64,000 nucleotides of DNA from positions 1,203,501 through 1,267,500 of the forward strand of contig NZ_OY776488.1 in the NCBI RefSeq assembly GCF_963675635.1, written 5' to 3'. This DNA is from an uncultured Pseudodesulfovibrio sp. (GTDB lineage Bacteria > Desulfobacterota > Desulfovibrionia > Desulfovibrionales > Desulfovibrionaceae). The translations under genes were made by a program, and so were the position numbers. This document shows, piece by piece, positions 1 through 64,000 of this stretch; position 1 is the first letter of the stretch; the number at the start of each line of letters is the position of its first letter. The notes below the pieces were generated by a model. That model saw only the letters and a program-made list of their open reading frames with translations. It made no database searches and had not been told where the DNA came from.

Positions 1-1548
1 CTCCGACTGATCAACCCATGGTCGATCTTCCACGCTCTTTACTCGTTTTCGAAGCTCTGCATACAGGTTTTCGGAATCGGCCAGCAGAAAATTCCAATCC
101 ACGCGGGGTCTGGCAATGTCCATATCCACAACGGGCTGCAATTCCACACCGGGTTCCAATTCAAGTTCTTCCATATATTCAGGGATATGCACTTCAAATC
201 CAAATTTCTTGGTAATAAGCGCACCAAATTCCTTCTGTACTTCGGATTCACCGTGTACCAAGATCACCTTCACAGGTTTACCCTTCATGGTACCGAGCCA
301 ATTCATGAGTTCATCCTGTCCGGCATGCCCGGAAAAACCGTTGATGGTAAACACCTTGGCATTGACGGCAACTTCTTCACCAAAAAGACGAATCTTCTTG
401 GCTCCCCCCACGATCTTTCGTCCGGGAGTGCCGACGCCCTGCCAGCCCACAAAGACCACACTGGCACCGGGACGCCACAGGTTGTGGCGCAAATGGTGTT
501 TAATACGTCCGGCATTGGCCATTCCACTAGCCGAAATGATAACAGCCGGACCACGCGTTTCATTGATGGCTTGAGACTGTTCTCGACTCTCTGTGAACTT
601 CAGGTTGGGAAGATCGAGTGGATTCTCTCCGTTCTGAAGGAATTCACGAGTCTCTTTATCAAAAAACTCTGGATGCTTACGAAATATCTCTGTAGCACGA
701 ATAGCAAGCGGACTGTCCAGGTACACAGGCATATCGGCAGGCAATTTCCCCTGTTTCTTTAACAGAAAGAGGCTGTAGATAATCTGCTGTGACCGCTCCA
801 CGGCAAACGCCGGAATAACAACTTTTTCACCATTCTTGTAACTGTAGGCAATAGCCTCGGCCAATTCTTCCAGACTGCCCGCTTCATCCTTATGATTGCG
901 ATTGCCATAGGTGGATTCGAGAAACAGGTAGTCCGCGCAGTCCACGCCGCTGGGGTCCGCAACAATAAGTTGCTCAGGTCGACCGAGATCGCCTGAAAAA
1001 ACCGCCTTGGTTTTCTTGCCATCCTGTTCATACTCTATCTCAATAAAAGCAGACCCAAGAATATGGCCCGCATTCATGTATGTTACTTTAATACCGGGGG
1101 CTGGCTCGAATGTTCTCGCATATTCAACCGTAGCGAACAAAGGGATGGTATTTTCTGCATCACCGATAGTGTACAATGGTCGGACAGGCTGTCCACCTGT
1201 CCGAAGTTGTTTACGATTGTCCCACTCTGCTTCCATCTCCTGTATGTGCGCGCTATCGAGCAGCATTATCTCCAGCAGGTCTCGTGTCGGGGCCGTGCAG
1301 TAGATGGGATTTTTGAATCCTTTGGACACCAGAGCCGGGAGTAAACCGCTATGATCAATATGGGCGTGGGTAATCAGAATGAAATCAAGCTTCTTGCCAT
1401 CATAATTATCAAAGTTCCAGTTTCTCTTCTCAATTTCCTTATTGCCCTGATGAAGGCCGCAATCAACGGCAAACCGCTTGTTGCCACATTCCAAAATGTA
1501 ACAGGAGCCACTGACGGTGCGGGCCGCGCCCATAAAAGTAATTTTCAT
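1..1548 (-). CDS. MBL-fold/beta-CASP RNA-processing metallo-hydrolase (3' end beyond window)
   Basis: A metallo-beta-lactamase-fold nuclease of the beta-CASP type, the family of RNA-processing enzymes that includes CPSF73-like proteins and bacterial homologues. The reading frame starts at 1548 after a GAGGAAC ribosome site and stays open to base 1, so the C-terminus is missing; about 516 codons are visible, close to the usual length. Visible motifs are VDCGLHQG near the N-terminus, the two-zinc signature HAHIDHSG, a D in FSGDLGRP, and the beta-CASP/C-terminal segments TPGRKIVGG and FSGHAGQDEL. It is transcribed divergently from the LOG gene at 1719. The substrate is inferred from the family (RNA); endo- or exonuclease activity cannot be told from sequence. 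Confidence 0.9.
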   Translation of the reverse strand, partial: MKITFMGAARTVSGSCYILECGNKRFAVDCGLHQGNKEIEKRNWNFDNYDGKKLDFILITHAHIDHSGLLPALVSKGFKNPIYCTAPTRDLLEIMLLDSAHIQEMEAEWDNRKQLRTGGQPVRPLYTIGDAENTIPLFATVEYARTFEPAPGIKVTYMNAGHILGSAFIEIEYEQDGKKTKAVFSGDLGRPEQLIVADPSGVDCADYLFLESTYGNRNHKDEAGSLEELAEAIAYSYKNGEKVVIPAFAVERSQQIIYSLFLLKKQGKLPADMPVYLDSPLAIRATEIFRKHPEFFDKETREFLQNGENPLDLPNLKFTESREQSQAINETRGPAVIISASGMANAGRIKHHLRHNLWRPGASVVFVGWQGVGTPGRKIVGGAKKIRLFGEEVAVNAKVFTINGFSGHAGQDELMNWLGTMKGKPVKVILVHGESEVQKEFGALITKKFGFEVHIPEYMEELELEPGVELQPVVDMDIARPRVDWNFLLADSENLYAELRKRVKSVEDRPWVDQSE

Positions 1549-1718
1549 TGATGTTCCTCATGGTGCCATCCCCCTGTAAAAAGCAATAGAATCCACTTTC
1601 GAAAGGAGAAGAATCCGTGTAATGTACATTGATACGGAACCCGGTGTCCGCTGTCACAATTACATGCCCCATAAACTCGGTTCAGGCAACAATTCCATAC
1701 GAAATTCAAGGAGAATTC

Positions 1719-2378
1719 ATGATCCACCGCTCCAAGCAATACCTCATTGACGACCTTTCGATCCATGAATCCTGGCGACTCTTCAAGATAATGTCAGAAA
1801 TAGTGGACGGCTTTGAAAACCTGTCCGAAATCGGACCGGCCATATCAATGTTCGGCTCGGCCCGCGTCAAGCCGGAAGATCCGCTGTATAAAAAAACCGT
1901 CGAACTTTCCACGGCCTTGTCCAGAGCAGGCTATTCCATCATAACCGGTGGTGGCCCCGGCCTCATGGAAGCTGGCAACAAGGGTGCGTATGACAATGGC
2001 GGCGAATCCATCGGATTGCATATCCACCTGCCCATGGAGCAACATAACAACCCATACATGAACGTAAAAAGCGAGTTCCGGTACTTCTTCATCCGCAAGC
2101 TCATGTTCATCAAATACGCCCTGGCGTATGTGGCTCTGCCCGGCGGCTACGGCACTCTGGACGAACTGTCGGAAGCCCTGGTGCTTATCCAGACGCATCG
2201 TATCAAGCCCTTCCCCATCGTCCTGTTCGGCACGGAGTTCTGGGGAGGACTGGTAGACTGGTTCAAAACACAACTCGTCACCAATGAATTCTGCAAGGAA
2301 GAAGACCTCGACTTGTTCATCGTCACTGACGACGTGGATGAAGTGGTCAGCCACATCAAGAAGCACGTCATCATCTAA
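1719..2378 (+). CDS. LOG family (TIGR00730-type Rossmann fold) protein
   Basis: A 219-residue lysine-decarboxylase-like/LOG family protein. Family members hydrolyse nucleoside 5'-monophosphates at the N-glycosidic bond (cytokinin-activating phosphoribohydrolase in plants and some bacteria). The diagnostic segments are GGGPGLMEAGNKGA around residue 80 and PGGYGTLDELSEAL around residue 150, the latter carrying the PGGxGTxxE active-site motif. The frame is open from 1629, but the ATG at 1719 has AAGGAG six bases upstream and begins the conserved part, so I chose it. An EamA transporter follows after 8 bases, probably in the same transcript. The physiological substrate in this organism is unknown. 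Confidence 0.85.
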   Translation: MIHRSKQYLIDDLSIHESWRLFKIMSEIVDGFENLSEIGPAISMFGSARVKPEDPLYKKTVELSTALSRAGYSIITGGGPGLMEAGNKGAYDNGGESIGLHIHLPMEQHNNPYMNVKSEFRYFFIRKLMFIKYALAYVALPGGYGTLDELSEALVLIQTHRIKPFPIVLFGTEFWGGLVDWFKTQLVTNEFCKEEDLDLFIVTDDVDEVVSHIKKHVII

Positions 2379-2386
2379 CCATACCT

Positions 2387-3298
2387 GTGAACAACAGAAA
2401 AAAAGCATTAGTATTCGGCCTGGTCACGGTGGGCATCTGGTCCACCGTGGCTTCGGCCTTCAAAATTGCCCTCACCCGACTAGACCCGTTACAACTTCTG
2501 CTCATGGCCTGCGTCGCGTCCATTGTCGCTCTGACAGGAATCATGGCCTTTCAGGGAAAGCTCGTTGAACTGACACGGATATCACGCCGGGAAATGCTAC
2601 GATCAGCCCTGCTTGGCACCCTGAATCCATTTCTCTATTATATGATCCTGTTCAAGGCGTACGACCTGCTTCCGGCGCAAGAAGCCCAACCCATCAATTA
2701 TACATGGGCCATCACCCTGTCGCTGCTGTCCATCCCTCTGCTGGGACAAAAGATGTCAGGCAAAGACCTAGCCGCAATATTTCTCAGCTACTTCGGAGTG
2801 GTCGTCATCTCCACACACGGCAGTCCTTTTACTCTGGAATTTTCCAATCTAACCGGCGTCGGACTGGCCCTGGCAAGCACCGTCATATGGGCACTCTACT
2901 GGATATTCAATACCCGAAGCAAAGCCGATCCACTGGCAGGACTGCTCCTCGGCTTTCTCTACGGGTTCCCGCTCATATTGACGGCAACACTCCTTTTCTC
3001 GAGTCTTCCGACTCTGGACATTCCTTCAATGGTAGCTGCAACCTATATCGGTTTCTTTGAAATGGGCATCACGTTCGTTCTCTGGCTTACAGCCATGAAA
3101 TACGCGGCAACTCCTGACGGCGGAGGAACAGCACGTATCGCGAATCTCATTTTTCTTTCTCCATTTCTTTCACTGATTTTCATCCATTTTCTCGTGGGCG
3201 AAAAGATTCTGCCATCAACAATTGCCGGACTCGGTTTCATCATAGCCGGCAACATACTCATGCAGTATAAAAGCAAGGCTCAGAAAAAAACCACCTAG
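2387..3298 (+). CDS. EamA/DMT-family transporter
   Basis: An inner-membrane permease of the drug/metabolite transporter superfamily, 303 residues, with ten hydrophobic segments arranged as two EamA repeats. It starts at a GTG at 2387 only 8 bases after the LOG gene and has no clear ribosome site, suggesting translational coupling. The second half has the typical EamA pattern of an acidic residue ([11 protein letters not shown]) followed by [18 protein letters not shown] and a GEK loop. The substrate cannot be predicted; characterised relatives export amino acids or metabolites. Its stop codon overlaps the stop of the convergent chemoreceptor: TAG on the plus strand at 3296-3298 and TAG on the minus strand at 3297-3295 share the palindrome CTAG. 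Confidence 0.85.
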
Positions 3299-5016
3299 AC
3301 AGCAACACGAACATCAACCGCAATAACGCCAAGTACGCGACCTCCAACAGTGAAAAACGGGCTGGATACCGTGATGCAGCTTTCACCAGATGCCGAGGAA
3401 ACATATACCTCCGACACATAAAAAGTACTGGTATTCATGGCTTCCCTGAACCAGGGGCGAGAAGACCAATCCATTCCGAATGCCATGCCGTCTTCAGAGT
3501 ATTTCGAGACCAGCCCCCCTATATTACTTACAGTCTGTATACCTTTCGCGTCCGTAATATACATCAATTCCAAGAACTCATGAGCTCGAAGGGTACGGCG
3601 CATTGCGCCCTCCTGCCGCTGACGTTCACAGGACTGCACGTCAGCGGCCTTGGCCAATTCTTCAATAACCGCCTGCACTCGTCCTGCACCGATCAGACGG
3701 AAAACGCCCGTCATGGTTGCCAAGTCATCCACACGTTCACTCAATAGATTCACAGCTCCAGCAGCTTCAGCCATCCCCTGCTCAGTATCTGATGAAATGG
3801 TATGAATTTCAAAGATGGTACGGTTTACCTCTTCACAGGAGACAGACTGCTGGTGGGCGGCTGCGGCAATAGCACTGATCTGTACGGCGCTCGCTCCTGA
3901 ATGCGTAACTATTTTTTCCAAGGCACTACCAGACTCATCCGCCAACGCCGCAGCATCGTCCGCCAGTCCTGCCATGCCCTGCACTCCCTCGATAGTCTGT
4001 GCCACCTGCTGCTGAATACCTTCGATAGCCAGTCCGACATTCCTGGTGGCCTCCATGGTCTTCTCCGCAAGCTTGCGCACTTCGTCGGCAACCACGGCAA
4101 ATCCACGCCCAGCCTCTCCAGCTCGAGCCGCTTCAATAGCCGCATTCAACGCCAATAAATTTGTCTGGTCCGCTATATCAGAGATGACTCCCATAATTGT
4201 ACCCACTCCATGCGCCTGGGAACCAAGACCAGCCACGCTTTCAACCAGTACCTGAGAATTTTTTGAAACAGCGCCAATCGCATCGCGAGTGTTCGCAACA
4301 ATTGCAGCACCGGATGTCGCCTGCTCCATAACAAACTCCGCACCTGAAGCGGCGGCAGCGGCATTCTCGGCGGTCTCTCCGACGGCACTATTCATCTGTT
4401 CAGTCGCCGAGACGGCGCTGGCAACAATCTGTTGTTGCCTTGAAGCCCCGTCACTGGCTTTGGTAGTCGCGTTATCCAATTGAATTAACTGATCTCGAAT
4501 ACTTTGTATCGACATTTCCAGAGTTTCTGCAGCTGACAAAAGCCCCTGACATCGAGCATTTTCCCCTTGTTTTCTGGCTGTTATTGCATTTGAGGCAGCT
4601 TCATCCGCTTTGGATACAGCCTCTTTGGCAGTATGTTGTTCTTCAGCCAGACGATTCTCTAACATGTTTATGTAATTACCAATTTGGTTTATTCTTTCAC
4701 AGACCTTCCCAAAAACGTCAGGTCGATGTGACGGCAGATCAAATTCTTTTTTCCCCTGCATGTGCAAATCTAAATTATTCAATAATACAGAATAATTAAT
4801 CGTAGCAGATCTCCTCCCCAAAAACACAATGCCAAGACAGAGAATGACACTCAGAAGGGCACCTCCTCCCAGCATCCAATACAACCTTTCTACCTCTGCT
4901 GACAGAATTGTCACCCGACTCAACGACTCCACTGCAAAAGCTTCAGCAGTAGGCAGGGTTCCAATTCCAAGAAAGACCGTTGTAATTACAGTTATTTTGC
5001 AATTTTTACACATCAT
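3295..5016 (-). CDS. Methyl-accepting chemotaxis protein with C-terminal PDC/Cache-like sensor
   Basis: A chemoreceptor of about 573 residues. It has a hydrophobic N-terminal segment (signal-like, residues 5-25), a second membrane span near 48-66, a coiled-coil region, and the conserved signalling hairpin tip with [20 protein letters not shown] around residues 280-298. Unusually, the only recognisable sensor lies after the signalling domain: residues 480-571 contain [32 protein letters not shown] and a final GVIAVDV, the pattern of one PDC (Cache) module normally found outside the membrane. The frame is open to 5103; I prefer ATG 5016 or 5013, which have AAGGGG upstream, over ATG 5028. The ligand is unknown. 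The stop overlaps that of the convergent transporter. Confidence 0.85.
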
Positions 5017-5179
5017 AAACCCCTTCATTCCTCTATTGTTATTTGAAAACAGGTAAGAGGACCAAAGCAAGTCGCAGGCCAATGTAAAAGCCACTGCAAT
5101 CATCCAGTTTTTATTTTATCCAATAAAAACAAATTACAAATGATATTTCTAGGTTTTCTCTAGATAATATTGAGAGATA

Positions 5180-5213
5180 AAAAAAGCCGGTCAAAACAAA
5201 TGTTTTGACCGGC
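5180..5213 (-). terminator. Rho-independent terminator of the gpmI operon
   Basis: Inverted repeat 5186-5198 with 5201-5213 (GCCGGTCAAAACA and its complement) followed, on the minus strand, by a run of seven T. It lies 20 bases after the last gene of the nitroreductase-rsfS-gpmI-zinc ribbon operon. Confidence 0.85.
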
Positions 5214-5232
5214 CATGAAGAGAATCGGTTAA

Positions 5233-5475
5233 CTACAGGAAGTCAGGATCTATGCCCGCTCTACCACCCGCCGTAATCAATTTCATGTAACGAATGGTTC
5301 GGTCATCCACAGGAACTATAGGGAAGTTTTCCCGACACGCGTCACACTGCACCATGGCAGGACGGGACGGAGCAATAAGGGGAACCTCTCGGCTGCAATG
5401 AGGACATGGATAAAGGAATATCAACTCCATGCCCGCAGGCTTTACCGGGGTCAGTGGTTTCTTTGATTCAGCCAT
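5233..5475 (-). CDS. Small zinc-ribbon protein, unknown function
   Basis: An 80-residue protein with two CxxC pairs (CPHC near residue 25 and CDAC near residue 45), a spacing that suggests one treble-clef or zinc-ribbon site. No other domain is visible. The start ATG shares its A with the stop of gpmI (TAATG), so it is almost certainly translated by coupling with gpmI and is the last gene before the terminator at 5213. A role in gpmI function or general metabolism is not demonstrable. I do not recognise a named family. Confidence 0.75.
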   Translation of the reverse strand: MAESKKPLTPVKPAGMELIFLYPCPHCSREVPLIAPSRPAMVQCDACRENFPIVPVDDRTIRYMKLITAGGRAGIDPDFL

Positions 5476-7007
5476 TATTTTCTCTTTTTCACCAGGTTCT
5501 TTCCAGTCATCTCGACGGGCTGCTCAATGCCCCACAATCCAAGGATGGTGGGTGCCAAGTCGCCAAGAATCCCTTCTTCAAGTTCGGCACTTTCGCACCC
5601 TTTCTCAATATATACAAGCGGAACCGGGTTGGTTGTATGCGCCGTATGAGGGCTGCCGTCCTCGGCAACAAGCTTCTCGGCATTACCATGATCCGCAGTC
5701 AATAGCATACGCCCTCCAGCCGCCAAAACCGTATCGACGATCCGTCCAACACACGCGTCAACGGTCACACAGGCCTGCTTGGCTGCATCGATAATCCCAG
5801 TATGCCCCACCATGTCCAGATTGGCGAGATTGCACACACACAAGTCATAATCAGGAATCTTGCTTATAAGCGTGTCAGCCACTTCGTCCGCACTCATTTG
5901 CGGCTTCTGGTCATATGTGGCGACCTCTCGCGGTGAAGGAATCATGATACGGTCTTCATTCGGAAAAGGTTCTTCACGACCACAATTAAGGAAATACGTC
6001 ACATGCGCGTACTTCTCAGTCTCGGCAATACGCAGTTGCTTCATGCCCCTGCCGGAGACAACCTCACCCAGAGTGCCGTCATAACTCTCAGGCGGGAATG
6101 CCGTGGGCATGGGGAAAGTCGACTCATATCTAGTCATGGTAGCGAACTCGACCATTTTTGGCACAGAGGCACGCGGGAACTCGTTGAAGTCCTCTTCGAA
6201 AAGGGCACGGCTTATCTGACGCGCACGATCAGCCCGGAAGTTGAAGAAGAACACGCCGTCTCCATCTCCAATTTGACCGTTCACGCCGTCAATACGACTC
6301 GGCTTGATAAATTCGTCTGTTTCACCTGCATCATAGGAAGCCTGAATGCCGGATAGCGGATCAGCCATGACACCGCCTTCGCCAGTGACCAAGGCCTTGT
6401 ATGCCACGTCATTGCGCTCAAACCGCTTATCTCGATCCATAGCCCAATACCGCCCACTGACGGTTGCCACCTGACCGATACCGATTTCTTCCATTTTTTC
6501 TATCAACTGACGCACGAACCCCAGGCCGCTGGTAGGCGAAGTGTCACGGCCATCCATGAATGCGTGAACAAAAACCTGCGGGACACCCTGATCTTTTGCC
6601 ATTTTGAGGACAGCATAGATATGGTTCTGATGGCTATGAACTCCACCATCAGAAACCAGTCCCATAAGATGAAGACGTCCACTCCCGGCCTTGGTTTTAG
6701 CCATCAGGTCAATGAGCGTCTCGTTCTCATAAAAGCTACCGTTTTCAATGGAAATATCAATACGAGTCATGTCTTGATAGACAATACGACCACCACCGAT
6801 ATTCATGTGACCGACTTCGGAATTACCCATGAACCCGTCAGGCAGGCCAACGGCACGTCCAGAACAGGTCAACTGTGTATTTGGATACTCCTCAAGCAGT
6901 GCGTCCAGATGCGGCGTTACGGCGTTACGGACGCAGTTGCCTGCCCCTTCGGGAGCAATGCCCCATCCGTCCAGAATCAACAGGAGTGTTTTCTTCGGTT
7001 CGGCCAT
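5475..7007 (-). CDS. gpmI: 2,3-bisphosphoglycerate-independent phosphoglycerate mutase
   Basis: The 510-residue cofactor-independent mutase interconverts 3- and 2-phosphoglycerate in glycolysis and gluconeogenesis using two Mn ions and a phosphoserine intermediate. The N-terminal metal motif ILDGWG is present, as is the catalytic serine in GNSEVGHMNIGGG near residue 62, followed by the HAFMDGRDTSP loop and the C-terminal TADHGNAE metal site. Length matches the family. The ribosome site is AGGAGG just before ATG 7007. It is the third gene of a minus-strand operon, after rsfS (18-base gap) and overlapping the zinc-ribbon gene by one base. Confidence 0.97.
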   Translation of the reverse strand: MAEPKKTLLLILDGWGIAPEGAGNCVRNAVTPHLDALLEEYPNTQLTCSGRAVGLPDGFMGNSEVGHMNIGGGRIVYQDMTRIDISIENGSFYENETLIDLMAKTKAGSGRLHLMGLVSDGGVHSHQNHIYAVLKMAKDQGVPQVFVHAFMDGRDTSPTSGLGFVRQLIEKMEEIGIGQVATVSGRYWAMDRDKRFERNDVAYKALVTGEGGVMADPLSGIQASYDAGETDEFIKPSRIDGVNGQIGDGDGVFFFNFRADRARQISRALFEEDFNEFPRASVPKMVEFATMTRYESTFPMPTAFPPESYDGTLGEVVSGRGMKQLRIAETEKYAHVTYFLNCGREEPFPNEDRIMIPSPREVATYDQKPQMSADEVADTLISKIPDYDLCVCNLANLDMVGHTGIIDAAKQACVTVDACVGRIVDTVLAAGGRMLLTADHGNAEKLVAEDGSPHTAHTTNPVPLVYIEKGCESAELEEGILGDLAPTILGLWGIEQPVEMTGKNLVKKRK

Positions 7008-7025
7008 GACGCCTCCTGGCGTTGA

Positions 7026-7394
7026 TTAGATTTCGACTCTCGGAGCTTCAGTCCACATACCTTCGATATTGTAAAAACCGCGCAATTCTTCAAGGAAGAT
7101 ATGAACCAGGACATCATTCAGATCGACCAAAATCCATTCACCGGTTTTTTGCCCTTCCATGCTCAAGAACTCAATTTTTTCTTCGGCAGCCTTGTCCAGA
7201 ATATACTCTGCCAAAGCCTTGGCATGCTTCACGCCGCGGGCAGAAACAACCACAGTCATGTCGGTAACCGAACTCATTTTTGAGACATCAAGGATAACGA
7301 CTTTCTCGCCCTGCTTTTCGTCCAGCCATTCTGCGACAATACGGGCCTTGTCGTCACTCGCCATTTCCTGGTATTTCTTTTCTTTGTTCAACAA
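7026..7394 (-). CDS. rsfS: Ribosome silencing factor RsfS (Iojap family)
   Basis: A 122-residue Iojap-family protein. RsfS binds ribosomal protein L14 and blocks subunit joining when nutrients are short. Visible family features are VVILDVSKMSSVTDMTVV at residues 32-49, the AKALAEYILDKA helix and the C-terminal GEWILVDLNDVLVHIF with LRGFYNIEGMW. The start is a TTG at 7394 with GAGGA five bases upstream; an ATG at 7364 would still keep the whole domain. It sits between the nitroreductase and gpmI; the pairing with gpmI is a plausible growth-rate-linked unit but that is inference. Confidence 0.93.
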   Translation of the reverse strand: MLNKEKKYQEMASDDKARIVAEWLDEKQGEKVVILDVSKMSSVTDMTVVVSARGVKHAKALAEYILDKAAEEKIEFLSMEGQKTGEWILVDLNDVLVHIFLEELRGFYNIEGMWTEAPRVEI

Positions 7395-7421
7395 TGTAGT
7401 CCTCGTATCTTTCGATACATA

Positions 7422-8012
7422 TTATTCTTTTTCCGGATAACAACCAACAAGCAAATCATCCAGCCCCCGTTTGGGCACATGATGCCTGCCGTCGTCTCCG
7501 CTCCAATATTGTATACTTCCGTCGGATGGAAGCGATTCCACCACGACATCCTGAGCCGGCACACCAAGCGCCAACACCAGAAGTATATCGAAATTTTCCG
7601 ACAGGTCGAGCATCCGAGACAATTTCTTTCTGTTGATCGTCCCTATGATGCACCCGCCAAGCCCTTTTTCCACGGCTCCAAGCATTATGGACTGACTGGC
7701 AATGCCGTGATCGCAACCAGGATCATCCGCCACATTCTTATCGAGCAGAATGATTATATACCCAGTTGGCCGTTGTCCTTCTGCCGGGCCTTTCCAGTCC
7801 TTGAGATAACCAGCCCATCCTAAAAGAGGAAAGAGAGTGTCACAGTATGCTTTTTCAGTTACAGCAACGTATTTCAACGGCTGCATGTTCATGCCTGACG
7901 GCATGAATCGAGTCAAATCGATCAACTCGATCAGTACATCAATGGTGACAGGACTGGATTCATCGAATATTCGCCTTGTCCGATTCCGTATCATCAATTC
8001 CCTGAACTGCAT
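7422..8012 (-). CDS. Nitroreductase-family flavoprotein
   Basis: An FMN-dependent nitroreductase-family enzyme of about 196 residues, probably NAD(P)H-linked. The N-terminal MIRNRTRRIFDESSPV matches the RxxxRxF phosphate-binding start of the fold, followed by FMPSGMNMQPLKYVAV, the conserved S-x-N-x-Q-P flavin loop, and AVEKGLGGCIIGTI in the middle. The terminal segments (LALGVPAQD) also fit. Natural substrates of this family are mostly unknown. The ATG at 8012 follows GAGGAG at short spacing; an in-frame ATG at 8027 would add five residues and has a weaker ribosome site. First gene of the rsfS-gpmI operon, divergent from the Phe-leader unit at 8163. Confidence 0.85.
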   Translation of the reverse strand: MQFRELMIRNRTRRIFDESSPVTIDVLIELIDLTRFMPSGMNMQPLKYVAVTEKAYCDTLFPLLGWAGYLKDWKGPAEGQRPTGYIIILLDKNVADDPGCDHGIASQSIMLGAVEKGLGGCIIGTINRKKLSRMLDLSENFDILLVLALGVPAQDVVVESLPSDGSIQYWSGDDGRHHVPKRGLDDLLVGCYPEKE

Positions 8013-8162
8013 ATGCTCCTCGTTCATTTCGCTTCATAGTCATGTAATGCACTTTGCCGCAGTCCGCAATGGCAGGCAGAGTCGGTATTTTACCCAGTTC
8101 CCCACACCTTACCAATGATAAACCCCTTGACGCAGTCGGGAACTTGGGGCAGTCTAACCTGT

Positions 8163-8216
8163 ATGAAAAATTTTCTCGTATCTCGCTCTTTTTTCTTCTT
8201 TATGTGCCCCCAGTAG
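8163..8216 (+). CDS. Phe-codon leader peptide (17 residues) of an attenuator
   Basis: A 17-codon open frame reads MKNFLVSRSFFFFMCPQ and stops with TAG at 8214-8216. Codons 10-13 (8190-8201) are TTT TTC TTC TTT, four Phe codons in a row, with a fifth Phe at codon 4. The same frame is open from an upstream ATG at 8115, which would give a 33-residue version. No ribosome site is clear for either start, which is the main weakness. The stop codon lies three bases before the left arm of a long antiterminator-like pairing and about 40 bases before a terminator hairpin. This is the layout of classical amino-acid attenuators such as the enterobacterial pheA and pheST leaders. It is not similar in sequence to those leaders beyond the Phe run. 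Confidence 0.7.
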   Translation: MKNFLVSRSFFFFMCPQ

Positions 8217-8218
8217 GT

Positions 8219-8286
8219 GGCTCGTGGAGTATTTGGAGCGATATAAACGCTGAACAGACCACGGGCCGCAAGGACCGTGGTTTTTT
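8219..8286 (+). promoter_or_regulatory. Transcription attenuator with mutually exclusive hairpins
   Basis: The terminator form pairs CCACGG (8259-8264) with CCGTGG (8275-8280) and is followed at once by six T (8281-8286). The competing form pairs GGCTCGTGG (8219-8227) with CCACGGGCC (8259-8267), nine pairs including one G-U, which uses up the left arm of the terminator. Inside it AGCG (8237-8240) can pair with CGCT (8248-8251). A further pairing of 8179-8188, inside the leader-peptide gene, with 8236-8245 (nine of ten positions) is a candidate pause hairpin. A ribosome finishing at the 8214-8216 stop would cover 8219-8227 and favour termination. A ribosome stalled on the Phe codons at 8190-8201 leaves 8219-8227 free and favours read-through into the ligase gene. 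Confidence 0.75.
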
Positions 8287-8331
8287 ATTGTGCCAACAAG
8301 GGCCGATCAAGGCCGCGCAAGGAGGTTCCCG

Positions 8332-9636
8332 GTGATTTACGATGTGAAAAATGAAACCCTGCCCAGGGAGGAGCTGGAAAGAATCCAGCTTCGAAGACTC
8401 CAGGCTCTTTGTGAACGAGTATATGCCAATGTCCCGTTCTATAAGAAAAAATTCGATGAAAAAGGCATTACGCCTCAAGATATCAAAACCCTGAAAGACC
8501 TCACCCGGTTGCCGTTCACCGTCAAGCAGGACCTACGCGACCAATATCCCTTCGGACTTTTCTCTGTCCCCAAAGACCAGATCGTTCGTATTCATTCTTC
8601 TTCCGGCACCACAGGCACCGCCACAGTGGTCGGCTACACCAAGCGTGACATCGAAAACTGGGGCGAACTCATGGCCAGATGTTTCATGGCCGCAGGAGCA
8701 TCCGCCAGAGACACCGTGCACAACGCATATGGCTATGGCCTCTTCACCGGCGGTCTGGGCGCACATTACGGCGCTGAAGCTCTGGGCGCGACTGTTGTTC
8801 CCATCTCTGGCGGAGCCACCCGCAGACAGGTAACCCTGCTTAAGGATTTCGCACCGGACATCATTTGCTGCACACCTTCCTACGCCTTGTTCCTGGCTGA
8901 AACAGGCGAGGAAATGGGCATTGACATCAAGGAACTTCCTCTGCGCATCGGCATTTTCGGGGCCGAACCATGGACTAACGAGATGCGTCTCGAAATAGAG
9001 AAAAAGCTCGGCATCAAGGCCATTGACATATACGGCCTGTCCGAAATCATGGGACCGGGGGTGGCTATCGAATGTATTGAAGCCCAGGATGGTTTGCACA
9101 TTCAGGAAGATCATTTCCTGGCTGAAACCATCAATCCTGAAACCGGCGAACCTGTTGCACCCGGCGAGGAAGGTGAATTAGTCTTCACCACGCTGACCAA
9201 AGAAGGCATTCCGCTCATCCGTTACCGCACACGCGACCTGACAACGTTGAATACCACGCCGTGCAAATGCGGTCGTACCACCGCCCGTATGAAGCGCGTA
9301 ACCGGTCGTTCCGACGACATGCTCATTATTCGCGGCGTCAACGTATTCCCATCTCAGATCGAGTCTATCCTCATTGAAACCGAAGGGTTGACCCCACACT
9401 ACCAACTTATCGTGGACCGTAAGGGCAACCTTGATACCTTAGAAGTTCAGGTGGAAGTCAATGAATCCATCTTCTCTGATGAGATTAAGAATTTACAACG
9501 CGTTGAATCAAAGGTAATGAAAAATATTAAAGAATTCCTCGGCGTCACAGCCAAGGTCAAATTGGTGAGTCCCAAGGAGATTGAACGCTCCATGGGCAAG
9601 GCCAAGCGCATCATCGACAAGAGAAAAGAGGGCTAA
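8332..9636 (+). CDS. Arylacetate (phenylacetate)-CoA ligase
   Basis: A 434-residue AMP-forming ligase of the PaaK family, which activates phenylacetate or related aryl acids with ATP and CoA. The adenylate P-loop [16 protein letters not shown] is near residue 86, followed by the GAEPW turn, [12 protein letters not shown] motif (adenylate-forming motif A5) and RYRTRDLT; the C-terminal AMP-binding_C domain holds [18 protein letters not shown]. Length is typical. The start is a GTG at 8332, eight bases after GGAGG; the frame is open from 8290 but nothing supports an earlier start. A tandem-ACT gene follows by 26 bases. The Phe-codon attenuator upstream predicts induction on phenylalanine shortage, pointing to aryl-acid use for amino-acid synthesis or salvage rather than degradation. 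That direction is inference. Confidence 0.9.
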
Positions 9637-9662
9637 CGCCTCCAACTCACAAGGAGATCACC

Positions 9663-10094
9663 ATGAAAGTAGATCAACTCTCCATATTTCTGGAAAACCG
9701 TGCCGGACGTCTCGCCGAGGTCACCCGCATCCTCTCCGAGGCCGGTGTGAACATCCGTGCTCTGTCACTGGCAGACACTTCGGATTTCGGCATCCTGCGT
9801 CTGATTGTTTCCGATTTTGCTAAAGCCAAGGACACGCTGAAAGAGGCTGGCTTCACAGTCGGTCGCACATCAGTTGTCGCCGTAGAAGTATCCGACGATC
9901 CCGGCGGGTTGCACAGAATCCTCAGCATGCTCCAGGATGCGGGAATCAATGTTGAGTATATGTACGCTTTTGTCCAACAGAGCGGCGACTCGGCTGTTCT
10001 CATATTCCGATTCGACCGGACCGATCAGGGTATTGAATTGTTGCAAAAAAACAACATCACCATTATCCCCGGCAACAAACTGTACGCCATGTAA
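9663..10094 (+). CDS. Tandem ACT-domain protein
   Basis: A 143-residue protein made of two ACT domains: residues 3-68 begin [20 protein letters not shown] and residues 72-140 contain [24 protein letters not shown] domains are small-molecule, usually amino-acid, binding modules; freestanding double-ACT proteins have no catalytic part. It has AAGGAG before ATG 9663 and lies in the same transcript as the arylacetate-CoA ligase. The neighbourhood and the Phe-rich leader make an aromatic amino acid the natural ligand guess. It is not the IlvN/IlvH regulatory subunit as far as I can see, because no acetolactate synthase gene is adjacent. Confidence 0.85.
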
Positions 10095-10111
10095 TCCCGA
10101 TCGCATTAAAT

Positions 10112-10148
10112 AGAAAAGGGTGAAAGTTTCATACTTTCACCCTTTTCT
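10112..10148 (+). terminator. Terminator, probably bidirectional, between the ACT gene and the binding-protein gene
   Basis: A 16-base-pair stem, 10112-10127 with 10133-10148, and loop TTCAT. The right arm ends in CCCTTTTCT, and the complementary strand also ends in a T-rich arm, so it can serve both convergent transcripts. Confidence 0.85.
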
Positions 10149-10180
10149 TGATCTGTATTCGCCCTCGAAAGCTCTACTCA

Positions 10181-10948
10181 TTATTTATATCGGGCCATTA
10201 TCCCGTCGATAGTACCATCAGCCTGTCGCTTTCGAATAGTATCATTGAGCGTGGGCATCTGTTTTTGCCACGATTCATCTAGATTGAAAGCAAATTGCAA
10301 CTCAACAAACGCAAGAGCCTGCTTCGCCACATAAAAATCAGCAGCAGTCAATCCCTTAGTACCCCGCACCATCCAGGCTGCGGAGACATCATCTAACACA
10401 GCGACATCGACTCGACCGGCCTTTACCATACGAAGCAGCAGAGTCTCATTGTTAACATCGTATCGTATGGCTTTCTGTTCATCAAAAAGACTCTGTACTT
10501 CAGGATAGACATAATTCTTTATGCACCCGATTGTCAGTCCTTTCAGACTGTCCGCTCCAGAATACTCGACAGGCTTCTGTGCCGACGAGTACAATACCGT
10601 CCGGATCGCCACAACAGGAACACTCCACAGACAGTTGAATTTCGGCCCCATCCATTTCCTGGCTGTCAGCCGCACAAACATGGGTTTGCCAGAGTTCTTC
10701 AAGACTAATCGCGGAGCGGGCATCATCTCAACCACTGCATCGACATTGTTTGGCATTAACGCATTGAACAAATCGACCGCGGCGCCCCTTGGCTCTCCAT
10801 CAACCACCATTTCAAACGGGGGCCACCCTCTCGCAAAAAAGGCAAACGTAACCTTCTCCTCAGCACTGCCTGCACTGGGGGAGAAAATCAAAGCCATAAG
10901 AAGGATAAGAGGAATCGATTGAAAAATCGTTGTTTGCAGTCCAATCAA
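10181..10948 (-). CDS. Periplasmic amino-acid-type substrate-binding protein (family 3)
   Basis: A solute-binding protein of about 255 residues with a signal peptide (LLMALIFSPSAGSA, cleavage after GSA) and the family 3 layout: FAFFARGWPPFEM near the N-terminus, a central LKGLTIGCIKNYVYPEV hinge region, the DVAVLDD strand and a final DGTIDGIMARYK. The long frame reaches ATG 11056, but the extra 36 residues are not signal-like. A TTG at 10948 preceded by CTGGAG at six bases gives a proper signal peptide, so I use it. No permease or ATPase gene is adjacent, so it may feed a sensor or act alone. It is divergent from the Hpt gene at 11317. Confidence 0.75.
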   Translation of the reverse strand: MIGLQTTIFQSIPLILLMALIFSPSAGSAEEKVTFAFFARGWPPFEMVVDGEPRGAAVDLFNALMPNNVDAVVEMMPAPRLVLKNSGKPMFVRLTARKWMGPKFNCLWSVPVVAIRTVLYSSAQKPVEYSGADSLKGLTIGCIKNYVYPEVQSLFDEQKAIRYDVNNETLLLRMVKAGRVDVAVLDDVSAAWMVRGTKGLTAADFYVAKQALAFVELQFAFNLDESWQKQMPTLNDTIRKRQADGTIDGIMARYK

Positions 10949-11316
10949 TACACACTCCAGTGCGGGGAACGTTTGCTCATTGAATGCCAAGTAAAGCTTT
11001 CCATTTTTTATATTAACACGAACATGGTGTCTTTTATTTAAATGGCCCTTAGCCAATCACTTCGAAAATCACAACTCTATTAGAGATATCCACCCAGTTA
11101 AAAATCATGAAAATAATTACTACTTTAATCATTTAAAATAGTAAAATCAGAAATATTAATCAAAGAGAAATGACATTTTCAGGCTCTTTTCATTTCTTTT
11201 TTAACTCAATGTAGTCGTTAACGACTTCAAAAATGTTGCCGAAAATCACAGCGCACAGTATAAGAAGAAAATTCACAACACTGACACCATGGCGGTGTAG
11301 CAAGAGGAATTCGTCA
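10949..11316. other. AT-rich intergenic region between divergent binding-protein and Hpt genes
   Basis: This 368-base region holds no convincing gene. Its centre (11080-11210) is clearly richer in A and T than the flanks. It contains a good plus-strand promoter candidate at 11236-11264, a small hairpin ACACC/GGTGT at 11284-11298, and the ribosome site CTGGAG (10960-10955, minus) of the binding-protein gene. Confidence 0.6.
11236..11264 (+). promoter_or_regulatory. Candidate sigma-70 promoter of the Hpt gene
   Basis: TTGCCG (11236-11241), a 17-base spacer and TATAAG (11259-11264), about 53 bases before the GTG start at 11317. Judged by eye against the TTGACA/TATAAT consensus. Confidence 0.5.
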
Positions 11317-11661
11317 GTGCAGAAAGAAATAATTGATAAAAAGTTCATGGAATCAATGAAAGACAAACGCCCTTTCCTAAAGCGGATGTTTACTGTTTTC
11401 ATTTCTCAGGAACCAAAACGTATTCAGGAAATCAAGGATGCCCTGCAATCGCAGGATGTTGAGAAATTGCGTCATCTCGCTCATTCTCTCAAGGGAGGAG
11501 CGGCAACCATTGGAGTGGACCGCGTCCGAGAGTGTTGTCTGCGACTCGAAAACGCTTCCAAAGCTCAAGATATGGAAGCGGCCGTAGAACATCTCGACTC
11601 TCTAGAAAAGGAAATGCGCAAAGCATACGCTTTCATGTTCGACTATCTGGCAGAAAACTAA
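11317..11661 (+). CDS. Orphan histidine phosphotransfer (Hpt) protein
   Basis: A 114-residue protein that is one Hpt four-helix domain. The phosphorylated histidine lies in HLAHSLKGGAATIG near residue 55, matching the HxLKGxA signature. Such proteins relay phosphate between hybrid kinases and response regulators. GTG 11317 has AGAGGA eight bases upstream and precedes the first helix; the longer frame from 11233 adds a basic tail with no family support. No histidine kinase or response regulator is adjacent, so partners are unknown. Its TAA overlaps the stop of the convergent MATE gene within the bases CTAA. Confidence 0.85.
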   Translation: MQKEIIDKKFMESMKDKRPFLKRMFTVFISQEPKRIQEIKDALQSQDVEKLRHLAHSLKGGAATIGVDRVRECCLRLENASKAQDMEAAVEHLDSLEKEMRKAYAFMFDYLAEN

Positions 11662-13061
11662 TCTTTTTTTAAGCAGCTTTGCACCTGTACCAAGGTTCTT
11701 ATCCTGCGGTCTTTATCCAAAGGAGCATCTCCTATCCCAGGCCATATGCGCGCTATTCCAAAACCCGCCCGAATGAGCGCCCAGAGCGCCGTTGCCAGCC
11801 AGATGAATACAAGAACGTCCGGCGGATGAAGAGCTTCGACAGCGAGAATACATGCCCCACTTATGACCGAAGCAATCAGCATGACGTTACGTAAATATCT
11901 GAAATCACCAGTTCCCCAATGGATACCATCCGTGGCAAATGAAAGCGATCCAAACGGCAGGGTCAAAGCAACCACGATCCAAGCAGGAGCAAAGACTCCG
12001 TGCGCAGCAGACGGCACAAGCAACCATGCCACACTCTTTTCACCCATAATCATGAAGATACACATGACACATCCCGTCCCCACGCTCCACAAACAGACAG
12101 AACGAGCCACCCGTCGGGCTTGAAAACGATCGGATGCGCCAAGAAAGAACCCCACGAGACTCTGGCCGGTAATGGCAAAAGCATCCAGGAACAAAGCCGA
12201 AAAAATGAAAAACTGCCGAATCGCCTGATAAGCCGCACCCTCATCAGGGCCAAAACGGTTCGCGACACGGGTACACAAGGCCAAAAAGACAAGGACCGCG
12301 CCGGTACGAACAAAAAGGTCGCCCCCCACTTTAAGGAGTTTGACGAAACCAGCCCCGCGCATATGCCACGTCAGACCGAGCCGTTTCCAGATAGCCCGCA
12401 AACACCACACCGCTCCAATCCACTGACTTACCGTGCTCGCAATGGCAGCGCCTGCCACCCCCATGGGCGGAATGGTCCCGAAACCAAATATCAACACCCA
12501 ATCAAGAAAAACATTAACTATATTAATACATACAGCCACATAAAAAGGTGTTCGCATGTCTTGGATGCCCCGTAGTCCTCCGAAGCAGGCCAAGGAAATC
12601 AGCACTGCAGGCGCCCCAAGCAAACGATAAAACATATATTGACAGGCCATATCATTGACCAACCCCTCGGCGCCGAACAACGAAGCGAGAGGGGAAAGAA
12701 ATCCCATGGCACCAAGCATGACCACTACTCCAATGCTCGCCGCCAAAGCACAAGCCAGAGACACCACCTTTATCGCACGCTCACGGTCGCCCCGACCCTC
12801 AGCCTGAGCGACCTCGGTCTGTGTCCCAACCCCGAGAAAAGTAAAAGCCCAAAAAAGGGATGTAAACGCAACAGTTCCGACTCCGAGTGCTGCAACAGGC
12901 TCGGACCCGTCCAAACGAGCTATAAACGCCGTATCAACAAGCCCCGTCAGTGGTTCGGCCACCAAAGAAAACAACACGGGGAAGGCCAGTCGAATTAAGG
13001 TTCGATTGGGTCTATCGACAAAAGGATGATGTGTACTTTTTCCTGCAATGTTCTTAGTCAC
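11658..13061 (-). CDS. MATE-family multidrug/metabolite exporter
   Basis: An inner-membrane multi-antimicrobial extrusion protein of about 467 residues with twelve hydrophobic segments in two halves; it is of the DinF-like subgroup. The N-terminal helix has FPVLFSLVAEPLTGLVDTAF, the typical P-x-x-x-x-x-x-x-x-P/D start of MATE helix 1, and the loop GSEPVAALGVG follows. These antiporters export cationic compounds with Na+ or H+. The long frame begins at 13112, but GTG 13061 has GAGGGG nine bases upstream and lies nearer the domain. Divergent from cls, convergent with Hpt. Substrate unknown. Confidence 0.88.
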   Translation of the reverse strand: MTKNIAGKSTHHPFVDRPNRTLIRLAFPVLFSLVAEPLTGLVDTAFIARLDGSEPVAALGVGTVAFTSLFWAFTFLGVGTQTEVAQAEGRGDRERAIKVVSLACALAASIGVVVMLGAMGFLSPLASLFGAEGLVNDMACQYMFYRLLGAPAVLISLACFGGLRGIQDMRTPFYVAVCINIVNVFLDWVLIFGFGTIPPMGVAGAAIASTVSQWIGAVWCLRAIWKRLGLTWHMRGAGFVKLLKVGGDLFVRTGAVLVFLALCTRVANRFGPDEGAAYQAIRQFFIFSALFLDAFAITGQSLVGFFLGASDRFQARRVARSVCLWSVGTGCVMCIFMIMGEKSVAWLLVPSAAHGVFAPAWIVVALTLPFGSLSFATDGIHWGTGDFRYLRNVMLIASVISGACILAVEALHPPDVLVFIWLATALWALIRAGFGIARIWPGIGDAPLDKDRRIRTLVQVQSCLKKD

Positions 13062-13157
13062 CGTAGCAATCCCCTCACATCTCAGCCCTTCCACAGTCTT
13101 ATAAGCGGACAAGACACCCTTTCCATTTACCCGATTTTTCTGTTAACCAAACAACTT

Positions 13158-14603
13158 ATGGAATCAATGGAACTCACGTTTCTTCTCTGGCTGCTCAGCC
13201 TTTTCTATACTGCCATGGAAATCACGGCGGTAGTCACGGCTGTAATCGCGATCCATGACACTCGCACTCCTCAAGGAGCTATTGCCTGGGCCATTTCATT
13301 GGTGACTTTCCCGTTGGTGACCTTACCGCTTTACTGGATTTTTGGTCGATCAAAATTTCATGGATACGTTGATGCCATCCGAGCTGGCCAAGAAGAATTC
13401 CACCGTCTTATCGGTGACAATCATGACATCCCGTCCATTCGAGACCTGACCGAAAGGAAACGACCACACGCTCCGCGAACCGTATTTGAAAAGCTCTCGG
13501 GGATTCCTTATCTCGGTGGGAACGCCATTGAACTCTATACAGACGGTAATTCCACATTTGACGCCATATTCTCAGACATTGATCAAGCAACGGATTACAT
13601 ACTGATCCAATTCTTCATTGTCCATGACGATATACTGGGCAATCGTCTGAAAGATCTCCTTATCCGCAAGGCTCAGAACGGCGTCCGCATCTATTTCCTA
13701 TATGACGAAATTGGCTGCCGCTCCACCCCCACTGCATACTGGAACAGCATGTGCGATGCCAATATCGAAGCTCGCCCCTTCCACACAACCAAGGGACGAC
13801 ACAACCGATTCCAACTCAACTTCAGAAACCACAGAAAAATCGTGATAGTGGACGGACGAATAGCCTATGTCGGAGGGCACAATGTCGGGGATGAATATCT
13901 CGGCAGATCCGCCATGTTCACCGGATGGCGGGATACACATGTCAGCATTGTCGGCCCTGGAGTACTCGGGGTTCAAGTATCTTTTGCCAAGGATTGGTAC
14001 TGGGCGACACACCAACTCCTTGACCTTGATCTCTCCATGCCAGAAGCAAAGGGAACAGCCGAGGTCCTGGCTCTGGGCACCGGCCCTGAAGACGCACTGG
14101 AATCATGTTCCCTCATGTTCATCAGGGCTATTGAAGCCGCACAACACCGATTCTGGACAGCCAGTCCATATTTCGTACCAGATAGTGCGGTCATGAAAGC
14201 ACTGCAATTGGCAGCCTTGCGCGGTGTGGATGTCCGCCTCATGTTACCCGAAAAGGCAGACCACAAACTCGTTTATCTGGCTGGATTCGCCTGTCTTAAG
14301 GAACTTGATCTGCCGGGTATCCGCGTCTTCCGCTACACCGAAGGATTTCTCCACCAAAAGGTCTTTCTCGTGGATGACATTTTGGCCGGAGTCGGCACAG
14401 CAAATCTTGATAACCGTTCGTTCAGACTCAATTTCGAGATCACCATGCTCGTCGAAGACGACATATTCTGCAAAAGAATCGAAACAATGTTCCTTGACGA
14501 TTTCACCCGATGTGTCGAAACAGGCCCTCGTGAAATCGATTCTATGAACGTCATCAAGAAGACACTTGTCAAATTTGCTCGCCTGCTTTCTCCAGTGCTC
14601 TAA
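13158..14603 (+). CDS. cls: Cardiolipin synthase
   Basis: A 481-residue phospholipase-D-superfamily enzyme that joins two phosphatidylglycerols into cardiolipin and glycerol at the inner membrane. Two N-terminal membrane segments (residues 7-30 and 42-62) are followed by two HKD motifs: H225, K227, D232 in NHRKIVIVDG and H399, K401, D406 in LHQKVFLVDD. This gives the complete active site. Length matches bacterial Cls. The frame is open from 13026, but ATG 13158 (or 13167) puts the first membrane helix at the N-terminus; neither has a strong ribosome site. It is monocistronic as far as I can see. Confidence 0.92.
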   Translation: MESMELTFLLWLLSLFYTAMEITAVVTAVIAIHDTRTPQGAIAWAISLVTFPLVTLPLYWIFGRSKFHGYVDAIRAGQEEFHRLIGDNHDIPSIRDLTERKRPHAPRTVFEKLSGIPYLGGNAIELYTDGNSTFDAIFSDIDQATDYILIQFFIVHDDILGNRLKDLLIRKAQNGVRIYFLYDEIGCRSTPTAYWNSMCDANIEARPFHTTKGRHNRFQLNFRNHRKIVIVDGRIAYVGGHNVGDEYLGRSAMFTGWRDTHVSIVGPGVLGVQVSFAKDWYWATHQLLDLDLSMPEAKGTAEVLALGTGPEDALESCSLMFIRAIEAAQHRFWTASPYFVPDSAVMKALQLAALRGVDVRLMLPEKADHKLVYLAGFACLKELDLPGIRVFRYTEGFLHQKVFLVDDILAGVGTANLDNRSFRLNFEITMLVEDDIFCKRIETMFLDDFTRCVETGPREIDSMNVIKKTLVKFARLLSPVL

Positions 14604-14762
14604 AGACACGAAGCGTATCCGTCCATGACTTCTCTCGGTACAGAAGTGGACATGGCAAAGTCATGATGGGGAGGCAGCGTTTTTCAAAAAAGCGAATCAA
14701 CACTCGCAACGAGCTTCATTCTCCATATCTTCACGCGAAACAATTGAGTTAATCTTGGATCA

Positions 14763-15572
14763 CTATTCATACTTCGGAACTACCATTCCATTCATGGCTC
14801 GGGCTGGATTCTGTTCAACGCTGTCCAAGATGAACGACACCCTGGCTTCCGGTAGCCACATGACCTCACCTGTCCCAACGTCATAAACAGCACCAACAAC
14901 CTTGGCACGCCCTGCCTTAATAATCTCACGAGTAGCCGGACTCACCATGAAGAGATCTTCGATGCTCTGCCAGACGTTCTCTTCAATAGCATAGGGAACG
15001 ACTGCCATACCTGGAGCATCTGCATGATCATGCATGGCACGCTTCACCGCCGGAATTATGGGAGCAACTAACGGAACAATATTCCGTTCAAGTTCATGAC
15101 CGTTCCCCTGCAACTCACTTGTGACGGCGGCAACCGCGCCGCACTGGCTGTGACCGAGCACCACCAGAACAGGAGTATTGACATGAGCCAACCCATATTC
15201 AATTGAACCGGCCTCATCAGTCTGAACAACATTTCCCGCCACACGAACAACAAAAAGATCCATGACGCCTGCATCGAAGAGACGTTCCACAGGCACTCTG
15301 GAGTCAGAGCAGGCAAGAACCGTTGCATAGGCATGATCGCCCTGATTCTCACTTCCGGCCTGTTTCAAACGTGCAAGATCTGTATGTTCATGAATGGACT
15401 GCCCCGCAGCAAACCGCGAATTGCCCTTTTTAAGCATGTCAATAACTTCATCTGGAGTCGGTTTGGATTCGCCAGACGACGCAGTCACTTTACCCACAGC
15501 GACCACCATGGTGGTTATGACAATAAAACAAGAGACTAACGTGACACGCGTTGATTTTCTCATAGTATTCAT
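14763..15572 (-). CDS. Secreted beta-class carbonic anhydrase
   Basis: A zinc enzyme that interconverts CO2 and bicarbonate. Zinc ligands are Cys88 and Asp90 in ACSDSRVP, His141 and Cys144 in GHSQCGAV, with Arg92 forming the usual Asp-Arg dyad, so the site is complete. Residues 1-30 form a signal peptide or membrane anchor (basic start, then VSCFIVITTMVVAVG), placing it in the periplasm, unlike the cytosolic housekeeping enzyme. I chose ATG 15572, eight bases after GGGG; ATG 15563 is also possible. It has its own 5' region and no neighbour on the same strand. A periplasmic location suggests capture or buffering of CO2 and bicarbonate during metabolism. Confidence 0.92.
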   Translation of the reverse strand: MNTMRKSTRVTLVSCFIVITTMVVAVGKVTASSGESKPTPDEVIDMLKKGNSRFAAGQSIHEHTDLARLKQAGSENQGDHAYATVLACSDSRVPVERLFDAGVMDLFVVRVAGNVVQTDEAGSIEYGLAHVNTPVLVVLGHSQCGAVAAVTSELQGNGHELERNIVPLVAPIIPAVKRAMHDHADAPGMAVVPYAIEENVWQSIEDLFMVSPATREIIKAGRAKVVGAVYDVGTGEVMWLPEARVSFILDSVEQNPARAMNGMVVPKYE

Positions 15573-15790
15573 CTGACACACCCCAAATTGAAAGTTTGAG
15601 ACCTAAGTCACATTGAGTTACTTCTACGGAACAAAACCACACTCTCGACAATTGTGTATTGTGCACGGTAGCAGATCACCACAAAAAGACACAATAATTT
15701 TAGTCTCTCACCTTTTCTACATATACAGCACCGCAACCAACACCTTCAGTCTTTTCTATGCCCAAAATACTGTCGGGGCTGATGAATAAA

Positions 15791-15820
15791 AAAAGGGAGT
15801 CTTCCGAAAAAGACTCCCTT
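15791..15820 (-). terminator. Terminator of the uvrB-ligA-dapB operon
   Basis: Stem 15795-15803 (GGGAGTCTT) with 15810-15818, followed on the minus strand by a seven-base T run. It lies 20 bases after dapB. Confidence 0.9.
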
Positions 15821-15840
15821 CATTTCATCGAAGAACACTT

Positions 15841-16620
15841 CTAAAAAATATCTGCCATGGAATAGAGCTTCCCGGGTTTCTGCCAGGACAACCATTTGGC
15901 GGCACGCAATGCGCCAGAGGCAAACGTTTCACGCGAATGGGCACGGTGCGTAATCTCAATGCGCTCGCCCGGGCCGAAGAAATACATGGTATGGTCACCG
16001 ACCACATCCCCGCCGCGCAGTGTCTGCACGCCGATTTCCTTGTGAGGACGCTCGCCGATAATCCCGTCGCGGCAATGCTTTTTGACATCGTCATATTCCC
16101 AGCCACGGGCCTCGGCCATACACTGAACCAGCTTGAGAGCGGTTCCGCTGGGAGAATCCTTTTTCATCTTGTGATGCGTCTCGACCATCTCCATGTCATA
16201 ATTCTCGCCCAAGGCCTTGACGAGATCAGGCAGAACCTTGAGCAGCATATTTACGCCCACAGACATATTTGGAGCCCAGAAAAGCAAGTTTTTCTTGGCA
16301 AGCGTTTCGAGTTCAGCCACCTGATCCTTATTCAGACCAGTTGTCCCAATGACAGCAGGATTCCCGTGCTTGGCAGCAATTTTCGCCATGGTAACCGATG
16401 ATTCCGGGGCCGTGAAATCCACGATAACGGCACCAGGAACTTGAGGCAGCAGATCTTCCAGACAATCAGAGGTCAGACAGCCGTCATAATTCATGCCACC
16501 TGCATGCCCTTCCCGTTCACAGGCGCCAACGAGATTCAGTTCCTTGTCTGCCAACGCCATGTTAACCAACATGTTGCCCATACGTCCCTTCGCCCCCAGT
16601 ATGACGACATTGGTAGCCAT
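15841..16620 (-). CDS. dapB: 4-hydroxy-tetrahydrodipicolinate reductase
   Basis: The 259-residue second enzyme of the diaminopimelate/lysine branch reduces the DapA product with NAD(P)H in the cytoplasm. It shows the dinucleotide fold [10 protein letters not shown] at the start, the [10 protein letters not shown] strand, [10 protein letters not shown], the catalytic segment [17 protein letters not shown] (His-His-x-x-K and the substrate loop SGTA), and [23 protein letters not shown] 16620 is six bases after AAGGAG; an ATG at 16626 would touch the ribosome site. It is the last gene of an operon with ligA, a K+ channel and uvrB. Confidence 0.96.
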
Positions 16621-16655
16621 ATGCATCTCCTTGTATCTTTTGAAACAGTGATTTT

Positions 16656-18725
<2,070 letters not shown>

Positions 18726-18730
18726 TTATC

Positions 18731-19765
18731 TTATAAGATTTCTTTAATTTTTTCGAGATTCGACTTCGTGCCGACAGCCAAAAGAGTATCGTCGGCATCA
18801 ATCACTTCCTTGGGGCCGGGATTGAAAACCATGTCACCGGAACCCTTTTTGATGGCAATGATAATCAGATTGAATCGGGGACGAATTTTGGAATCGATAA
18901 GATCCAGATTCACCAATTCCGAATCTGGAGAAACCAAAAGCTCCTCCATCTGAAGGTCAATGCCGCCTCGGACAGCCAACTCCATAAAGTTTGTCACTGT
19001 AGGGCGCAAAACGTTCTGCGCCATGCGCAGCCCCCCAATGAAATGAGGAAGCACCACTCTGTTTGCTCCGGCCAATTCCAAACGCGAAATGTGCGTTTTG
19101 TCTCCGGCTCGCGCCACAATATTAATACCCGGATTCAGTTGGCGCCCAGTCAAGGTGACATAGACGTTAGCAGCTTCACTGGACAGTGCGGAAATGAGGG
19201 ATTTTGCATGCAGCAATCCAGCACTCAAAAGTACCTCGTCGCTCGTGGCATCTCCTTCGATACACAGAATGCCGTCCTGCTCCATCTTATCGATGAGTTC
19301 CGGGCTTTGCTCGATAACCACTATGTCGTACCCTTCAGCCGCAATTTCCTGAACCACGATGCTGCCAATGCGGCCATGACCACATACGATAAAGTGATTT
19401 CTCAATTTGCTTATTTCTTTCATCATCTTGTGCTTACCCCACAGAATTTGCAAACGACCATCGATCAGGACTTGAGCGAAGGCACCGGCGATATAAACAA
19501 AACCACCGACACCGGCCATGATCAGGAAGGCCGTAAACATCCGGCCCTCTTCCGAGAGTTGATTGACCTCCATGAACCCCACAGTGGAAAGTGTAATGAC
19601 CATCATGTAAAAGGAACTGACAAAGTCCCAATGCTCGTAGGTCATATAAAAACAGATTCCCACCACGAAAATCAGGAAGAGATACACCACGCCGAGCAGA
19701 ATACTCCAAAAGGAGCCTAGCCGCGATCTCAGGCGAAGCATTCGTCGATGGACTCTCTCAATCAT
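18731..19765 (-). CDS. K+ channel-like protein with RCK/TrkA domains; atypical selectivity filter
   Basis: A 344-residue two-helix potassium-channel-type protein: membrane helices at about 18-42 and 73-98 with a pore loop between, then a TrkA-N domain with the nucleotide-binding GHGRIG (near 128) and a TrkA-C domain to the end. The filter reads TLSTVGFMEV at residues 58-67. Channels have TVGYG or TVGFG, so Met65 stands where the second glycine carbonyl should be; the codons (GGG TTC ATG GAG) are clear. Conduction or selectivity may therefore be altered. It lies 3 bases after uvrB and before ligA, in one transcript. Confidence 0.85.
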   Translation of the reverse strand: MIERVHRRMLRLRSRLGSFWSILLGVVYLFLIFVVGICFYMTYEHWDFVSSFYMMVITLSTVGFMEVNQLSEEGRMFTAFLIMAGVGGFVYIAGAFAQVLIDGRLQILWGKHKMMKEISKLRNHFIVCGHGRIGSIVVQEIAAEGYDIVVIEQSPELIDKMEQDGILCIEGDATSDEVLLSAGLLHAKSLISALSSEAANVYVTLTGRQLNPGINIVARAGDKTHISRLELAGANRVVLPHFIGGLRMAQNVLRPTVTNFMELAVRGGIDLQMEELLVSPDSELVNLDLIDSKIRPRFNLIIIAIKKGSGDMVFNPGPKEVIDADDTLLAVGTKSNLEKIKEIL

Positions 19766-19768
19766 CGT

Positions 19769-21772
19769 TTACCCCAGCTCAAGGATTCTCTCATGGAGCA
19801 TGGCAACACGATCCCTGAGTTCCGCTGCCCGCTCGAATTCCAGTTCTTTTGCAGCTTCGCGCATTTCACGCTCCAGCCGCTTGATATTCTTCTGCAAGGT
19901 TTTTGGGTCCGCCCCATATTGGGCCGAATCCTCGGCAGCCATCCCCACAGAGGTCCGCCCTACAGTTACGCCGCTCAATTCGCCAAACAGATTCTCCACC
20001 TTCTTGCGAATGGTGGTCGGCGTTATGCCATGAACTTCGTTATATTCCTGCTGCCTCTGTCGTCTCCGGTCGGTTTCATCCATAGCCGAAGCCATGGAAT
20101 CCGTAATCCTGTCAGCATACAGAATAACTCTGCCGTCAACATTTCTCGCAGCTCGCCCAAACGTCTGAATGAGTGAACGCGCCGACCGCAAAAATCCTTC
20201 CTTGTCTGCGTCCAGAATCGCCACCATGGACACTTCCGGGATATCCAACCCTTCCCGGAGCAGATTAATACCCACAAGAACAGAAAACTCACCGGCTCGA
20301 AGCGCCTGGATGATGGCCATACGTTCAAGAGTATCAATGTCAGAATGCAGGTACTTGGATTCAACCCCCATCTGATTAAGATAATCGTTCAAATCCTCGG
20401 CCATACGCTTGGTCAGCGTGGTCACCAGAACCCGCTCGTTCCTTGATTGTCTTTTCTTACACTCTGACAGCAAGTCGTCAATCTGTCCGTGTGTTTTTCG
20501 GACCTCGATCTCAGGATCGACAAGGCCTGTGGGCCGAATAATCTGCTCCACCACGACACCTTGCGCCAGGTCAATCTCCAATGCTCCCGGCGTAGCCGAA
20601 ACATACACGGCCTGCTTGATCCGCTCCTGAAACTCTTCGTAATTCAGCGGACGGTTGTCCAATGCGGAAGGCAACCTGAACCCGAAATCAACCAGCGTGG
20701 TCTTACGCGAGCGATCACCCTTAAACATACCGCCCACCTGCGGCAAAGCAATATGCGATTCATCCACGAACAGAATGAAATCCTCAGGGAAATAGTCGAG
20801 CAAGGTCGCCGGAGGTTGACCGACATACCGCCCGTCGAGGTGGAGAGAATAGTTTTCGATACCGTTACAGTATCCGAGTTCCTCAATGGTTTCGAGGTCG
20901 TACATTGTGCGCTGCTCAAGGCGTTGAGCCTCGACCAGCTTATTGTGTTGCTTGAGATCTGTCAGACGAATCCGAAGCTCTTCCCGAATATCGTGTGTGG
21001 CACGATCCAGATTGTCCCGGTCCGAGACAAAGTGGCTACCCGGATAGATAACAGTCTTTCTGAGCCGATCCTTGACCTCGCCGGTCAACGGATCGGTCTC
21101 GGAGATGGAATCGATCTCATCACCAAAAAATTCAATACGCAGCGCCTTTTCCCGGCTATATGCAGGAATGATCTCCACCACATCGCCACGCACTCGAAAC
21201 GTCCCCCGATGGAAGTCGTAATCATTGCGCTCGTAATGAATCTCCACCAGGCGACCAAGAAGCGACTCCATGGACATGATCTGTCCCTCTTCCACGGGGA
21301 TGACCATCTTGGCATAAAAATCCGGAGAACCAAGACCATATATGCAGGATACCGAAGCGACGATGAGCACGTCTTTGCGCGTCAACAGAGCATGGGTTGC
21401 TGCATGGCGCAGCTTATCGATGTTGTCATTGATAGATGAATCCTTCTCAATGTATACATCCGAGTGTGGCAGGTATGCTTCCGGCTGGTAATAATCGTAA
21501 TAACTGACAAAATATTCAACGGCATTATCAGGGAACAGGCCACGGAATTCTGTATACAGCTGAGCGGCAAGGGTCTTGTTTGGAGCAAGTATCAAGGCAG
21601 GACGATTGAGTGTCGCTACCACGTTAGCCATGGTAAAGGTCTTGCCTGTGCCGGTAGCACCTAGCAAGACCTGATCACGCACACCACTTTGCAGGCCGTT
21701 GACCAATTCGGCAACGGCTTCGGGCTGGTCGCCTTTGAGTGTATATTCACTGACAAGTTTGAAATCAGGCAT
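19769..21772 (-). CDS. uvrB: Excinuclease ABC subunit UvrB
   Basis: The 667-residue damage-verifying helicase-like subunit of nucleotide excision repair. Walker A GATGTGKT lies near residue 38, the beta-hairpin region [12 protein letters not shown] near 95, DESH near 340, helicase motif VI-like QTFGRAARN near 545, and the UvrC-binding UVR motif in the last 40 residues ([20 protein letters not shown]). It is complete and of normal length. First gene of a minus-strand operon with a K+ channel, ligA and dapB. The start has no clear ribosome site. A divergent small gene begins at 21847. Confidence 0.97.
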
Positions 21773-21846
21773 ATATTGACAATCCGGGACTTGAGGTAGC
21801 CCGTCAAAACACGTAAGAATCAGTAATAAACAGCAAGGAGATCCCC

Positions 21847-22323
21847 ATGGATATCACCGTCACTCCCTCATCTGCCCCTCTGCCCATCAATCGCGCCTTT
21901 TGCCTGTCCATGGTTATCAAAAGCTTCAAAGGGCGCCGTGATGTGGAAGTTCACCTTTTCCGTGCCTGCTGGGATGACGGAGAATTCTCGGATTCGGACC
22001 TCGACAGGCTCATCGGAGCACCCATTAATCCTTCCAGCACCGATCCGGCAGGCAGTAAAGCAGTCATCATGGAGTCCTTCACAGACAGCGAACGCGACCT
22101 TATAATCAACTACCTGAAAGAACAGTATTCCACAAGGCTTACAGCACTCCGATCCTCCCCGCTGACCTTTCCGGTTCCCGCTGGACTCATAGGCCTTTCC
22201 CAGATTCAGGCCGGAAAGGATGTCGGCTTCATAGAGTTTGAAAAAATCCCCAGTTATTCACTGAAAATCCCATTAAAAGGGCTCTATGATCTGAGTCAGC
22301 ATTCGCCGATCGTGGAAGAGTAG
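21847..22323 (+). CDS. Hypothetical protein (158 residues)
   Basis: I do not recognise a family. The protein is soluble, with no signal or membrane segment, and mixed alpha/beta by appearance; it contains a D/E-rich helix ([18 protein letters not shown]) and a proline-rich middle. AAGGAG seven bases before ATG 21847 gives good translation support. Divergent from uvrB; its stop is four bases from the stop of the convergent aat gene, so no terminator fits between them. Confidence 0.7.
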
Positions 22324-22327
22324 GACA

Positions 22328-23020
22328 CTACCCCTGCTTATCGAATCGCCAACGCCCCTCACGGGTCGGTTTTTCCATCCCTTCGCGGATCATTTGAAGG
22401 AATTGGTACCGCTGTACTTCCCTTGCGCCGAAACGAAGCAGGTGGTCCGTCGTCTGCTGGCAGTCAATCAAGTTGAAATTCCACCTCCTGAGCTGATCCA
22501 CTAAAACAGCAAAGGCCGCTTTCGACGCATCCGGCACATGATAAAACATGGACTCTCCAAAAAAAACGGAACCAAGCGATACACCGTACAAGCCACCGAC
22601 CAGATCATCCCCCTGCCACGCCTCCACACTATGAGCATAACCCAGCTTGTGGAGCATGACATACGCCTCCACCATATCATCCACGATCCAGGAACCATCC
22701 TGTTCGGGGCGGGAACAACAGGCGCACTGTCGAATAACTGAACTAAATCGTGTGTCCAGTGTGAAAGAGAACGTCCCCTTGTTGAGGACTCGGCGCAAGC
22801 TGCGCGGCAAGTGGAATTCTTCTGGAAACACGACAAGGCGGGGGTTAGTAGACCACCAGAGTATGGGCGAATCATCCCCATACCAAGGGAATATACCGTT
22901 GGCATAGGCTGTCAGCAGTCGCTGCGGACTGAGATCGCCTCCCACAGCCAACAGCCCGTCAGCGTCCGCCTCTTCCGGATCAGGAAACACGGGTTCGTCG
23001 AAAAGCCGATAAATAGTCAT
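22328..23020 (-). CDS. aat: Leucyl/phenylalanyl-tRNA-protein transferase
   Basis: The 230-residue Aat enzyme adds Leu or Phe from charged tRNA to proteins with N-terminal Arg or Lys, creating N-degrons. Family marks are FPDPEEADADGLLAVGGDLS, ANGIFPWY, the WWSTNPRLV segment and GVSLGSVFFGESMF, all at the expected positions. It lies directly downstream of clpA and clpS, so writer, recognin and unfoldase of the bacterial N-end rule are clustered. A terminator-like hairpin separates it from clpA, so some aat expression may need its own promoter or read-through. Confidence 0.95.
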   Translation of the reverse strand: MTIYRLFDEPVFPDPEEADADGLLAVGGDLSPQRLLTAYANGIFPWYGDDSPILWWSTNPRLVVFPEEFHLPRSLRRVLNKGTFSFTLDTRFSSVIRQCACCSRPEQDGSWIVDDMVEAYVMLHKLGYAHSVEAWQGDDLVGGLYGVSLGSVFFGESMFYHVPDASKAAFAVLVDQLRRWNFNLIDCQQTTDHLLRFGAREVQRYQFLQMIREGMEKPTREGRWRFDKQG

Positions 23021-23030
23021 AGGCTCTCAA

Positions 23031-23057
23031 ACAAAAAGGGGCAGCAACAGCCGCCCC
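23031..23057 (-). terminator. Terminator-like hairpin between clpA and aat
   Basis: On the minus strand GGGGCGGC (23057-23050) pairs with GCTGCCCC (23045-23038), loop TGTT, followed by TTTTTGTTTG. It sits 21 bases after clpA and 11 bases before the aat start, so it may be a partial terminator. Confidence 0.75.
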
Positions 23058-23078
23058 CATTGTCATGTATCTGATTCA

Positions 23079-25400
23079 TTATTGTTTGTTGCCAATGGTC
23101 TCATAAGAAAACGTAAATTCTCCTGCCTCATCGACAGCGGGTATCTTCGCAGTTTTCTTCCTCTTTCCGGCAAGACCGACAGTGACAACACCGCCTTTCA
23201 TCAAATCACCGAAAAGCAACTCATCTGCAATGACATCCTTGATTTTTGTTTGAATAACCCGCCCCATCGGACGTGCTCCCATGGATGAATCATGACCGAG
23301 TTCTGCAAGTCGTGCCCGAGCCGGCTCAGTCAACTTCACGAAAACACGACGATCCTGCAACTGATCGTTGAGTTCCTTGATAAACTTGTCCACGATAAGC
23401 TCCATGACCGGTTGCTCAAGCGCCTTGAACGTGACAATGGAATCCAGCCGATTACGAAATTCCGGGCTGAACAGTCTTTCCAGCGCTTTCATGGCACCGC
23501 CCTGTCGGTCGGCATTTTCATTACGCTGGAACCCGATTGCTCCCTTGGCCATTTCTCTCGCTCCGGCATTGGAAGTCATCAGCAGGATGACATGACGGAA
23601 GTCAGCCTTGCGGCCATTATTATCCGTCAGCGTTGCGTAATCCATGACTTGGAGGAGAATGTTGAAAACATCAGGGTGCGCCTTTTCAATTTCATCAAAT
23701 AAAACGACGCAGTGCGGCTTCTTGCGAACACCTTCAGTCAGCAGCCCACCCTGATCAAAACCAACGTACCCAGGAGGCGCGCCGATAAGCCGAGCAACAG
23801 CATGCTTTTCCATATATTCGGACATGTCGAAACGCAGGAAGCTGATGCCGAGAACATCGGCCAACTGACGCGCCAACTCGGTCTTGCCAACTCCGGTAGG
23901 GCCGGTCAGCAGGAAGCTGCCCACAGGACGTCCCACCTGTCGCATTCCCGCACGGGAACGCTTGATGGACTGCGACAAAGCCGAAACAGCCTCATCCTGA
24001 CCAAAGACCACACTCTTCAAATCCGTTTCGAGATTCTGAAGACGCGCCCGATCAGATACAGTCAGACGCCTGGCCGGAATCCGGGCCATGCGCGCCACGA
24101 CCTTTTCAATGTCCGCCACAGTGATGCGATCGCCTTTACGTGAACGGGAAGACAACTTGTACAGCGCACCAGCTTCATCCATAACGTCGATGGCCTTGTC
24201 AGGCAGAAAACGATCCGTAATATGCCGCTCGGACAACTCAGCCGCCGCTTTCAAAGCAAAATGGGTATAATTAACCCCATGGAACTCTTCATAATGGGGC
24301 TTCAATCCTTTGAGAATAGCAATGGTCTCTTCCACAGTCGGTTCCGCAATCTCGATCTTTTGGAACCGGCGGGACAATGCGCGATCCTTTTCGAAATGGT
24401 TCTTGTATTCCTCAAACGTGGTAGAGCCGATACACCGGATCTCACCGGATTGCAGAAGCGGTTTCAAGATATTTGACGCATCCATGCTACCGCCGCTGAC
24501 AGATCCTGCACCGACAATGGTATGAATCTCATCAACAAACAGGACAGCATCCTTATTGAGTTTGAGCTCAGCCAGAACCCCTTTCAACCGCGCCTCAAAA
24601 TCACCGCGATATTTGGTGCCAGCAAGCAAGGAGCCCATGTCCAGACTGTAGACTACCGCATTCAGAAATTCCTTGGGGACATTCCCCTCAACCACCATCA
24701 GGGCCAATCCTTCCGCCATGGCGGTTTTACCAACACCCGGATCACCTACAAATATGGGGTTGTTCTTACGACGGCGGGACAAAACCTGCACAGTTCGCTC
24801 AAGCTCCGGGCCACGCCCTATCAGCGGATCAATAAGCCCTTCGGCAGCCCGTTCAGTCAGGTTGACCGTATATTCCTTGAGGGGGCTTTTCTTTTCACCA
24901 GGACGCCCTTCAAGGGGATCGGACTTAGGAGTCGGCTCATCACCCAGATCTCCCCACTCATCGCCAGTAGACATACCGTGGGATATGATTTCCAGAATAT
25001 CAAGTCGAGAAACGTCATGAGTGCGCAGGAAGTAGACGGCGTAGGAATCTTCTTCATCAAACATGGCCGCCAGTACATCCCCTAACTCAACGGTGGTTTT
25101 ACCAGAGGCTTTTTTCTGCCACACGGCCCTTTGCAGGACACGGCGCACCCCCAAGGTCTGAATGACTTCGGACTCGGTACCTTCGGGCAGGGTCTCCATA
25201 TTCTCCACGAAAAAACGACCGAGCTGGTCCCTGAGACGTTCCATTTCAGCACCACAGGCTTCCAGGATTTCTTCACCCTGATCCTCGATGGAAATGGCAT
25301 ACAACAGGTGCTCCAACGTCAGAAATTCATGGTTCCTGCGCTTCACTTCATTGACGGCAGAGGTCAATGCACTTTCAAGTTCCTTGCTGAGCATCGTCAT
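23079..25400 (-). CDS. clpA: ATP-dependent Clp protease ATP-binding subunit ClpA
   Basis: A 773-residue AAA+ unfoldase that feeds substrates to ClpP. It has a double Clp-N repeat (residues 1-145), a first AAA domain with Walker A GDPGVGKT near 219, and a second AAA domain with GPTGVGKT near 500 and the arginine finger. The ClpP-docking loop is IGF in AKGAIGFQ, in place of the usual IGL. No ClpB-type middle domain is seen, so ClpA rather than ClpB/C. It starts three bases after clpS and is clearly cotranscribed with it. ClpP itself is at 54139-54744. Confidence 0.95.
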   Translation of the reverse strand: MTMLSKELESALTSAVNEVKRRNHEFLTLEHLLYAISIEDQGEEILEACGAEMERLRDQLGRFFVENMETLPEGTESEVIQTLGVRRVLQRAVWQKKASGKTTVELGDVLAAMFDEEDSYAVYFLRTHDVSRLDILEIISHGMSTGDEWGDLGDEPTPKSDPLEGRPGEKKSPLKEYTVNLTERAAEGLIDPLIGRGPELERTVQVLSRRRKNNPIFVGDPGVGKTAMAEGLALMVVEGNVPKEFLNAVVYSLDMGSLLAGTKYRGDFEARLKGVLAELKLNKDAVLFVDEIHTIVGAGSVSGGSMDASNILKPLLQSGEIRCIGSTTFEEYKNHFEKDRALSRRFQKIEIAEPTVEETIAILKGLKPHYEEFHGVNYTHFALKAAAELSERHITDRFLPDKAIDVMDEAGALYKLSSRSRKGDRITVADIEKVVARMARIPARRLTVSDRARLQNLETDLKSVVFGQDEAVSALSQSIKRSRAGMRQVGRPVGSFLLTGPTGVGKTELARQLADVLGISFLRFDMSEYMEKHAVARLIGAPPGYVGFDQGGLLTEGVRKKPHCVVLFDEIEKAHPDVFNILLQVMDYATLTDNNGRKADFRHVILLMTSNAGAREMAKGAIGFQRNENADRQGGAMKALERLFSPEFRNRLDSIVTFKALEQPVMELIVDKFIKELNDQLQDRRVFVKLTEPARARLAELGHDSSMGARPMGRVIQTKIKDVIADELLFGDLMKGGVVTVGLAGKRKKTAKIPAVDEAGEFTFSYETIGNKQ

Positions 25401-25402
25401 AT

Positions 25403-25717
25403 CTATTCACCTTCCATGCTGCACTTGAGCGGAAAGCCTGCGCTTTTCGCCAGCCTGTGCACCAGATCGACCTTGGTTTCGGCCACTTCGGCAGTATACG
25501 TGCCGCAGACTCCGTACCCTTGATTATGGACGGAAAGCATGATGGCCGTGGCTTGCGCCTCGCTTCGACGAAACACGCGAACCAGAATCTCGACCACGAA
25601 GTCCATGGTCGTATAATCGTCATTATGCAGCAGGACCTTATACTTTCGAGGTTCTCGGACTTCATGTTCATCAAGAAGTTCGGCTTCGAATCGGTCTTCA
25701 GAAAAAGGGTCGCTCAT
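25403..25717 (-). CDS. clpS: ClpS adaptor protein
   Basis: A 104-residue N-recognin that binds N-terminal Leu, Phe, Tyr and Trp and delivers the proteins to ClpA. The core signature YKVLLHNDDYTTMDFVVEIL starts near residue 26 and includes the N-D-D-x-T-x-M pocket residues; a flexible acidic N-terminal tail precedes it, as required for delivery. It lies three bases before clpA and 78 bases after the CYTH gene. Confidence 0.96.
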   Translation of the reverse strand: MSDPFSEDRFEAELLDEHEVREPRKYKVLLHNDDYTTMDFVVEILVRVFRRSEAQATAIMLSVHNQGYGVCGTYTAEVAETKVDLVHRLAKSAGFPLKCSMEGE

Positions 25718-25795
25718 TTGTTGTTGACTCCAAAAACGCTTTGTTCCTTACCTAACAATATAAATTCCTTTTCACTGACTGTCGAGGGGCGAATC

Positions 25796-26392
25796 TCATT
25801 CTTTACCGAGTTCAGCCAACATTCGGGTGCGAAACGGTTCTTCAAAAACAAAATTTTCATTAGGTTCAAGCCCCTTATCCCGACGGTCAGCCAGATTGAG
25901 AGCATGATAGGTCTCAAGTGTCGTCTCGCATTGATCAAGCCCGATGGCCCTTGCACATGCCGGGACAGATTCTTCCGTCCCTTCTATTTCCACAAAATTG
26001 CCAAAAGGCAATACATCAAGACATATGACGCAATCCATGTACTGCCATTTTTCCCGAATCTTTTCATACGAAAAAAACACCCTGAATCCCACAGCATCCA
26101 AGGCCGCTTTCATGGTTGCAAAATCCCCCACAGAAGTTTCGAGTTCTTCAAACACCTTAAGAGTGGACGACACTTTCTCTTCAGGTGGACGCTTGACAGT
26201 CAAAACGGCTTTTCCCTGCTTCTCACGAAGCCTGAGCAGGACAGACTGCGACTTCAGTGACCGATCCGGGTAATCAAAGACCAGGTTGGACTCAAAATAT
26301 TTCCCCGAAGAAACCCCACCCGCTTCTTGCAATCTTCGATTTACAGCGTCCAGATCAACGTTGATGAATTTCAATTCACATTCAAGAGCCAT
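25796..26392 (-). CDS. CYTH-domain protein (class IV adenylate cyclase-like)
   Basis: A 198-residue CYTH-superfamily protein. The superfamily includes class IV adenylate cyclases and thiamine or inorganic triphosphatases, all of which act on triphosphates with Mg2+ or Mn2+. The N-terminal ExExK motif is ECELK at residues 4-8; the basic strand LLRLREKQ near 52 and the acidic FVEIEG near 130 complete the tunnel. The layout resembles the CyaB subgroup, but cyclase and phosphatase activities cannot be told apart. GGGAG upstream supports ATG 26392. Upstream of clpS on the same strand; divergent from crcB. Confidence 0.8.
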   Translation of the reverse strand: MALECELKFINVDLDAVNRRLQEAGGVSSGKYFESNLVFDYPDRSLKSQSVLLRLREKQGKAVLTVKRPPEEKVSSTLKVFEELETSVGDFATMKAALDAVGFRVFFSYEKIREKWQYMDCVICLDVLPFGNFVEIEGTEESVPACARAIGLDQCETTLETYHALNLADRRDKGLEPNENFVFEEPFRTRMLAELGKE

Positions 26393-26438
26393 TGGCTTTC
26401 TCCCACTGAGTTGCTATATGAGCAACAAGGATATCGGA

Positions 26439-26816
26439 ATGTTGACAAAATTACTCTATCTTTCCTTGGGCGGTGCGGCCGGGACCATGTCCCGCTACTG
26501 GCTGTCCGGTGTAGCCCAACGAATGACCAACGGATCATTTCCGCTGGGGACATTCGCAGTAAACATGTTTGGCTGCCTGCTTTTCGGCGCCGTCTGGGGA
26601 TTTTTCGAAAACCGCATGCTACCAGGAAGCGAAATACGCCTTCTCGTTCTGACTGGCTTCATGGGTGCTTTTACCACTTTTTCCACATACATGTTCGAAA
26701 CCGCTGAACTGGTCAAATACGGCCAGATGTTCACGGCTCTCTTGAACGTGGTCGGCCAGAGCGTTGTGGGACTCGTCATGGTGCTTGCAGGCATCGCTCT
26801 TGGTCGCCTGCTCTAA
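26439..26816 (+). CDS. crcB: Fluoride channel CrcB (Fluc)
   Basis: A 125-residue four-helix membrane protein that forms dual-topology dimers exporting fluoride. Family signatures are GGAAGTMSRYWLSG near the start, PLGTFAVNMFGCLLFGA around 35-50 (pore Asn included) and GFMGAFTTFSTYMFE with the Na+/phenylalanine-box region around 75-90. ATG 26439 has AAGGA seven bases upstream and gives normal length; an ATG at 26418 would add seven residues. A DUF190 gene follows after 21 bases. No fluoride riboswitch fits in the 46 bases between the divergent starts. Confidence 0.93.
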   Translation: MLTKLLYLSLGGAAGTMSRYWLSGVAQRMTNGSFPLGTFAVNMFGCLLFGAVWGFFENRMLPGSEIRLLVLTGFMGAFTTFSTYMFETAELVKYGQMFTALLNVVGQSVVGLVMVLAGIALGRLL

Positions 26817-26837
26817 CGATTCACTTTGGAGGTCAGC

Positions 26838-27176
26838 GTGAAACTACTTGATAAGGCTGAACGAATTAGAATCTACATCGGAGAAGATGACAAGTATAAA
26901 GGCGTTCCCCTGGCTGAAGCCATAGTCAGGGAGGCAAGGAAACTTGGCCTGGCCGGAGCTACGGTTTTTCGTGGCATGAGCGGATTCGGAGCAAACAGCC
27001 TCATTCATACCAATAAGATTCTGCGGCTGTCCGAAGATCTGCCAGTAGTTGTAGAAATTGTGGAACACCCTGATCGTCTGAGACCTCTACTCACAATTCT
27101 TGACGAAATGATGAAAGAGGGAATGATCACACGTGAACCTGTAGATGTCATCGCCTACCGCCACTCCAAAAGCTAA
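26838..27176 (+). CDS. DUF190-family protein, CrcB partner
   Basis: A 112-residue small cytosolic alpha/beta protein of the DUF190 family, structurally GlnB/PII-like by family knowledge. It shows IRIYIGEDDKYKGVPLAEAI, GATVFRGMSGFG and LPVVVEIVEHPD. DUF190 genes frequently sit next to crcB, which suggests a role in regulating or assisting fluoride export; the mechanism is not established. GTG 26838 is five bases after GGAGG. A terminator follows at once. Confidence 0.88.
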   Translation: MKLLDKAERIRIYIGEDDKYKGVPLAEAIVREARKLGLAGATVFRGMSGFGANSLIHTNKILRLSEDLPVVVEIVEHPDRLRPLLTILDEMMKEGMITREPVDVIAYRHSKS

Positions 27177-27218
27177 CGCCCCCGCAGACCACTGTCCACG
27201 AGGGCGTTTCATTTTTTT
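27175..27218 (+). terminator. Terminator of the crcB-DUF190 unit
   Basis: AACGCCC (27175-27181) pairs with GGGCGTT (27202-27208), followed by a run of seven T starting at 27212. It overlaps the last codon of the DUF190 gene. Confidence 0.8.
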
Positions 27219-27233
27219 ATAACTGGCTACAGA

Positions 27234-28298
27234 CTAGCCACATGCACGGACGACCTCACCCGCAATACGCGTCAGTGAGAGAATTTTCTGAGCGCCCCCC
27301 AACTTGATAGCCTCTTGTGGCATACCGAAAACCACGCAACTGGCTTCGTCTTGAGCGATGGTATATGCTCCGGCATCATGCAGTTCTTTCATGCCTTTTG
27401 CTCCGTCATCACCCATGCCGGTCATGATGGCTGCGACCACATTACTGCCGCCATACCTTGCACCGGATCGAAACAGGACATCCACAGATGGCCGATGACG
27501 AGAGACCAAAGGTCCATCCTTGATTTCAACATGATACCGATTGCCGGTCCGCTTAAGCAGCATATGTTTGTCACCCGGAGCGATCAACGCCTGCCCGCGC
27601 AACAACGGATCACCGTCCACGGCTTCCTTGATGTTAATCTGACAAATAGAGTTCAGTCGGTTGGCAAACGCCTTGGTAAAATGCTCCGGCATATGCTGCA
27701 CAATGGCAATGGGCGGACAATTGACTGGTTGAGCTTCCAAAAAGACCTTGAGGGCTTCCGTCCCCCCGGTTGAAGCGCCTACCAGACAGATCTTTTCCGT
27801 TGCTGACAGGTTTTTCAATGTCCCCATGGGAATAACCGCATCGGCAGAGAGCTTCGGACTCACTTTGATGGCCGGAGCCAGCTTGACTGCCTTGGGCCGG
27901 GCCATGGCTGCAGCCTTCACCTTGTCAATAAGACGAATGCTCGATTCTTCCAAAAATTTCTTGGTCCCAACCTTGGGCTTGGTGATAATTTCCACAGCCC
28001 CGTATTCAAGGGCTTTGAGAGCATTATCAGTCCCCTTGTCCGCGACTGAAGAGCAAATCACCACAGGAACAGGGTGTTGCTTCATGAGCTTTTTCAAAAA
28101 GGTCAGACCATCCATACGCGGCATCTCAATATCAAGAGTGATCACGTCAGGAATTTCCTTTTTCATCCGCTCCGCCGCGACATAAGGGTCAATGGCTGTC
28201 CCCATGACTTCAATTTGCGGGTCAGAAGAAAGGATGTCCTCCAGAGTCTGTCTGACAACGGCTGAATCATCGACTATCAACACACGGATCTTACGCAT
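27234..28298 (-). CDS. cheB: Chemotaxis protein-glutamate methylesterase CheB
   Basis: A 354-residue response regulator-methylesterase that removes methyl groups from, and deamidates, chemoreceptors. The receiver domain (1-120) has the acidic pair VDDS and the phospho-site D in [13 protein letters not shown]. The esterase domain has the catalytic serine in [12 protein letters not shown], histidine in VQHMPEHFT and aspartate in MTGMGDDG. It is 24 bases downstream of cheA. No CheR methyltransferase, CheW or CheY gene is in the window. Confidence 0.97.
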
Positions 28299-28322
28299 TA
28301 TATATCCTCATATACCTACAAC

Positions 28323-30515
28323 CTACTTGGATTCGGCAATGACGCGCCGGACCAATCCAGGAACATCCAAAATCAGCGCAATGGAACCATCTCCCTTGAT
28401 GGTTGCACCGGAAATACCTTCCACATCCTTATATACCCTACCAAGGCTCTTAATAACAGTCTGATGTTCGCCAATGACAGTGTCAACGACAACCCCCACA
28501 CGACTTCCCTCAACGCCGGTGATGACAATCTGCTCGATAGGCGGATTCTCTCCCTCAACATCAAACCAGTCACGAACATGGATATAGGGAACTATCTCGC
28601 CTCTGAGGTGTAATATGCGTTGTCCAGAATCACTTTCCTCAACCTGAGCCCGTGTCAGCTCAACACACTCTTCAACCAGAGACAGTGGAATAACGTAATA
28701 CTCATTTTCCACCCGAACCTGCAATCCGTCGATGATAGCCAGGGTCAACGGCAGCCGAATGGTAATGGTCGTGCCAACTCCAGGTTTGGAATCGATATCA
28801 ATACTACCCCGCAGCGAATCAATGGCCCGTTTTACAACGTCCATGCCGACACCGCGTCCAGAAACGTTCGTCACCTCTTTGGCCGTTGAAAAACCAGGCT
28901 CAAAAATGAGCTTGAGCAATTCCTTCTCGGTCAACTCAGCATCCTTGGTAATCAAACCGCGCTCGATCCCCTTCTCGCGGATCATCTCGCTGCTCATTCC
29001 CTTACCATCGTCAGTAATGCGGATGAGCACTTCACCACCAGAATGCTCAGCGGAAAGCATGATCGTCCCCTGAGCCGGCTTTCCCTGAGATTCACGCACA
29101 TCAGGAAGTTCAATGCCATGATCTATGCTGTTTCGGAGCAGATGGACCAGAGGATCACCCAAGCGTTCAATGACCGTTTTGTCTAATTCGGTCTCAGCCC
29201 CGGCAGTGGACAACCCTATTTGCTTACCGAGATCGGCAGACAGGTCACGAACCAACCGTCTGAATTTACTAAATGAAGTTCCAATTGGAAGCATCCTGAT
29301 TCCAAGTGTGGAATCCCGCAATTCATCACTCAAACGTTCCAGTTCCTCGGCCAGCAAAGTCAGAGCCGGATCACTTCGCTCACTGATAACCTGTGAAATT
29401 TGCGCCTGGACAATAACCAGTTCGCCCACAAGGTCCACAAGGTAATCCAGCTTGTCAGCGGCCACTCGGATACTGGACATCGCTTCCTGCCGCTTCTTGT
29501 GGACTTCATGTTCCTTGACTTCACCCTGGCGTTTTACGGCTCTGTTAACGGCGGCTTTGGATACCTTGCCATCCTCGGCAAGAATCTGCCCTAAGGGTTT
29601 ATTGGTACTCTTTTTTTGCTTTTCCAAAGCGGCATGAACGTCTTCTTCGCTCAAGTCACCACTTTTCACGAGAATTTCACCGATTTTAGGAATACTCTCT
29701 TCCTCAGACTCATCCCCCGTCAAGGACACTGAATCAAAGGGGGAAGACAAGGGCGGTGAATCCTGAGTAGATGTCACCTTTTCGGGCTCAACGGTTTCAG
29801 TGGCTGCGGTCTCAAACTCTTTGACCTCAACCGTTACATTCGCATTAAGAAAGAAAAAGACATCTTCAACACTGTCCTTTTCCACCGCTGTCTCCAAAAG
29901 GAGTTCCCACCCTGCTCCGGTGTCACCGTGACTGGACTTGATGGACAGTTCTCCGAGCCGATCCAGTTCTTCAAAAAAGTTTTCGACAACAACAACATCG
30001 ACTTCGCCGTTACCATCAGGTTTCAACAGAATTACGAATTTTTTCAGACTCTGTGCCTGTTCATCCTCGATCTCAGAGACTTCGGATTCGACCGGAGTTA
30101 TACCCTCTTCTTCCTCTTCAACACCATCTGACGCAGAGCTGGCCACAAAATCTTTCAACCCTTGAAGGATTGCCTCTTTGACTTCCGTATCGACCGCCCC
30201 TTCCTCATCAGCATCAAGCATACTCCTGATACAATCTCTGGATTGAAGAGACAGGCTGCACAATACCGGAGTGGCTTCGATATCACCATTCCTGACCATA
30301 TCAAAAATAGTCTCAACCTCATGCGTAAATTCGGCTATCTCATCGAATCCAAACATGGATCCCGACCCTTTGATCGTGTGCAAGGCCCGGAAAATCTGGT
30401 TCACCAGATCCATATCGTCAGGGGCTTCTTCAAGCTCCAATAACGCGCCTTCCAACTCACGCAAAAGGTCGTATGCTTCCTCTTTGAATATCTGCCTGTT
30501 CAGATCATCTGACAT
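28323..30515 (-). CDS. cheA: Chemotaxis histidine kinase CheA with GspE-N-like repeats
   Basis: A 730-residue chemotaxis kinase. Domain order: Hpt (1-105, phospho-histidine 46 in HTIKGSGSMFG); acidic linker; a domain at about 155-235 that may replace the usual P2; an acidic linker; two copies of an x-G-x-I-L-(8)-V-x-x-A-(3)-Q motif at about 276-338 resembling type II secretion ATPase N-domains; dimerisation helices; HATPase with HLLRNSIDHG, DDGKGM and GRGVGMDVV; and a C-terminal CheW domain. ATG 30515 has AGGAGA upstream. Followed by cheB, preceded by the H-NOX chemoreceptor on the same strand. Confidence 0.95.
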   Translation of the reverse strand: MSDDLNRQIFKEEAYDLLRELEGALLELEEAPDDMDLVNQIFRALHTIKGSGSMFGFDEIAEFTHEVETIFDMVRNGDIEATPVLCSLSLQSRDCIRSMLDADEEGAVDTEVKEAILQGLKDFVASSASDGVEEEEEGITPVESEVSEIEDEQAQSLKKFVILLKPDGNGEVDVVVVENFFEELDRLGELSIKSSHGDTGAGWELLLETAVEKDSVEDVFFFLNANVTVEVKEFETAATETVEPEKVTSTQDSPPLSSPFDSVSLTGDESEEESIPKIGEILVKSGDLSEEDVHAALEKQKKSTNKPLGQILAEDGKVSKAAVNRAVKRQGEVKEHEVHKKRQEAMSSIRVAADKLDYLVDLVGELVIVQAQISQVISERSDPALTLLAEELERLSDELRDSTLGIRMLPIGTSFSKFRRLVRDLSADLGKQIGLSTAGAETELDKTVIERLGDPLVHLLRNSIDHGIELPDVRESQGKPAQGTIMLSAEHSGGEVLIRITDDGKGMSSEMIREKGIERGLITKDAELTEKELLKLIFEPGFSTAKEVTNVSGRGVGMDVVKRAIDSLRGSIDIDSKPGVGTTITIRLPLTLAIIDGLQVRVENEYYVIPLSLVEECVELTRAQVEESDSGQRILHLRGEIVPYIHVRDWFDVEGENPPIEQIVITGVEGSRVGVVVDTVIGEHQTVIKSLGRVYKDVEGISGATIKGDGSIALILDVPGLVRRVIAESK

Positions 30516-30654
30516 CCGGCACTCTCCTGAAATCACGTCGATATATGAAATTTACAATCAAATTCGAAGTCCGTAACTTCTACTTTCTAACTCTATATCA
30601 CTCATGAAAAACCGAATAGCCCATTATAATCTTTTTCAAAAAAATAAATCACCA

Positions 30655-32727
30655 TCACACTTTGCCAAGAAAGGCTATTTCAGCCCGGGCTGTTTCCTCG
30701 TCAAATGGCTTCACTACCACGTTCACTCTCTCACCCTTATATCGCGCCGCGCCAAGAAGTATCCCCTCGAAATAATGGAATAAAGATCGAGATGAACGGT
30801 AATTCATAAACAATACATCACCTTTATCTTCATAAGTGAAACTGGGTGGTTTGATTCCCGGTTGCGTCTTGGTCAACTGTGAATGAACGTCATTCATTCG
30901 CAGATAAAAATCTTTCAAAGACTCTTCCCGAAAATGCCCGGGATATATTTTATTAAACTGCTCAATAGAAAATTGGCCAAAACCAAGAAAGAAATTTCTC
31001 AATGTAACGCCAACGGCATGCGATACAAACTCAGCCATCTGTACAAGAACCTGATCTGGATAACTTTCCGTAGGGAGAAACACCGGATGTCCCATAGTCT
31101 TTTGCATGTCGGCATACAAAGTCTTACCGTACTCCTGCAACACATACTCCTGGGCCAGCTTAGGGAGAACGCCTTTCATTTCACTTTTAGACTCCCGCAA
31201 ACTCATCTCTCCATCGCTATCCCGGAACTCCTGGGACACGCTCAAAAGATCGCGAGCCAAATCAGCCATATCTCGAGTGGCGCTTGCAGCCTGTCCTGCG
31301 GCTTCATCCGCATCCTCGGCAATGACTGCTATTTCCTCGACACTGTGCATGACCTCTTCGGCGGCAGCAGACTGCTGCCCGGCAGCAGTAGCTATTTCAG
31401 CAACACGCTCAACCATATCCTGAATGCTTATCATGATATGCTGCAATGTCTCGCCAGCCTTGTTGGAAAGCTCTGTGCTCTCGGCAACCTGTAATGCTGT
31501 CGCCCGCATGGAATCCGTTGCTTTTTGAGATCGGGTTTGGATCATGCCTATGGCTGATTCCACCTCACGGGTCGCATCCATGGTTTTTTCGGCCAGTTTA
31601 CGGACTTCATCTGCCACTACGGCGAATCCTCGACCGGCCTCCCCCGCCCTGGCAGCCTCAATAGCTGCGTTAAGTGCAAGAAGATTGGTCTGATCGGCAA
31701 TATCATTAATGACACTGATGATTCGCCCGATCTCGCCTGCCTGCGTATTCAGTTTGCCGACTTCCTGCTCCAGTTCCACAGCCTCTCTCGACACCTGATT
31801 AATAGCGGCGACAGCCTTGTCCACCATGGCAACCCCCTCGGCCGCGGATGTATTGGCTTCATCTGCGGCTCCCCTGGTTGCTGTGGCATTTCGAGCCACC
31901 TCAATGACGGTTTCGGTCATATTTTCCATGGCCAATGCCACAGCAGAGGTCTGCTTGCGCTGTTTCTGCGCCCCTTGAGCCTGGTCATCGGCTGAAGCCG
32001 ACAACAACTCCGTAGCCGATGCAACGTGCTCGGCAAGACCACTGATCCGTTCACCAGCCTGCGTCATTCGGTGCTGCTGCTGTTCAATTTGACGCAAACT
32101 TTCCATCTGCACCGTCATATCAATAAAAGCAGCAACCGCACCGACAAGAGCGCCGTCACGATCATGAACAAAGCTGATGAAAAGCTGAACTGAAATTTTT
32201 CTTTTATCCCATAGAACAAGATCAACCGTATCCACCAGAGGTTTACCGGTTTTCAGTGCCCGTTCCGTCAAGGAGACACCATCCCGGCCGTATAACGCCT
32301 GACTGACAGTCTTACCCGCCACCTGTTCAACATTTTTTTTGATCATCTCCAGCATAGACTGAGAGGCAAGGAGAATCACACCATCTTTATCACATACGAA
32401 AGCAGGACTCCCCAGCTCGAGGAAAGCCCCTTCAAAAAAAACGGCCCGCTTCTGCACATCACACATGGCTTTCGCACACAGCCCCAAGGCACCACCAAAC
32501 TCTTGAATAATCCTCGAGTCAGGAATGGTACAGGATGCTATGTTTTCAAGGGCACTCTGGACCCGTTTTCGATATCTGGAAAACATCAATCCGGCAGCAC
32601 AGGTAAGAATCAAACCACAAACAGCACCAACGCCATATGCCAACCAACCTCCTACAGCAGTGGCGACTGCAAATACGCCACACAACAATATGCCCCCGAA
32701 AATCATCCCCATGGGTCCGATAAACAT
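30655..32727 (-). CDS. Methyl-accepting chemotaxis protein with C-terminal H-NOX heme domain
   Basis: A 690-residue receptor. Two N-terminal membrane segments (about 5-27 and 30-50) enclose no periplasmic domain. A PAS-like domain covers about 98-208, and the signalling hairpin has [20 protein letters not shown] at 341-360. Residues 517-690 match H-NOX (heme-NO/O2 binding): start [16 protein letters not shown], the proximal heme histidine His615 in NDVHSQLTK, the IKPPSF turn, YxSxR at 643-647, and Tyr652 at the place of the distal Tyr140 of Thermoanaerobacter H-NOX. In the best-known case H-NOX is N-terminal to the receptor part; here it is at the end. GGGAG supports ATG 32727. It lies 139 bases upstream of cheA. 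Confidence 0.88.
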
Positions 32728-32830
32728 CGGTCAAACTCCCTTTCGTATTCATTCAAAAAACACTTGGAAATAATATGAATTACCAGATGATGAGTACATT
32801 TAATCATACCTAAAAGCAAACGATCAAAGA

Positions 32831-32864
32831 AAAAAGACACCGCAAACATATGCTTGCAGTGTCT
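32831..32864 (-). terminator. Terminator of the trxA-to-DUF2062 run
   Basis: AGACAC (32835-32840) pairs with GTGTCT (32859-32864), extended inward by GCAA/TTGC after one mismatch; the minus strand continues with TTTTTTCTTT. Confidence 0.8.
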
Positions 32865-32893
32865 ATAATAGAGCCATAAATACACCGATGGTA

Positions 32894-33424
32894 TTATCGT
32901 CTGCTTTTATTGCGCAACAGACGGATTGTACGCCGCTCTCGATATCGCCTGATGACAAACAATGCAATGAAATACGTTGCGATAGTGGCCGGGATACCAA
33001 ATGCCAAACCACCAATAAACATAACAGCAAAGACCTTCCAACCGGAAGCAATCAGCTGGGTCATTTCCAAATGATTGGGGTCGAAGACAATATTATCAAA
33101 TGGCATGAACGCACTACCCACGAGAAACAGGAAATAATAGAATGGCACCATGGTAACGGCATTCGAATAGCAGGTAGCGAGCCATGCGGCCAATTTGTTG
33201 ACACGCATGAAAAAAGCCAAAGCAATGACAACCACTGACTGAAACGGCATGATCGGCATAGCTCCAATGAACATGCCAAGAGCACAGGCTGCAGCAAGGT
33301 TTTTTGGCGATGAATTCTGGCGCATCAAACGAAGAGACCAGTATCGTATCCAACGTTTGCTACCAGCCCACCAAGCCCTGTTATTTTTATCCTCGCGGGG
33401 GGTCTGACGACTCAGGTCACTCAA
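32894..33424 (-). CDS. DUF2062 membrane protein
   Basis: A 176-residue inner-membrane protein of the DUF2062 family with three or four hydrophobic segments. The family signature is around residues 40-70: SSPKNLAAACALGMFIGAMP followed by PFQSVVVIALAFFMRVNK. Function is unknown in the family. It begins with TTG at 33424, six bases after GGAG that overlaps the end of fusA, so translation is coupled to fusA. Last gene before the terminator at 32864. Confidence 0.8.
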   Translation of the reverse strand: MSDLSRQTPREDKNNRAWWAGSKRWIRYWSLRLMRQNSSPKNLAAACALGMFIGAMPIMPFQSVVVIALAFFMRVNKLAAWLATCYSNAVTMVPFYYFLFLVGSAFMPFDNIVFDPNHLEMTQLIASGWKVFAVMFIGGLAFGIPATIATYFIALFVIRRYRERRTIRLLRNKSRR

Positions 33425-33427
33425 GAG

Positions 33428-35479
33428 TTACTCCAACACATCAAAACGTGAAAATTTCATAACAAACCCTGCCCGCCCTTGCGTGGCAGACCTGAGATCG
33501 GTAGAAAATCCGAACAGTTTACCCAATGGCGCGAGTCCTTGAACCACTTTTTGCCCATGTCGGTCGGTCATGTTCTCGATTTTGGCCCCCTTGGCCCCGA
33601 GCAACCCGACAACATCGCCGACAAAATTTTCAGGGACACTGATCTCCACCCACATGATGGGTTCCATCAGTTTGGAGCCAGCCAGACCAAGCGCTTCTTT
33701 GAGAGCCATTGCAGCAGCCATGCGATATCCTACAGGGCTGGATTCTCCCTCCCTCCGCGTCATGCCGAGCACACGAACACGGATATCCTGCACCGGGTAT
33801 CCACGAATTATTCCGCTTTGCAAACTATCAGAAATTCCGTCTTCCACTGCTTCAAGCCAGGCCGCAGGCCATTGTTCGACATCGACCTCCATGGAAATAC
33901 GCCTTCCCTGATCTCGATCCATAGGCTCCACAGACAAATCGACAGCGCCGAAATGAACAACCTCGCCCAATTCACGATTGAATTCAGCACTCCCCTTGCC
34001 TTTGCCGGTCACAGTCTCTTGATAGACAACCTGTGGCTTCCCGACTCTGGGTTCGAGTTTGTACTCTCGTTTCAGACGTTCCTGAATAACCTCCAGATGC
34101 AATTCCCCCATACCGGACAAAACAATCTGCCCCGTATCCTCGTCCCGTTTCAATTCGAGTGTGGGATCTTCCAACAGATATTTATCAAGAACCTCATCGA
34201 GCTTGTCTCCCTCTTCTGAATTACGCGGCTCGATGGCCAGAGAGATAACAGGCTTGTAATCGGCAATCTGTTCCAAAAGAATGGGCGCTTCTCTGGTTGC
34301 CAGCGTATCGCCTGTCCGAGCAAATTTCATCCCGGCAGCGGCCACCATATCTCCAGCATAAGCACTCTCGATCTTATCCTTGCGACCAGCATGCAAACGA
34401 AACAGACGGGCAACCCTTTCCGGCTGATCCTGAGTCACGTTATACACGGTATCACCAGCACTGATCTTGCCGGAATAAAGACGCATCATGGCAAGCTTTC
34501 GTCCGGAGTCCAAGGTGACCTTGAAAACCAGGGCAGACAGCGGTTCCTTATGCGATACCGCAAATGACCGTTTTGTCTTGTCTTCAGGGTTGATCCCCAC
34601 GGGAACCGGCACTTCAAGCGGACTTGGCAGATAATCACACACAGCAGTCAGTACAGGCTGAACACCGACATTCTTCAAAGCAGAACCAACAAGTACCGGG
34701 ACGATTTTCCGGGCCAAAGTAGCCTTTCTCAAGGCTGCCCGAATCATCGGGACAGGGACGTCCTCACCAGATAAATACAAATCAAGGATTTCTTCGTCTT
34801 CATCACCTGCGGCCTCAATGAGCTTTTCTCGCCACGGTGACAGTCGGTCAATTTCTTCTTCCGTGAGATCTCGGGTGGAAAACTCTACCCCCTTGGTGTC
34901 CTGATCGAATTCAAGCCGCTGCATGGTCACAAGGTCATACACGCCGCTAAAATCCTGACCGGCTCCGTCAGGGTACTGAATGGCCAGCGGATTTGTACCG
35001 AGTTTTTGCACCATGGATTCGAGTACTGCATCAAAATCGGCACCCAGTCTGTCCATTTTATTGATAAATGCAAGTTTGGGTACCGAGTATGATTCAGATT
35101 GCTTCCAGACAGTCTCAGACTGTGGTTCCACACCACTCACACCGCAAAATACACCTACGGCTCCATCCAGCACACGCAATGAACGTTCTACCTCAATGGT
35201 AAAATCCACATGACCGGGCGTGTCGATGATATTGATCATGCACGGGTCCCACTGACAGGAAGTCACCGCCGAAGTGATAGTGATGCCGCGCTCCTGCTCC
35301 TCTGGCATATAGTCCATGGTAGCTGTGCCATCATGGACTTCTCCTAAACGGTGTATCTTTCCTGAATAATAGAGAATTCTCTCTGTCAGTGTAGTTTTAC
35401 CCGCATCAATATGCGCGATAATACCAATATTGCGAAGGTTGCTGAGCACCTTCGCCGAGGGGGCGTTGCTCTTGCTCAC
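33428..35479 (-). CDS. fusA: Elongation factor G
   Basis: A 683-residue translational GTPase that drives tRNA-mRNA translocation and ribosome recycling. G1 is AHIDAGKTT near residue 20, G3 DTPGHVDF, G4 NKMD near 140; domains II to V follow to the C-terminus. It is not beside rpsL, rpsG or tuf, and its partners here are an unknown gene and DUF2062, so it may be a second EF-G paralogue rather than the str-operon copy; the window cannot settle this. The start is a GTG at 35479 with GGAGT upstream; the upstream gene ends two bases before it. Confidence 0.92.
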   Translation of the reverse strand: MSKSNAPSAKVLSNLRNIGIIAHIDAGKTTLTERILYYSGKIHRLGEVHDGTATMDYMPEEQERGITITSAVTSCQWDPCMINIIDTPGHVDFTIEVERSLRVLDGAVGVFCGVSGVEPQSETVWKQSESYSVPKLAFINKMDRLGADFDAVLESMVQKLGTNPLAIQYPDGAGQDFSGVYDLVTMQRLEFDQDTKGVEFSTRDLTEEEIDRLSPWREKLIEAAGDEDEEILDLYLSGEDVPVPMIRAALRKATLARKIVPVLVGSALKNVGVQPVLTAVCDYLPSPLEVPVPVGINPEDKTKRSFAVSHKEPLSALVFKVTLDSGRKLAMMRLYSGKISAGDTVYNVTQDQPERVARLFRLHAGRKDKIESAYAGDMVAAAGMKFARTGDTLATREAPILLEQIADYKPVISLAIEPRNSEEGDKLDEVLDKYLLEDPTLELKRDEDTGQIVLSGMGELHLEVIQERLKREYKLEPRVGKPQVVYQETVTGKGKGSAEFNRELGEVVHFGAVDLSVEPMDRDQGRRISMEVDVEQWPAAWLEAVEDGISDSLQSGIIRGYPVQDIRVRVLGMTRREGESSPVGYRMAAAMALKEALGLAGSKLMEPIMWVEISVPENFVGDVVGLLGAKGAKIENMTDRHGQKVVQGLAPLGKLFGFSTDLRSATQGRAGFVMKFSRFDVLE

Positions 35480-35481
35480 GA

Positions 35482-36357
35482 TCAGACTCCGATGGTCCAG
35501 GCGGTACGATGAATATGAAAATGTTCAGGACGAAGGTCAGGCCAAACCCAGCACCCTTCATGACCGGGACTCAGCACAATCCTGTATTTCGGCAGCACAT
35601 CGTTCACTCGGGACACTGGAACGAAAGCCGCATCTCCCGTAGTTGTCAGGAAAGACTGTATATCGTCTCCGTCATAAAAAAAATTGTCAGCAGGAAGATA
35701 CACATCCGCGCCATACACGGTACAGGAGACATCGGGTTGGGCAAAGGCTAAAGCCTCAAGATCGACAGGTTGAGATTCATCCATCCACACTGAAATATTC
35801 CCATCAAAAGTAGGTGTATACGTACCAACTTTTCCGGCAACCGCAACTCGCACATCAACCTCTTCAGCATTAACGCCAAGATCAACCACAAGACCGGATG
35901 CATTGCTGGAAGACAAATCTGTCAGGAACTGTCGAACCTGATCAGCGGTCATATCAACGGCCATTTCCTGCCCTGCCAATTCAAGAGCCGTCAGCAATGA
36001 ATGTGACCATGCGCCATCTCCAAGCCGGACCACCAAAACATTGCTGACACCGCAGGCAAGTGCGGGAACCAGCCCGGCAAGCAGTCTCGCAGGAGACACC
36101 AATGTCGCGTCACAGAGAACGACACAGAAATCAACCGGCTGAAATGCGTGGATAGATTCAAACCCACCTCGCCACGCACTTGCAACTTTTCCCCCAAGCT
36201 CTTTACCACCACCATACCAATCATACAATCTGGCAATACAGGTCTTAATCAGGGCACGATGCCGAGCCGGAGTTTCCCGGTAAGCACGAGCAAAAAGGGT
36301 ATCATCAACAACGAGTTCGTTGATCAGATGCGGGAATTCAAACACTGATTTCTGCAT
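35482..36357 (-). CDS. Hypothetical protein (291 residues), possible dehydrogenase-like fold
   Basis: I do not recognise a named family. The protein is soluble. A stretch near residue 95 (PARLLAGLVPALACGVSNVL) followed by a VVRLG strand has the look of the cofactor-binding segment of the aldehyde/histidinol dehydrogenase superfamily, but no catalytic Cys or Glu motif is obvious. The C-terminal third is rich in aromatic residues (WVWPDLRPEHFHIHRTAW). ATG 36357 has GGGAGG eight bases upstream; the frame extends to 36519 without support. It lies between bamD and fusA and is probably cotranscribed with both. Confidence 0.65.
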   Translation of the reverse strand: MQKSVFEFPHLINELVVDDTLFARAYRETPARHRALIKTCIARLYDWYGGGKELGGKVASAWRGGFESIHAFQPVDFCVVLCDATLVSPARLLAGLVPALACGVSNVLVVRLGDGAWSHSLLTALELAGQEMAVDMTADQVRQFLTDLSSSNASGLVVDLGVNAEEVDVRVAVAGKVGTYTPTFDGNISVWMDESQPVDLEALAFAQPDVSCTVYGADVYLPADNFFYDGDDIQSFLTTTGDAAFVPVSRVNDVLPKYRIVLSPGHEGCWVWPDLRPEHFHIHRTAWTIGV

Positions 36358-36388
36358 AGGGAAAACCTCCCTTAACCACCTTCGGGAA

Positions 36389-37117
36389 TTACAACCACTG
36401 CTTGATCCACCGCATCCAGCTTCCCTGAATGCGTTGGCGTTCCTCCTCGGAGAGGGTCTTCTGATACTCAAAGTACGAGTATTCGGCACGCTTGATGGCA
36501 TAGTCCCGCAAATCGGCAATGTCGGAAAAGTTTTCTACAACATACTGATACCGATGCCAGGCAGGGCCATACTGTTCAGTGCGCCAGAAGAAGTCGGCCA
36601 TATAGACTTCATGCTCTGCCAGAATCCGACGACTCTTGACAATTAGCTGTTTGGCCTGCTCTGCGTACTGAGATTTGGGATACGTCTCCACCAATCGATA
36701 CAGATATTCCAACCCTTCCTTGATGTTCTCCTGACGTCTGTCGATGGATTTGAACATACTGATGTTGGAATTGGCAATCTGATATAATACATAGGGAATG
36801 CTATCGTTGCTCGGATGCAACGCCTCGAATTCCTTATATGCTTCCAGAGCCAGGATATACTCTTCGTCAAGGTAATAGGCATCACCCAACGCCAACTCAC
36901 CTTTCAACGCATACGGACTAAAAGGGAATCTATCCTTGAGTTTCGAAAAGTAATCCTGAGCGTCGCCGTAATCCTTTTCTTTCAAGGCTTCCACACCCGC
37001 CTCATACAGCTCCTGAGCCGTATCTTCAGGCGGAGGAAGGAAATAGCTGTCAATCCAGATACATCCGGTCAAGGACATGAGAACGACGAGAACAACAGGA
37101 ATCAATAACCGACGCAT
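36389..37117 (-). CDS. bamD: Outer membrane assembly lipoprotein BamD
   Basis: A 242-residue lipoprotein of the Bam complex, which inserts beta-barrel proteins into the outer membrane. The lipobox is LTGC at residues 16-19, after a short basic hydrophobic signal. The mature part is built of tetratricopeptide repeats: YEAGVEALKEKDYGDAQDYF, then ALEAYKEFEALHP and LVETYPKSQYAEQAKQL, matching the YfiO/BamD layout. Length is typical. AGGAG supports ATG 37117. It lies 8 bases after trxB. Confidence 0.92.
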   Translation of the reverse strand: MRRLLIPVVLVVLMSLTGCIWIDSYFLPPPEDTAQELYEAGVEALKEKDYGDAQDYFSKLKDRFPFSPYALKGELALGDAYYLDEEYILALEAYKEFEALHPSNDSIPYVLYQIANSNISMFKSIDRRQENIKEGLEYLYRLVETYPKSQYAEQAKQLIVKSRRILAEHEVYMADFFWRTEQYGPAWHRYQYVVENFSDIADLRDYAIKRAEYSYFEYQKTLSEEERQRIQGSWMRWIKQWL

Positions 37118-37125
37118 AGAGACTC

Positions 37126-38046
37126 CTAATCGCTCAACTGCTCAAGATATGTGAATGCTGCGGTAGCGGCAGTGGCTCCGTCTCCAACGGCGGAAGCAAC
37201 CTGACGGCACATCTTGGCGCGAATGTCTCCGGCAGCAAAGATACCCGGTACATTCGTCCGCATTTCCACATCAGTAACCACGCCATTGGACTCTTTCATA
37301 ATATCATCGGGCACATAGTCCATGATAGGTTCAAAACCGATGAAAATGAAAGCACCATCGAGCTTAAGCTGAGAAGTATCACCTGTGGCAATATTCCTTA
37401 ACGCCAGAGTCTCAACGTCGTCAGCCCCCTGGATTTCATCAACCACAGTATTACGGATGATCTCAATCTTTTCGTGCGTAAAGCACTTATCCTGATAGCA
37501 AAGAAGTCCACGGAAATCTTCACGTCGATGAATGAGATATACCTTGTTGACCAGTCGGGCCAGATAGAGAGCTTCTTCCAAAGCAGAATTGCCACCACCG
37601 ATGACAGCGACATCACGATCACGGAAGAAGTTGCCGTCGCACAAGGCACAATAGGAGACACCCCGACCGAGTAATCGCTCTTCGCCGGGGACTCCCAGTT
37701 TACGATAGCGTGAACCCGTTGCCAGGATAATAGTTTTGGTCTGGACCTCTTCATCGCCTACAAAGATGGTATGAACAGAATCGCCAACGGCAATTCTCCG
37801 AACTTCATCATTGATTCGATCAAGCTCGTACTCATCAAGATGGGCCGCAAATTTGTCAGCCAATTCCCAGCCTTGAAGCCCTTTTGGAAAACCGGGGTAG
37901 TTCTCAATTTCGGCAGTCATCAGGACTTGTCCGCCCGGAGACAGCTTCTCGATCATGAGGACTTTCACACCGGCCCGTAAAAGATAAAGGGCAGCCGTCA
38001 TTCCTGCCGGGCCGCCCCCTATGACTACGGCGTCATAAGATTTCAT
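37126..38046 (-). CDS. trxB: Thioredoxin-disulfide reductase
   Basis: A 306-residue FAD enzyme that reduces thioredoxin. FAD-binding GGGPAGMTAAL is at residues 11-21, the redox-active pair is CALC in SYCALCDGNFF near 135 (most relatives have CATC), the pyridine-nucleotide site GGGNSALEEALYLARL follows near 155, and GIFAAGDIRAK is near the end. The NADPH-selective arginine region reads IHRREDFRG. It starts three bases after trxA and forms a complete reductase-thioredoxin unit with it. Confidence 0.95.
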   Translation of the reverse strand: MKSYDAVVIGGGPAGMTAALYLLRAGVKVLMIEKLSPGGQVLMTAEIENYPGFPKGLQGWELADKFAAHLDEYELDRINDEVRRIAVGDSVHTIFVGDEEVQTKTIILATGSRYRKLGVPGEERLLGRGVSYCALCDGNFFRDRDVAVIGGGNSALEEALYLARLVNKVYLIHRREDFRGLLCYQDKCFTHEKIEIIRNTVVDEIQGADDVETLALRNIATGDTSQLKLDGAFIFIGFEPIMDYVPDDIMKESNGVVTDVEMRTNVPGIFAAGDIRAKMCRQVASAVGDGATAATAAFTYLEQLSD

Positions 38047-38049
38047 ATA

Positions 38050-38370
38050 TTACAGTGCCTTCTTGGTGATCATTTCCTTGATGCTGCTCTTGGAGACTGC
38101 ACCAGTGCTCTGGTCGACTACTTCACCGTCTTTGAACAAAATAAGAGTCGGGATGGCGCGGATACCGTACTTGCCGGGAGTGGCAGAGTTCTCATCCACA
38201 TTCATCTTGACGATTTTAATCTGACCTTCGAATTCCTCGGCCAGCTCATCAATCACAGGCCCCATTGCACGGCAAGGGCCGCACCAGGGAGCCCAAAAGT
38301 CAATAAGGACGGGGACATCACTCTGTAAAACATCCTGTTCGAAACTACCGTCAGTGATCTGATTCGCCAT
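38050..38370 (-). CDS. trxA: Thioredoxin
   Basis: The 106-residue cytosolic dithiol protein with the standard active site WCGPC (Cys30, Cys33), the buried Asp in VLIDFWAPW, and cis-proline in [10 protein letters not shown]. It reduces protein disulfides and accepts electrons from the adjacent trxB product. GGAG precedes ATG 38370. The 5' leader has two short hairpins and a candidate promoter, so it starts a minus-strand run that continues into trxB, bamD, an unknown gene, fusA and DUF2062. Confidence 0.96.
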
Positions 38371-38417
38371 GGAATTCTCCTTTTTTCTCGGCTTGTAGCC
38401 GTCATATACAATTCTGT

Positions 38418-38447
38418 CCGATATAATCGGCTGCGATTGTTTATCGC
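38418..38447 (-). repeat. Two adjacent small hairpins in the trxA leader
   Basis: CCGAT-ATA-ATCGG (38418-38430) and GCGAT-TGTTT-ATCGC (38433-38447) lie side by side in the 5' region of trxA. They share the GAT/ATC core. They could be an operator or RNA stems; nothing else is known. Confidence 0.4.
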
Positions 38448-38468
38448 ACGTGTTCTCACATCATATTG

Positions 38469-38498
38469 AAAATATGTCCCTATGTATACCACTGTCAA
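38469..38498 (-). promoter_or_regulatory. Candidate sigma-70 promoter of trxA
   Basis: On the minus strand TTGACA (38498-38493), an 18-base spacer and TATTTT (38474-38469), about 100 bases before the trxA start. The -35 is a perfect consensus match. Confidence 0.5.
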
Positions 38499-38530
38499 GA
38501 AGGACACTGTAAAATAATCTATCTGCCAGT

Positions 38531-39607
38531 TCATTCACCGGAAATGGCCCAATCCTGCGGGATAACCTGCCCTCTTGGTATGGCCTCCAATTCAAGGGAA
38601 TGCACATATCCAGCCTTGGCAAATTGCCACCCGGCAAAAGCAATCATTGCACCATTATCTGTACATAATGCCAGATCCGGCAAGGTCAACCGCAATCCAT
38701 GTTCTTCAGCGACACCTTGCATGGTCTCGCGAACAACGGAATTGGCAGCGACGCCTCCAGCCACGATCAGGCTCTTTGTCGGCCCAACACGCTTCAATGC
38801 CCGCTCGACTTTGATCTTGAGAGTCTCTGCCACACTCCAGTTGAATGAAGCACAGACTTTCGCAAGATCAGCACGTTTCTCGCCAGACAAGGAAGCAACA
38901 GCCACGGCATCGGCCATTGTGTCAAACACAAGTTCCGGTCTGGTCGCCACATAATTGGCAACCGCTGTTTTCAAGCCGCTAAAGCTGAAATCAAGCGAAT
39001 CGTTGTCGATATAGGGCCTGGGGAACAACTTCGTATCAGGTTCGGCTTCACGGCCTAACATGTCAATAAATCGGCCACCTGGATATGGGAAATGAAAAAG
39101 TTTCGCGACCTTGTCAAAGGCCTCGCCAGCAGCATCATCCAGTGTTCTACCAAGCAGTTCGAACTCAACAGGCGAATCAATGCGATAAGTATGCGTATGT
39201 CCGCCAGACACGAGCAGCCCCAAAGCGGGGAATTGAATTTCACCCGCTAATCCGGGGGCCAACAAATGCGCCCAAAGGTGATTGACCCCGACCAATGATG
39301 CCCCGGTAGACAGACAGAGGCCTTTAGCAAAGCTGACACCGACCAGCAGACTGCCAAGCAATCCAGGACCACGGGCGACAGCTACGGTATCAATATCCTC
39401 AGGTCGAACATTTGTTTCCGCCATCAGTTCACGAAAAAGACGAGGCAGGACGCGCAAGTGTTCACGCGAGGCAATTTCAGGGACCACACCGCCGAACAGC
39501 GCGTGCGTGTCAATCTGAGTCGCAAGCTTTTCGCCCAGCAGTCGTCCGTTCTCCACAAGGGCAACGGAGGTTTCGTCGCAGGAAGTCTCAATACCAAGAA
39601 CGAGCAT
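38531..39607 (-). CDS. tsaD: tRNA N6-adenosine threonylcarbamoyltransferase
   Basis: The 358-residue TsaD (formerly Gcp) transfers threonylcarbamoyl to A37 of ANN-decoding tRNAs with TsaB and TsaE. N-terminal [15 protein letters not shown] is the ASKHA phosphate loop, [10 protein letters not shown] follows near residue 41, metal ligands His110 and His114 lie in NHLWAH, and a third metal Asp is in [12 protein letters not shown] near the C-terminus. Its ATG shares a base with the fbp stop (TAATG), so translation is coupled. Confidence 0.96.
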
Positions 39608-40638
39608 TATTTATTCTTTTTCCTCCGGGCACCGGCAACAAAGATGTCCTGAACAATCTGGACGTCATTGCGCGAGCCGCAGAAAAAGGGAACACGCTGA
39701 TGCAGGTGTTCTGGATCGATGTCCAGTACCCGATTCTCACCGTCAATCGCCATGCCTCCTGCCTGTTCGACAATAAAGGACATGGGGTTGCACTCACAGG
39801 TCAACCGCAGCTTACCCGTTGGTTTTTTCGGATCGCGCAGATCGGCGGGATACATGAAAATACCACCGTACAGAAGATTTCGATGAAAATCCGCCACCAG
39901 TGAACCAATGTAACGACCGCTGTAGGGCTTGCGCAACGCGTTTTTTGGCGATTTGAAATAAGCCAACGCCTTCTTGGTTTCACGATCCCAATACCGTTCA
40001 TATCCTTCGTTGACGGAGTAAATTTTCCCCTGCTCCGGGATGCGGATATTCGGGTGTGACAAAATAAACTCTCCAACGCTGGGATCAAGGGTAAAACCGT
40101 GAACCCCGTCACCACAGGTGAACACCAGCATAGTAGAAGAGCCGTACAGAATATATCCTGCCGCAACCTGTTCGCTGCCACGCTGAAGCACATCCCCGGA
40201 CATGAGCGTTGCATCAGGGCTGCTTTTGCGCTTGAAAATGGAAAAGATGGTACCGATATTGACGTTGACATCAATGTTGGAAGAACCGTCCAACGGATCG
40301 AAAATAATAATGTAATCGCCTCGGGGAAGCGATTCCGGGACTTCGATAATATCCGCGTTCTCTTCCGAAGCCATGGCGCAAAGTACGCCGGAACGGGCCA
40401 ACCTATGAATGAGAATTCTATTGGCGTATTCGTCGAGTTTCTTGACTTCTTCACCTTGGACATTCACGTCCCCGGTAAACCCGAGGACATCCACCAATCC
40501 GGCCTTGTTTACAGCTCTGGAGATGATTTTGGCTGACAATACAATTTCATTGAACAGACGAGTAAACTGGCCTGTTGCTCCCGGCACCATTTTCTGGTGC
40601 AGGAGAATGTGTTCGGTAACCGTTACCTGCTGTGGCAT
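39607..40638 (-). CDS. fbp: Fructose-1,6-bisphosphatase class 1
   Basis: A 343-residue Mg-dependent gluconeogenic phosphatase that converts fructose-1,6-bisphosphate to fructose-6-phosphate. The metal/phosphate signature [12 protein letters not shown] lies near residue 108, with SEEN upstream, and the substrate loop [13 protein letters not shown] near 295. Length is typical for class 1. ATG 40638 is eight bases after AGGA; the frame continues to 40680 without support. The stop overlaps the tsaD start by one base. Confidence 0.95.
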
Positions 40639-40667
40639 TCCCTCTGTCCTTTCTGCTCGATGGCCCA

Positions 40668-41456
40668 CTAAAAAAGCCACCAGGAACCTTCCGCATTGGG
40701 ATCGGCACTCTGGGTGGCATATATATACTGATCTTCACCCACGTATCGGGTCAGCCAAGTGTAATACCTGTTGCCGACCTTAACCTGCCCTTCGACCTGT
40801 TCCTTGAGGATATCTTCCCAATCCACAGCCAACATAGCCTCTTCGTCAACATCTGCACCAAGAGACCAAATTCCTTTGCCGGGGTGAATTATTATCAACT
40901 CCTTGGGATCCGGACTGAGGCGCAGCAGGCTTCTCGGATCAAATCCGACACCGATAAGTCCCCTGAAAGTCACGTCTTCAAAATATGGGCGTCCAATATA
41001 CAACTCTGCACCGAGATCGGAGTAGTCAACAACGGTTAGCAACTTGATTCTGCGCCAAACTCCTTCAAACACCAATGGCTTGGATATTTTCTTCACGGGC
41101 AATTCAGGTTGCATAAACATAATGGTGCCCTCTTCATCGGTCACAAGCACCCTGTTAACCCACGGGAAACGGGCACGTAACAGATCAAGCCAGTCGATAC
41201 CCGGCAAAGTGTCGGTATTATCAACAAAACGGATCAAGGACGTCAAAGGACCATCCACAGGAGAAATAAGTTTGGCCAGCTTCTCCTGATTCGGATTGGA
41301 GAACTGGTAACTGTCCGTATCAATTTCCGGCGGAGGATCGATAAAATCCCTGGTCGTTTCCCACGAATCCTTAGTGTACTTCGCAGTGGAATCCCACATG
41401 CTGCATCCGCCGAGCACCATGAGTGCGGCAATCAGACTCAAAAATAAATATTTCAT
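40668..41456 (-). CDS. Putative lipoprotein with a Cache-like region, unknown function
   Basis: A 262-residue protein with a lipoprotein signal: [17 protein letters not shown] ends at the lipobox LGGC (Cys18). The mature part has no known domain I can name. The stretch [20 protein letters not shown] around 100-120 and the [19 protein letters not shown] segment around 155-175 loosely recall PDC/Cache sensor folds. The role is unknown. It lies 29 bases upstream of fbp on the same strand, after the TPR gene. Chosen start ATG 41456 begins the signal peptide; the frame extends to 41486. Confidence 0.65.
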
Positions 41457-41526
41457 ATGTCCACTTTTTGTGAATAGACGACTCATGCCGCAAGAACGGC
41501 ATGAACCATATTCCGTTCAGCTTGGG

Positions 41527-42324
41527 TTAACCCTGCACCCTGGCTTCAAAACGGGAAGCCAGGGTTTCCAGAGTGCTGATCAGACGATTTTTGGCATGAA
41601 CACTGAAAGCGTCAGCCGGCTCCGCCGTGAAAGCGGCACCATTATCCGCTCCGTGCTCCAGATGCACGATCCGTTCCTTGAGTTCGGCACGCCGCTCGTC
41701 GGACATGGTTGAGTGCAACAATTCGCGGTAGATTTCAAGTGCGCCTGGCACATCCCCCTGAGATGCGAGAAGGTCGGCCATGGTTTTGGTCCGAAAAGAT
41801 CCTGCTCCAGGCCTGAATTCCGGCTCAGGCTCACCAAACGCAGGCTCGTCTCTCTGTCGCATCACAGGTACAGCAGGCGGAGGACAATCGCACGGCGGAG
41901 GCAATGGAGCACCCACCAGTCTCTCGGCCAAGGTACCGATACCTTCAAAAACGACATCAGTCCATTTAATGGTATCTCCAGAAATATTTGACGCAACAAG
42001 CATCAGGAATACGGACAAATCGCGTTGCTCCGGCGACAGACTCCGCGCCCACCCTCGCCAAAAGGCAGGGTAATCCCTCAGAGGATTAATAACACGTTGA
42101 AGCTGATCATGAACTTCGGACTCCCGCTCCAATTCAGTCAGAAGCTCAACCAACAACATACGCGCTTCAAGGTAATCAGGATGCCTGTCCAACCCCTGGC
42201 GCAGGGTTTTGACGGCATCTTCAGGCATGCCGTTCTCAACGAAAAGTTTCGCCAATGGGAAGAACACCCTTGAACCGGGTTCCAACGAAAGAACTTCTTG
42301 ATACCACTCAATTTTCTCGCTCAT
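41527..42324 (-). CDS. Tetratricopeptide-repeat-like protein
   Basis: A 265-residue soluble protein with TPR-like helices near the N-terminus (VFFPLAKLFVENGMPEDAVK, then LRQGLDRHPDYLEARMLLVE) and another at residues 195-210 (LASQGDVPGALEIYRELL). The middle contains a proline-rich stretch (APLPPPCDCPPPAVPV). TPRs mediate protein contacts; the partner is unknown. ATG 42324 has AAGGAA upstream and its coding start overlaps the end of the FtsB-like gene by 17 bases, so the two are coupled. Confidence 0.75.
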   Translation of the reverse strand: MSEKIEWYQEVLSLEPGSRVFFPLAKLFVENGMPEDAVKTLRQGLDRHPDYLEARMLLVELLTELERESEVHDQLQRVINPLRDYPAFWRGWARSLSPEQRDLSVFLMLVASNISGDTIKWTDVVFEGIGTLAERLVGAPLPPPCDCPPPAVPVMRQRDEPAFGEPEPEFRPGAGSFRTKTMADLLASQGDVPGALEIYRELLHSTMSDERRAELKERIVHLEHGADNGAAFTAEPADAFSVHAKNRLISTLETLASRFEARVQG

Positions 42325-42631
42325 CTGTTCCTTCTCCGCCGGGTTTGCCTTTCTCATCCGGGAAAATATATAACAGTTCGTCCTTTTTCACAAAATTCAT
42401 CCGCTCACGAACGACCTTCTCCTGGTATCCCTTGTCGGACTTAAGCTTTCGAATTTCCTGACTTATATCCAGACTTTTCTTATCAACATCGTCGATCTTC
42501 TGCTGCAGAGAGTTATGCCGTCCCTTGAGTTCAAGATATGCAAAAATACCCTGATCGCTCCATATCAACCTGACCAGCAGGAAAAGATTGATAATCAGGA
42601 GTAAGGTGACAAGTACAATTCGACCACGCAT
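42308..42631 (-). CDS. FtsB/DivIC-family septum formation protein
   Basis: A 107-residue bitopic protein with one N-terminal membrane helix (VLVTLLLIINLFLLVRLIW) followed by a coiled coil (LKGRHNSLQQKIDDVDKKSL) and the short conserved REKMNFVKKDELLY-like end (here RERMNFVKKDELLYIF). The layout is that of FtsB, part of the FtsQLB divisome complex in the periplasm. The C-terminal tail is polar and charged. It lies five bases after the 92-residue gene and overlaps the TPR gene. Confidence 0.82.
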   Translation of the reverse strand: MRGRIVLVTLLLIINLFLLVRLIWSDQGIFAYLELKGRHNSLQQKIDDVDKKSLDISQEIRKLKSDKGYQEKVVRERMNFVKKDELLYIFPDEKGKPGGEGTDEREN

Positions 42632-42636
42632 ACAGC

Positions 42637-42915
42637 TTACTGAAGCCTTTGCTTCAATTTTTTCTGCGCCTTCTTCCGAGCCAAAGGCACTTCGAGTTCC
42701 TTGAGGAAATTGGCCGTGGCTGTTTCAATCCGCTCCACATCCGATTCACTCAATTCGACTTTATCGATTTTTTCAAGAAATGACTTGAGCACGGCAAATT
42801 CATCCAAAAGAGAATGGCCATGCTCCAGCTTCTCAAGCTGGGGCTCCAGATCCAAAATGGTTTGAAGGCAGTTCGTTATGCGAACAAGATGTTTCACAGA
42901 ACTGGAGTCAGTCAT
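42637..42915 (-). CDS. Hypothetical small helical protein (92 residues)
   Basis: No known family. The sequence is almost wholly helical, heptad-like, with a basic C-terminus (ARKKAQKKLKQRL). It starts the minus-strand operon that continues into the FtsB-like, TPR, lipoprotein, fbp and tsaD genes, so it may be a small cell-envelope or division accessory protein; that is inference from position only. Confidence 0.65.
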   Translation of the reverse strand: MTDSSSVKHLVRITNCLQTILDLEPQLEKLEHGHSLLDEFAVLKSFLEKIDKVELSESDVERIETATANFLKELEVPLARKKAQKKLKQRLQ

Positions 42916-43151
42916 AAAAAACCCGCGGTAATGTTTATATCTCTTGACTTAATAACCATTTTTCCAAGAAATTGTACAGGCGCGCTATGCTTAAATTTAC
43001 CATGGATGTTCACACCTGTCACCCTAGAATTTATTCAAACATAATAGAGACTTATACGCACTACTACTTGGACGCACAAGAAATTCTCTCAATTATTTCT
43101 AGACCACATGTTTCACGGCATCTTCTCAAAAAGGGATAAAACCATAAAATA

Positions 43152-43183
43152 AACCGGGCAGAAAGCATGCTCTCTACCCGGTT
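43152..43183 (-). terminator. Terminator of the pcm-DUF368-mrp-pgsA operon
   Basis: AACCGGG (43152-43158) pairs with CCCGGTT (43177-43183), with further pairing inside; on the minus strand TTTATTTTATGG follows. It lies 20 bases after pgsA. Confidence 0.8.
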
Positions 43184-43202
43184 AATTCCTTTAAAATTAT
43201 CC

Positions 43203-43784
43203 CTATTCCGCGACGTTGATCCACTTCTTGTAGAAGTTATACAAATAGTTACCGCCCGAAATCACAGTCAGAACCAAGGCGACATACAACAATCCCTGAC
43301 CCAACGGCCGGGGGTCCCACCCGAAAAGCGGATAGTGAAAAATGAGAAAGCCCACAGCCAGAGACTGAGCCAAGGTCTTTGCCTTGCCCAGTTTGTCCGC
43401 GGCCACGACTTCACCCATCTCGGCAGCTATGGCGCGCATGCCGGTCACGGCCAATTCACGACAGATAATGATGATGACCACCCAGGCAGGGACTCCCCAG
43501 CCATCGCCGAGTTTAACCAGCATGATCAGTAATGAGCCAATGAGCAGTTTGTCGGCCAACGGGTCAAGAAACTTGCCCATATTCGTAATGGTATTCTGCT
43601 CCCGCGCTATCTTGCCATCGAAATAATCCGTGATACTCGCCACGAAATAAAGACCAAAAGCAAAATAGGACCCCAAACGAAACTGGTACCACATCTCCAG
43701 ATAGAGAAGGAACACAATCACAGGGGCTGCGAGAATGCGTGCCATGGTCAGACAATTGGGCAGATTGAAAATGTCCTTGTTCAT
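43203..43784 (-). CDS. pgsA: CDP-diacylglycerol-glycerol-3-phosphate 3-phosphatidyltransferase
   Basis: A 193-residue membrane enzyme that makes phosphatidylglycerol phosphate, the precursor of phosphatidylglycerol and cardiolipin. The CDP-alcohol phosphotransferase motif DxxDGxxAR(8)GxxxDxxxD is complete: DYFDGKIAR, then GKFLDPLAD. Five or six membrane helices fit. With cls at 13158-14603, both anionic-lipid steps are in this window but far apart. Cotranscribed with mrp, eight bases upstream. Confidence 0.95.
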   Translation of the reverse strand: MNKDIFNLPNCLTMARILAAPVIVFLLYLEMWYQFRLGSYFAFGLYFVASITDYFDGKIAREQNTITNMGKFLDPLADKLLIGSLLIMLVKLGDGWGVPAWVVIIIICRELAVTGMRAIAAEMGEVVAADKLGKAKTLAQSLAVGFLIFHYPLFGWDPRPLGQGLLYVALVLTVISGGNYLYNFYKKWINVAE

Positions 43785-43792
43785 AATTCGCC

Positions 43793-44674
43793 TCAGGCGT
43801 TTGTTGTCGATGCCGCCTCGAAACTTTTTTGCGCAGCTTCGGCTATTGTATCGGCCAATTCAATAAGGGCCGTCTTTGCTTGGGAGTCCTCCTCCAAAAG
43901 CACGACGGGGACTCCACGATCTCCGGCCACAACCGTTGCCGGATCAAGCGGGATAGCGCCAAGAAACTCAAGGCCGTATTTCTCTGCCAGATCCTTGCCG
44001 CCACCTTTCTTGAAAAGATCAATGGATTCATGGCAGTGCGGGCAGATAAGACCGCTCATATTTTCCACGACACCAAGCACGTTGGCTTTGGCGTACTGCA
44101 GAAAATTGATAGACTTGCGCACATCGGACAGAGACACCTCCTGCGGTGTGGTCACAACGACACACAGGGCATCCGGCACGGTCTTAAGCACGGTCATAGG
44201 CTCATCACCAGTACCTGGAGGGGAATCAACAACCAGAAAATCAAGTTCTCCCCACTGCACATCGGAAACGAACTGACGAATAGCTGAAGTCTTCATAGGG
44301 CCACGCCACAGCACAGCTTGGTCCGGATCTTTCAACAGTGACTCCATAGACACGACATGCAAATTCTCATTGTATTCCTTGGGGATCATCAAAGAGCCAC
44401 GATCAATGTCCAGAGTCCCGGAAATACCGAGCAAGGTCGGCACGCTTGGACCGTGAATATCAACATCCAGCAGACCGACCTTGAATCCACGGGCGGCCAG
44501 AGCCGCTGCCACATTGACGGACACTGAGCTTTTGCCCACGCCACCCTTGCCGCTCATGATAAACAGCTTGTACTTGATCTTCTCCAGTGTGGATTCAATC
44601 ATCGCATCCTGGATTTTCAACTTGGCATTCGATTTGTTGGCTCCACTGCAGGAGCCGGAGCTGCACTCGCTCAT
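43793..44674 (-). CDS. Mrp/NBP35-type iron-sulfur cluster carrier ATPase
   Basis: A 293-residue P-loop ATPase of the ApbC/Mrp family that carries or delivers Fe-S clusters. The deviant Walker A is SGKGGVGKSS near residue 41, followed by LLDVDIHGPSVP and the DSPPGTGDEP switch; a CPHC pair in GLICPHCHE near 235 is the expected cluster-binding CxxC. The N-terminal tail has Cys residues (SECSSGSC). ATG 44674 fits AGAGAG spacing better than 44680. It lies between DUF368 and pgsA in a minus-strand operon. Confidence 0.9.
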   Translation of the reverse strand: MSECSSGSCSGANKSNAKLKIQDAMIESTLEKIKYKLFIMSGKGGVGKSSVSVNVAAALAARGFKVGLLDVDIHGPSVPTLLGISGTLDIDRGSLMIPKEYNENLHVVSMESLLKDPDQAVLWRGPMKTSAIRQFVSDVQWGELDFLVVDSPPGTGDEPMTVLKTVPDALCVVVTTPQEVSLSDVRKSINFLQYAKANVLGVVENMSGLICPHCHESIDLFKKGGGKDLAEKYGLEFLGAIPLDPATVVAGDRGVPVVLLEEDSQAKTALIELADTIAEAAQKSFEAASTTNA

Positions 44675-44730
44675 ATCCATTCTCTCTTTATTGTATTTTA
44701 TCCCCGTCAGACGGGAAGAAGCAACAGTGT

Positions 44731-45699
44731 TCAACGTTTACGCGAAAACCGTTCAAGGACAAGGACCAGAATAATACCGACAAGACTCAACCCAACGGCA
44801 AGAAGGACCTCGCCATTGACAGCGTCCGGCAACACGTTCTGCTCACGCAGGACGTGCACCTTCCCACGAATCACGGAAGTTTCCAAGACCTCTTTCCAGG
44901 GCCAGACCTTGCGCAAGGCACCGATCATGAATCCTGTCAACACACTCACCGTGGCCGCATGCCATCTATGTAACAGATAATGCAGCACACGGGAAAAGAG
45001 AATAATCCCTACTCCCGCCCCAGCTGCAAACACAGCCATAATAACAAAATTATCCCATATAAACGGGTTCTTGAGTGTCCTGGTGACATATTCATACTTG
45101 CCCAGCATCAGGAGAAGAAAGGCTCCACTGATACCCGGTAAAATCATTGCGCAGATGGCTATTGCCCCGCACAGAAAAATAAAAGGAAGCGTCTCCGGAG
45201 TCGAAACAGGAATCATGCCGACCATAAGGTAGCTGCCTGCTGTACCAAGAAAAATAAACCCGATATTCACCGCGCTCAATGGTTCAACCTGTTTTCCAAC
45301 CACGAAAATGGATGCCACAATCAACCCGAAGAACAACGACCATGTTTCAACAGGGTGTGTGTGGAGCATGGTATTCATGACGCCCGCCATGGTAATCATG
45401 GCCGTCAAAATGCCAAGCAGCAGGCAAACAAGGAAGCGGATATGGGCAACACTTACGGCCCCGGGAATATCAAGAGAGAGCGTTCGCCGCACGAAATCGA
45501 CGTTAAATGAACGGATGGCATCGACCAACTGCTCATAAATGCCGGTGATGAACGCGATGGTGCCTCCAGAAACACCAGGGATGATGTCCGCCCCGCCCAT
45601 GCACACGCCCTTGAGCCACAGCAACGCTCCGGCCTTGAGAGTCCGTGGTCCCGGACTCGCCATGAAAGCGTCTTTAAGTGGCAAGGATTTTCTGGACAC
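44731..45699 (-). CDS. DUF368-family membrane protein
   Basis: A 322-residue inner-membrane protein with about eight hydrophobic segments. The DUF368 signature GGADIIPGVSGGTIAFITGI is near residues 35-54, with a second GAIAICAMILPGISGAF near 180 suggesting an internal repeat. DUF368 proteins have been linked to polyprenyl-phosphate recycling at the cell surface, which would fit a neighbour making lipids, but this is not visible here. It starts with a GTG six bases after GGAGG. Confidence 0.88.
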   Translation of the reverse strand: MSRKSLPLKDAFMASPGPRTLKAGALLWLKGVCMGGADIIPGVSGGTIAFITGIYEQLVDAIRSFNVDFVRRTLSLDIPGAVSVAHIRFLVCLLLGILTAMITMAGVMNTMLHTHPVETWSLFFGLIVASIFVVGKQVEPLSAVNIGFIFLGTAGSYLMVGMIPVSTPETLPFIFLCGAIAICAMILPGISGAFLLLMLGKYEYVTRTLKNPFIWDNFVIMAVFAAGAGVGIILFSRVLHYLLHRWHAATVSVLTGFMIGALRKVWPWKEVLETSVIRGKVHVLREQNVLPDAVNGEVLLAVGLSLVGIILVLVLERFSRKR

Positions 45700-45712
45700 A
45701 ACAGACCTCCGG

Positions 45713-46354
45713 CTACCAGCCGTGACTTCCTACCAAATCAACAAAGGCAACGCTGCCCTTGTCCGTACGGATAACTTCACCGTCTCGCTTCTCGATAAGA
45801 ACAAGAGTCTGATTACGCCTGGATTCTCCTACAGGGATAAGCATACGACCAGGATCAGCCAACTGATCGACCAACGGCTTCGGAATCTCAGGCCCGCCTG
45901 CGGTGACGATAATACGGTCATACGGGGCCTCTTCCGGCCATCCCATGGTCCCATCGTCAAGCTTGAGCTTCACGGAAAACATACGCATATCCATGAACCG
46001 CTTGCGCGCAGCATGAAAGAGCTTCTTGATCCGCTCCACCGTGTAGACTTCTGCGCCCATTTTCCCGAGAACTGCCGCCTGATAGCCCGATCCCGTTCCT
46101 ATTTCGAGCACTTTCATACCTGGTTCGATCTCAAGGAGCTCTGACATCAAGGCAACGATGTAGGGTTGAGATATAGTCTGGCCTTCGCCAATAGGCAGGG
46201 GGCTATCAGAGTATGCTTTGTTGGCCAAAGCTTCCTCCACGAAGATATGTCGGGGAAGCGTAGACATGGCCTCCAGCACACGGAAATCCGTCACGCCGCG
46301 AGCCTGAATCTGTTCGCGCACCATGCGCTCTCTGAGCCGTACCGGATCAACCAC
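45713..46354 (-). CDS. pcm: Protein-L-isoaspartate O-methyltransferase
   Basis: A 213-residue SAM-dependent repair enzyme that methylates isoaspartyl residues in aged proteins. The SAM motif is [16 protein letters not shown] near residue 83, preceded by [16 protein letters not shown] and followed by [14 protein letters not shown]; all match the family. GTG 46354 is six bases after AGGAG; a TTG at 46357 is too close. First gene of the operon with DUF368, mrp and pgsA. Confidence 0.94.
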
Positions 46355-46524
46355 CAAAGTCTCCTGAAATCAACGGCGCTTCATCAGTGAAAACACCTGC
46401 GGGATGCTGAACAGATTTTGACTCTCAAGTCAACAAAAGCAACCAGAAACACGCACAATTCGGCTCCACGACCTTGACAGGTTTCTCTCTTTCGCTGAAA
46501 ATACATATAAACGAGGAGAAATTC

Positions 46525-46956
46525 ATGCTGAAGGTCAAAGACCTTATGACATCACCGGTCTTTTCCCTGAAAGAAAGAGATTCACTGCACAATGCCCGCG
46601 AACTGATGAACCTCCAGCGAATCAGGCACATCCCCATCGTTACCGTTGACAACGTTTTTACAGGTCTGATCACTCACCGGGACATCCTGTCAGCGACCAT
46701 TTCCCACCTTGCCCAGCTTGATCCCGAGACTCAAAAGGAAATCGACGCAGGCATCCCATTGCATGAAATCATGCGAACAGACATTACCACGATCGGAAAC
46801 GACACTTCGCTCAAAGAAGCAGCCCAGATACTGCTGAACCATAAATACGGCTGTCTGCCTGTGGTAAAAAACGGCGAACTGGTCGGTATACTCACTGAAG
46901 CAGATTTTCTGCGCCTGACGATTCAGCTCATGGACAGCCTGGAAGACGCAGACTAA
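46525..46956 (+). CDS. Tandem CBS-domain protein
   Basis: A 143-residue protein with two CBS domains: MLKVKDLMTSPVFSLKER starts the first, IPLHEIMRTDITTIGNDTSL the second. Such pairs bind adenine nucleotides and regulate partners; no partner is fused or clearly encoded next door. ATG 46525 has GAGGAG seven bases upstream. The frame is open from 46474 without support. A weak terminator hairpin follows at 47012. Confidence 0.88.
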   Translation: MLKVKDLMTSPVFSLKERDSLHNARELMNLQRIRHIPIVTVDNVFTGLITHRDILSATISHLAQLDPETQKEIDAGIPLHEIMRTDITTIGNDTSLKEAAQILLNHKYGCLPVVKNGELVGILTEADFLRLTIQLMDSLEDAD

Positions 46957-47011
46957 AGCGACACCTCTATAGACAGCACCTCATCAGGTGCAATTTATCC
47001 AATAGAATCAG

Positions 47012-47036
47012 CATGTTGAACTCAACATGGGTTTTT
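47012..47036 (+). terminator. Probable terminator after the CBS gene
   Basis: CATGTTG (47012-47018) pairs with CAACATG (47023-47029), loop AACT, followed by GGTTTTT. A second small hairpin, GCACCT/AGGTGC, lies at 46977-46992. Confidence 0.55.
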
Positions 47037-47109
47037 CTACGCCCTTTCCCTTGTGTCTACTCATCGAGTATTATAGAAATAGTCTAGATTTTTACATATA
47101 GGAAGGATC

Positions 47110-48462
47110 ATGATCAAAGAAACCAATCTGACTCAAAGAAAGAAAAGCGGGAAAGGGATGCCTCTGGCACTCTTGACCATCATACTCATGTGCACTCTGG
47201 GCGCAGGACTCTTCATGCTCTTCAGAGACACCACATCGCCAACACTCGTCATATCGCCGGACAATGATAATCTGGGCAAAGGAAGCACGGTGACCGTCAA
47301 GGTTGAAGACCCCGGAAGCGGCCTGAAATCTCTCGACATCGTTGCCATTCAAGGCAACAAGCGGATTCCTCTGACGACCAAAGCCTATCCAGGCGGCATC
47401 ATGCTGGCTGAAGAAGTGCTTAACCTGGACACCGGTGTCATCAAGGAAGGAGAATTCACCATTGAAGCCACCGCCAAAGACGCCTCCCTGTATCCCTTTG
47501 GCGCTGCGGGCGTTGCCAGCGCGTCGAAGTCCTACACTCTGGACCTGACCCCACCCCGCATTTTTGTCCAATCCCACACCAACAACCTGAATCAGGGCGG
47601 CTGCGCTCTTATGGTTTTTGCCCTGTCTGAAAAGATTGAAAACACTGGCATCCAAGTGGGCGATCGCTTCTTCCCGGCCTACCTCCAGCCCGGTGGCGAC
47701 GGGAAATTTCAGTATTACTGCCTTTTTGCACAGCCCTGGGACACCCCGCCCAGCAAATTCAAGCCGTTCATCGTCGCCTCGGACCAAGCCGGCAACAGCG
47801 CTAAACGCTCGTTCAACTATCACACTAACGCCCGACAATTCCGTCATGACAAAATAAGGCTCTCCGACAATTTCATGGAGCGAACCATCCCTGAATTCCA
47901 TGGTCTTGTGCCTAACGAAGGGACATTGCTTGACCAATATCTCTACATCAACAATGCACTGCGCAAACAAAACCGGGCCATGCTCGTCGAACTTGGCCGC
48001 AAGACCAGCCCGACCATGCTCTGGACAGGCGTCTTCAAACGACTCCCCAACGCCGCCAATCGAGCGACCTTCGCCGATGCCCGTGACTACATGTATAACG
48101 GCAAAAAGGTCGACTTCCAGACGCACCTTGGTCTTGACCTCGCCAGCCTCCAGCATGCCCCTGTACCGGCAGGCAACAACGGCACAATTGTTTACGCGGA
48201 CTTCCTGGGCATTTATGGCAATGTGGTCGTCATTGACCATGGCCTCGGGCTGCAATCACTCTACGCTCACCTCAGTTCCATCGCAGTGGCAAACGGAGAC
48301 ACAGTCACCAGAGGCCAGATTATAGGCAATACAGGGACTACTGGACTGGCCGGAGGCGACCACCTGCACTACGGCATCACTGTCGCAGGTATTCCGACCC
48401 AACCCTTTGAATGGTGGGACAAGAGCTGGATTCAGAACAACATACTCTCCAAAATCGAATAG
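47110..48462 (+). CDS. M23-family (LytM-type) metallopeptidase
   Basis: A 450-residue membrane-anchored peptidase facing the periplasm. One N-terminal helix (LALLTIILMCTLGAGLFMLF) is followed by two beta-rich, Ig-like regions (residues 40-140 and 150-240) and a C-terminal M23 domain. Zinc ligands are His and Asp in THLGLDLAS near residue 341 and His in HLHYG near 421, with a third His in SLYAHLSS; the active site is therefore complete. Family members cut peptidoglycan cross-bridges or activate amidases. AAGGA lies before ATG 47110. A perfect terminator follows. Confidence 0.92.
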   Translation: MIKETNLTQRKKSGKGMPLALLTIILMCTLGAGLFMLFRDTTSPTLVISPDNDNLGKGSTVTVKVEDPGSGLKSLDIVAIQGNKRIPLTTKAYPGGIMLAEEVLNLDTGVIKEGEFTIEATAKDASLYPFGAAGVASASKSYTLDLTPPRIFVQSHTNNLNQGGCALMVFALSEKIENTGIQVGDRFFPAYLQPGGDGKFQYYCLFAQPWDTPPSKFKPFIVASDQAGNSAKRSFNYHTNARQFRHDKIRLSDNFMERTIPEFHGLVPNEGTLLDQYLYINNALRKQNRAMLVELGRKTSPTMLWTGVFKRLPNAANRATFADARDYMYNGKKVDFQTHLGLDLASLQHAPVPAGNNGTIVYADFLGIYGNVVVIDHGLGLQSLYAHLSSIAVANGDTVTRGQIIGNTGTTGLAGGDHLHYGITVAGIPTQPFEWWDKSWIQNNILSKIE

Positions 48463-48468
48463 ACCACG

Positions 48469-48498
48469 AAAAAGCCCCCTGCATGCAGGGGGCTTTTT
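48469..48498 (+). terminator. Bidirectional terminator between the M23 and ADP-ribosylglycohydrolase genes
   Basis: A perfect palindrome: AAAAAGCCCCCTGCA (48469-48483) with TGCAGGGGGCTTTTT (48484-48498). It serves both convergent genes. Confidence 0.92.
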
Positions 48499-48521
48499 CG
48501 TATACTCTATGCAATTTTTTT

Positions 48522-49505
48522 TTATAAAACCGATACAACAATTTCGGCATTTTCAAGAATTGCTTCCTTATCCTGCAAGCCATCAATAAACCTTTGTGGA
48601 ATCCCCTGAATCCCGACCATAGCTCCTGAAAGAGCTCCGGTCATACACGCTCGAGCCATGTTGTTGCCACCACCATTAATGGCCGTGAGTACAGCGGTTT
48701 CAAAATCATCCCCAAATCGACTGGACAACCAGTAAGCGGCCGGAACCATGAATCCAAGTTGACAGGCAAGACCATAGACCTGAGCAATGGCGTATGGCGG
48801 CTCCAGAACGACTTCAGGATTTGTGGCGGCACCATGAACGAATCCAGGTTGCAAAAATACATCGATTAATGCCCGGTCAACTTCATGCTGCGCCCACCCC
48901 ATCAAGGACTTGCCGGAACTTTCCAGGCTCTTACCTCGAATAAGACGACAGACAGAGAGGATAAAGGCCAACGACTGCGCTTTAATGAACGGCTCGGCAT
49001 GGGTTAGATGAATATTGGTCATCGCATATGCCGCCAGATCACGAGGCTTATCAGCATACCGTGCGGCCAGTATGACGCCACGAATGGCAGCCTCACCTGA
49101 ATCAGACATGCCTGCGGCTTCATTCCATGGTAATCCGGCCCGTCGAGCCTCCCAGATCTCTCGCATGGCTATATCTGTATATCGACCACCACTCGGGGTT
49201 CCATCGAGTGTCTGAAGCAATAAATCGAGTTTGTCCGTGAAGTCTGATTCCGCGTACTCCCCCTTCTCTGCCAGTGATTGCAATAACAACAACGAAACCT
49301 GTCCGGTCTGCGAAACATCCCCGGCCTTGCACCCGTCATGGTATCGCCCCGGCTTCGGTGCCATGTAATCCGATATCCAATCGCCATAGTTTTTACGCAA
49401 ATCTTTTAAATCATAGTACCAATGCGGCCCAAGCCCTAGAGCGTCACCGACAAACATACCGACGATGCTGCCCATAGCCCGATCTTTTTTTGTTAGTTCA
49501 GCCAT
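48522..49505 (-). CDS. ADP-ribosylglycohydrolase-family protein (J1-crystallin-like)
   Basis: A 327-residue all-helical protein of the DraG/ADP-ribosylglycohydrolase family. The start GSIVGMFVGDALGLGPHW holds the first metal-ligand region. The C-terminal segment is NGGGNNMARACMTGA, where classical enzymes have GGDTDT; the double Asp metal site is therefore changed to Gly-Asn-Asn, as in the divergent J1-crystallin-like group. Hydrolase activity is uncertain. It has no partner ADP-ribosyltransferase in the window. No strong ribosome site is seen. Confidence 0.8.
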   Translation of the reverse strand: MAELTKKDRAMGSIVGMFVGDALGLGPHWYYDLKDLRKNYGDWISDYMAPKPGRYHDGCKAGDVSQTGQVSLLLLQSLAEKGEYAESDFTDKLDLLLQTLDGTPSGGRYTDIAMREIWEARRAGLPWNEAAGMSDSGEAAIRGVILAARYADKPRDLAAYAMTNIHLTHAEPFIKAQSLAFILSVCRLIRGKSLESSGKSLMGWAQHEVDRALIDVFLQPGFVHGAATNPEVVLEPPYAIAQVYGLACQLGFMVPAAYWLSSRFGDDFETAVLTAINGGGNNMARACMTGALSGAMVGIQGIPQRFIDGLQDKEAILENAEIVVSVL

Positions 49506-49632
49506 GAAGCCCTCCAGTTTCAGACAGTGTATACGAAAAAGCCCAAAGAGATACTCTCTTCCATCTTAATCATCACCACACATTATGCCCCCTTGTTATA
49601 GTACGCCCGCCAAACAAGGAACACTTTACCAA

Positions 49633-49646
49633 GGTCCGATATTTGC
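49633..49646 (+). promoter_or_regulatory. Weak sigma-54-type promoter candidate
   Basis: GG (49633-49634) and GC (49645-49646) are separated by exactly ten bases, with TTTGCA at the -12 side, 42 bases before ATG 49689. The -24 element is a poor match (AGGTCC instead of TGGCAC). Confidence 0.3.
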
Positions 49647-49688
49647 ATCAGAAATAGAGGTGGTATTTTTTACCCACCGGATAAAACT

Positions 49689-50234
49689 ATGAATATATCG
49701 ACCACACAAGACACCCTATTCCCGACTTCGATGCGCAATGCACGGTCACTGGTGCGAACAATCACACCTGAAGGCATGACGCTTGAGGCTGAAAAGACCG
49801 AAGAGGAAAAGCGTCTGGAATCCTCTACTTTTTCAGTACAAAAGGAGTTAACGCCTGAACAAAAGAACAGGGTTCTTTTTCTGAAAAATATGCTCGCCCA
49901 ACTCCTGAGCATGGGGGACGGTCAACCCACTGAAGAACAAAAATCACGCATCAGAGAAATTGAAAAAGAGATAGCAAAAATAACCGGCGTCAAGATACAA
50001 TCAAGCCTGGCGGACGCAACAGGCACGGTACCTAAAAAGAAAGAGACAGATGAGGACGAAAAGAAACTGCAGACAGTAGGGATAGACCCCAAAGAAGCAG
50101 AGCATGCCCTGGCCGAAGAAACAGGGAAAAGCATGAATCCCGGCATGCAGATGCTACAAAAAAACGCTTTTTTCGCCCAACTGGGAACTTTACTTGATAA
50201 GAATACTGGATTGTTCACCATTTCAGGCAAATAA
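49689..50234 (+). CDS. Hypothetical helical protein (181 residues)
   Basis: No family recognised. The sequence is hydrophilic and largely helical, with many Lys and Glu ([24 protein letters not shown]). The middle [20 protein letters not shown] is followed by a glutamine-rich turn. A short hairpin (GGTGG/CCACC, 49660-49679) lies just before the start, and no clear ribosome site is present. It is alone on its strand and ends in a strong terminator. Confidence 0.6.
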
Positions 50235-50256
50235 ACAGAACTCGCGCATACATAAA

Positions 50257-50288
50257 AAAAGGCCGAACGGTAAACCGTTCGGCCTTTT
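50257..50288 (+). terminator. Bidirectional terminator between 49689 gene and lon
   Basis: GGCCGAACGG (50261-50270) pairs with CCGTTCGGCC (50275-50284), flanked by AAAA and TTTT, so it works on both strands. Confidence 0.9.
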
Positions 50289-50306
50289 CATTGTTATTCA
50301 CTCAGT

Positions 50307-52769
50307 TTACTGTCGGGCGGGTCTTTGCAATTCGTCCTTAAGCAGTTCAGCAGCAATTGGTGCTTCGCCATGCTTCTTATGCCAAACAGTCTCGGAACCG
50401 GCCTGCAAGGCATTATCAATGACTTCGTCCATGGTCTTGACCGGAATGACCTCAAGATCCTTGAGAATATCCTTCGGGACGTCCTTGAGGTTTTTCTCAT
50501 TCTCAAAGGGAATGAGTACGGTCTTGATAAGACCGCGATGCGCTGCCAGCAATTTCTCACGCAATCCGCCGATGGGCAACACACGACCACGCAGTGTGAT
50601 CTCGCCGGTCATGGCCAGATCATGGCGAACCGGGATGTTCAACAGCGCGGAGATAAGCGCGGTAGTCATGGTGACACCGGCACTCGGGCCGTCCTTGGGG
50701 GTAGCTCCATCAGGCACATGGATATGAATATCCACCTGCTTGTAAAAGTCCGGCTTCAGGCCAAGCAGATCAGACCTGGAACGAATGTAGGAAACAGCAG
50801 CACGAGCAGACTCCTGCATGACGTCGCCGAGCTTACCGGTGATCTCCACCTTGCCCTTACCAGGCATAAGCACGACTTCGACCATCAGCATTTCGCCACC
50901 GAGTTGCGTCCAGGCAAGGCCGTTACACACGCCGACCTGAGACTCTTCCTCACGTTCACCATAGGTGAATTTGGTCACACCAAGCATTTTCTGTAAACCT
51001 TGCCGGGTGATGGAGATAACCATTTCACGGTTTTTCTCTTCCACGATTCTCATGGCAGATTTACGGCAGATGGACGCAAGTTCCCGTTCCAGATTACGAA
51101 CGCCCGCTTCCTTCGTGTAGTATCTGACCACATCGAGAATCGCGTTTTCAGACAGCTTGAGGTTTTCCGGCTTAAGGCCGTGCTGTTCAAGCTGCTTGGG
51201 CAACAGGAAGCCCTTGGCAATCTCCACTTTTTCGTTTTCCAGATAGCCGGGCAACCGAATGATTTCCATACGGTCCTGCAACGGCAACGGAATGCCTTCC
51301 AGACTGTTGGCTGTGGTGATGAAGAAAACCTTGGACAAGTCGTAATCAAGATCCAGATAGTGATCGTTGAATGCATAGTTCTGTTCCGGGTCAAGAACCT
51401 CCAGCAATGCTGCGGAAGGATCACCTCGGAAATCGGCGGACATCTTGTCCACCTCATCCAGACAGATAACGGGATTGTTGTATTTAACCCGCTTCAAGGA
51501 CTGAATAATCTTGCCGGGCATGGCACCGACATACGTACGACGGTGACCACGAATCTCAGCTTCGTCTCGCACGCCACCCAAAGAAAGCCTCAAGAATTCG
51601 CGATCCATGGAACGAGCGATAGACTTGGCAATGGAGGTTTTACCAACACCGGGAGGACCGACAAAGCAGAGGATGGGACCTTTCATGGTCTCAACCAGAA
51701 CCTGTACGGCCAGGTATTCAAGGATACGCTCCTTGGGCTTTTCCAGACCAAAATGATCCTCGTCAAGGATAGTACGGGCCTGGGCGATATCCACGTCCTT
51801 ATCATCCTTGATGTCATCCCACGGCAGGTCAAGCACCCAGTCGATATAGTTGCGCACCACAGTGTACTCCGCGCTGGAAGGCTGCATGGTACGCATTTTC
51901 TTTATTTCTTTGCGAACGCGCTCGCGATTCTCATCGGTCATGGGCTTGGCATTGAGCTGTTCTTCCAACTCAAGCGCCTCGGCCTGAGGATCGTCTTCAC
52001 GCCCCATTTCCTTGTTGATAGCCTTGACCTGCTCGTTGAGATAATACTCACGCTGATTCTTTTCCATCTGGTCTTTGACGCGCCCCTTGACGCGTTTCTC
52101 GATGGAAACGATCTCGATTTCACCAAGCAGCAGTTCATAAACTCGCTCAAGCCGTCTGGACGGATCAAGCTCCTCAAGAATTTCCTGCTTACGGGAAAAC
52201 TCGATTTTCAGATGTGGCATGATCTGGTCAGCCAAGGGGCCTGGTTCCTTGATGGTAGACATGGCCAGAATGGCTTCGGGAGCCACCTTTTTGTTGACCT
52301 TGCCGAAATCATCCAGAGATTCATGCACAGCACGAATTAAGGCCTTGGCCTCAGAAGTGGCTTCCTTGGACTCCTCCAGGACAACAAAACTCGCCTTGGG
52401 GAAGCTCCCTTCGTCCTCTTCGTAGGAGATCATGTCATTTTCAGGATTCCAGGAAGCGCGGGATACACCCTCAAACAACACCTTGATAGTGCCGTCGGGC
52501 AGTCGCAGCATCTGCAGTATCTTACTGACGGTACCCACGCGGTAGAGATCGTCAGCTTCAGGATGCTCGGTTTCCGGAGTTTTCTGGGTTACCAAAAAAA
52601 TTTGTTTCCCATAGTCGGCCACAGCGGCCTCAATGGCTTTTATTGATGCCTCACGCCCCACGAACAGCGGAACGATTGACTTTGGAAACATAACCACTTC
52701 CCGAAGAGACATCATGGGAAGGGTCTGGGTTTCAGGGGATTTCTTGCCGTCAAATCCAAAGGTCGGCAT
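50307..52769 (-). CDS. lon: Lon protease
   Basis: An 820-residue ATP-dependent serine protease. An N-terminal substrate domain begins [20 protein letters not shown] and a coiled-coil region spans about 195-290. The AAA domain has Walker [10 protein letters not shown] near 368. The protease domain has the catalytic serine in DGPSAGVTM near 690 and the dyad lysine about 43 residues later in [14 protein letters not shown] lies five bases before ATG 52769. It is the last gene of the tig-clpP-clpX-lon cluster and ends at a terminator. Confidence 0.97.
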
Positions 52770-52879
52770 TGATTCCTCCGATGGTTATATATATGGCACC
52801 ACTCCCTCGATGGGGAGTGTTTGCCTTCGATAAGTAGGAAGTAATATCCACAGGCTCATTGTCAACGCCTGTGGCAGAT

Positions 52880-54133
52880 CTACGCTGATTTCACTTCCTG
52901 ATGATACAACAGAAGAGGTTCCATATCGCTTTCGACCACGGCCTTGTTAATGACGCACTCACGTACTTCCGGCATGGCTGGCAGCTTATACATGATATCG
53001 AGCATGGTCTTTTCAAGGACATTGCGCAGGCCGCGGGCACCAGTTTTGCGCTCAATGGCCTGCTTGGCAATAGCCCGCAACGCATTCTCGGTAAACGTCA
53101 GATCAACTTTATCCAGCTCGAAAAGCTTTTGGTACTGCTTGATCAACGCATTCTTCGGTTCCTGAAGGATACGGACCAAATCCTCTTCGGTCAGTTCCTG
53201 CAATGCAGTCTGTACCGGGATACGGCCCACAAACTCGGGGATAAGACCGAACTTGATGAGATCCATGGGCTCGGACAGAGCAAAAAGCTCACCAAGGTCC
53301 ATCTCCTTCTTAGGCTCAACCTTGGCACCAAACCCCATACCGGACCCTGTCTTGCGCTGTTGGACTATCTTGTCCAGACCAATGAACGCACCACCAAGAA
53401 TGAACAGGATGTTCGAGGTATCCATACGGATGAACTCCTGCTGCGGATGCTTGCGCCCACCCTTGGGCGGAATATTTGCCTCGGTACCTTCGATAATTTT
53501 CAACAACGCCTGCTGAACACCTTCACCCGACACGTCGCGCGTGATGGACGGAGAATCCCCCTTGCGGGCAACCTTGTCGATTTCATCGATGTAGATGATG
53601 CCGCGGGAAGCGGAATCAATATCGTAATCAGCGTTCTGCAACAGCTGCACAAGGATATTCTCAACATCCTCACCCACATAACCTGCTTCGGTCAACGTGG
53701 TTGCATCGGCAATAGCAAAAGGGACCTTCAGCACACGGGCCAAGGTTTGCGCCAACAACGTCTTACCAGAACCAGTTGGTCCGATAAGCAGAATGTTGGA
53801 CTTGTCGATTTCGATCTCGTCCGGGCCGGAATTGGCCGCGGCATAGAACACACGTTTGTAGTGATTGTGTACGGCTACAGACAGGATCTTTTTTGCCTGA
53901 TCCTGACCGATGACATATTGGTCCAGCAATGCCTTGATCTCCTGAGGAGGCAGCAAACGGCCATCTTCGAATTCTTCGCTGATGGTTTCCTGGGCCATAA
54001 TGTCATTACACAAAGCAACACATTCGTCGCAAATATACACATCAGGTCCGGCGATAAGTCGCTGGACCTCCACCTGTGTCTTGCTGCAAAAAGAGCAGCT
54101 CAAATCGGATGGATTGTTTTTTTTCTCAGTCAT
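52880..54133 (-). CDS. clpX: ClpX, ATP-binding subunit of Clp protease
   Basis: A 417-residue AAA+ unfoldase partner of ClpP. The N-terminal zinc-binding domain has CSFC (residues 13-16) and CDEC (35-38). Walker A is GPTGSGKT near 118, Walker [10 protein letters not shown] near 185, and the ClpP-docking IGF loop follows ([10 protein letters not shown] region). It is complete and of normal length. It starts five bases after clpP. Confidence 0.97.
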
Positions 54134-54138
54134 GGTTT

Positions 54139-54744
54139 TTAACCCTTGCTTTCGCCCACGTCTTCTCTGGACCGCATGACCTTGTCGATCAGGCCATATT
54201 TGCAGGCTTCCTCAGAAGACATGAAGTAATCGCGTTCAGTATCCTTACGGATTTTATCAAGCTTCTGGCCGGTATGTTCGGCCATAATGCCGTTGAGTTC
54301 GTCTCTCAAGCGCAGGATTTCCTGAGCATGAATATGAATATCGGAGGCCTGTCCCTGCGCACCGCCGAGCGGCTGGTGAATCATGATCCGGCTGTGCGGC
54401 AATGCGTAACGCATGCCACTCTCTCCAGCACAAAGCAGTAACGCTCCCATGCTGGCAGCCTGCCCAAGGCACAATGTAGCCACGGGAGCAGAAATGTACT
54501 GCATGGTATCATAAATGGCCATGCCAGCGGAAACAGCTCCACCCGGCGAATTGATATACATGTAAATTTCTTTTTCTGGGTCTTCGGACTCCAGGAAAAG
54601 AAGCTGTGCGCAAATAAGACTTGCCACATTATCGTCAATAGCGCTGCCAAGCAGGATGATCCGGTCTTTGAGCAGTCGGGAATAAATATCGTACGCACGT
54701 TCGGTACGACCAGTCGTTTCAATGACCATCGGAATGGCGACCAT
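54139..54744 (-). CDS. clpP: ATP-dependent Clp protease proteolytic subunit
   Basis: A 201-residue serine protease that forms the 14-mer chamber used by ClpX and ClpA. The catalytic serine is in [11 protein letters not shown] near residue 98, histidine in MIHQPLGG near 123, and the Asp is in the following DRDYFMS helix region. ATG 54744 is six bases after AAGGAG; ATG 54750 would be too close. Upstream tig has its own terminator. Confidence 0.97.
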
Positions 54745-54876
54745 GAACATCTCCTTCTCGCGAACTTATCAGGTTTATCGGACGACGAATGCAAAAACTT
54801 GAGGAACCTGTTTTCGCTCGAACTAGCCTTCAACGGCTATTTCCGCCCTTTTTAGCATGTGATTTAGTATGAAATA

Positions 54877-54901
54877 TTTCCCCAGTAAGGACAAGGGGAA
54901 A
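54877..54901. repeat. Inverted repeat upstream of clpP
   Basis: TTTCCCC (54877-54883) and GGGGAAA (54895-54901) separated by 11 bases, in the 214-base spacer between clpP and the tig terminator. It could be an operator for clpP; no known binding site is matched. Confidence 0.35.
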
Positions 54902-54958
54902 CTTCTGCCCTAAGCCTCTGACCAAATAGGTATTGCATCGCCAAGGTCAAGGGCTACC

Positions 54959-54995
54959 TGAAAAAAAACGGCGACCCGGACAAATCCGGACCGCC
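54959..54995 (-). terminator. Terminator of tig
   Basis: On the minus strand a 12-pair stem (CGGCGGTCCGGA with TCCGGGTCGCCG, loop TTTG), then eight T. It lies 31 bases after tig. Confidence 0.92.
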
Positions 54996-55026
54996 GCGTT
55001 TCAAACGATACAGAGAAGTGGATTCT

Positions 55027-56493
55027 CTATGCGTCCTGTTCAGCCAGGAACTTGTCAGCGCGTTCCTGCAACTTGGCCAGAGAGTAACCCTTTGCAGTGG
55101 ACTCTTTGAGACCAAGATTGGCAACAGCCCACTCAACGGCTTCAGTCTTATCCGTAAACTGCTTGGTAGCACTTGCGGCAGGAGCGGCTTTCTTGCCTTC
55201 GGTCGGTGCTGCAATCATTTTGACTTCAGCAGCGTCGTAGATCAACTCGGAAGCCTTGTCGCACAGCAGACGATCCTTCAACGGCACGATGAGGTTGTTG
55301 TCCTCATAATACTTCTTGAGTTCGTGCAGGGGCTGACGGGTCTGCATGGCCAACTGAGTCAAAGTGGATTCGATCTCCTCAGGGGAGATTTCCAGAGCTT
55401 CTTCATTGGCAACGGCCAACAGGAATATTTCAGTACGAACGGTGGATTCAGCTTCCTCACGGAAATCACCACGCAGCTCTTCAGGTGTTTTACCCAAAGA
55501 CTGGAATCCCTTGCCCTGACGATCCAGCCTGTATTCGAGATCCTGAAGCAGACGGTCAACACGATCCTCGACCATGGCCGGCGGCAGCGGGAAATCCTTG
55601 ATATCGGCAATAATGCTGGCGAGCAGCTCAGACTGGGCTTTGGACTGATTCATCTGCTTGCGCTGGGAAGCGTAAGATTCACGAATGCCGGTACGCATGG
55701 TCTCAACATCCTTGAAGCCTGCTTTCTGAGCCACGGAATCACTCATCTTGGGAGTAATGCGTTCCTTGACTGCATGCAGTTTGGCCTTCATGGTCACAGT
55801 CTGTCCAGCCAGATTCTCGTTGATAAAATCAGAAGGGAAGGTGACATCGGTTTCACCGGATTCACCAGTAGTCAAAGTTTTGAGCATGGCTTCAAACTCG
55901 GGCAGAGCCTGATTGTCACCCAGTACCAAGTCAAAATTCTCAGCCTGAATGCCTTCAACGATCTGGTCGCCCTGATATGCACCAAAGCTCACGGAAACAA
56001 CTTCGCCATCCTTGGGAGTGCGAACATCTTCGATAACCTTCACTTCCGCATTGTTGGCGAGGATACGGGATTCGACTTCAGCGACTTCATCGTCGCCGAC
56101 GACAACTTCCAATTCCTCGACCTTCAAGCCCTTGTACTTGGGCAGATCCAACTTGGGAGCGACTTCAAATTCGATGGAGTACGAGAAATCCTCGTCGCGA
56201 ACCAATTCCTTGGCATCAACATCGATACGGGACATAGGCTGGATGGACAGCCCGCTCATAATTTCATTGATCTGATAGTTGATCAAATCGGTGGTGGCTT
56301 CACCGTAAATCTGCTTGCGGTACTTGGACTCGACAATCGTAGACGGGACTTTGCCCTTACGGAAGCCTTTGACGTCAGCCTGCATACGATACAGGGCGAT
56401 TGCCGTAGAAATGGCTGCATTAGCCTCTTCTGCGGGGACTTCCACCGAGATTTTCCGTTTTACCGGCGAGAGTTCTTCGACATTGTATTCCAT
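55027..56493 (-). CDS. tig: Trigger factor with C-terminal extension
   Basis: The 488-residue ribosome-bound chaperone and prolyl isomerase. The N-terminal ribosome-binding part starts MEYNVEELSPVKRKISVEVP and carries the GFRKGKVP signature near residue 40. The FKBP-like domain lies around 150-240 (GESGETDVTFPSDF). The C-terminal chaperone arms follow to about 430. Beyond these is an Ala/Lys linker and a final 40-residue helical segment ending DKFLAEQDA, not present in the E. coli protein (432 residues). AGGAGG supports ATG 56493; the frame runs on into the tRNA gene without meaning. Confidence 0.95.
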   Translation of the reverse strand: MEYNVEELSPVKRKISVEVPAEEANAAISTAIALYRMQADVKGFRKGKVPSTIVESKYRKQIYGEATTDLINYQINEIMSGLSIQPMSRIDVDAKELVRDEDFSYSIEFEVAPKLDLPKYKGLKVEELEVVVGDDEVAEVESRILANNAEVKVIEDVRTPKDGEVVSVSFGAYQGDQIVEGIQAENFDLVLGDNQALPEFEAMLKTLTTGESGETDVTFPSDFINENLAGQTVTMKAKLHAVKERITPKMSDSVAQKAGFKDVETMRTGIRESYASQRKQMNQSKAQSELLASIIADIKDFPLPPAMVEDRVDRLLQDLEYRLDRQGKGFQSLGKTPEELRGDFREEAESTVRTEIFLLAVANEEALEISPEEIESTLTQLAMQTRQPLHELKKYYEDNNLIVPLKDRLLCDKASELIYDAAEVKMIAAPTEGKKAAPAASATKQFTDKTEAVEWAVANLGLKESTAKGYSLAKLQERADKFLAEQDA

Positions 56494-56542
56494 GAAATGT
56501 ATCCTCCTGAAACGTCTTGCAAGACTAGTAATATGGCATTTT

Positions 56543-56628
56543 TGGTGCGGGCGGAGGGACTCGAACCCCCAAACCGATGAGGTACCAGATCCTAAATCTG
56601 ACGCGTTTACCAATTCCGCCACGCCCGC
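56543..56628 (-). tRNA. tRNA-Leu (anticodon UAG)
   Basis: An 86-base tRNA with encoded CCA. The acceptor stem GCGGGCG pairs with CGCCCGC; the anticodon loop is TTTAGGA with anticodon TAG; the T loop has GGTTCGAGTCC; a long variable arm is present, as in class II Leu tRNAs. It lies 50 bases upstream of tig on the same strand, and CTA codons would be read by it. Confidence 0.97.
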
Positions 56629-56698
56629 GAAAAGAACGTGCTTATTAAGCAAGCTCCTCCAGAGATGTCAACCTTACGGACTAATGAAATGCGGAAAT

Positions 56699-58078
56699 CT
56701 ACTCATCATCACGAACAGACGATATGGATTCTGCAATTTTTTGCAACACCGACATGAGTGCATCGGTATCCGAAGCCCATACATAAACCGCAGGTTCACG
56801 CCCTACACAACCAGGGTCTCCCATGCCTTCGACAGTCTCAGGAGCCACATGTTCCTTGAGTATTTCGAAAGCTCCCCACTCTTCCAATCCTCCATCTTCA
56901 ACATGTATGTAATCAGGCTTGCGGCTCTGATCCAACCAAGCGATTTTCACTCCGACATTTTCAAGAACCTTCAGAATGGGTGGTTGCCCACTCAATACGA
57001 CAGCACACCCCAATTCAGGGCGCAACCGACGAGCAGCCAAAAGGACTGATGCTGTCCGCAGAGATGCTCCGAACTCAGGATAACCAACAACAGCAATCCT
57101 GCCGCTTGCCATAGGAAAAAAACCACCGGACAACCCGGCTACTTCATTTCGGTTATCAGCATACGGCAATGCCACAGCCACATTCCCCGGCCTTCGGGAG
57201 AACATCTGTTGAACGCCTTCCATTGCTGTCAACTTACGCGAAAAAGAATCCACATGCGACATAACGTCATGTCGAGCACGTTCTTTCAGCCACGGGGCTA
57301 AATGATTGGGCGGACCACCGCCCTCCCCGACCCTGAACCCCGCACGCAGTGCTAAATTCAAGTATTCCTGAGCATGAACTATAGCCGTAACCAAGTCCAG
57401 ACCTTGCCCCAGACCAGTGGCAATAGCCGCCGACAAGGTACACCCTGTCCCGTGTGTGCACTCGGTTTTCACCCGTTGCTGCATAAGTGGAATCGGCTCT
57501 TTGCCAGACGTGAACAACCAATCAGTGACTGCAAAGGAATCCGCATGGCCCCCCTTGATGAGAACAGACTTGGGGCCCATAGCCATAAGTATTTTTGCGG
57601 CCTCAAACACATCTTCCCGACTCTTGATCGAAATTCCGGCAAACAACTCGGCCTCGGGCAGATTCGGCGTCAGCACATCAGCCAACGGGAACATATGCTC
57701 GACCATGGCCTCCACAGCGTCATCCTTCAACAACTTTGCGCCTGAAGTTGCCACACAGACCGGATCGACCACCAAGGGGAAATTTTTTGCAGCCAATATA
57801 GGGGCAACAGCTTCAATAATAGCAGCAGAAAAGAGCATTCCGGTCTTGGCGGCATCCACAGTGATATCATCTAGCACAGTTGCAAGCTGCTGGGCCACAA
57901 ACTTGGCCGAAGGCGCGTGAATGCCAGTCACTGTTTTAGTATTCTGTGCTGTTAGCGCAGTAATAACACTCGCACCATACCCGCCAAGCATGGACATGGT
58001 CTTAAGATCAGCCTGGATACCAGCACCACCACCGGAATCAGAGCCTGCAATTGTCAAAATGCATGGGAGTCGGTTCAC
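56699..58078 (-). CDS. thiD: Hydroxymethylpyrimidine kinase fused to a ThiN-type domain
   Basis: A 459-residue two-domain thiamine enzyme. Residues 1-265 are ThiD, which phosphorylates HMP and HMP-P: TIAGSDSGGGAGIQADLKT at the start and the anionic-hole motif CTHGTGCTLSAAIA near 210. Residues 280-455 look like ThiN, a thiamine-phosphate synthase of archaea and some bacteria: VVGYPEFGASLRTA near 335 and DYIHVEDGGLEEWG near 400. The fusion can cover both HMP-PP formation and TMP synthesis. It starts with GTG six bases after GGAGG. No TPP riboswitch is visible upstream. Confidence 0.92.
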   Translation of the reverse strand: MNRLPCILTIAGSDSGGGAGIQADLKTMSMLGGYGASVITALTAQNTKTVTGIHAPSAKFVAQQLATVLDDITVDAAKTGMLFSAAIIEAVAPILAAKNFPLVVDPVCVATSGAKLLKDDAVEAMVEHMFPLADVLTPNLPEAELFAGISIKSREDVFEAAKILMAMGPKSVLIKGGHADSFAVTDWLFTSGKEPIPLMQQRVKTECTHGTGCTLSAAIATGLGQGLDLVTAIVHAQEYLNLALRAGFRVGEGGGPPNHLAPWLKERARHDVMSHVDSFSRKLTAMEGVQQMFSRRPGNVAVALPYADNRNEVAGLSGGFFPMASGRIAVVGYPEFGASLRTASVLLAARRLRPELGCAVVLSGQPPILKVLENVGVKIAWLDQSRKPDYIHVEDGGLEEWGAFEILKEHVAPETVEGMGDPGCVGREPAVYVWASDTDALMSVLQKIAESISSVRDDE

Positions 58079-58095
58079 AGCACACCTCCAAAAAC

Positions 58096-58134
58096 AAAAA
58101 AACGATCACCCGCAGGCAATACCACCTGAGCGGG
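58096..58134 (-). terminator. Terminator between the 58176 gene and thiD
   Basis: CCCG and CAGG (58134-58125, minus) pair with CCTG and CGGG (58116-58109) with a two-base bulge, followed on the minus strand by seven T. It ends only 18 bases before the thiD start, so it may also affect thiD. Confidence 0.6.
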
Positions 58135-58175
58135 ACAATCGCATCAAGAAAAACAATATAGCCCGAAAGCCGATT

Positions 58176-58604
58176 CTAACCGCAGGAGAGCTTAACGTAG
58201 TCCTCCACAGAAACGCCGTTCCAGGCCTTGCTGACCCAATACGCCGTAGCCCAAATCATAAGAGCAGTTGCCTGAAGATCTGTCAGCCTGCGCAACTTGA
58301 CCTCAAGGTTGGATTTACTCGCGCCATGCTGAATATGAACACTGTGCTCATCACACGCCTCTTCAACCCGAAGGAGAAGATACGCCTGCTTAGACTGGTT
58401 AGGCAACAGCTTCACTTCTTTGTGTGATTCCAAGATCGTCTTCAGCTCAGCCACCGAGAAATCACTGGAAACATTGCGAATGGATTTGAAAAAGACATCC
58501 ACAGCCCACGGCAGGATGAATTCAGCACCAGCACTCTTGGTCTTGAAATAATCCTTGAGCCATTTTTCCTGATCATTTGTAATTCTTGCTGCGACCTGGG
58601 GCAT
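58176..58604 (-). CDS. Hypothetical protein (142 residues)
   Basis: No family recognised. The first part (QVAARITNDQEKWLKDYFKT) resembles small DNA- or peptide-binding helical domains but without a clear motif. The middle is basic and helical. GGAGGAG lies five bases before ATG 58604; the frame is open to 58634 without support. Its own terminator follows. It stands alone between thiD and a MerR-like gene. Confidence 0.6.
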   Translation of the reverse strand: MPQVAARITNDQEKWLKDYFKTKSAGAEFILPWAVDVFFKSIRNVSSDFSVAELKTILESHKEVKLLPNQSKQAYLLLRVEEACDEHSVHIQHGASKSNLEVKLRRLTDLQATALMIWATAYWVSKAWNGVSVEDYVKLSCG

Positions 58605-58726
58605 ACCGTCTCCTCCAAATGAACCGACAAACATACTACCTATGGTGTATTTAGCAGTAGTTATATAAGCAATAGAACGAAAGGAATCAAGAGTTTTTCT
58701 AGAATATCATTAAATAAAAAAAGAGA

Positions 58727-59611
58727 CTAACCGTTAAACACCATTCTCAGCTGCCTGAAGAGAGTCAACAAAAGCGCATCAGGTGCATCGTTACCATCAA
58801 TGTTCAACCGAATAATCTCTGTCACAACATTCTTGCTTGGTGTCACAGTCTTCTTTGCAACAAGGACAACGCTCTGCTCACGCCCACTCTCCACCTCTTC
58901 CATTCTCACAACAAGTACCCAATGACCGTCCTGCTGCCGCCAGGAAGTCTCTACTCCGACAAAATCCGACTCTTTACGTTCAATAAGGTGAACAAAGTCT
59001 TCGAGAGAAAAGGCCTTCTTTCCCTTACCCTGCACCCCCAGATATTCACCACCAGAAGCAATAACCAATGGACTGGCAAGGAAATCAGCAGGAGGGAAAT
59101 CAATACCACCACCGCTCCGCCCGGCCAGTCGCCGTTTCAAAGAAATTACCTCCGCACGCAAAGCATCGAGTTCTTCCTGTCGAACAAAATCCTGCCCAGC
59201 CCGCTCATCGCGAAGCGCAGCCACTTCATCTCGAAGTGAACGAATCTCACTTCGAAAAAGCGACTGGTTATCGAGCACATCAGACATTCGCGACAACACA
59301 CCAGCAAGCTCAGCAACATCACTCGAGGGGACCGACTGATCAAAGCGTTGATCAAGCTGTTGATCACTAATTAACGTACTGAATTTAAGGGCTAACTCTC
59401 TTTCAATTTGCTCAGTAGACCAGTTGTCATTGAACATCGTACGAATCCTCCTGAAAATTTCTAAGACCTCAACAGGGTATCGAGTTCGACGCCCTTCACC
59501 ACCTTCCGATGGGATATATCTTTCAAACTTATCTTTATAATAAACGATTGTTGACGGCGGTATGTCTAGCTGCCTTCCAACCTCTCGTAAGCTGATAAAT
59601 TTTTTATTCAT
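58727..59611 (-). CDS. MerR-like HTH protein with long coiled coil
   Basis: A 294-residue protein. Residues 1-70 look like a MerR-type winged helix: ISLREVGRQLDIPPSTIVYY, then RYPVEVLEIFRRI with the usual MerR spacing. Residues 90-165 are a coiled coil, and the last 110 residues form a beta-rich domain (VGVETSWRQQDGHWVLVVRM) of unknown kind. A helix-turn-helix plus coiled coil recalls RacA, a chromosome-anchoring protein, but the similarity is architectural only. I chose ATG 59611 because a promoter at 59678-59650 covers the alternative ATG 59653. Confidence 0.7.
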   Translation of the reverse strand: MNKKFISLREVGRQLDIPPSTIVYYKDKFERYIPSEGGEGRRTRYPVEVLEIFRRIRTMFNDNWSTEQIERELALKFSTLISDQQLDQRFDQSVPSSDVAELAGVLSRMSDVLDNQSLFRSEIRSLRDEVAALRDERAGQDFVRQEELDALRAEVISLKRRLAGRSGGGIDFPPADFLASPLVIASGGEYLGVQGKGKKAFSLEDFVHLIERKESDFVGVETSWRQQDGHWVLVVRMEEVESGREQSVVLVAKKTVTPSKNVVTEIIRLNIDGNDAPDALLLTLFRQLRMVFNG

Positions 59612-59648
59612 AGAATTAAAACCTTGTTGATCACTGTTCTTCATATAG

Positions 59649-59678
59649 TTCATAAACTGATTAAACCTTTTATGTCAA
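59649..59678 (-). promoter_or_regulatory. Candidate sigma-70 promoter of the MerR-like gene
   Basis: On the minus strand a perfect TTGACA (59678-59673), an 18-base spacer and TATGAA (59654-59649). It overlaps the alternative start codon at 59653, arguing for the downstream start at 59611. The flanks contain imperfect dyads built on TGTTC and GAACA, which could bind the protein itself. Confidence 0.45.
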
Positions 59679-59718
59679 CATCAAACTGAACATTGATGAA
59701 CAACAAGCGATCAATAAG

Positions 59719-59751
59719 CAAAAAAAAGCGCACCGGGAATCCGGTGCGCTT
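59719..59751 (-). terminator. Terminator of the 59774 gene
   Basis: AAGCGCACCGG (59726-59736) pairs with CCGGTGCGCTT (59741-59751), loop GAAT, then eight T on the minus strand. Confidence 0.9.
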
Positions 59752-59773
59752 AACGCTGTATATGTAAAAAAAA

Positions 59774-60226
59774 TTACTTTTCGAGACCTGCTCGAACTTC
59801 CTTAAGTGTGTTCAAAACATCCTGCATTTTAGTCCGCATCTGTTCGTCGTCCAGAGTGTTTCCCAGATAAGCTGCCTTCATCGCCATCTCATTAACCAAA
59901 TCATGAGCTATCATTCTCTTGATTTGAATAGGAACACCTTTTTCCATATCACCCATTCGGTTGTCGAGCTTCGAAACATCTTCGCGCAGCACACCAAGGC
60001 TTTTCACCTCATCAGTTAACCCAGCAATATTTCGATTCATCCCAAAAAAGAAAATAATCAGAAGAACACCAACAAGAAGTGATACAATAATCGCAACCTT
60101 GCTCATATCCCTATTGGCTTCAGCCATGCTGGCAGTCGACTCACCCGACTGGATGGTATCACCCGCTTCCACATCTGCGTTTTTTACCGTTTCCAACTTG
60201 TGGACTTTATTATCATCAGCATCCAT
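59774..60226 (-). CDS. Single-pass membrane coiled-coil protein, unknown function
   Basis: A 150-residue protein with an acidic N-terminal 40 residues, one membrane helix (VAIIVSLLVGVLLIIFFFG, residues 44-62) and a C-terminal helical part (residues 68-148) likely to form a coiled coil. No signal peptide, so N-in/C-out or the reverse is open. GGAG precedes ATG 60226. It has its own terminator and is not clearly linked to a pathway. Confidence 0.65.
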   Translation of the reverse strand: MDADDNKVHKLETVKNADVEAGDTIQSGESTASMAEANRDMSKVAIIVSLLVGVLLIIFFFGMNRNIAGLTDEVKSLGVLREDVSKLDNRMGDMEKGVPIQIKRMIAHDLVNEMAMKAAYLGNTLDDEQMRTKMQDVLNTLKEVRAGLEK

Positions 60227-60528
60227 AATTATTACTCCATTAGAACTTTATTCGACGCCCATTTAGACAATATATTTTACCATACTTCACCCCGACACTG
60301 GAATCAAGGGAATGCCTGTCAGAATTTGTAGCCATACAGAGTTCATAACTCTACAATCAAAGAGTGATGCAACATATCCCCCCTGCAATAGCAACGCATG
60401 CATTTATCTTGACAAGTCAGTCACTATATCATGTATATTTACATTTCTGATTTGTCGCATCGATGCCACTGTAATCATCACTGCAACGCCGGCAAAGCAC
60501 CTTCTACTCAAACATCAAGGAGCTATGT
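60227..60528. other. Intergenic region upstream of the MucR gene
   Basis: About 300 bases without a gene. It carries the sigma-70 candidate at 60409-60439 and a small palindrome AGAGTT-CAT-AACTCT at 60338-60352 that could be an operator. The rest is AT-rich with no recognised element. Confidence 0.5.
60409..60439 (+). promoter_or_regulatory. Candidate sigma-70 promoter of the mucR-type gene
   Basis: A perfect TTGACA (60409-60414), then TGTATAT at 60432-60438; the spacer is 17 to 19 bases depending on the -10 chosen. It lies about 90 bases before ATG 60529. Confidence 0.55.
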
Positions 60529-60921
60529 ATGGAAGACTATTTGAAAGAAGCCTTGGAGATTGTAAAAGCCCAGGCCAGTGTTCGTACAATGACGGAAGAT
60601 GAAATTACTTCCATGGTTCAAAAACTTGCAGCAGGCATTAAGGCGATTGCCGAAGGAGACAGTATTCAAACGTCTGAATCGGCCGCAGTTGATCCCCAGA
60701 AAGCTATCAGAGAGAAATCAATCCTCTGTTGTGTTTGCGGTAAGACATTTAAAGTAATCACAAAAAAACATCTTGCGAGTCACAATTTAACACCGGAAGA
60801 ATACAGAGAGAAGTTTGGATATAAGAAAAAACTTCCATTAGTATGCAAATCTCTTCAACGTGAACGCCGAAAAAAAATGAAAGAAATGCAGCTCTGGACA
60901 AAAAGAGGAAAGAATAAGTAA
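60529..60921 (+). CDS. MucR/Ros-family zinc-finger regulator
   Basis: A 130-residue DNA-binding protein of the MucR/Ros type. The zinc finger has CCVCGKTFK near residue 64, two histidines in KHLASHNLT near 80, and the EYREKFGYKKKLPLV motif that defines the family. The C-terminus is strongly basic. The N-terminal helix (residues 1-45) likely drives oligomerisation. MucR proteins silence AT-rich or surface genes in alphaproteobacteria, and related ones are common in Desulfovibrio; the targets here are unknown. AAGGAG lies six bases before ATG 60529. Confidence 0.9.
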   Translation: MEDYLKEALEIVKAQASVRTMTEDEITSMVQKLAAGIKAIAEGDSIQTSESAAVDPQKAIREKSILCCVCGKTFKVITKKHLASHNLTPEEYREKFGYKKKLPLVCKSLQRERRKKMKEMQLWTKRGKNK

Positions 60922-60938
60922 ATCTACTATAATCTTCA

Positions 60939-60967
60939 AAGCCCGTGTGCAACACACGGGCTTTTTT
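60939..60967 (+). terminator. Terminator after the mucR-type gene
   Basis: AAGCCCGTGTG (60939-60949) pairs with CACACGGGCTT (60953-60963), loop CAA, then six T (60962-60967). The stop codon of the convergent TetR gene lies within its tail. Confidence 0.93.
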
Positions 60968-61613
60968 ATCCCTTAAACACCCGTTTAAAAACGATATCCA
61001 TTGTGTCTTCGATTCTTTTCCACCCGGCCTCAGACTGAAGGTCAACTCCCCCCAAACTTCGATGAATCCTAGATCGAACAGCGAGGAAGTTTACCGAAGC
61101 GGCCATAATGAGTACCAGCGCTGTCAGATCAACATCTTCTGGAGGCTCTTCCTCCATCATTTCAAAAAAACCAAGTGCGGTTTTTACCCGTACTTCTTCC
61201 AGCACTTTGGTCAGTTCGTTTCTTTCGATAGCTTCCCAAGCAAGAATTTCAAGTGTATGCGGCCTTCGCAGAATTGCTTTTAAATATCTTTTGAAGAACA
61301 GAGACATTAATTCATGTGAAGGAATCTTTTTGATAAAGTCTCTATCATCACCCAACAACTCTTCTACTGGCGGCCAAAAATCAACCGTTTGACTGTATGC
61401 CGCTACTAAGCCTTGCAGGCCATCGAAGTAACGATAGATCAATTTCTTATCAACGCCGGCCTCTCGGGCAACTAAATTAACACCTAATCGTTGGAATCCG
61501 ACTTCAGCCACAACTTTGCCCACCGCTTTAATCAGCTTTGTCTTTGTGAGTTCCTTATTCCGAATAGGTATAACTTTGGGTACGGCCTTAATATTAACCA
61601 CAACAGCTCCCAT
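60966..61613 (-). CDS. TetR-family transcriptional regulator
   Basis: A 215-residue regulator. The N-terminal HTH is typical of TetR: LIKAVGKVVAEVGFQRLGVN, then VAREAGVDKKLIYRYFDGLQG around residues 30-75. The C-terminal helical domain (80-215) is ligand-binding and holds no recognisable signature. No neighbouring target gene on either strand is obvious, and none is divergent within 400 bases. It reaches to the terminator of the convergent mucR gene. Confidence 0.88.
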   Translation of the reverse strand: MGAVVVNIKAVPKVIPIRNKELTKTKLIKAVGKVVAEVGFQRLGVNLVAREAGVDKKLIYRYFDGLQGLVAAYSQTVDFWPPVEELLGDDRDFIKKIPSHELMSLFFKRYLKAILRRPHTLEILAWEAIERNELTKVLEEVRVKTALGFFEMMEEEPPEDVDLTALVLIMAASVNFLAVRSRIHRSLGGVDLQSEAGWKRIEDTMDIVFKRVFKG

Positions 61614-62025
61614 ATATAAATGATAAAAGATGCTTTATCATTACAAACAGAAAAGCCTAGGACCATTATTGTTTTATACCAAAACAGGAATAAGGGAATT
61701 CCCATAAAAAGTCAGCAAAAGGAGACATCAATTACTATACACTGTTGATCGCTATATTTTGTCGCCATTGCAAGAAATCGAACTGGTCGGTATTTCGATA
61801 CTTTGCCGAAGGAGTCATAACGTCGACCTATTACCGTTGCTATTGTATCGCAGAGAGCCTGAGTTACGAGGTACCAGAAGTCAGTCGGAGACTGGTCCCT
61901 TTTCAATGAAGTTGGTCAAAGGAGCGCGAGGGAATGTCACTTATCCCTTAATACCCCGGGATTCCAACCATTACGCATGAATTTGATATGAACTTCGTTC
62001 TGTCTCTTTGAATTTCTATAAACGC
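61614..62025. other. Intergenic region between tetR and the rRNA operon end
   Basis: About 410 bases with no gene I can support. Two short overlapping frames exist on opposite strands (minus 61712-61906, plus 61759-61980), and neither has a recognisable domain. The region follows the rRNA terminator and may be plain spacer. Confidence 0.5.
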
Positions 62026-62061
62026 AGAAAAGCCCTGATTCTATTGAATCAGGGCTTTTCT
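62026..62061 (-). terminator. Terminator of the rRNA operon
   Basis: A 16-pair stem, 62026-62041 with 62046-62061 (AGAAAAGCCCTGATTC and its complement), 10 bases after 5S on the minus strand. The right arm on the minus strand ends in GCTTTTCT. Confidence 0.9.
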
Positions 62062-62071
62062 TTAAAAGATC

Positions 62072-62185
62072 CTTGGCACCGACCTACTTTCCCACACGCT
62101 ACCATGCAGTATCATCGGCGATGGAGGGCTTAACTACCGGGTTCGGAATGGGACCGGGTGTACCCCCTCCTCCTTGGGCACCAAG
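62072..62185 (-). rRNA. rrf: 5S ribosomal RNA
   Basis: About 114 bases. The terminal helix pairs CTTGGTGCC (5' end, 62185) with GGTGCCAAG (3' end, 62072). Internal marks are CCATTCCGAACCCGGTAGTTAAG and GCCGATGATACTGC on the minus strand, as in bacterial 5S. The ends are estimated from the helix. Confidence 0.93.
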
Positions 62186-62253
62186 AAAAAGAGTTGAGTA
62201 TTATTTACTCAAATATATAAGTAAATAGGGGAAGAGAGAATTCCATTAAGTTG

Positions 62254-64000
<1,747 letters not shown>

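Follow-up and report, generated by a model that had tools for sequence, protein, structure and literature searches.

The window, by which the whole 64 kb stretch of DNA analysed is meant, contains a gene for a phenylacetate/arylacetate-CoA ligase preceded by a short frame with four consecutive phenylalanine (Phe) codons and by a hairpin that ends in a T run. The question raised by this locus was whether the frame and the hairpin form a switch in which a translating ribosome senses charged tRNA-Phe and sets transcription of the ligase, as an earlier note on this DNA had proposed, or whether a T-rich stretch and a terminator stand side by side for other reasons.

Anatomy of the locus

The following features were assigned in the window.

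8128-8156, plus strand: predicted sigma-70-type promoter, with -35 TTGACG at 8128-8133, a 17-base spacer and -10 CAGTCT at 8151-8156
8163-8216, plus strand: leader peptide frame MKNFLVSRSFFFFMCPQ, with TAG stop at 8214-8216, probably translated from a leaderless mRNA
8183-8241, plus strand: leader (protector) hairpin, assigned by folding and by leader:spacer pairing against shuffled spacer, with arms 8183-8189/8235-8241, inner arms 8198-8204/8223-8229, and 8206-8211/8216-8221 with a mismatch
8190-8201, plus strand: control codons, four Phe (codons 10-13, TTT TTC TTC TTT), assigned from in-frame Phe enrichment
8217-8269, plus strand: antiterminator, with left arm 8217-8227 directly 3' of the stop codon and right arm 8259-8269
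8256-8286, plus strand: intrinsic terminator, with arms 8256-8264 and 8275-8283 and T run 8281-8286
8320-8325, plus strand: Shine-Dalgarno site of the ligase, AGGAGG
8332-9636, plus strand: phenylacetate/arylacetate-CoA ligase (PaaK family), GTG start, assigned by profiles and a PDB match
9663-10094, plus strand: ACT-domain-pair protein (PF19571 ACT_8, 103.8 bits), encoded second in the predicted operon

The positions given in the earlier note for the frame and for its Phe codons were all verified in the sequence, and the terminator stem it described, CCACGG (8259-8264) with CCGTGG (8275-8280) followed by six T (8281-8286), is present as the inner stem of the terminator. Its competing nine-pair stem (8219-8227 with 8259-8267) was also correct and is part of a longer helix of eleven pairs (8217-8227 with 8259-8269). 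Antiterminator and intrinsic terminator are mutually exclusive, as expected of an attenuator.

Chance and other origins of the site

A scan of both strands of the window asked for TTGAC 35-37 bases before an ATG, for a frame 11-35 residues long in which FF occurs and Phe is present three times or more, and for a terminator no further than about 110 bases away. Only this site passed, and none passed in 150 random windows (first-order Markov, with the dinucleotide frequencies of the window), on which ground a chance origin was rejected. By contrast, the 5 in-frame Phe codons of the window leader alone were matched by 6% of dinucleotide-preserving shuffles, a weak result because the leader is T-rich. 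The earlier note had held that the Phe run was unlikely by chance; this stands for the run within the whole arrangement and does not stand for the Phe count alone. The strength of the case for a Phe leader comes from the relatives and not from the window leader alone.

Two further candidates were rejected. The neighbouring gene (7422-8027) lies on the opposite strand, and the terminator is therefore not its own. A T-box or other Rfam riboswitch was discarded after an Rfam search of the window, in which only two rRNA genes and one tRNA reached the gathering score. The 5S and partial 23S rRNA genes lie on the minus strand at the end of the window (62071-64000).

Conservation in the genus and the order

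The ligase (E<=1e-180) was found in 35 of 36 Pseudodesulfovibrio genomes, the 36th (G166) being 81% complete, and in 35/35 of these the sequence upstream of it holds a promoter, an intrinsic terminator and, between them, a short leader frame. Members of one genus are akin, and the counts overstate independent events. The common layout is TTGAC, 17 bases, a CANNNT-type box (replaced in some more distant members by GCATGA or GCATGT), about 7 bases, ATG, a leader usually of 15-17 residues and a stop. An arm similar to GCTCGTGG follows and, after a spacer, a hairpin of the CCACGG...CCGTGG type with a T run. Examples of genus leaders are MQKYLSSHAFFFTGS, MIKLFFFRFFFFMGLP and MLKQFFTVFFFFMSLT. Loops of up to 17 bases were allowed in the terminator search, and the loops of 4/35 genus terminators exceed 12 bases. 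In 31/35 genus genomes an antiterminator arm with 6 or more pairs starts -2 to +5 bases from the stop. In L126 the arm falls within a longer frame (-12). L090-L092 (3/35; genomes G080, G088 and G086) keep promoter and terminator but have no comparable left arm, and only two or three scattered codons remain of their Phe run.

Beyond the genus, the sequence upstream of the ligase was viewed first in 53 of 137 other genomes; 8 were taken as elements and 45 were not taken as carrying one. These elements include MLNHDLFSFFFFFFFRTEI, MQESTSPLCFTGFFFGFFFRRPIQPVA and one in which F, Y and W are mixed, and 5/8 show a variant geometry, with the antiterminator arm reaching back into the leader frame (-8 to -18). 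With the genus leaders they make up the 43 elements analysed below.

A covariance model built from 42 elements was run against 297 genomes of the order, of which 147 gave a match with E<=0.05 anywhere in the genome. An aromatic-rich leader was seen in 13/13 ligase-side stretches viewed later at model matches, two further families of the order included. The ligase-side stretch of G054, the 14th viewed (L223), showed no leader and G054 gave no model match. At G152:C1:2849033-2849935 the ligase match ends at residue 301 of 434, with leader and terminator present; this may be either a broken gene or an assembly error.

Phenylalanine codons and paired helices

The 35 genus leaders hold 150 Phe codons in frame, compared with 59 and 70 when read in the other frames. 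For all 43 elements the figures are 200 against 83 and 98, the 8 elements from other genera having been chosen for looking Phe-rich; dinucleotide-preserving shuffles of all 43 (200 rounds) gave a mean total of 116 and a maximum of 129 against the observed 200. At least two Phe codons occur in 33/35 genus leaders and at least three in 29/35, while L085 and L127 have one each. Across the 43 elements Phe peaks 5-8 and 11 codons before the stop. Codon 10 is Phe in 22 of the 24 sixteen-residue leaders, in which its first base is invariant and its third differs in 49% of pairs. The short frame is thus rich in the amino acid of the pathway, as in attenuators generally, with Phe taken as the pathway product through the anabolic role proposed below for the ligase.

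Pairing was assessed in an alignment of 42 rows (A2; the 43 elements minus L112, which is identical to L111). Paired cells amounted to 92.5% in the antiterminator helix and 98.2% in the terminator helix, and to 21-59% in a control in which the partner arm was slid. Changes on both sides were found in 3 pairs and 11 cells of the antiterminator and in 2 pairs and 18 cells of the terminator, compared with 2.5 and 5.2 double-change cells, respectively, in shuffles. For both helices the paired percentage, the double-change cells and the covariation score lay above all 500 shuffles. The other two of the five covariation measures were unexceptional: 39 and 208 of 500 shuffles gave at least as many double-change pairs, and 73 and 500 of 500 at least as many further pair types; invariant pairs are uninformative either way for covariation. 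Pairing between leader and spacer, which forms the protector hairpin, was better than with a shuffled spacer at p<0.05 in 15/42 and at p<0.2 in 28/42 elements (mean z -1.17; L090 was left out, its spacer being too short). The comparison that the earlier note had called for, of a Phe-rich frame, both stems and compensatory changes among orthologues, thus came out in favour of an attenuator.

The same data bear on a constitutive promoter-proximal terminator behind a T-rich stretch, with the frame untranslated and nothing sensed. Such an arrangement would account for the T-richness and for the shuffle result of the window leader. It would leave unaccounted for the frame-specific enrichment of Phe, the third-base variation at a kept Phe codon, the compensatory changes in the antiterminator and the disappearance of the Phe run together with the antiterminator in L090-L092, and we regard it as extremely unlikely compared with a translated, Phe-sensing leader.

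Modelled ribosome positions

The effect of ribosome position was modelled with the ribosome edge set 12 bases past the A site. In the unfinished-transcript model the RNA extended through the terminator loop, without the 3' arm, and the readout was the share of the terminator 5' arm captured from upstream. The mean captured share was 0.74 when the last two Phe codons occupied the A site, 0.31 with the ribosome at the stop and 0.45 with no ribosome, in which state the antiterminator was only partly prevented (L090 and L092, with no value at the stop, were left out of the means here and in the equilibrium model below). The Phe position exceeded the stop position by more than 0.3 in 32/41 leaders and the no-ribosome state by 0.3 in only 20/41. 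On this model a ribosome on the control codons frees the antiterminator arm and one at the stop covers it, which bears out the attenuation geometry proposed in the earlier note.

In finished RNA at equilibrium the terminator won nearly wherever the ribosome stood, with a difference above 0.3 in only 8/41 leaders; for the window leader even this model dips on the Phe codons. Since the equilibrium fold fails to separate stall from completion, the switch would have to be kinetic, and the modelled geometry suits one that acts during transcription better than one at equilibrium. Classical attenuators are likewise co-transcriptional.

The preference of the equilibrium fold for the terminator could also be read as a sign that the leader is translated and works in another mode, either by a nascent-peptide stall that senses free Phe or an aromatic metabolite or by mere translational coupling, the terminator adding a second layer. 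Some residues other than Phe are kept as well (R at codon 8 in 17/24 leaders, and S, N or G at codon 14 in 21/24), yet the peptide is highly variable outside the Phe positions, the Phe runs of other genera differ greatly in length and order, and the residue in the sister leaders described below follows the pathway (FWYWY at the aro-trp operon, WWW at trpB). Another mode of this kind was judged very unlikely, and sensing of charged tRNA-Phe was retained as the preferred reading.

Predicted promoter and start of the leader transcript

The promoter was identified by comparison of the upstream regions of relatives. It was not among the sites listed by a consensus promoter scan of the window, because its -10 box, CAGTCT, is a poor match. 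TTGA[CG] stands 35-37 bases before the leader ATG in 62/65 leaders (the 43 elements, 19 fetched later and 3 more from the genome of the window). The first ATG 26-42 bases after TTGA[CG] was taken as the leader ATG, except in L118, L130 and L089, in which a second ATG was better placed; the search fixed the range of this distance and not its peak. From the spacing we infer that transcription starts at or next to the AUG, in the window at a predicted position at or adjoining 8163.

An SD-like 4-mer precedes the leader ATG in 4/65 leaders, against 43/43 ligase starts. The earlier note had listed the want of a clear ribosome site for the leader as its weak point. The site is indeed absent, but this probably ceases to be a weakness with the promoter placing the predicted start on the AUG, and the missing site is probably explained by a leaderless mRNA. 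In the second batch of sister leaders TTGA[CG] was found at -38 to -35 in 15/19. The other four (L245, L251, L259 and L260) are aromatic leaders before ADTH synthase, without TTGAC at the usual place and with an SD-like 4-mer. A wholly leaderless regulon was rejected on the evidence of these four; leaderlessness is therefore not an order-wide rule, and in some genera the leaders seem to be SD-led.

The ligase and its proposed metabolic role

The ligase matched TIGR02155 over its full length with 632.4 bits, below the cut-off of 646.3 bits, and this is still the closest NCBIfam family. PDB 2y27 was matched at E 2.6e-156, and the domains PF14535 and PF00501 were found. With the TIGR02155 score just below its cut-off and the strong match to 2y27, arylacetate-CoA ligase is used here as a family-level name. 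The gene family is usually assigned to aromatic catabolism.

The genome of the window also encodes an alpha subunit of indolepyruvate ferredoxin oxidoreductase (IOR) above cut-off (744.9 vs 650.9 bits). In the 530 bases read upstream of its gene, iorA, which closely follows another frame, there is no such leader. In other anaerobes a route is known in which arylacetyl-CoA feeds IOR in the reductive direction. By the same route the ligase would activate arylacetates and IOR would carboxylate the products to arylpyruvates, the precursors of Phe.

Sister leaders

Three further leaders were examined in the genome of the window. At L219 (G000:C1:685000-692000) an ADTH synthase gene stands behind the Phe/Tyr leader MHNITTRFFFFFSFYFRNACGLGVH (model E 1.3e-4); this second ADTH synthase is possibly a Phe-regulated isozyme. 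At L220 (G000:C1:1775500-1786000) an aromatic operon follows the F/W/Y leader MNSTTASNSSFSNFTFWYWYCHARGLGRGVL and a terminator-like hairpin (model E 0.057). It comprises ADTH synthase, dehydroquinate synthase II, chorismate mutase/prephenate dehydratase, aroA, trpE and trpC, with tyrA, trpG, trpD and trpF, named by eye, lying between. At L218 (G000:C1:1016000-1021000) a symporter accessory protein and a sodium:solute symporter stand behind the Phe-run leader MNTYQNRFSFFFFFCFRFFRSACGLGVCM (model E 0.42); the cargo of the symporter may be Phe, another aromatic amino acid or a precursor. In view of E-values of 0.057 and 0.42, the leaders of L220 and L218 were recognised by reading of the sequence and not by score.

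Twenty further model matches away from the ligase were picked across many genera. Of these, 16 precede ADTH synthase (12 called by profile and 4, L244, L247, L256 and L258, by eye), 3 a symporter and 1 trpB. The last, L248 (G223:C10:134400-135300), is a leader ending SYSWWWLW before the tryptophan synthase beta gene and is probably a Trp attenuator of like build. In 19/20 a leader frame with many aromatic codons was recognised, L256 having no clear leader; the leaders were chosen from frames containing three or more aromatic or His residues, and the richness is partly a matter of selection. Among 6 earlier matches away from the ligase, 5 precede ADTH synthase and 1 a symporter accessory protein (by eye).

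The genes behind the sister leaders serve aromatic amino acid synthesis or, in the case of the symporter, perhaps uptake. As the sister leaders stand before genes of aromatic supply, the ligase is predicted to help make Phe from arylacetates, and a role in aromatic supply is the simplest reading of the ligase.

Comparison with known attenuators

The best Rfam match of the site is Phe_leader (RF01859), which we take to represent enterobacterial Phe attenuators such as that of pheA. It runs end to end (8162-8289) with 17.1 bits against a gathering score of 55; this score was reached by none of 17 loci, that of the window included, and the best of 20 other loci scored 33.6. The two systems share a Phe-rich leader peptide, a long leader hairpin, a terminator and an identical order of parts. 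They differ in the target gene and in the window leader being without a Shine-Dalgarno site.

Desulfovibrio vulgaris belongs to the same bacterial order. An attenuator was predicted in 2005 before its aroA'-aroB'-aroQ-pheA-aroF-tyrA-trp supraoperon (Merino database, given in Table 7 of PMC1173090). It is a list entry, which as given there mentions neither a leader peptide nor the ligase (PMC1173090). The counterpart operon in the genome of the window is the one with the F/W/Y leader. Among the literature matches listed for the order, this database prediction was the only attenuator, and none described a leader peptide. The earlier note knew of no described Phe attenuator before a phenylacetate-CoA ligase; likewise, neither a ligase-linked Phe attenuator nor this regulon was found among the literature matches listed, which is not proof of absence.

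Leaderless attenuation has been described for trpL of Sinorhizobium meliloti, where the transcript is reported to begin at the AUG of the leader peptide and to attenuate an amino acid gene (PMC7298713). That leader is alphaproteobacterial and tuned to Trp rather than Phe, and its AUG start is reported whereas ours is predicted. In mycobacteria, leaderless short ORFs with contiguous Cys codons are described as Cys-responsive, with an effect on translation of downstream genes (Canestrari et al. 2020, as cited in PMC9031893), and an account of the mycobacterial cys operons gives no conserved terminator hairpin upstream (PMC1262725). A short frame with a run of codons for one amino acid is shared with the window leader, which is probably leaderless too and is predicted to respond to its own amino acid; the amino acid and the translational effect differ.

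The S. meliloti case also raises the alternative that the terminated leader RNA or the peptide acts mainly in trans, as rnTrpL and peTrpL do there, the more so as that leader transcript too is reported to begin with AUG (PMC7298713). The analysis addressed control in cis, whose geometry accounts for the conserved parts of our elements, and nothing in it hinted at a target in trans; action in trans could coexist with it. A mainly trans-acting leader was given the lowest standing of all the readings weighed, with next to no probability, and control in cis is kept. While the mechanism is classical, the target, the probably leaderless Phe leader and the regulon look new.

Proposed mechanism and its meaning

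The site is very probably a transcription attenuator of the ribosome-mediated type, with charged tRNA-Phe as its signal and the ligase-ACT operon as its target. RNA polymerase would start at or beside the leader AUG, and ribosomes would load on this 5' AUG without a Shine-Dalgarno site. With ample Phe-tRNA the ribosome would reach the stop and cover the left antiterminator arm just downstream; the terminator would then form and transcription would end near 8286. With Phe-tRNA scarce it would stall on codons 10-13, open the leader hairpin and leave 8217-8227 free to capture 8259-8269, and RNA polymerase would continue into the ligase. If the leader were not translated, the leader hairpin would partly hide the left arm and termination would be favoured. 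The probable leaderless start, this hairpin and the sister leaders go beyond what the earlier note had described.

On a wider scale, we consider it reasonably probable that the locus is part of an order-wide aromatic regulon of the Desulfovibrionales, consisting of largely leaderless attenuators tuned by their codons to Phe, Phe/Tyr, Phe/Trp/Tyr or Trp, and that the ligase is included because Phe is made by activating and reductively carboxylating arylacetates. If true, this would give an anabolic role to a gene family usually placed in aromatic catabolism. Classical attenuation, with seemingly leaderless Phe leaders, would be extended to an order of sulfate reducers, and the sister leaders hint at the cargo of the symporter and at the reason for two ADTH synthases in the genome of the window.
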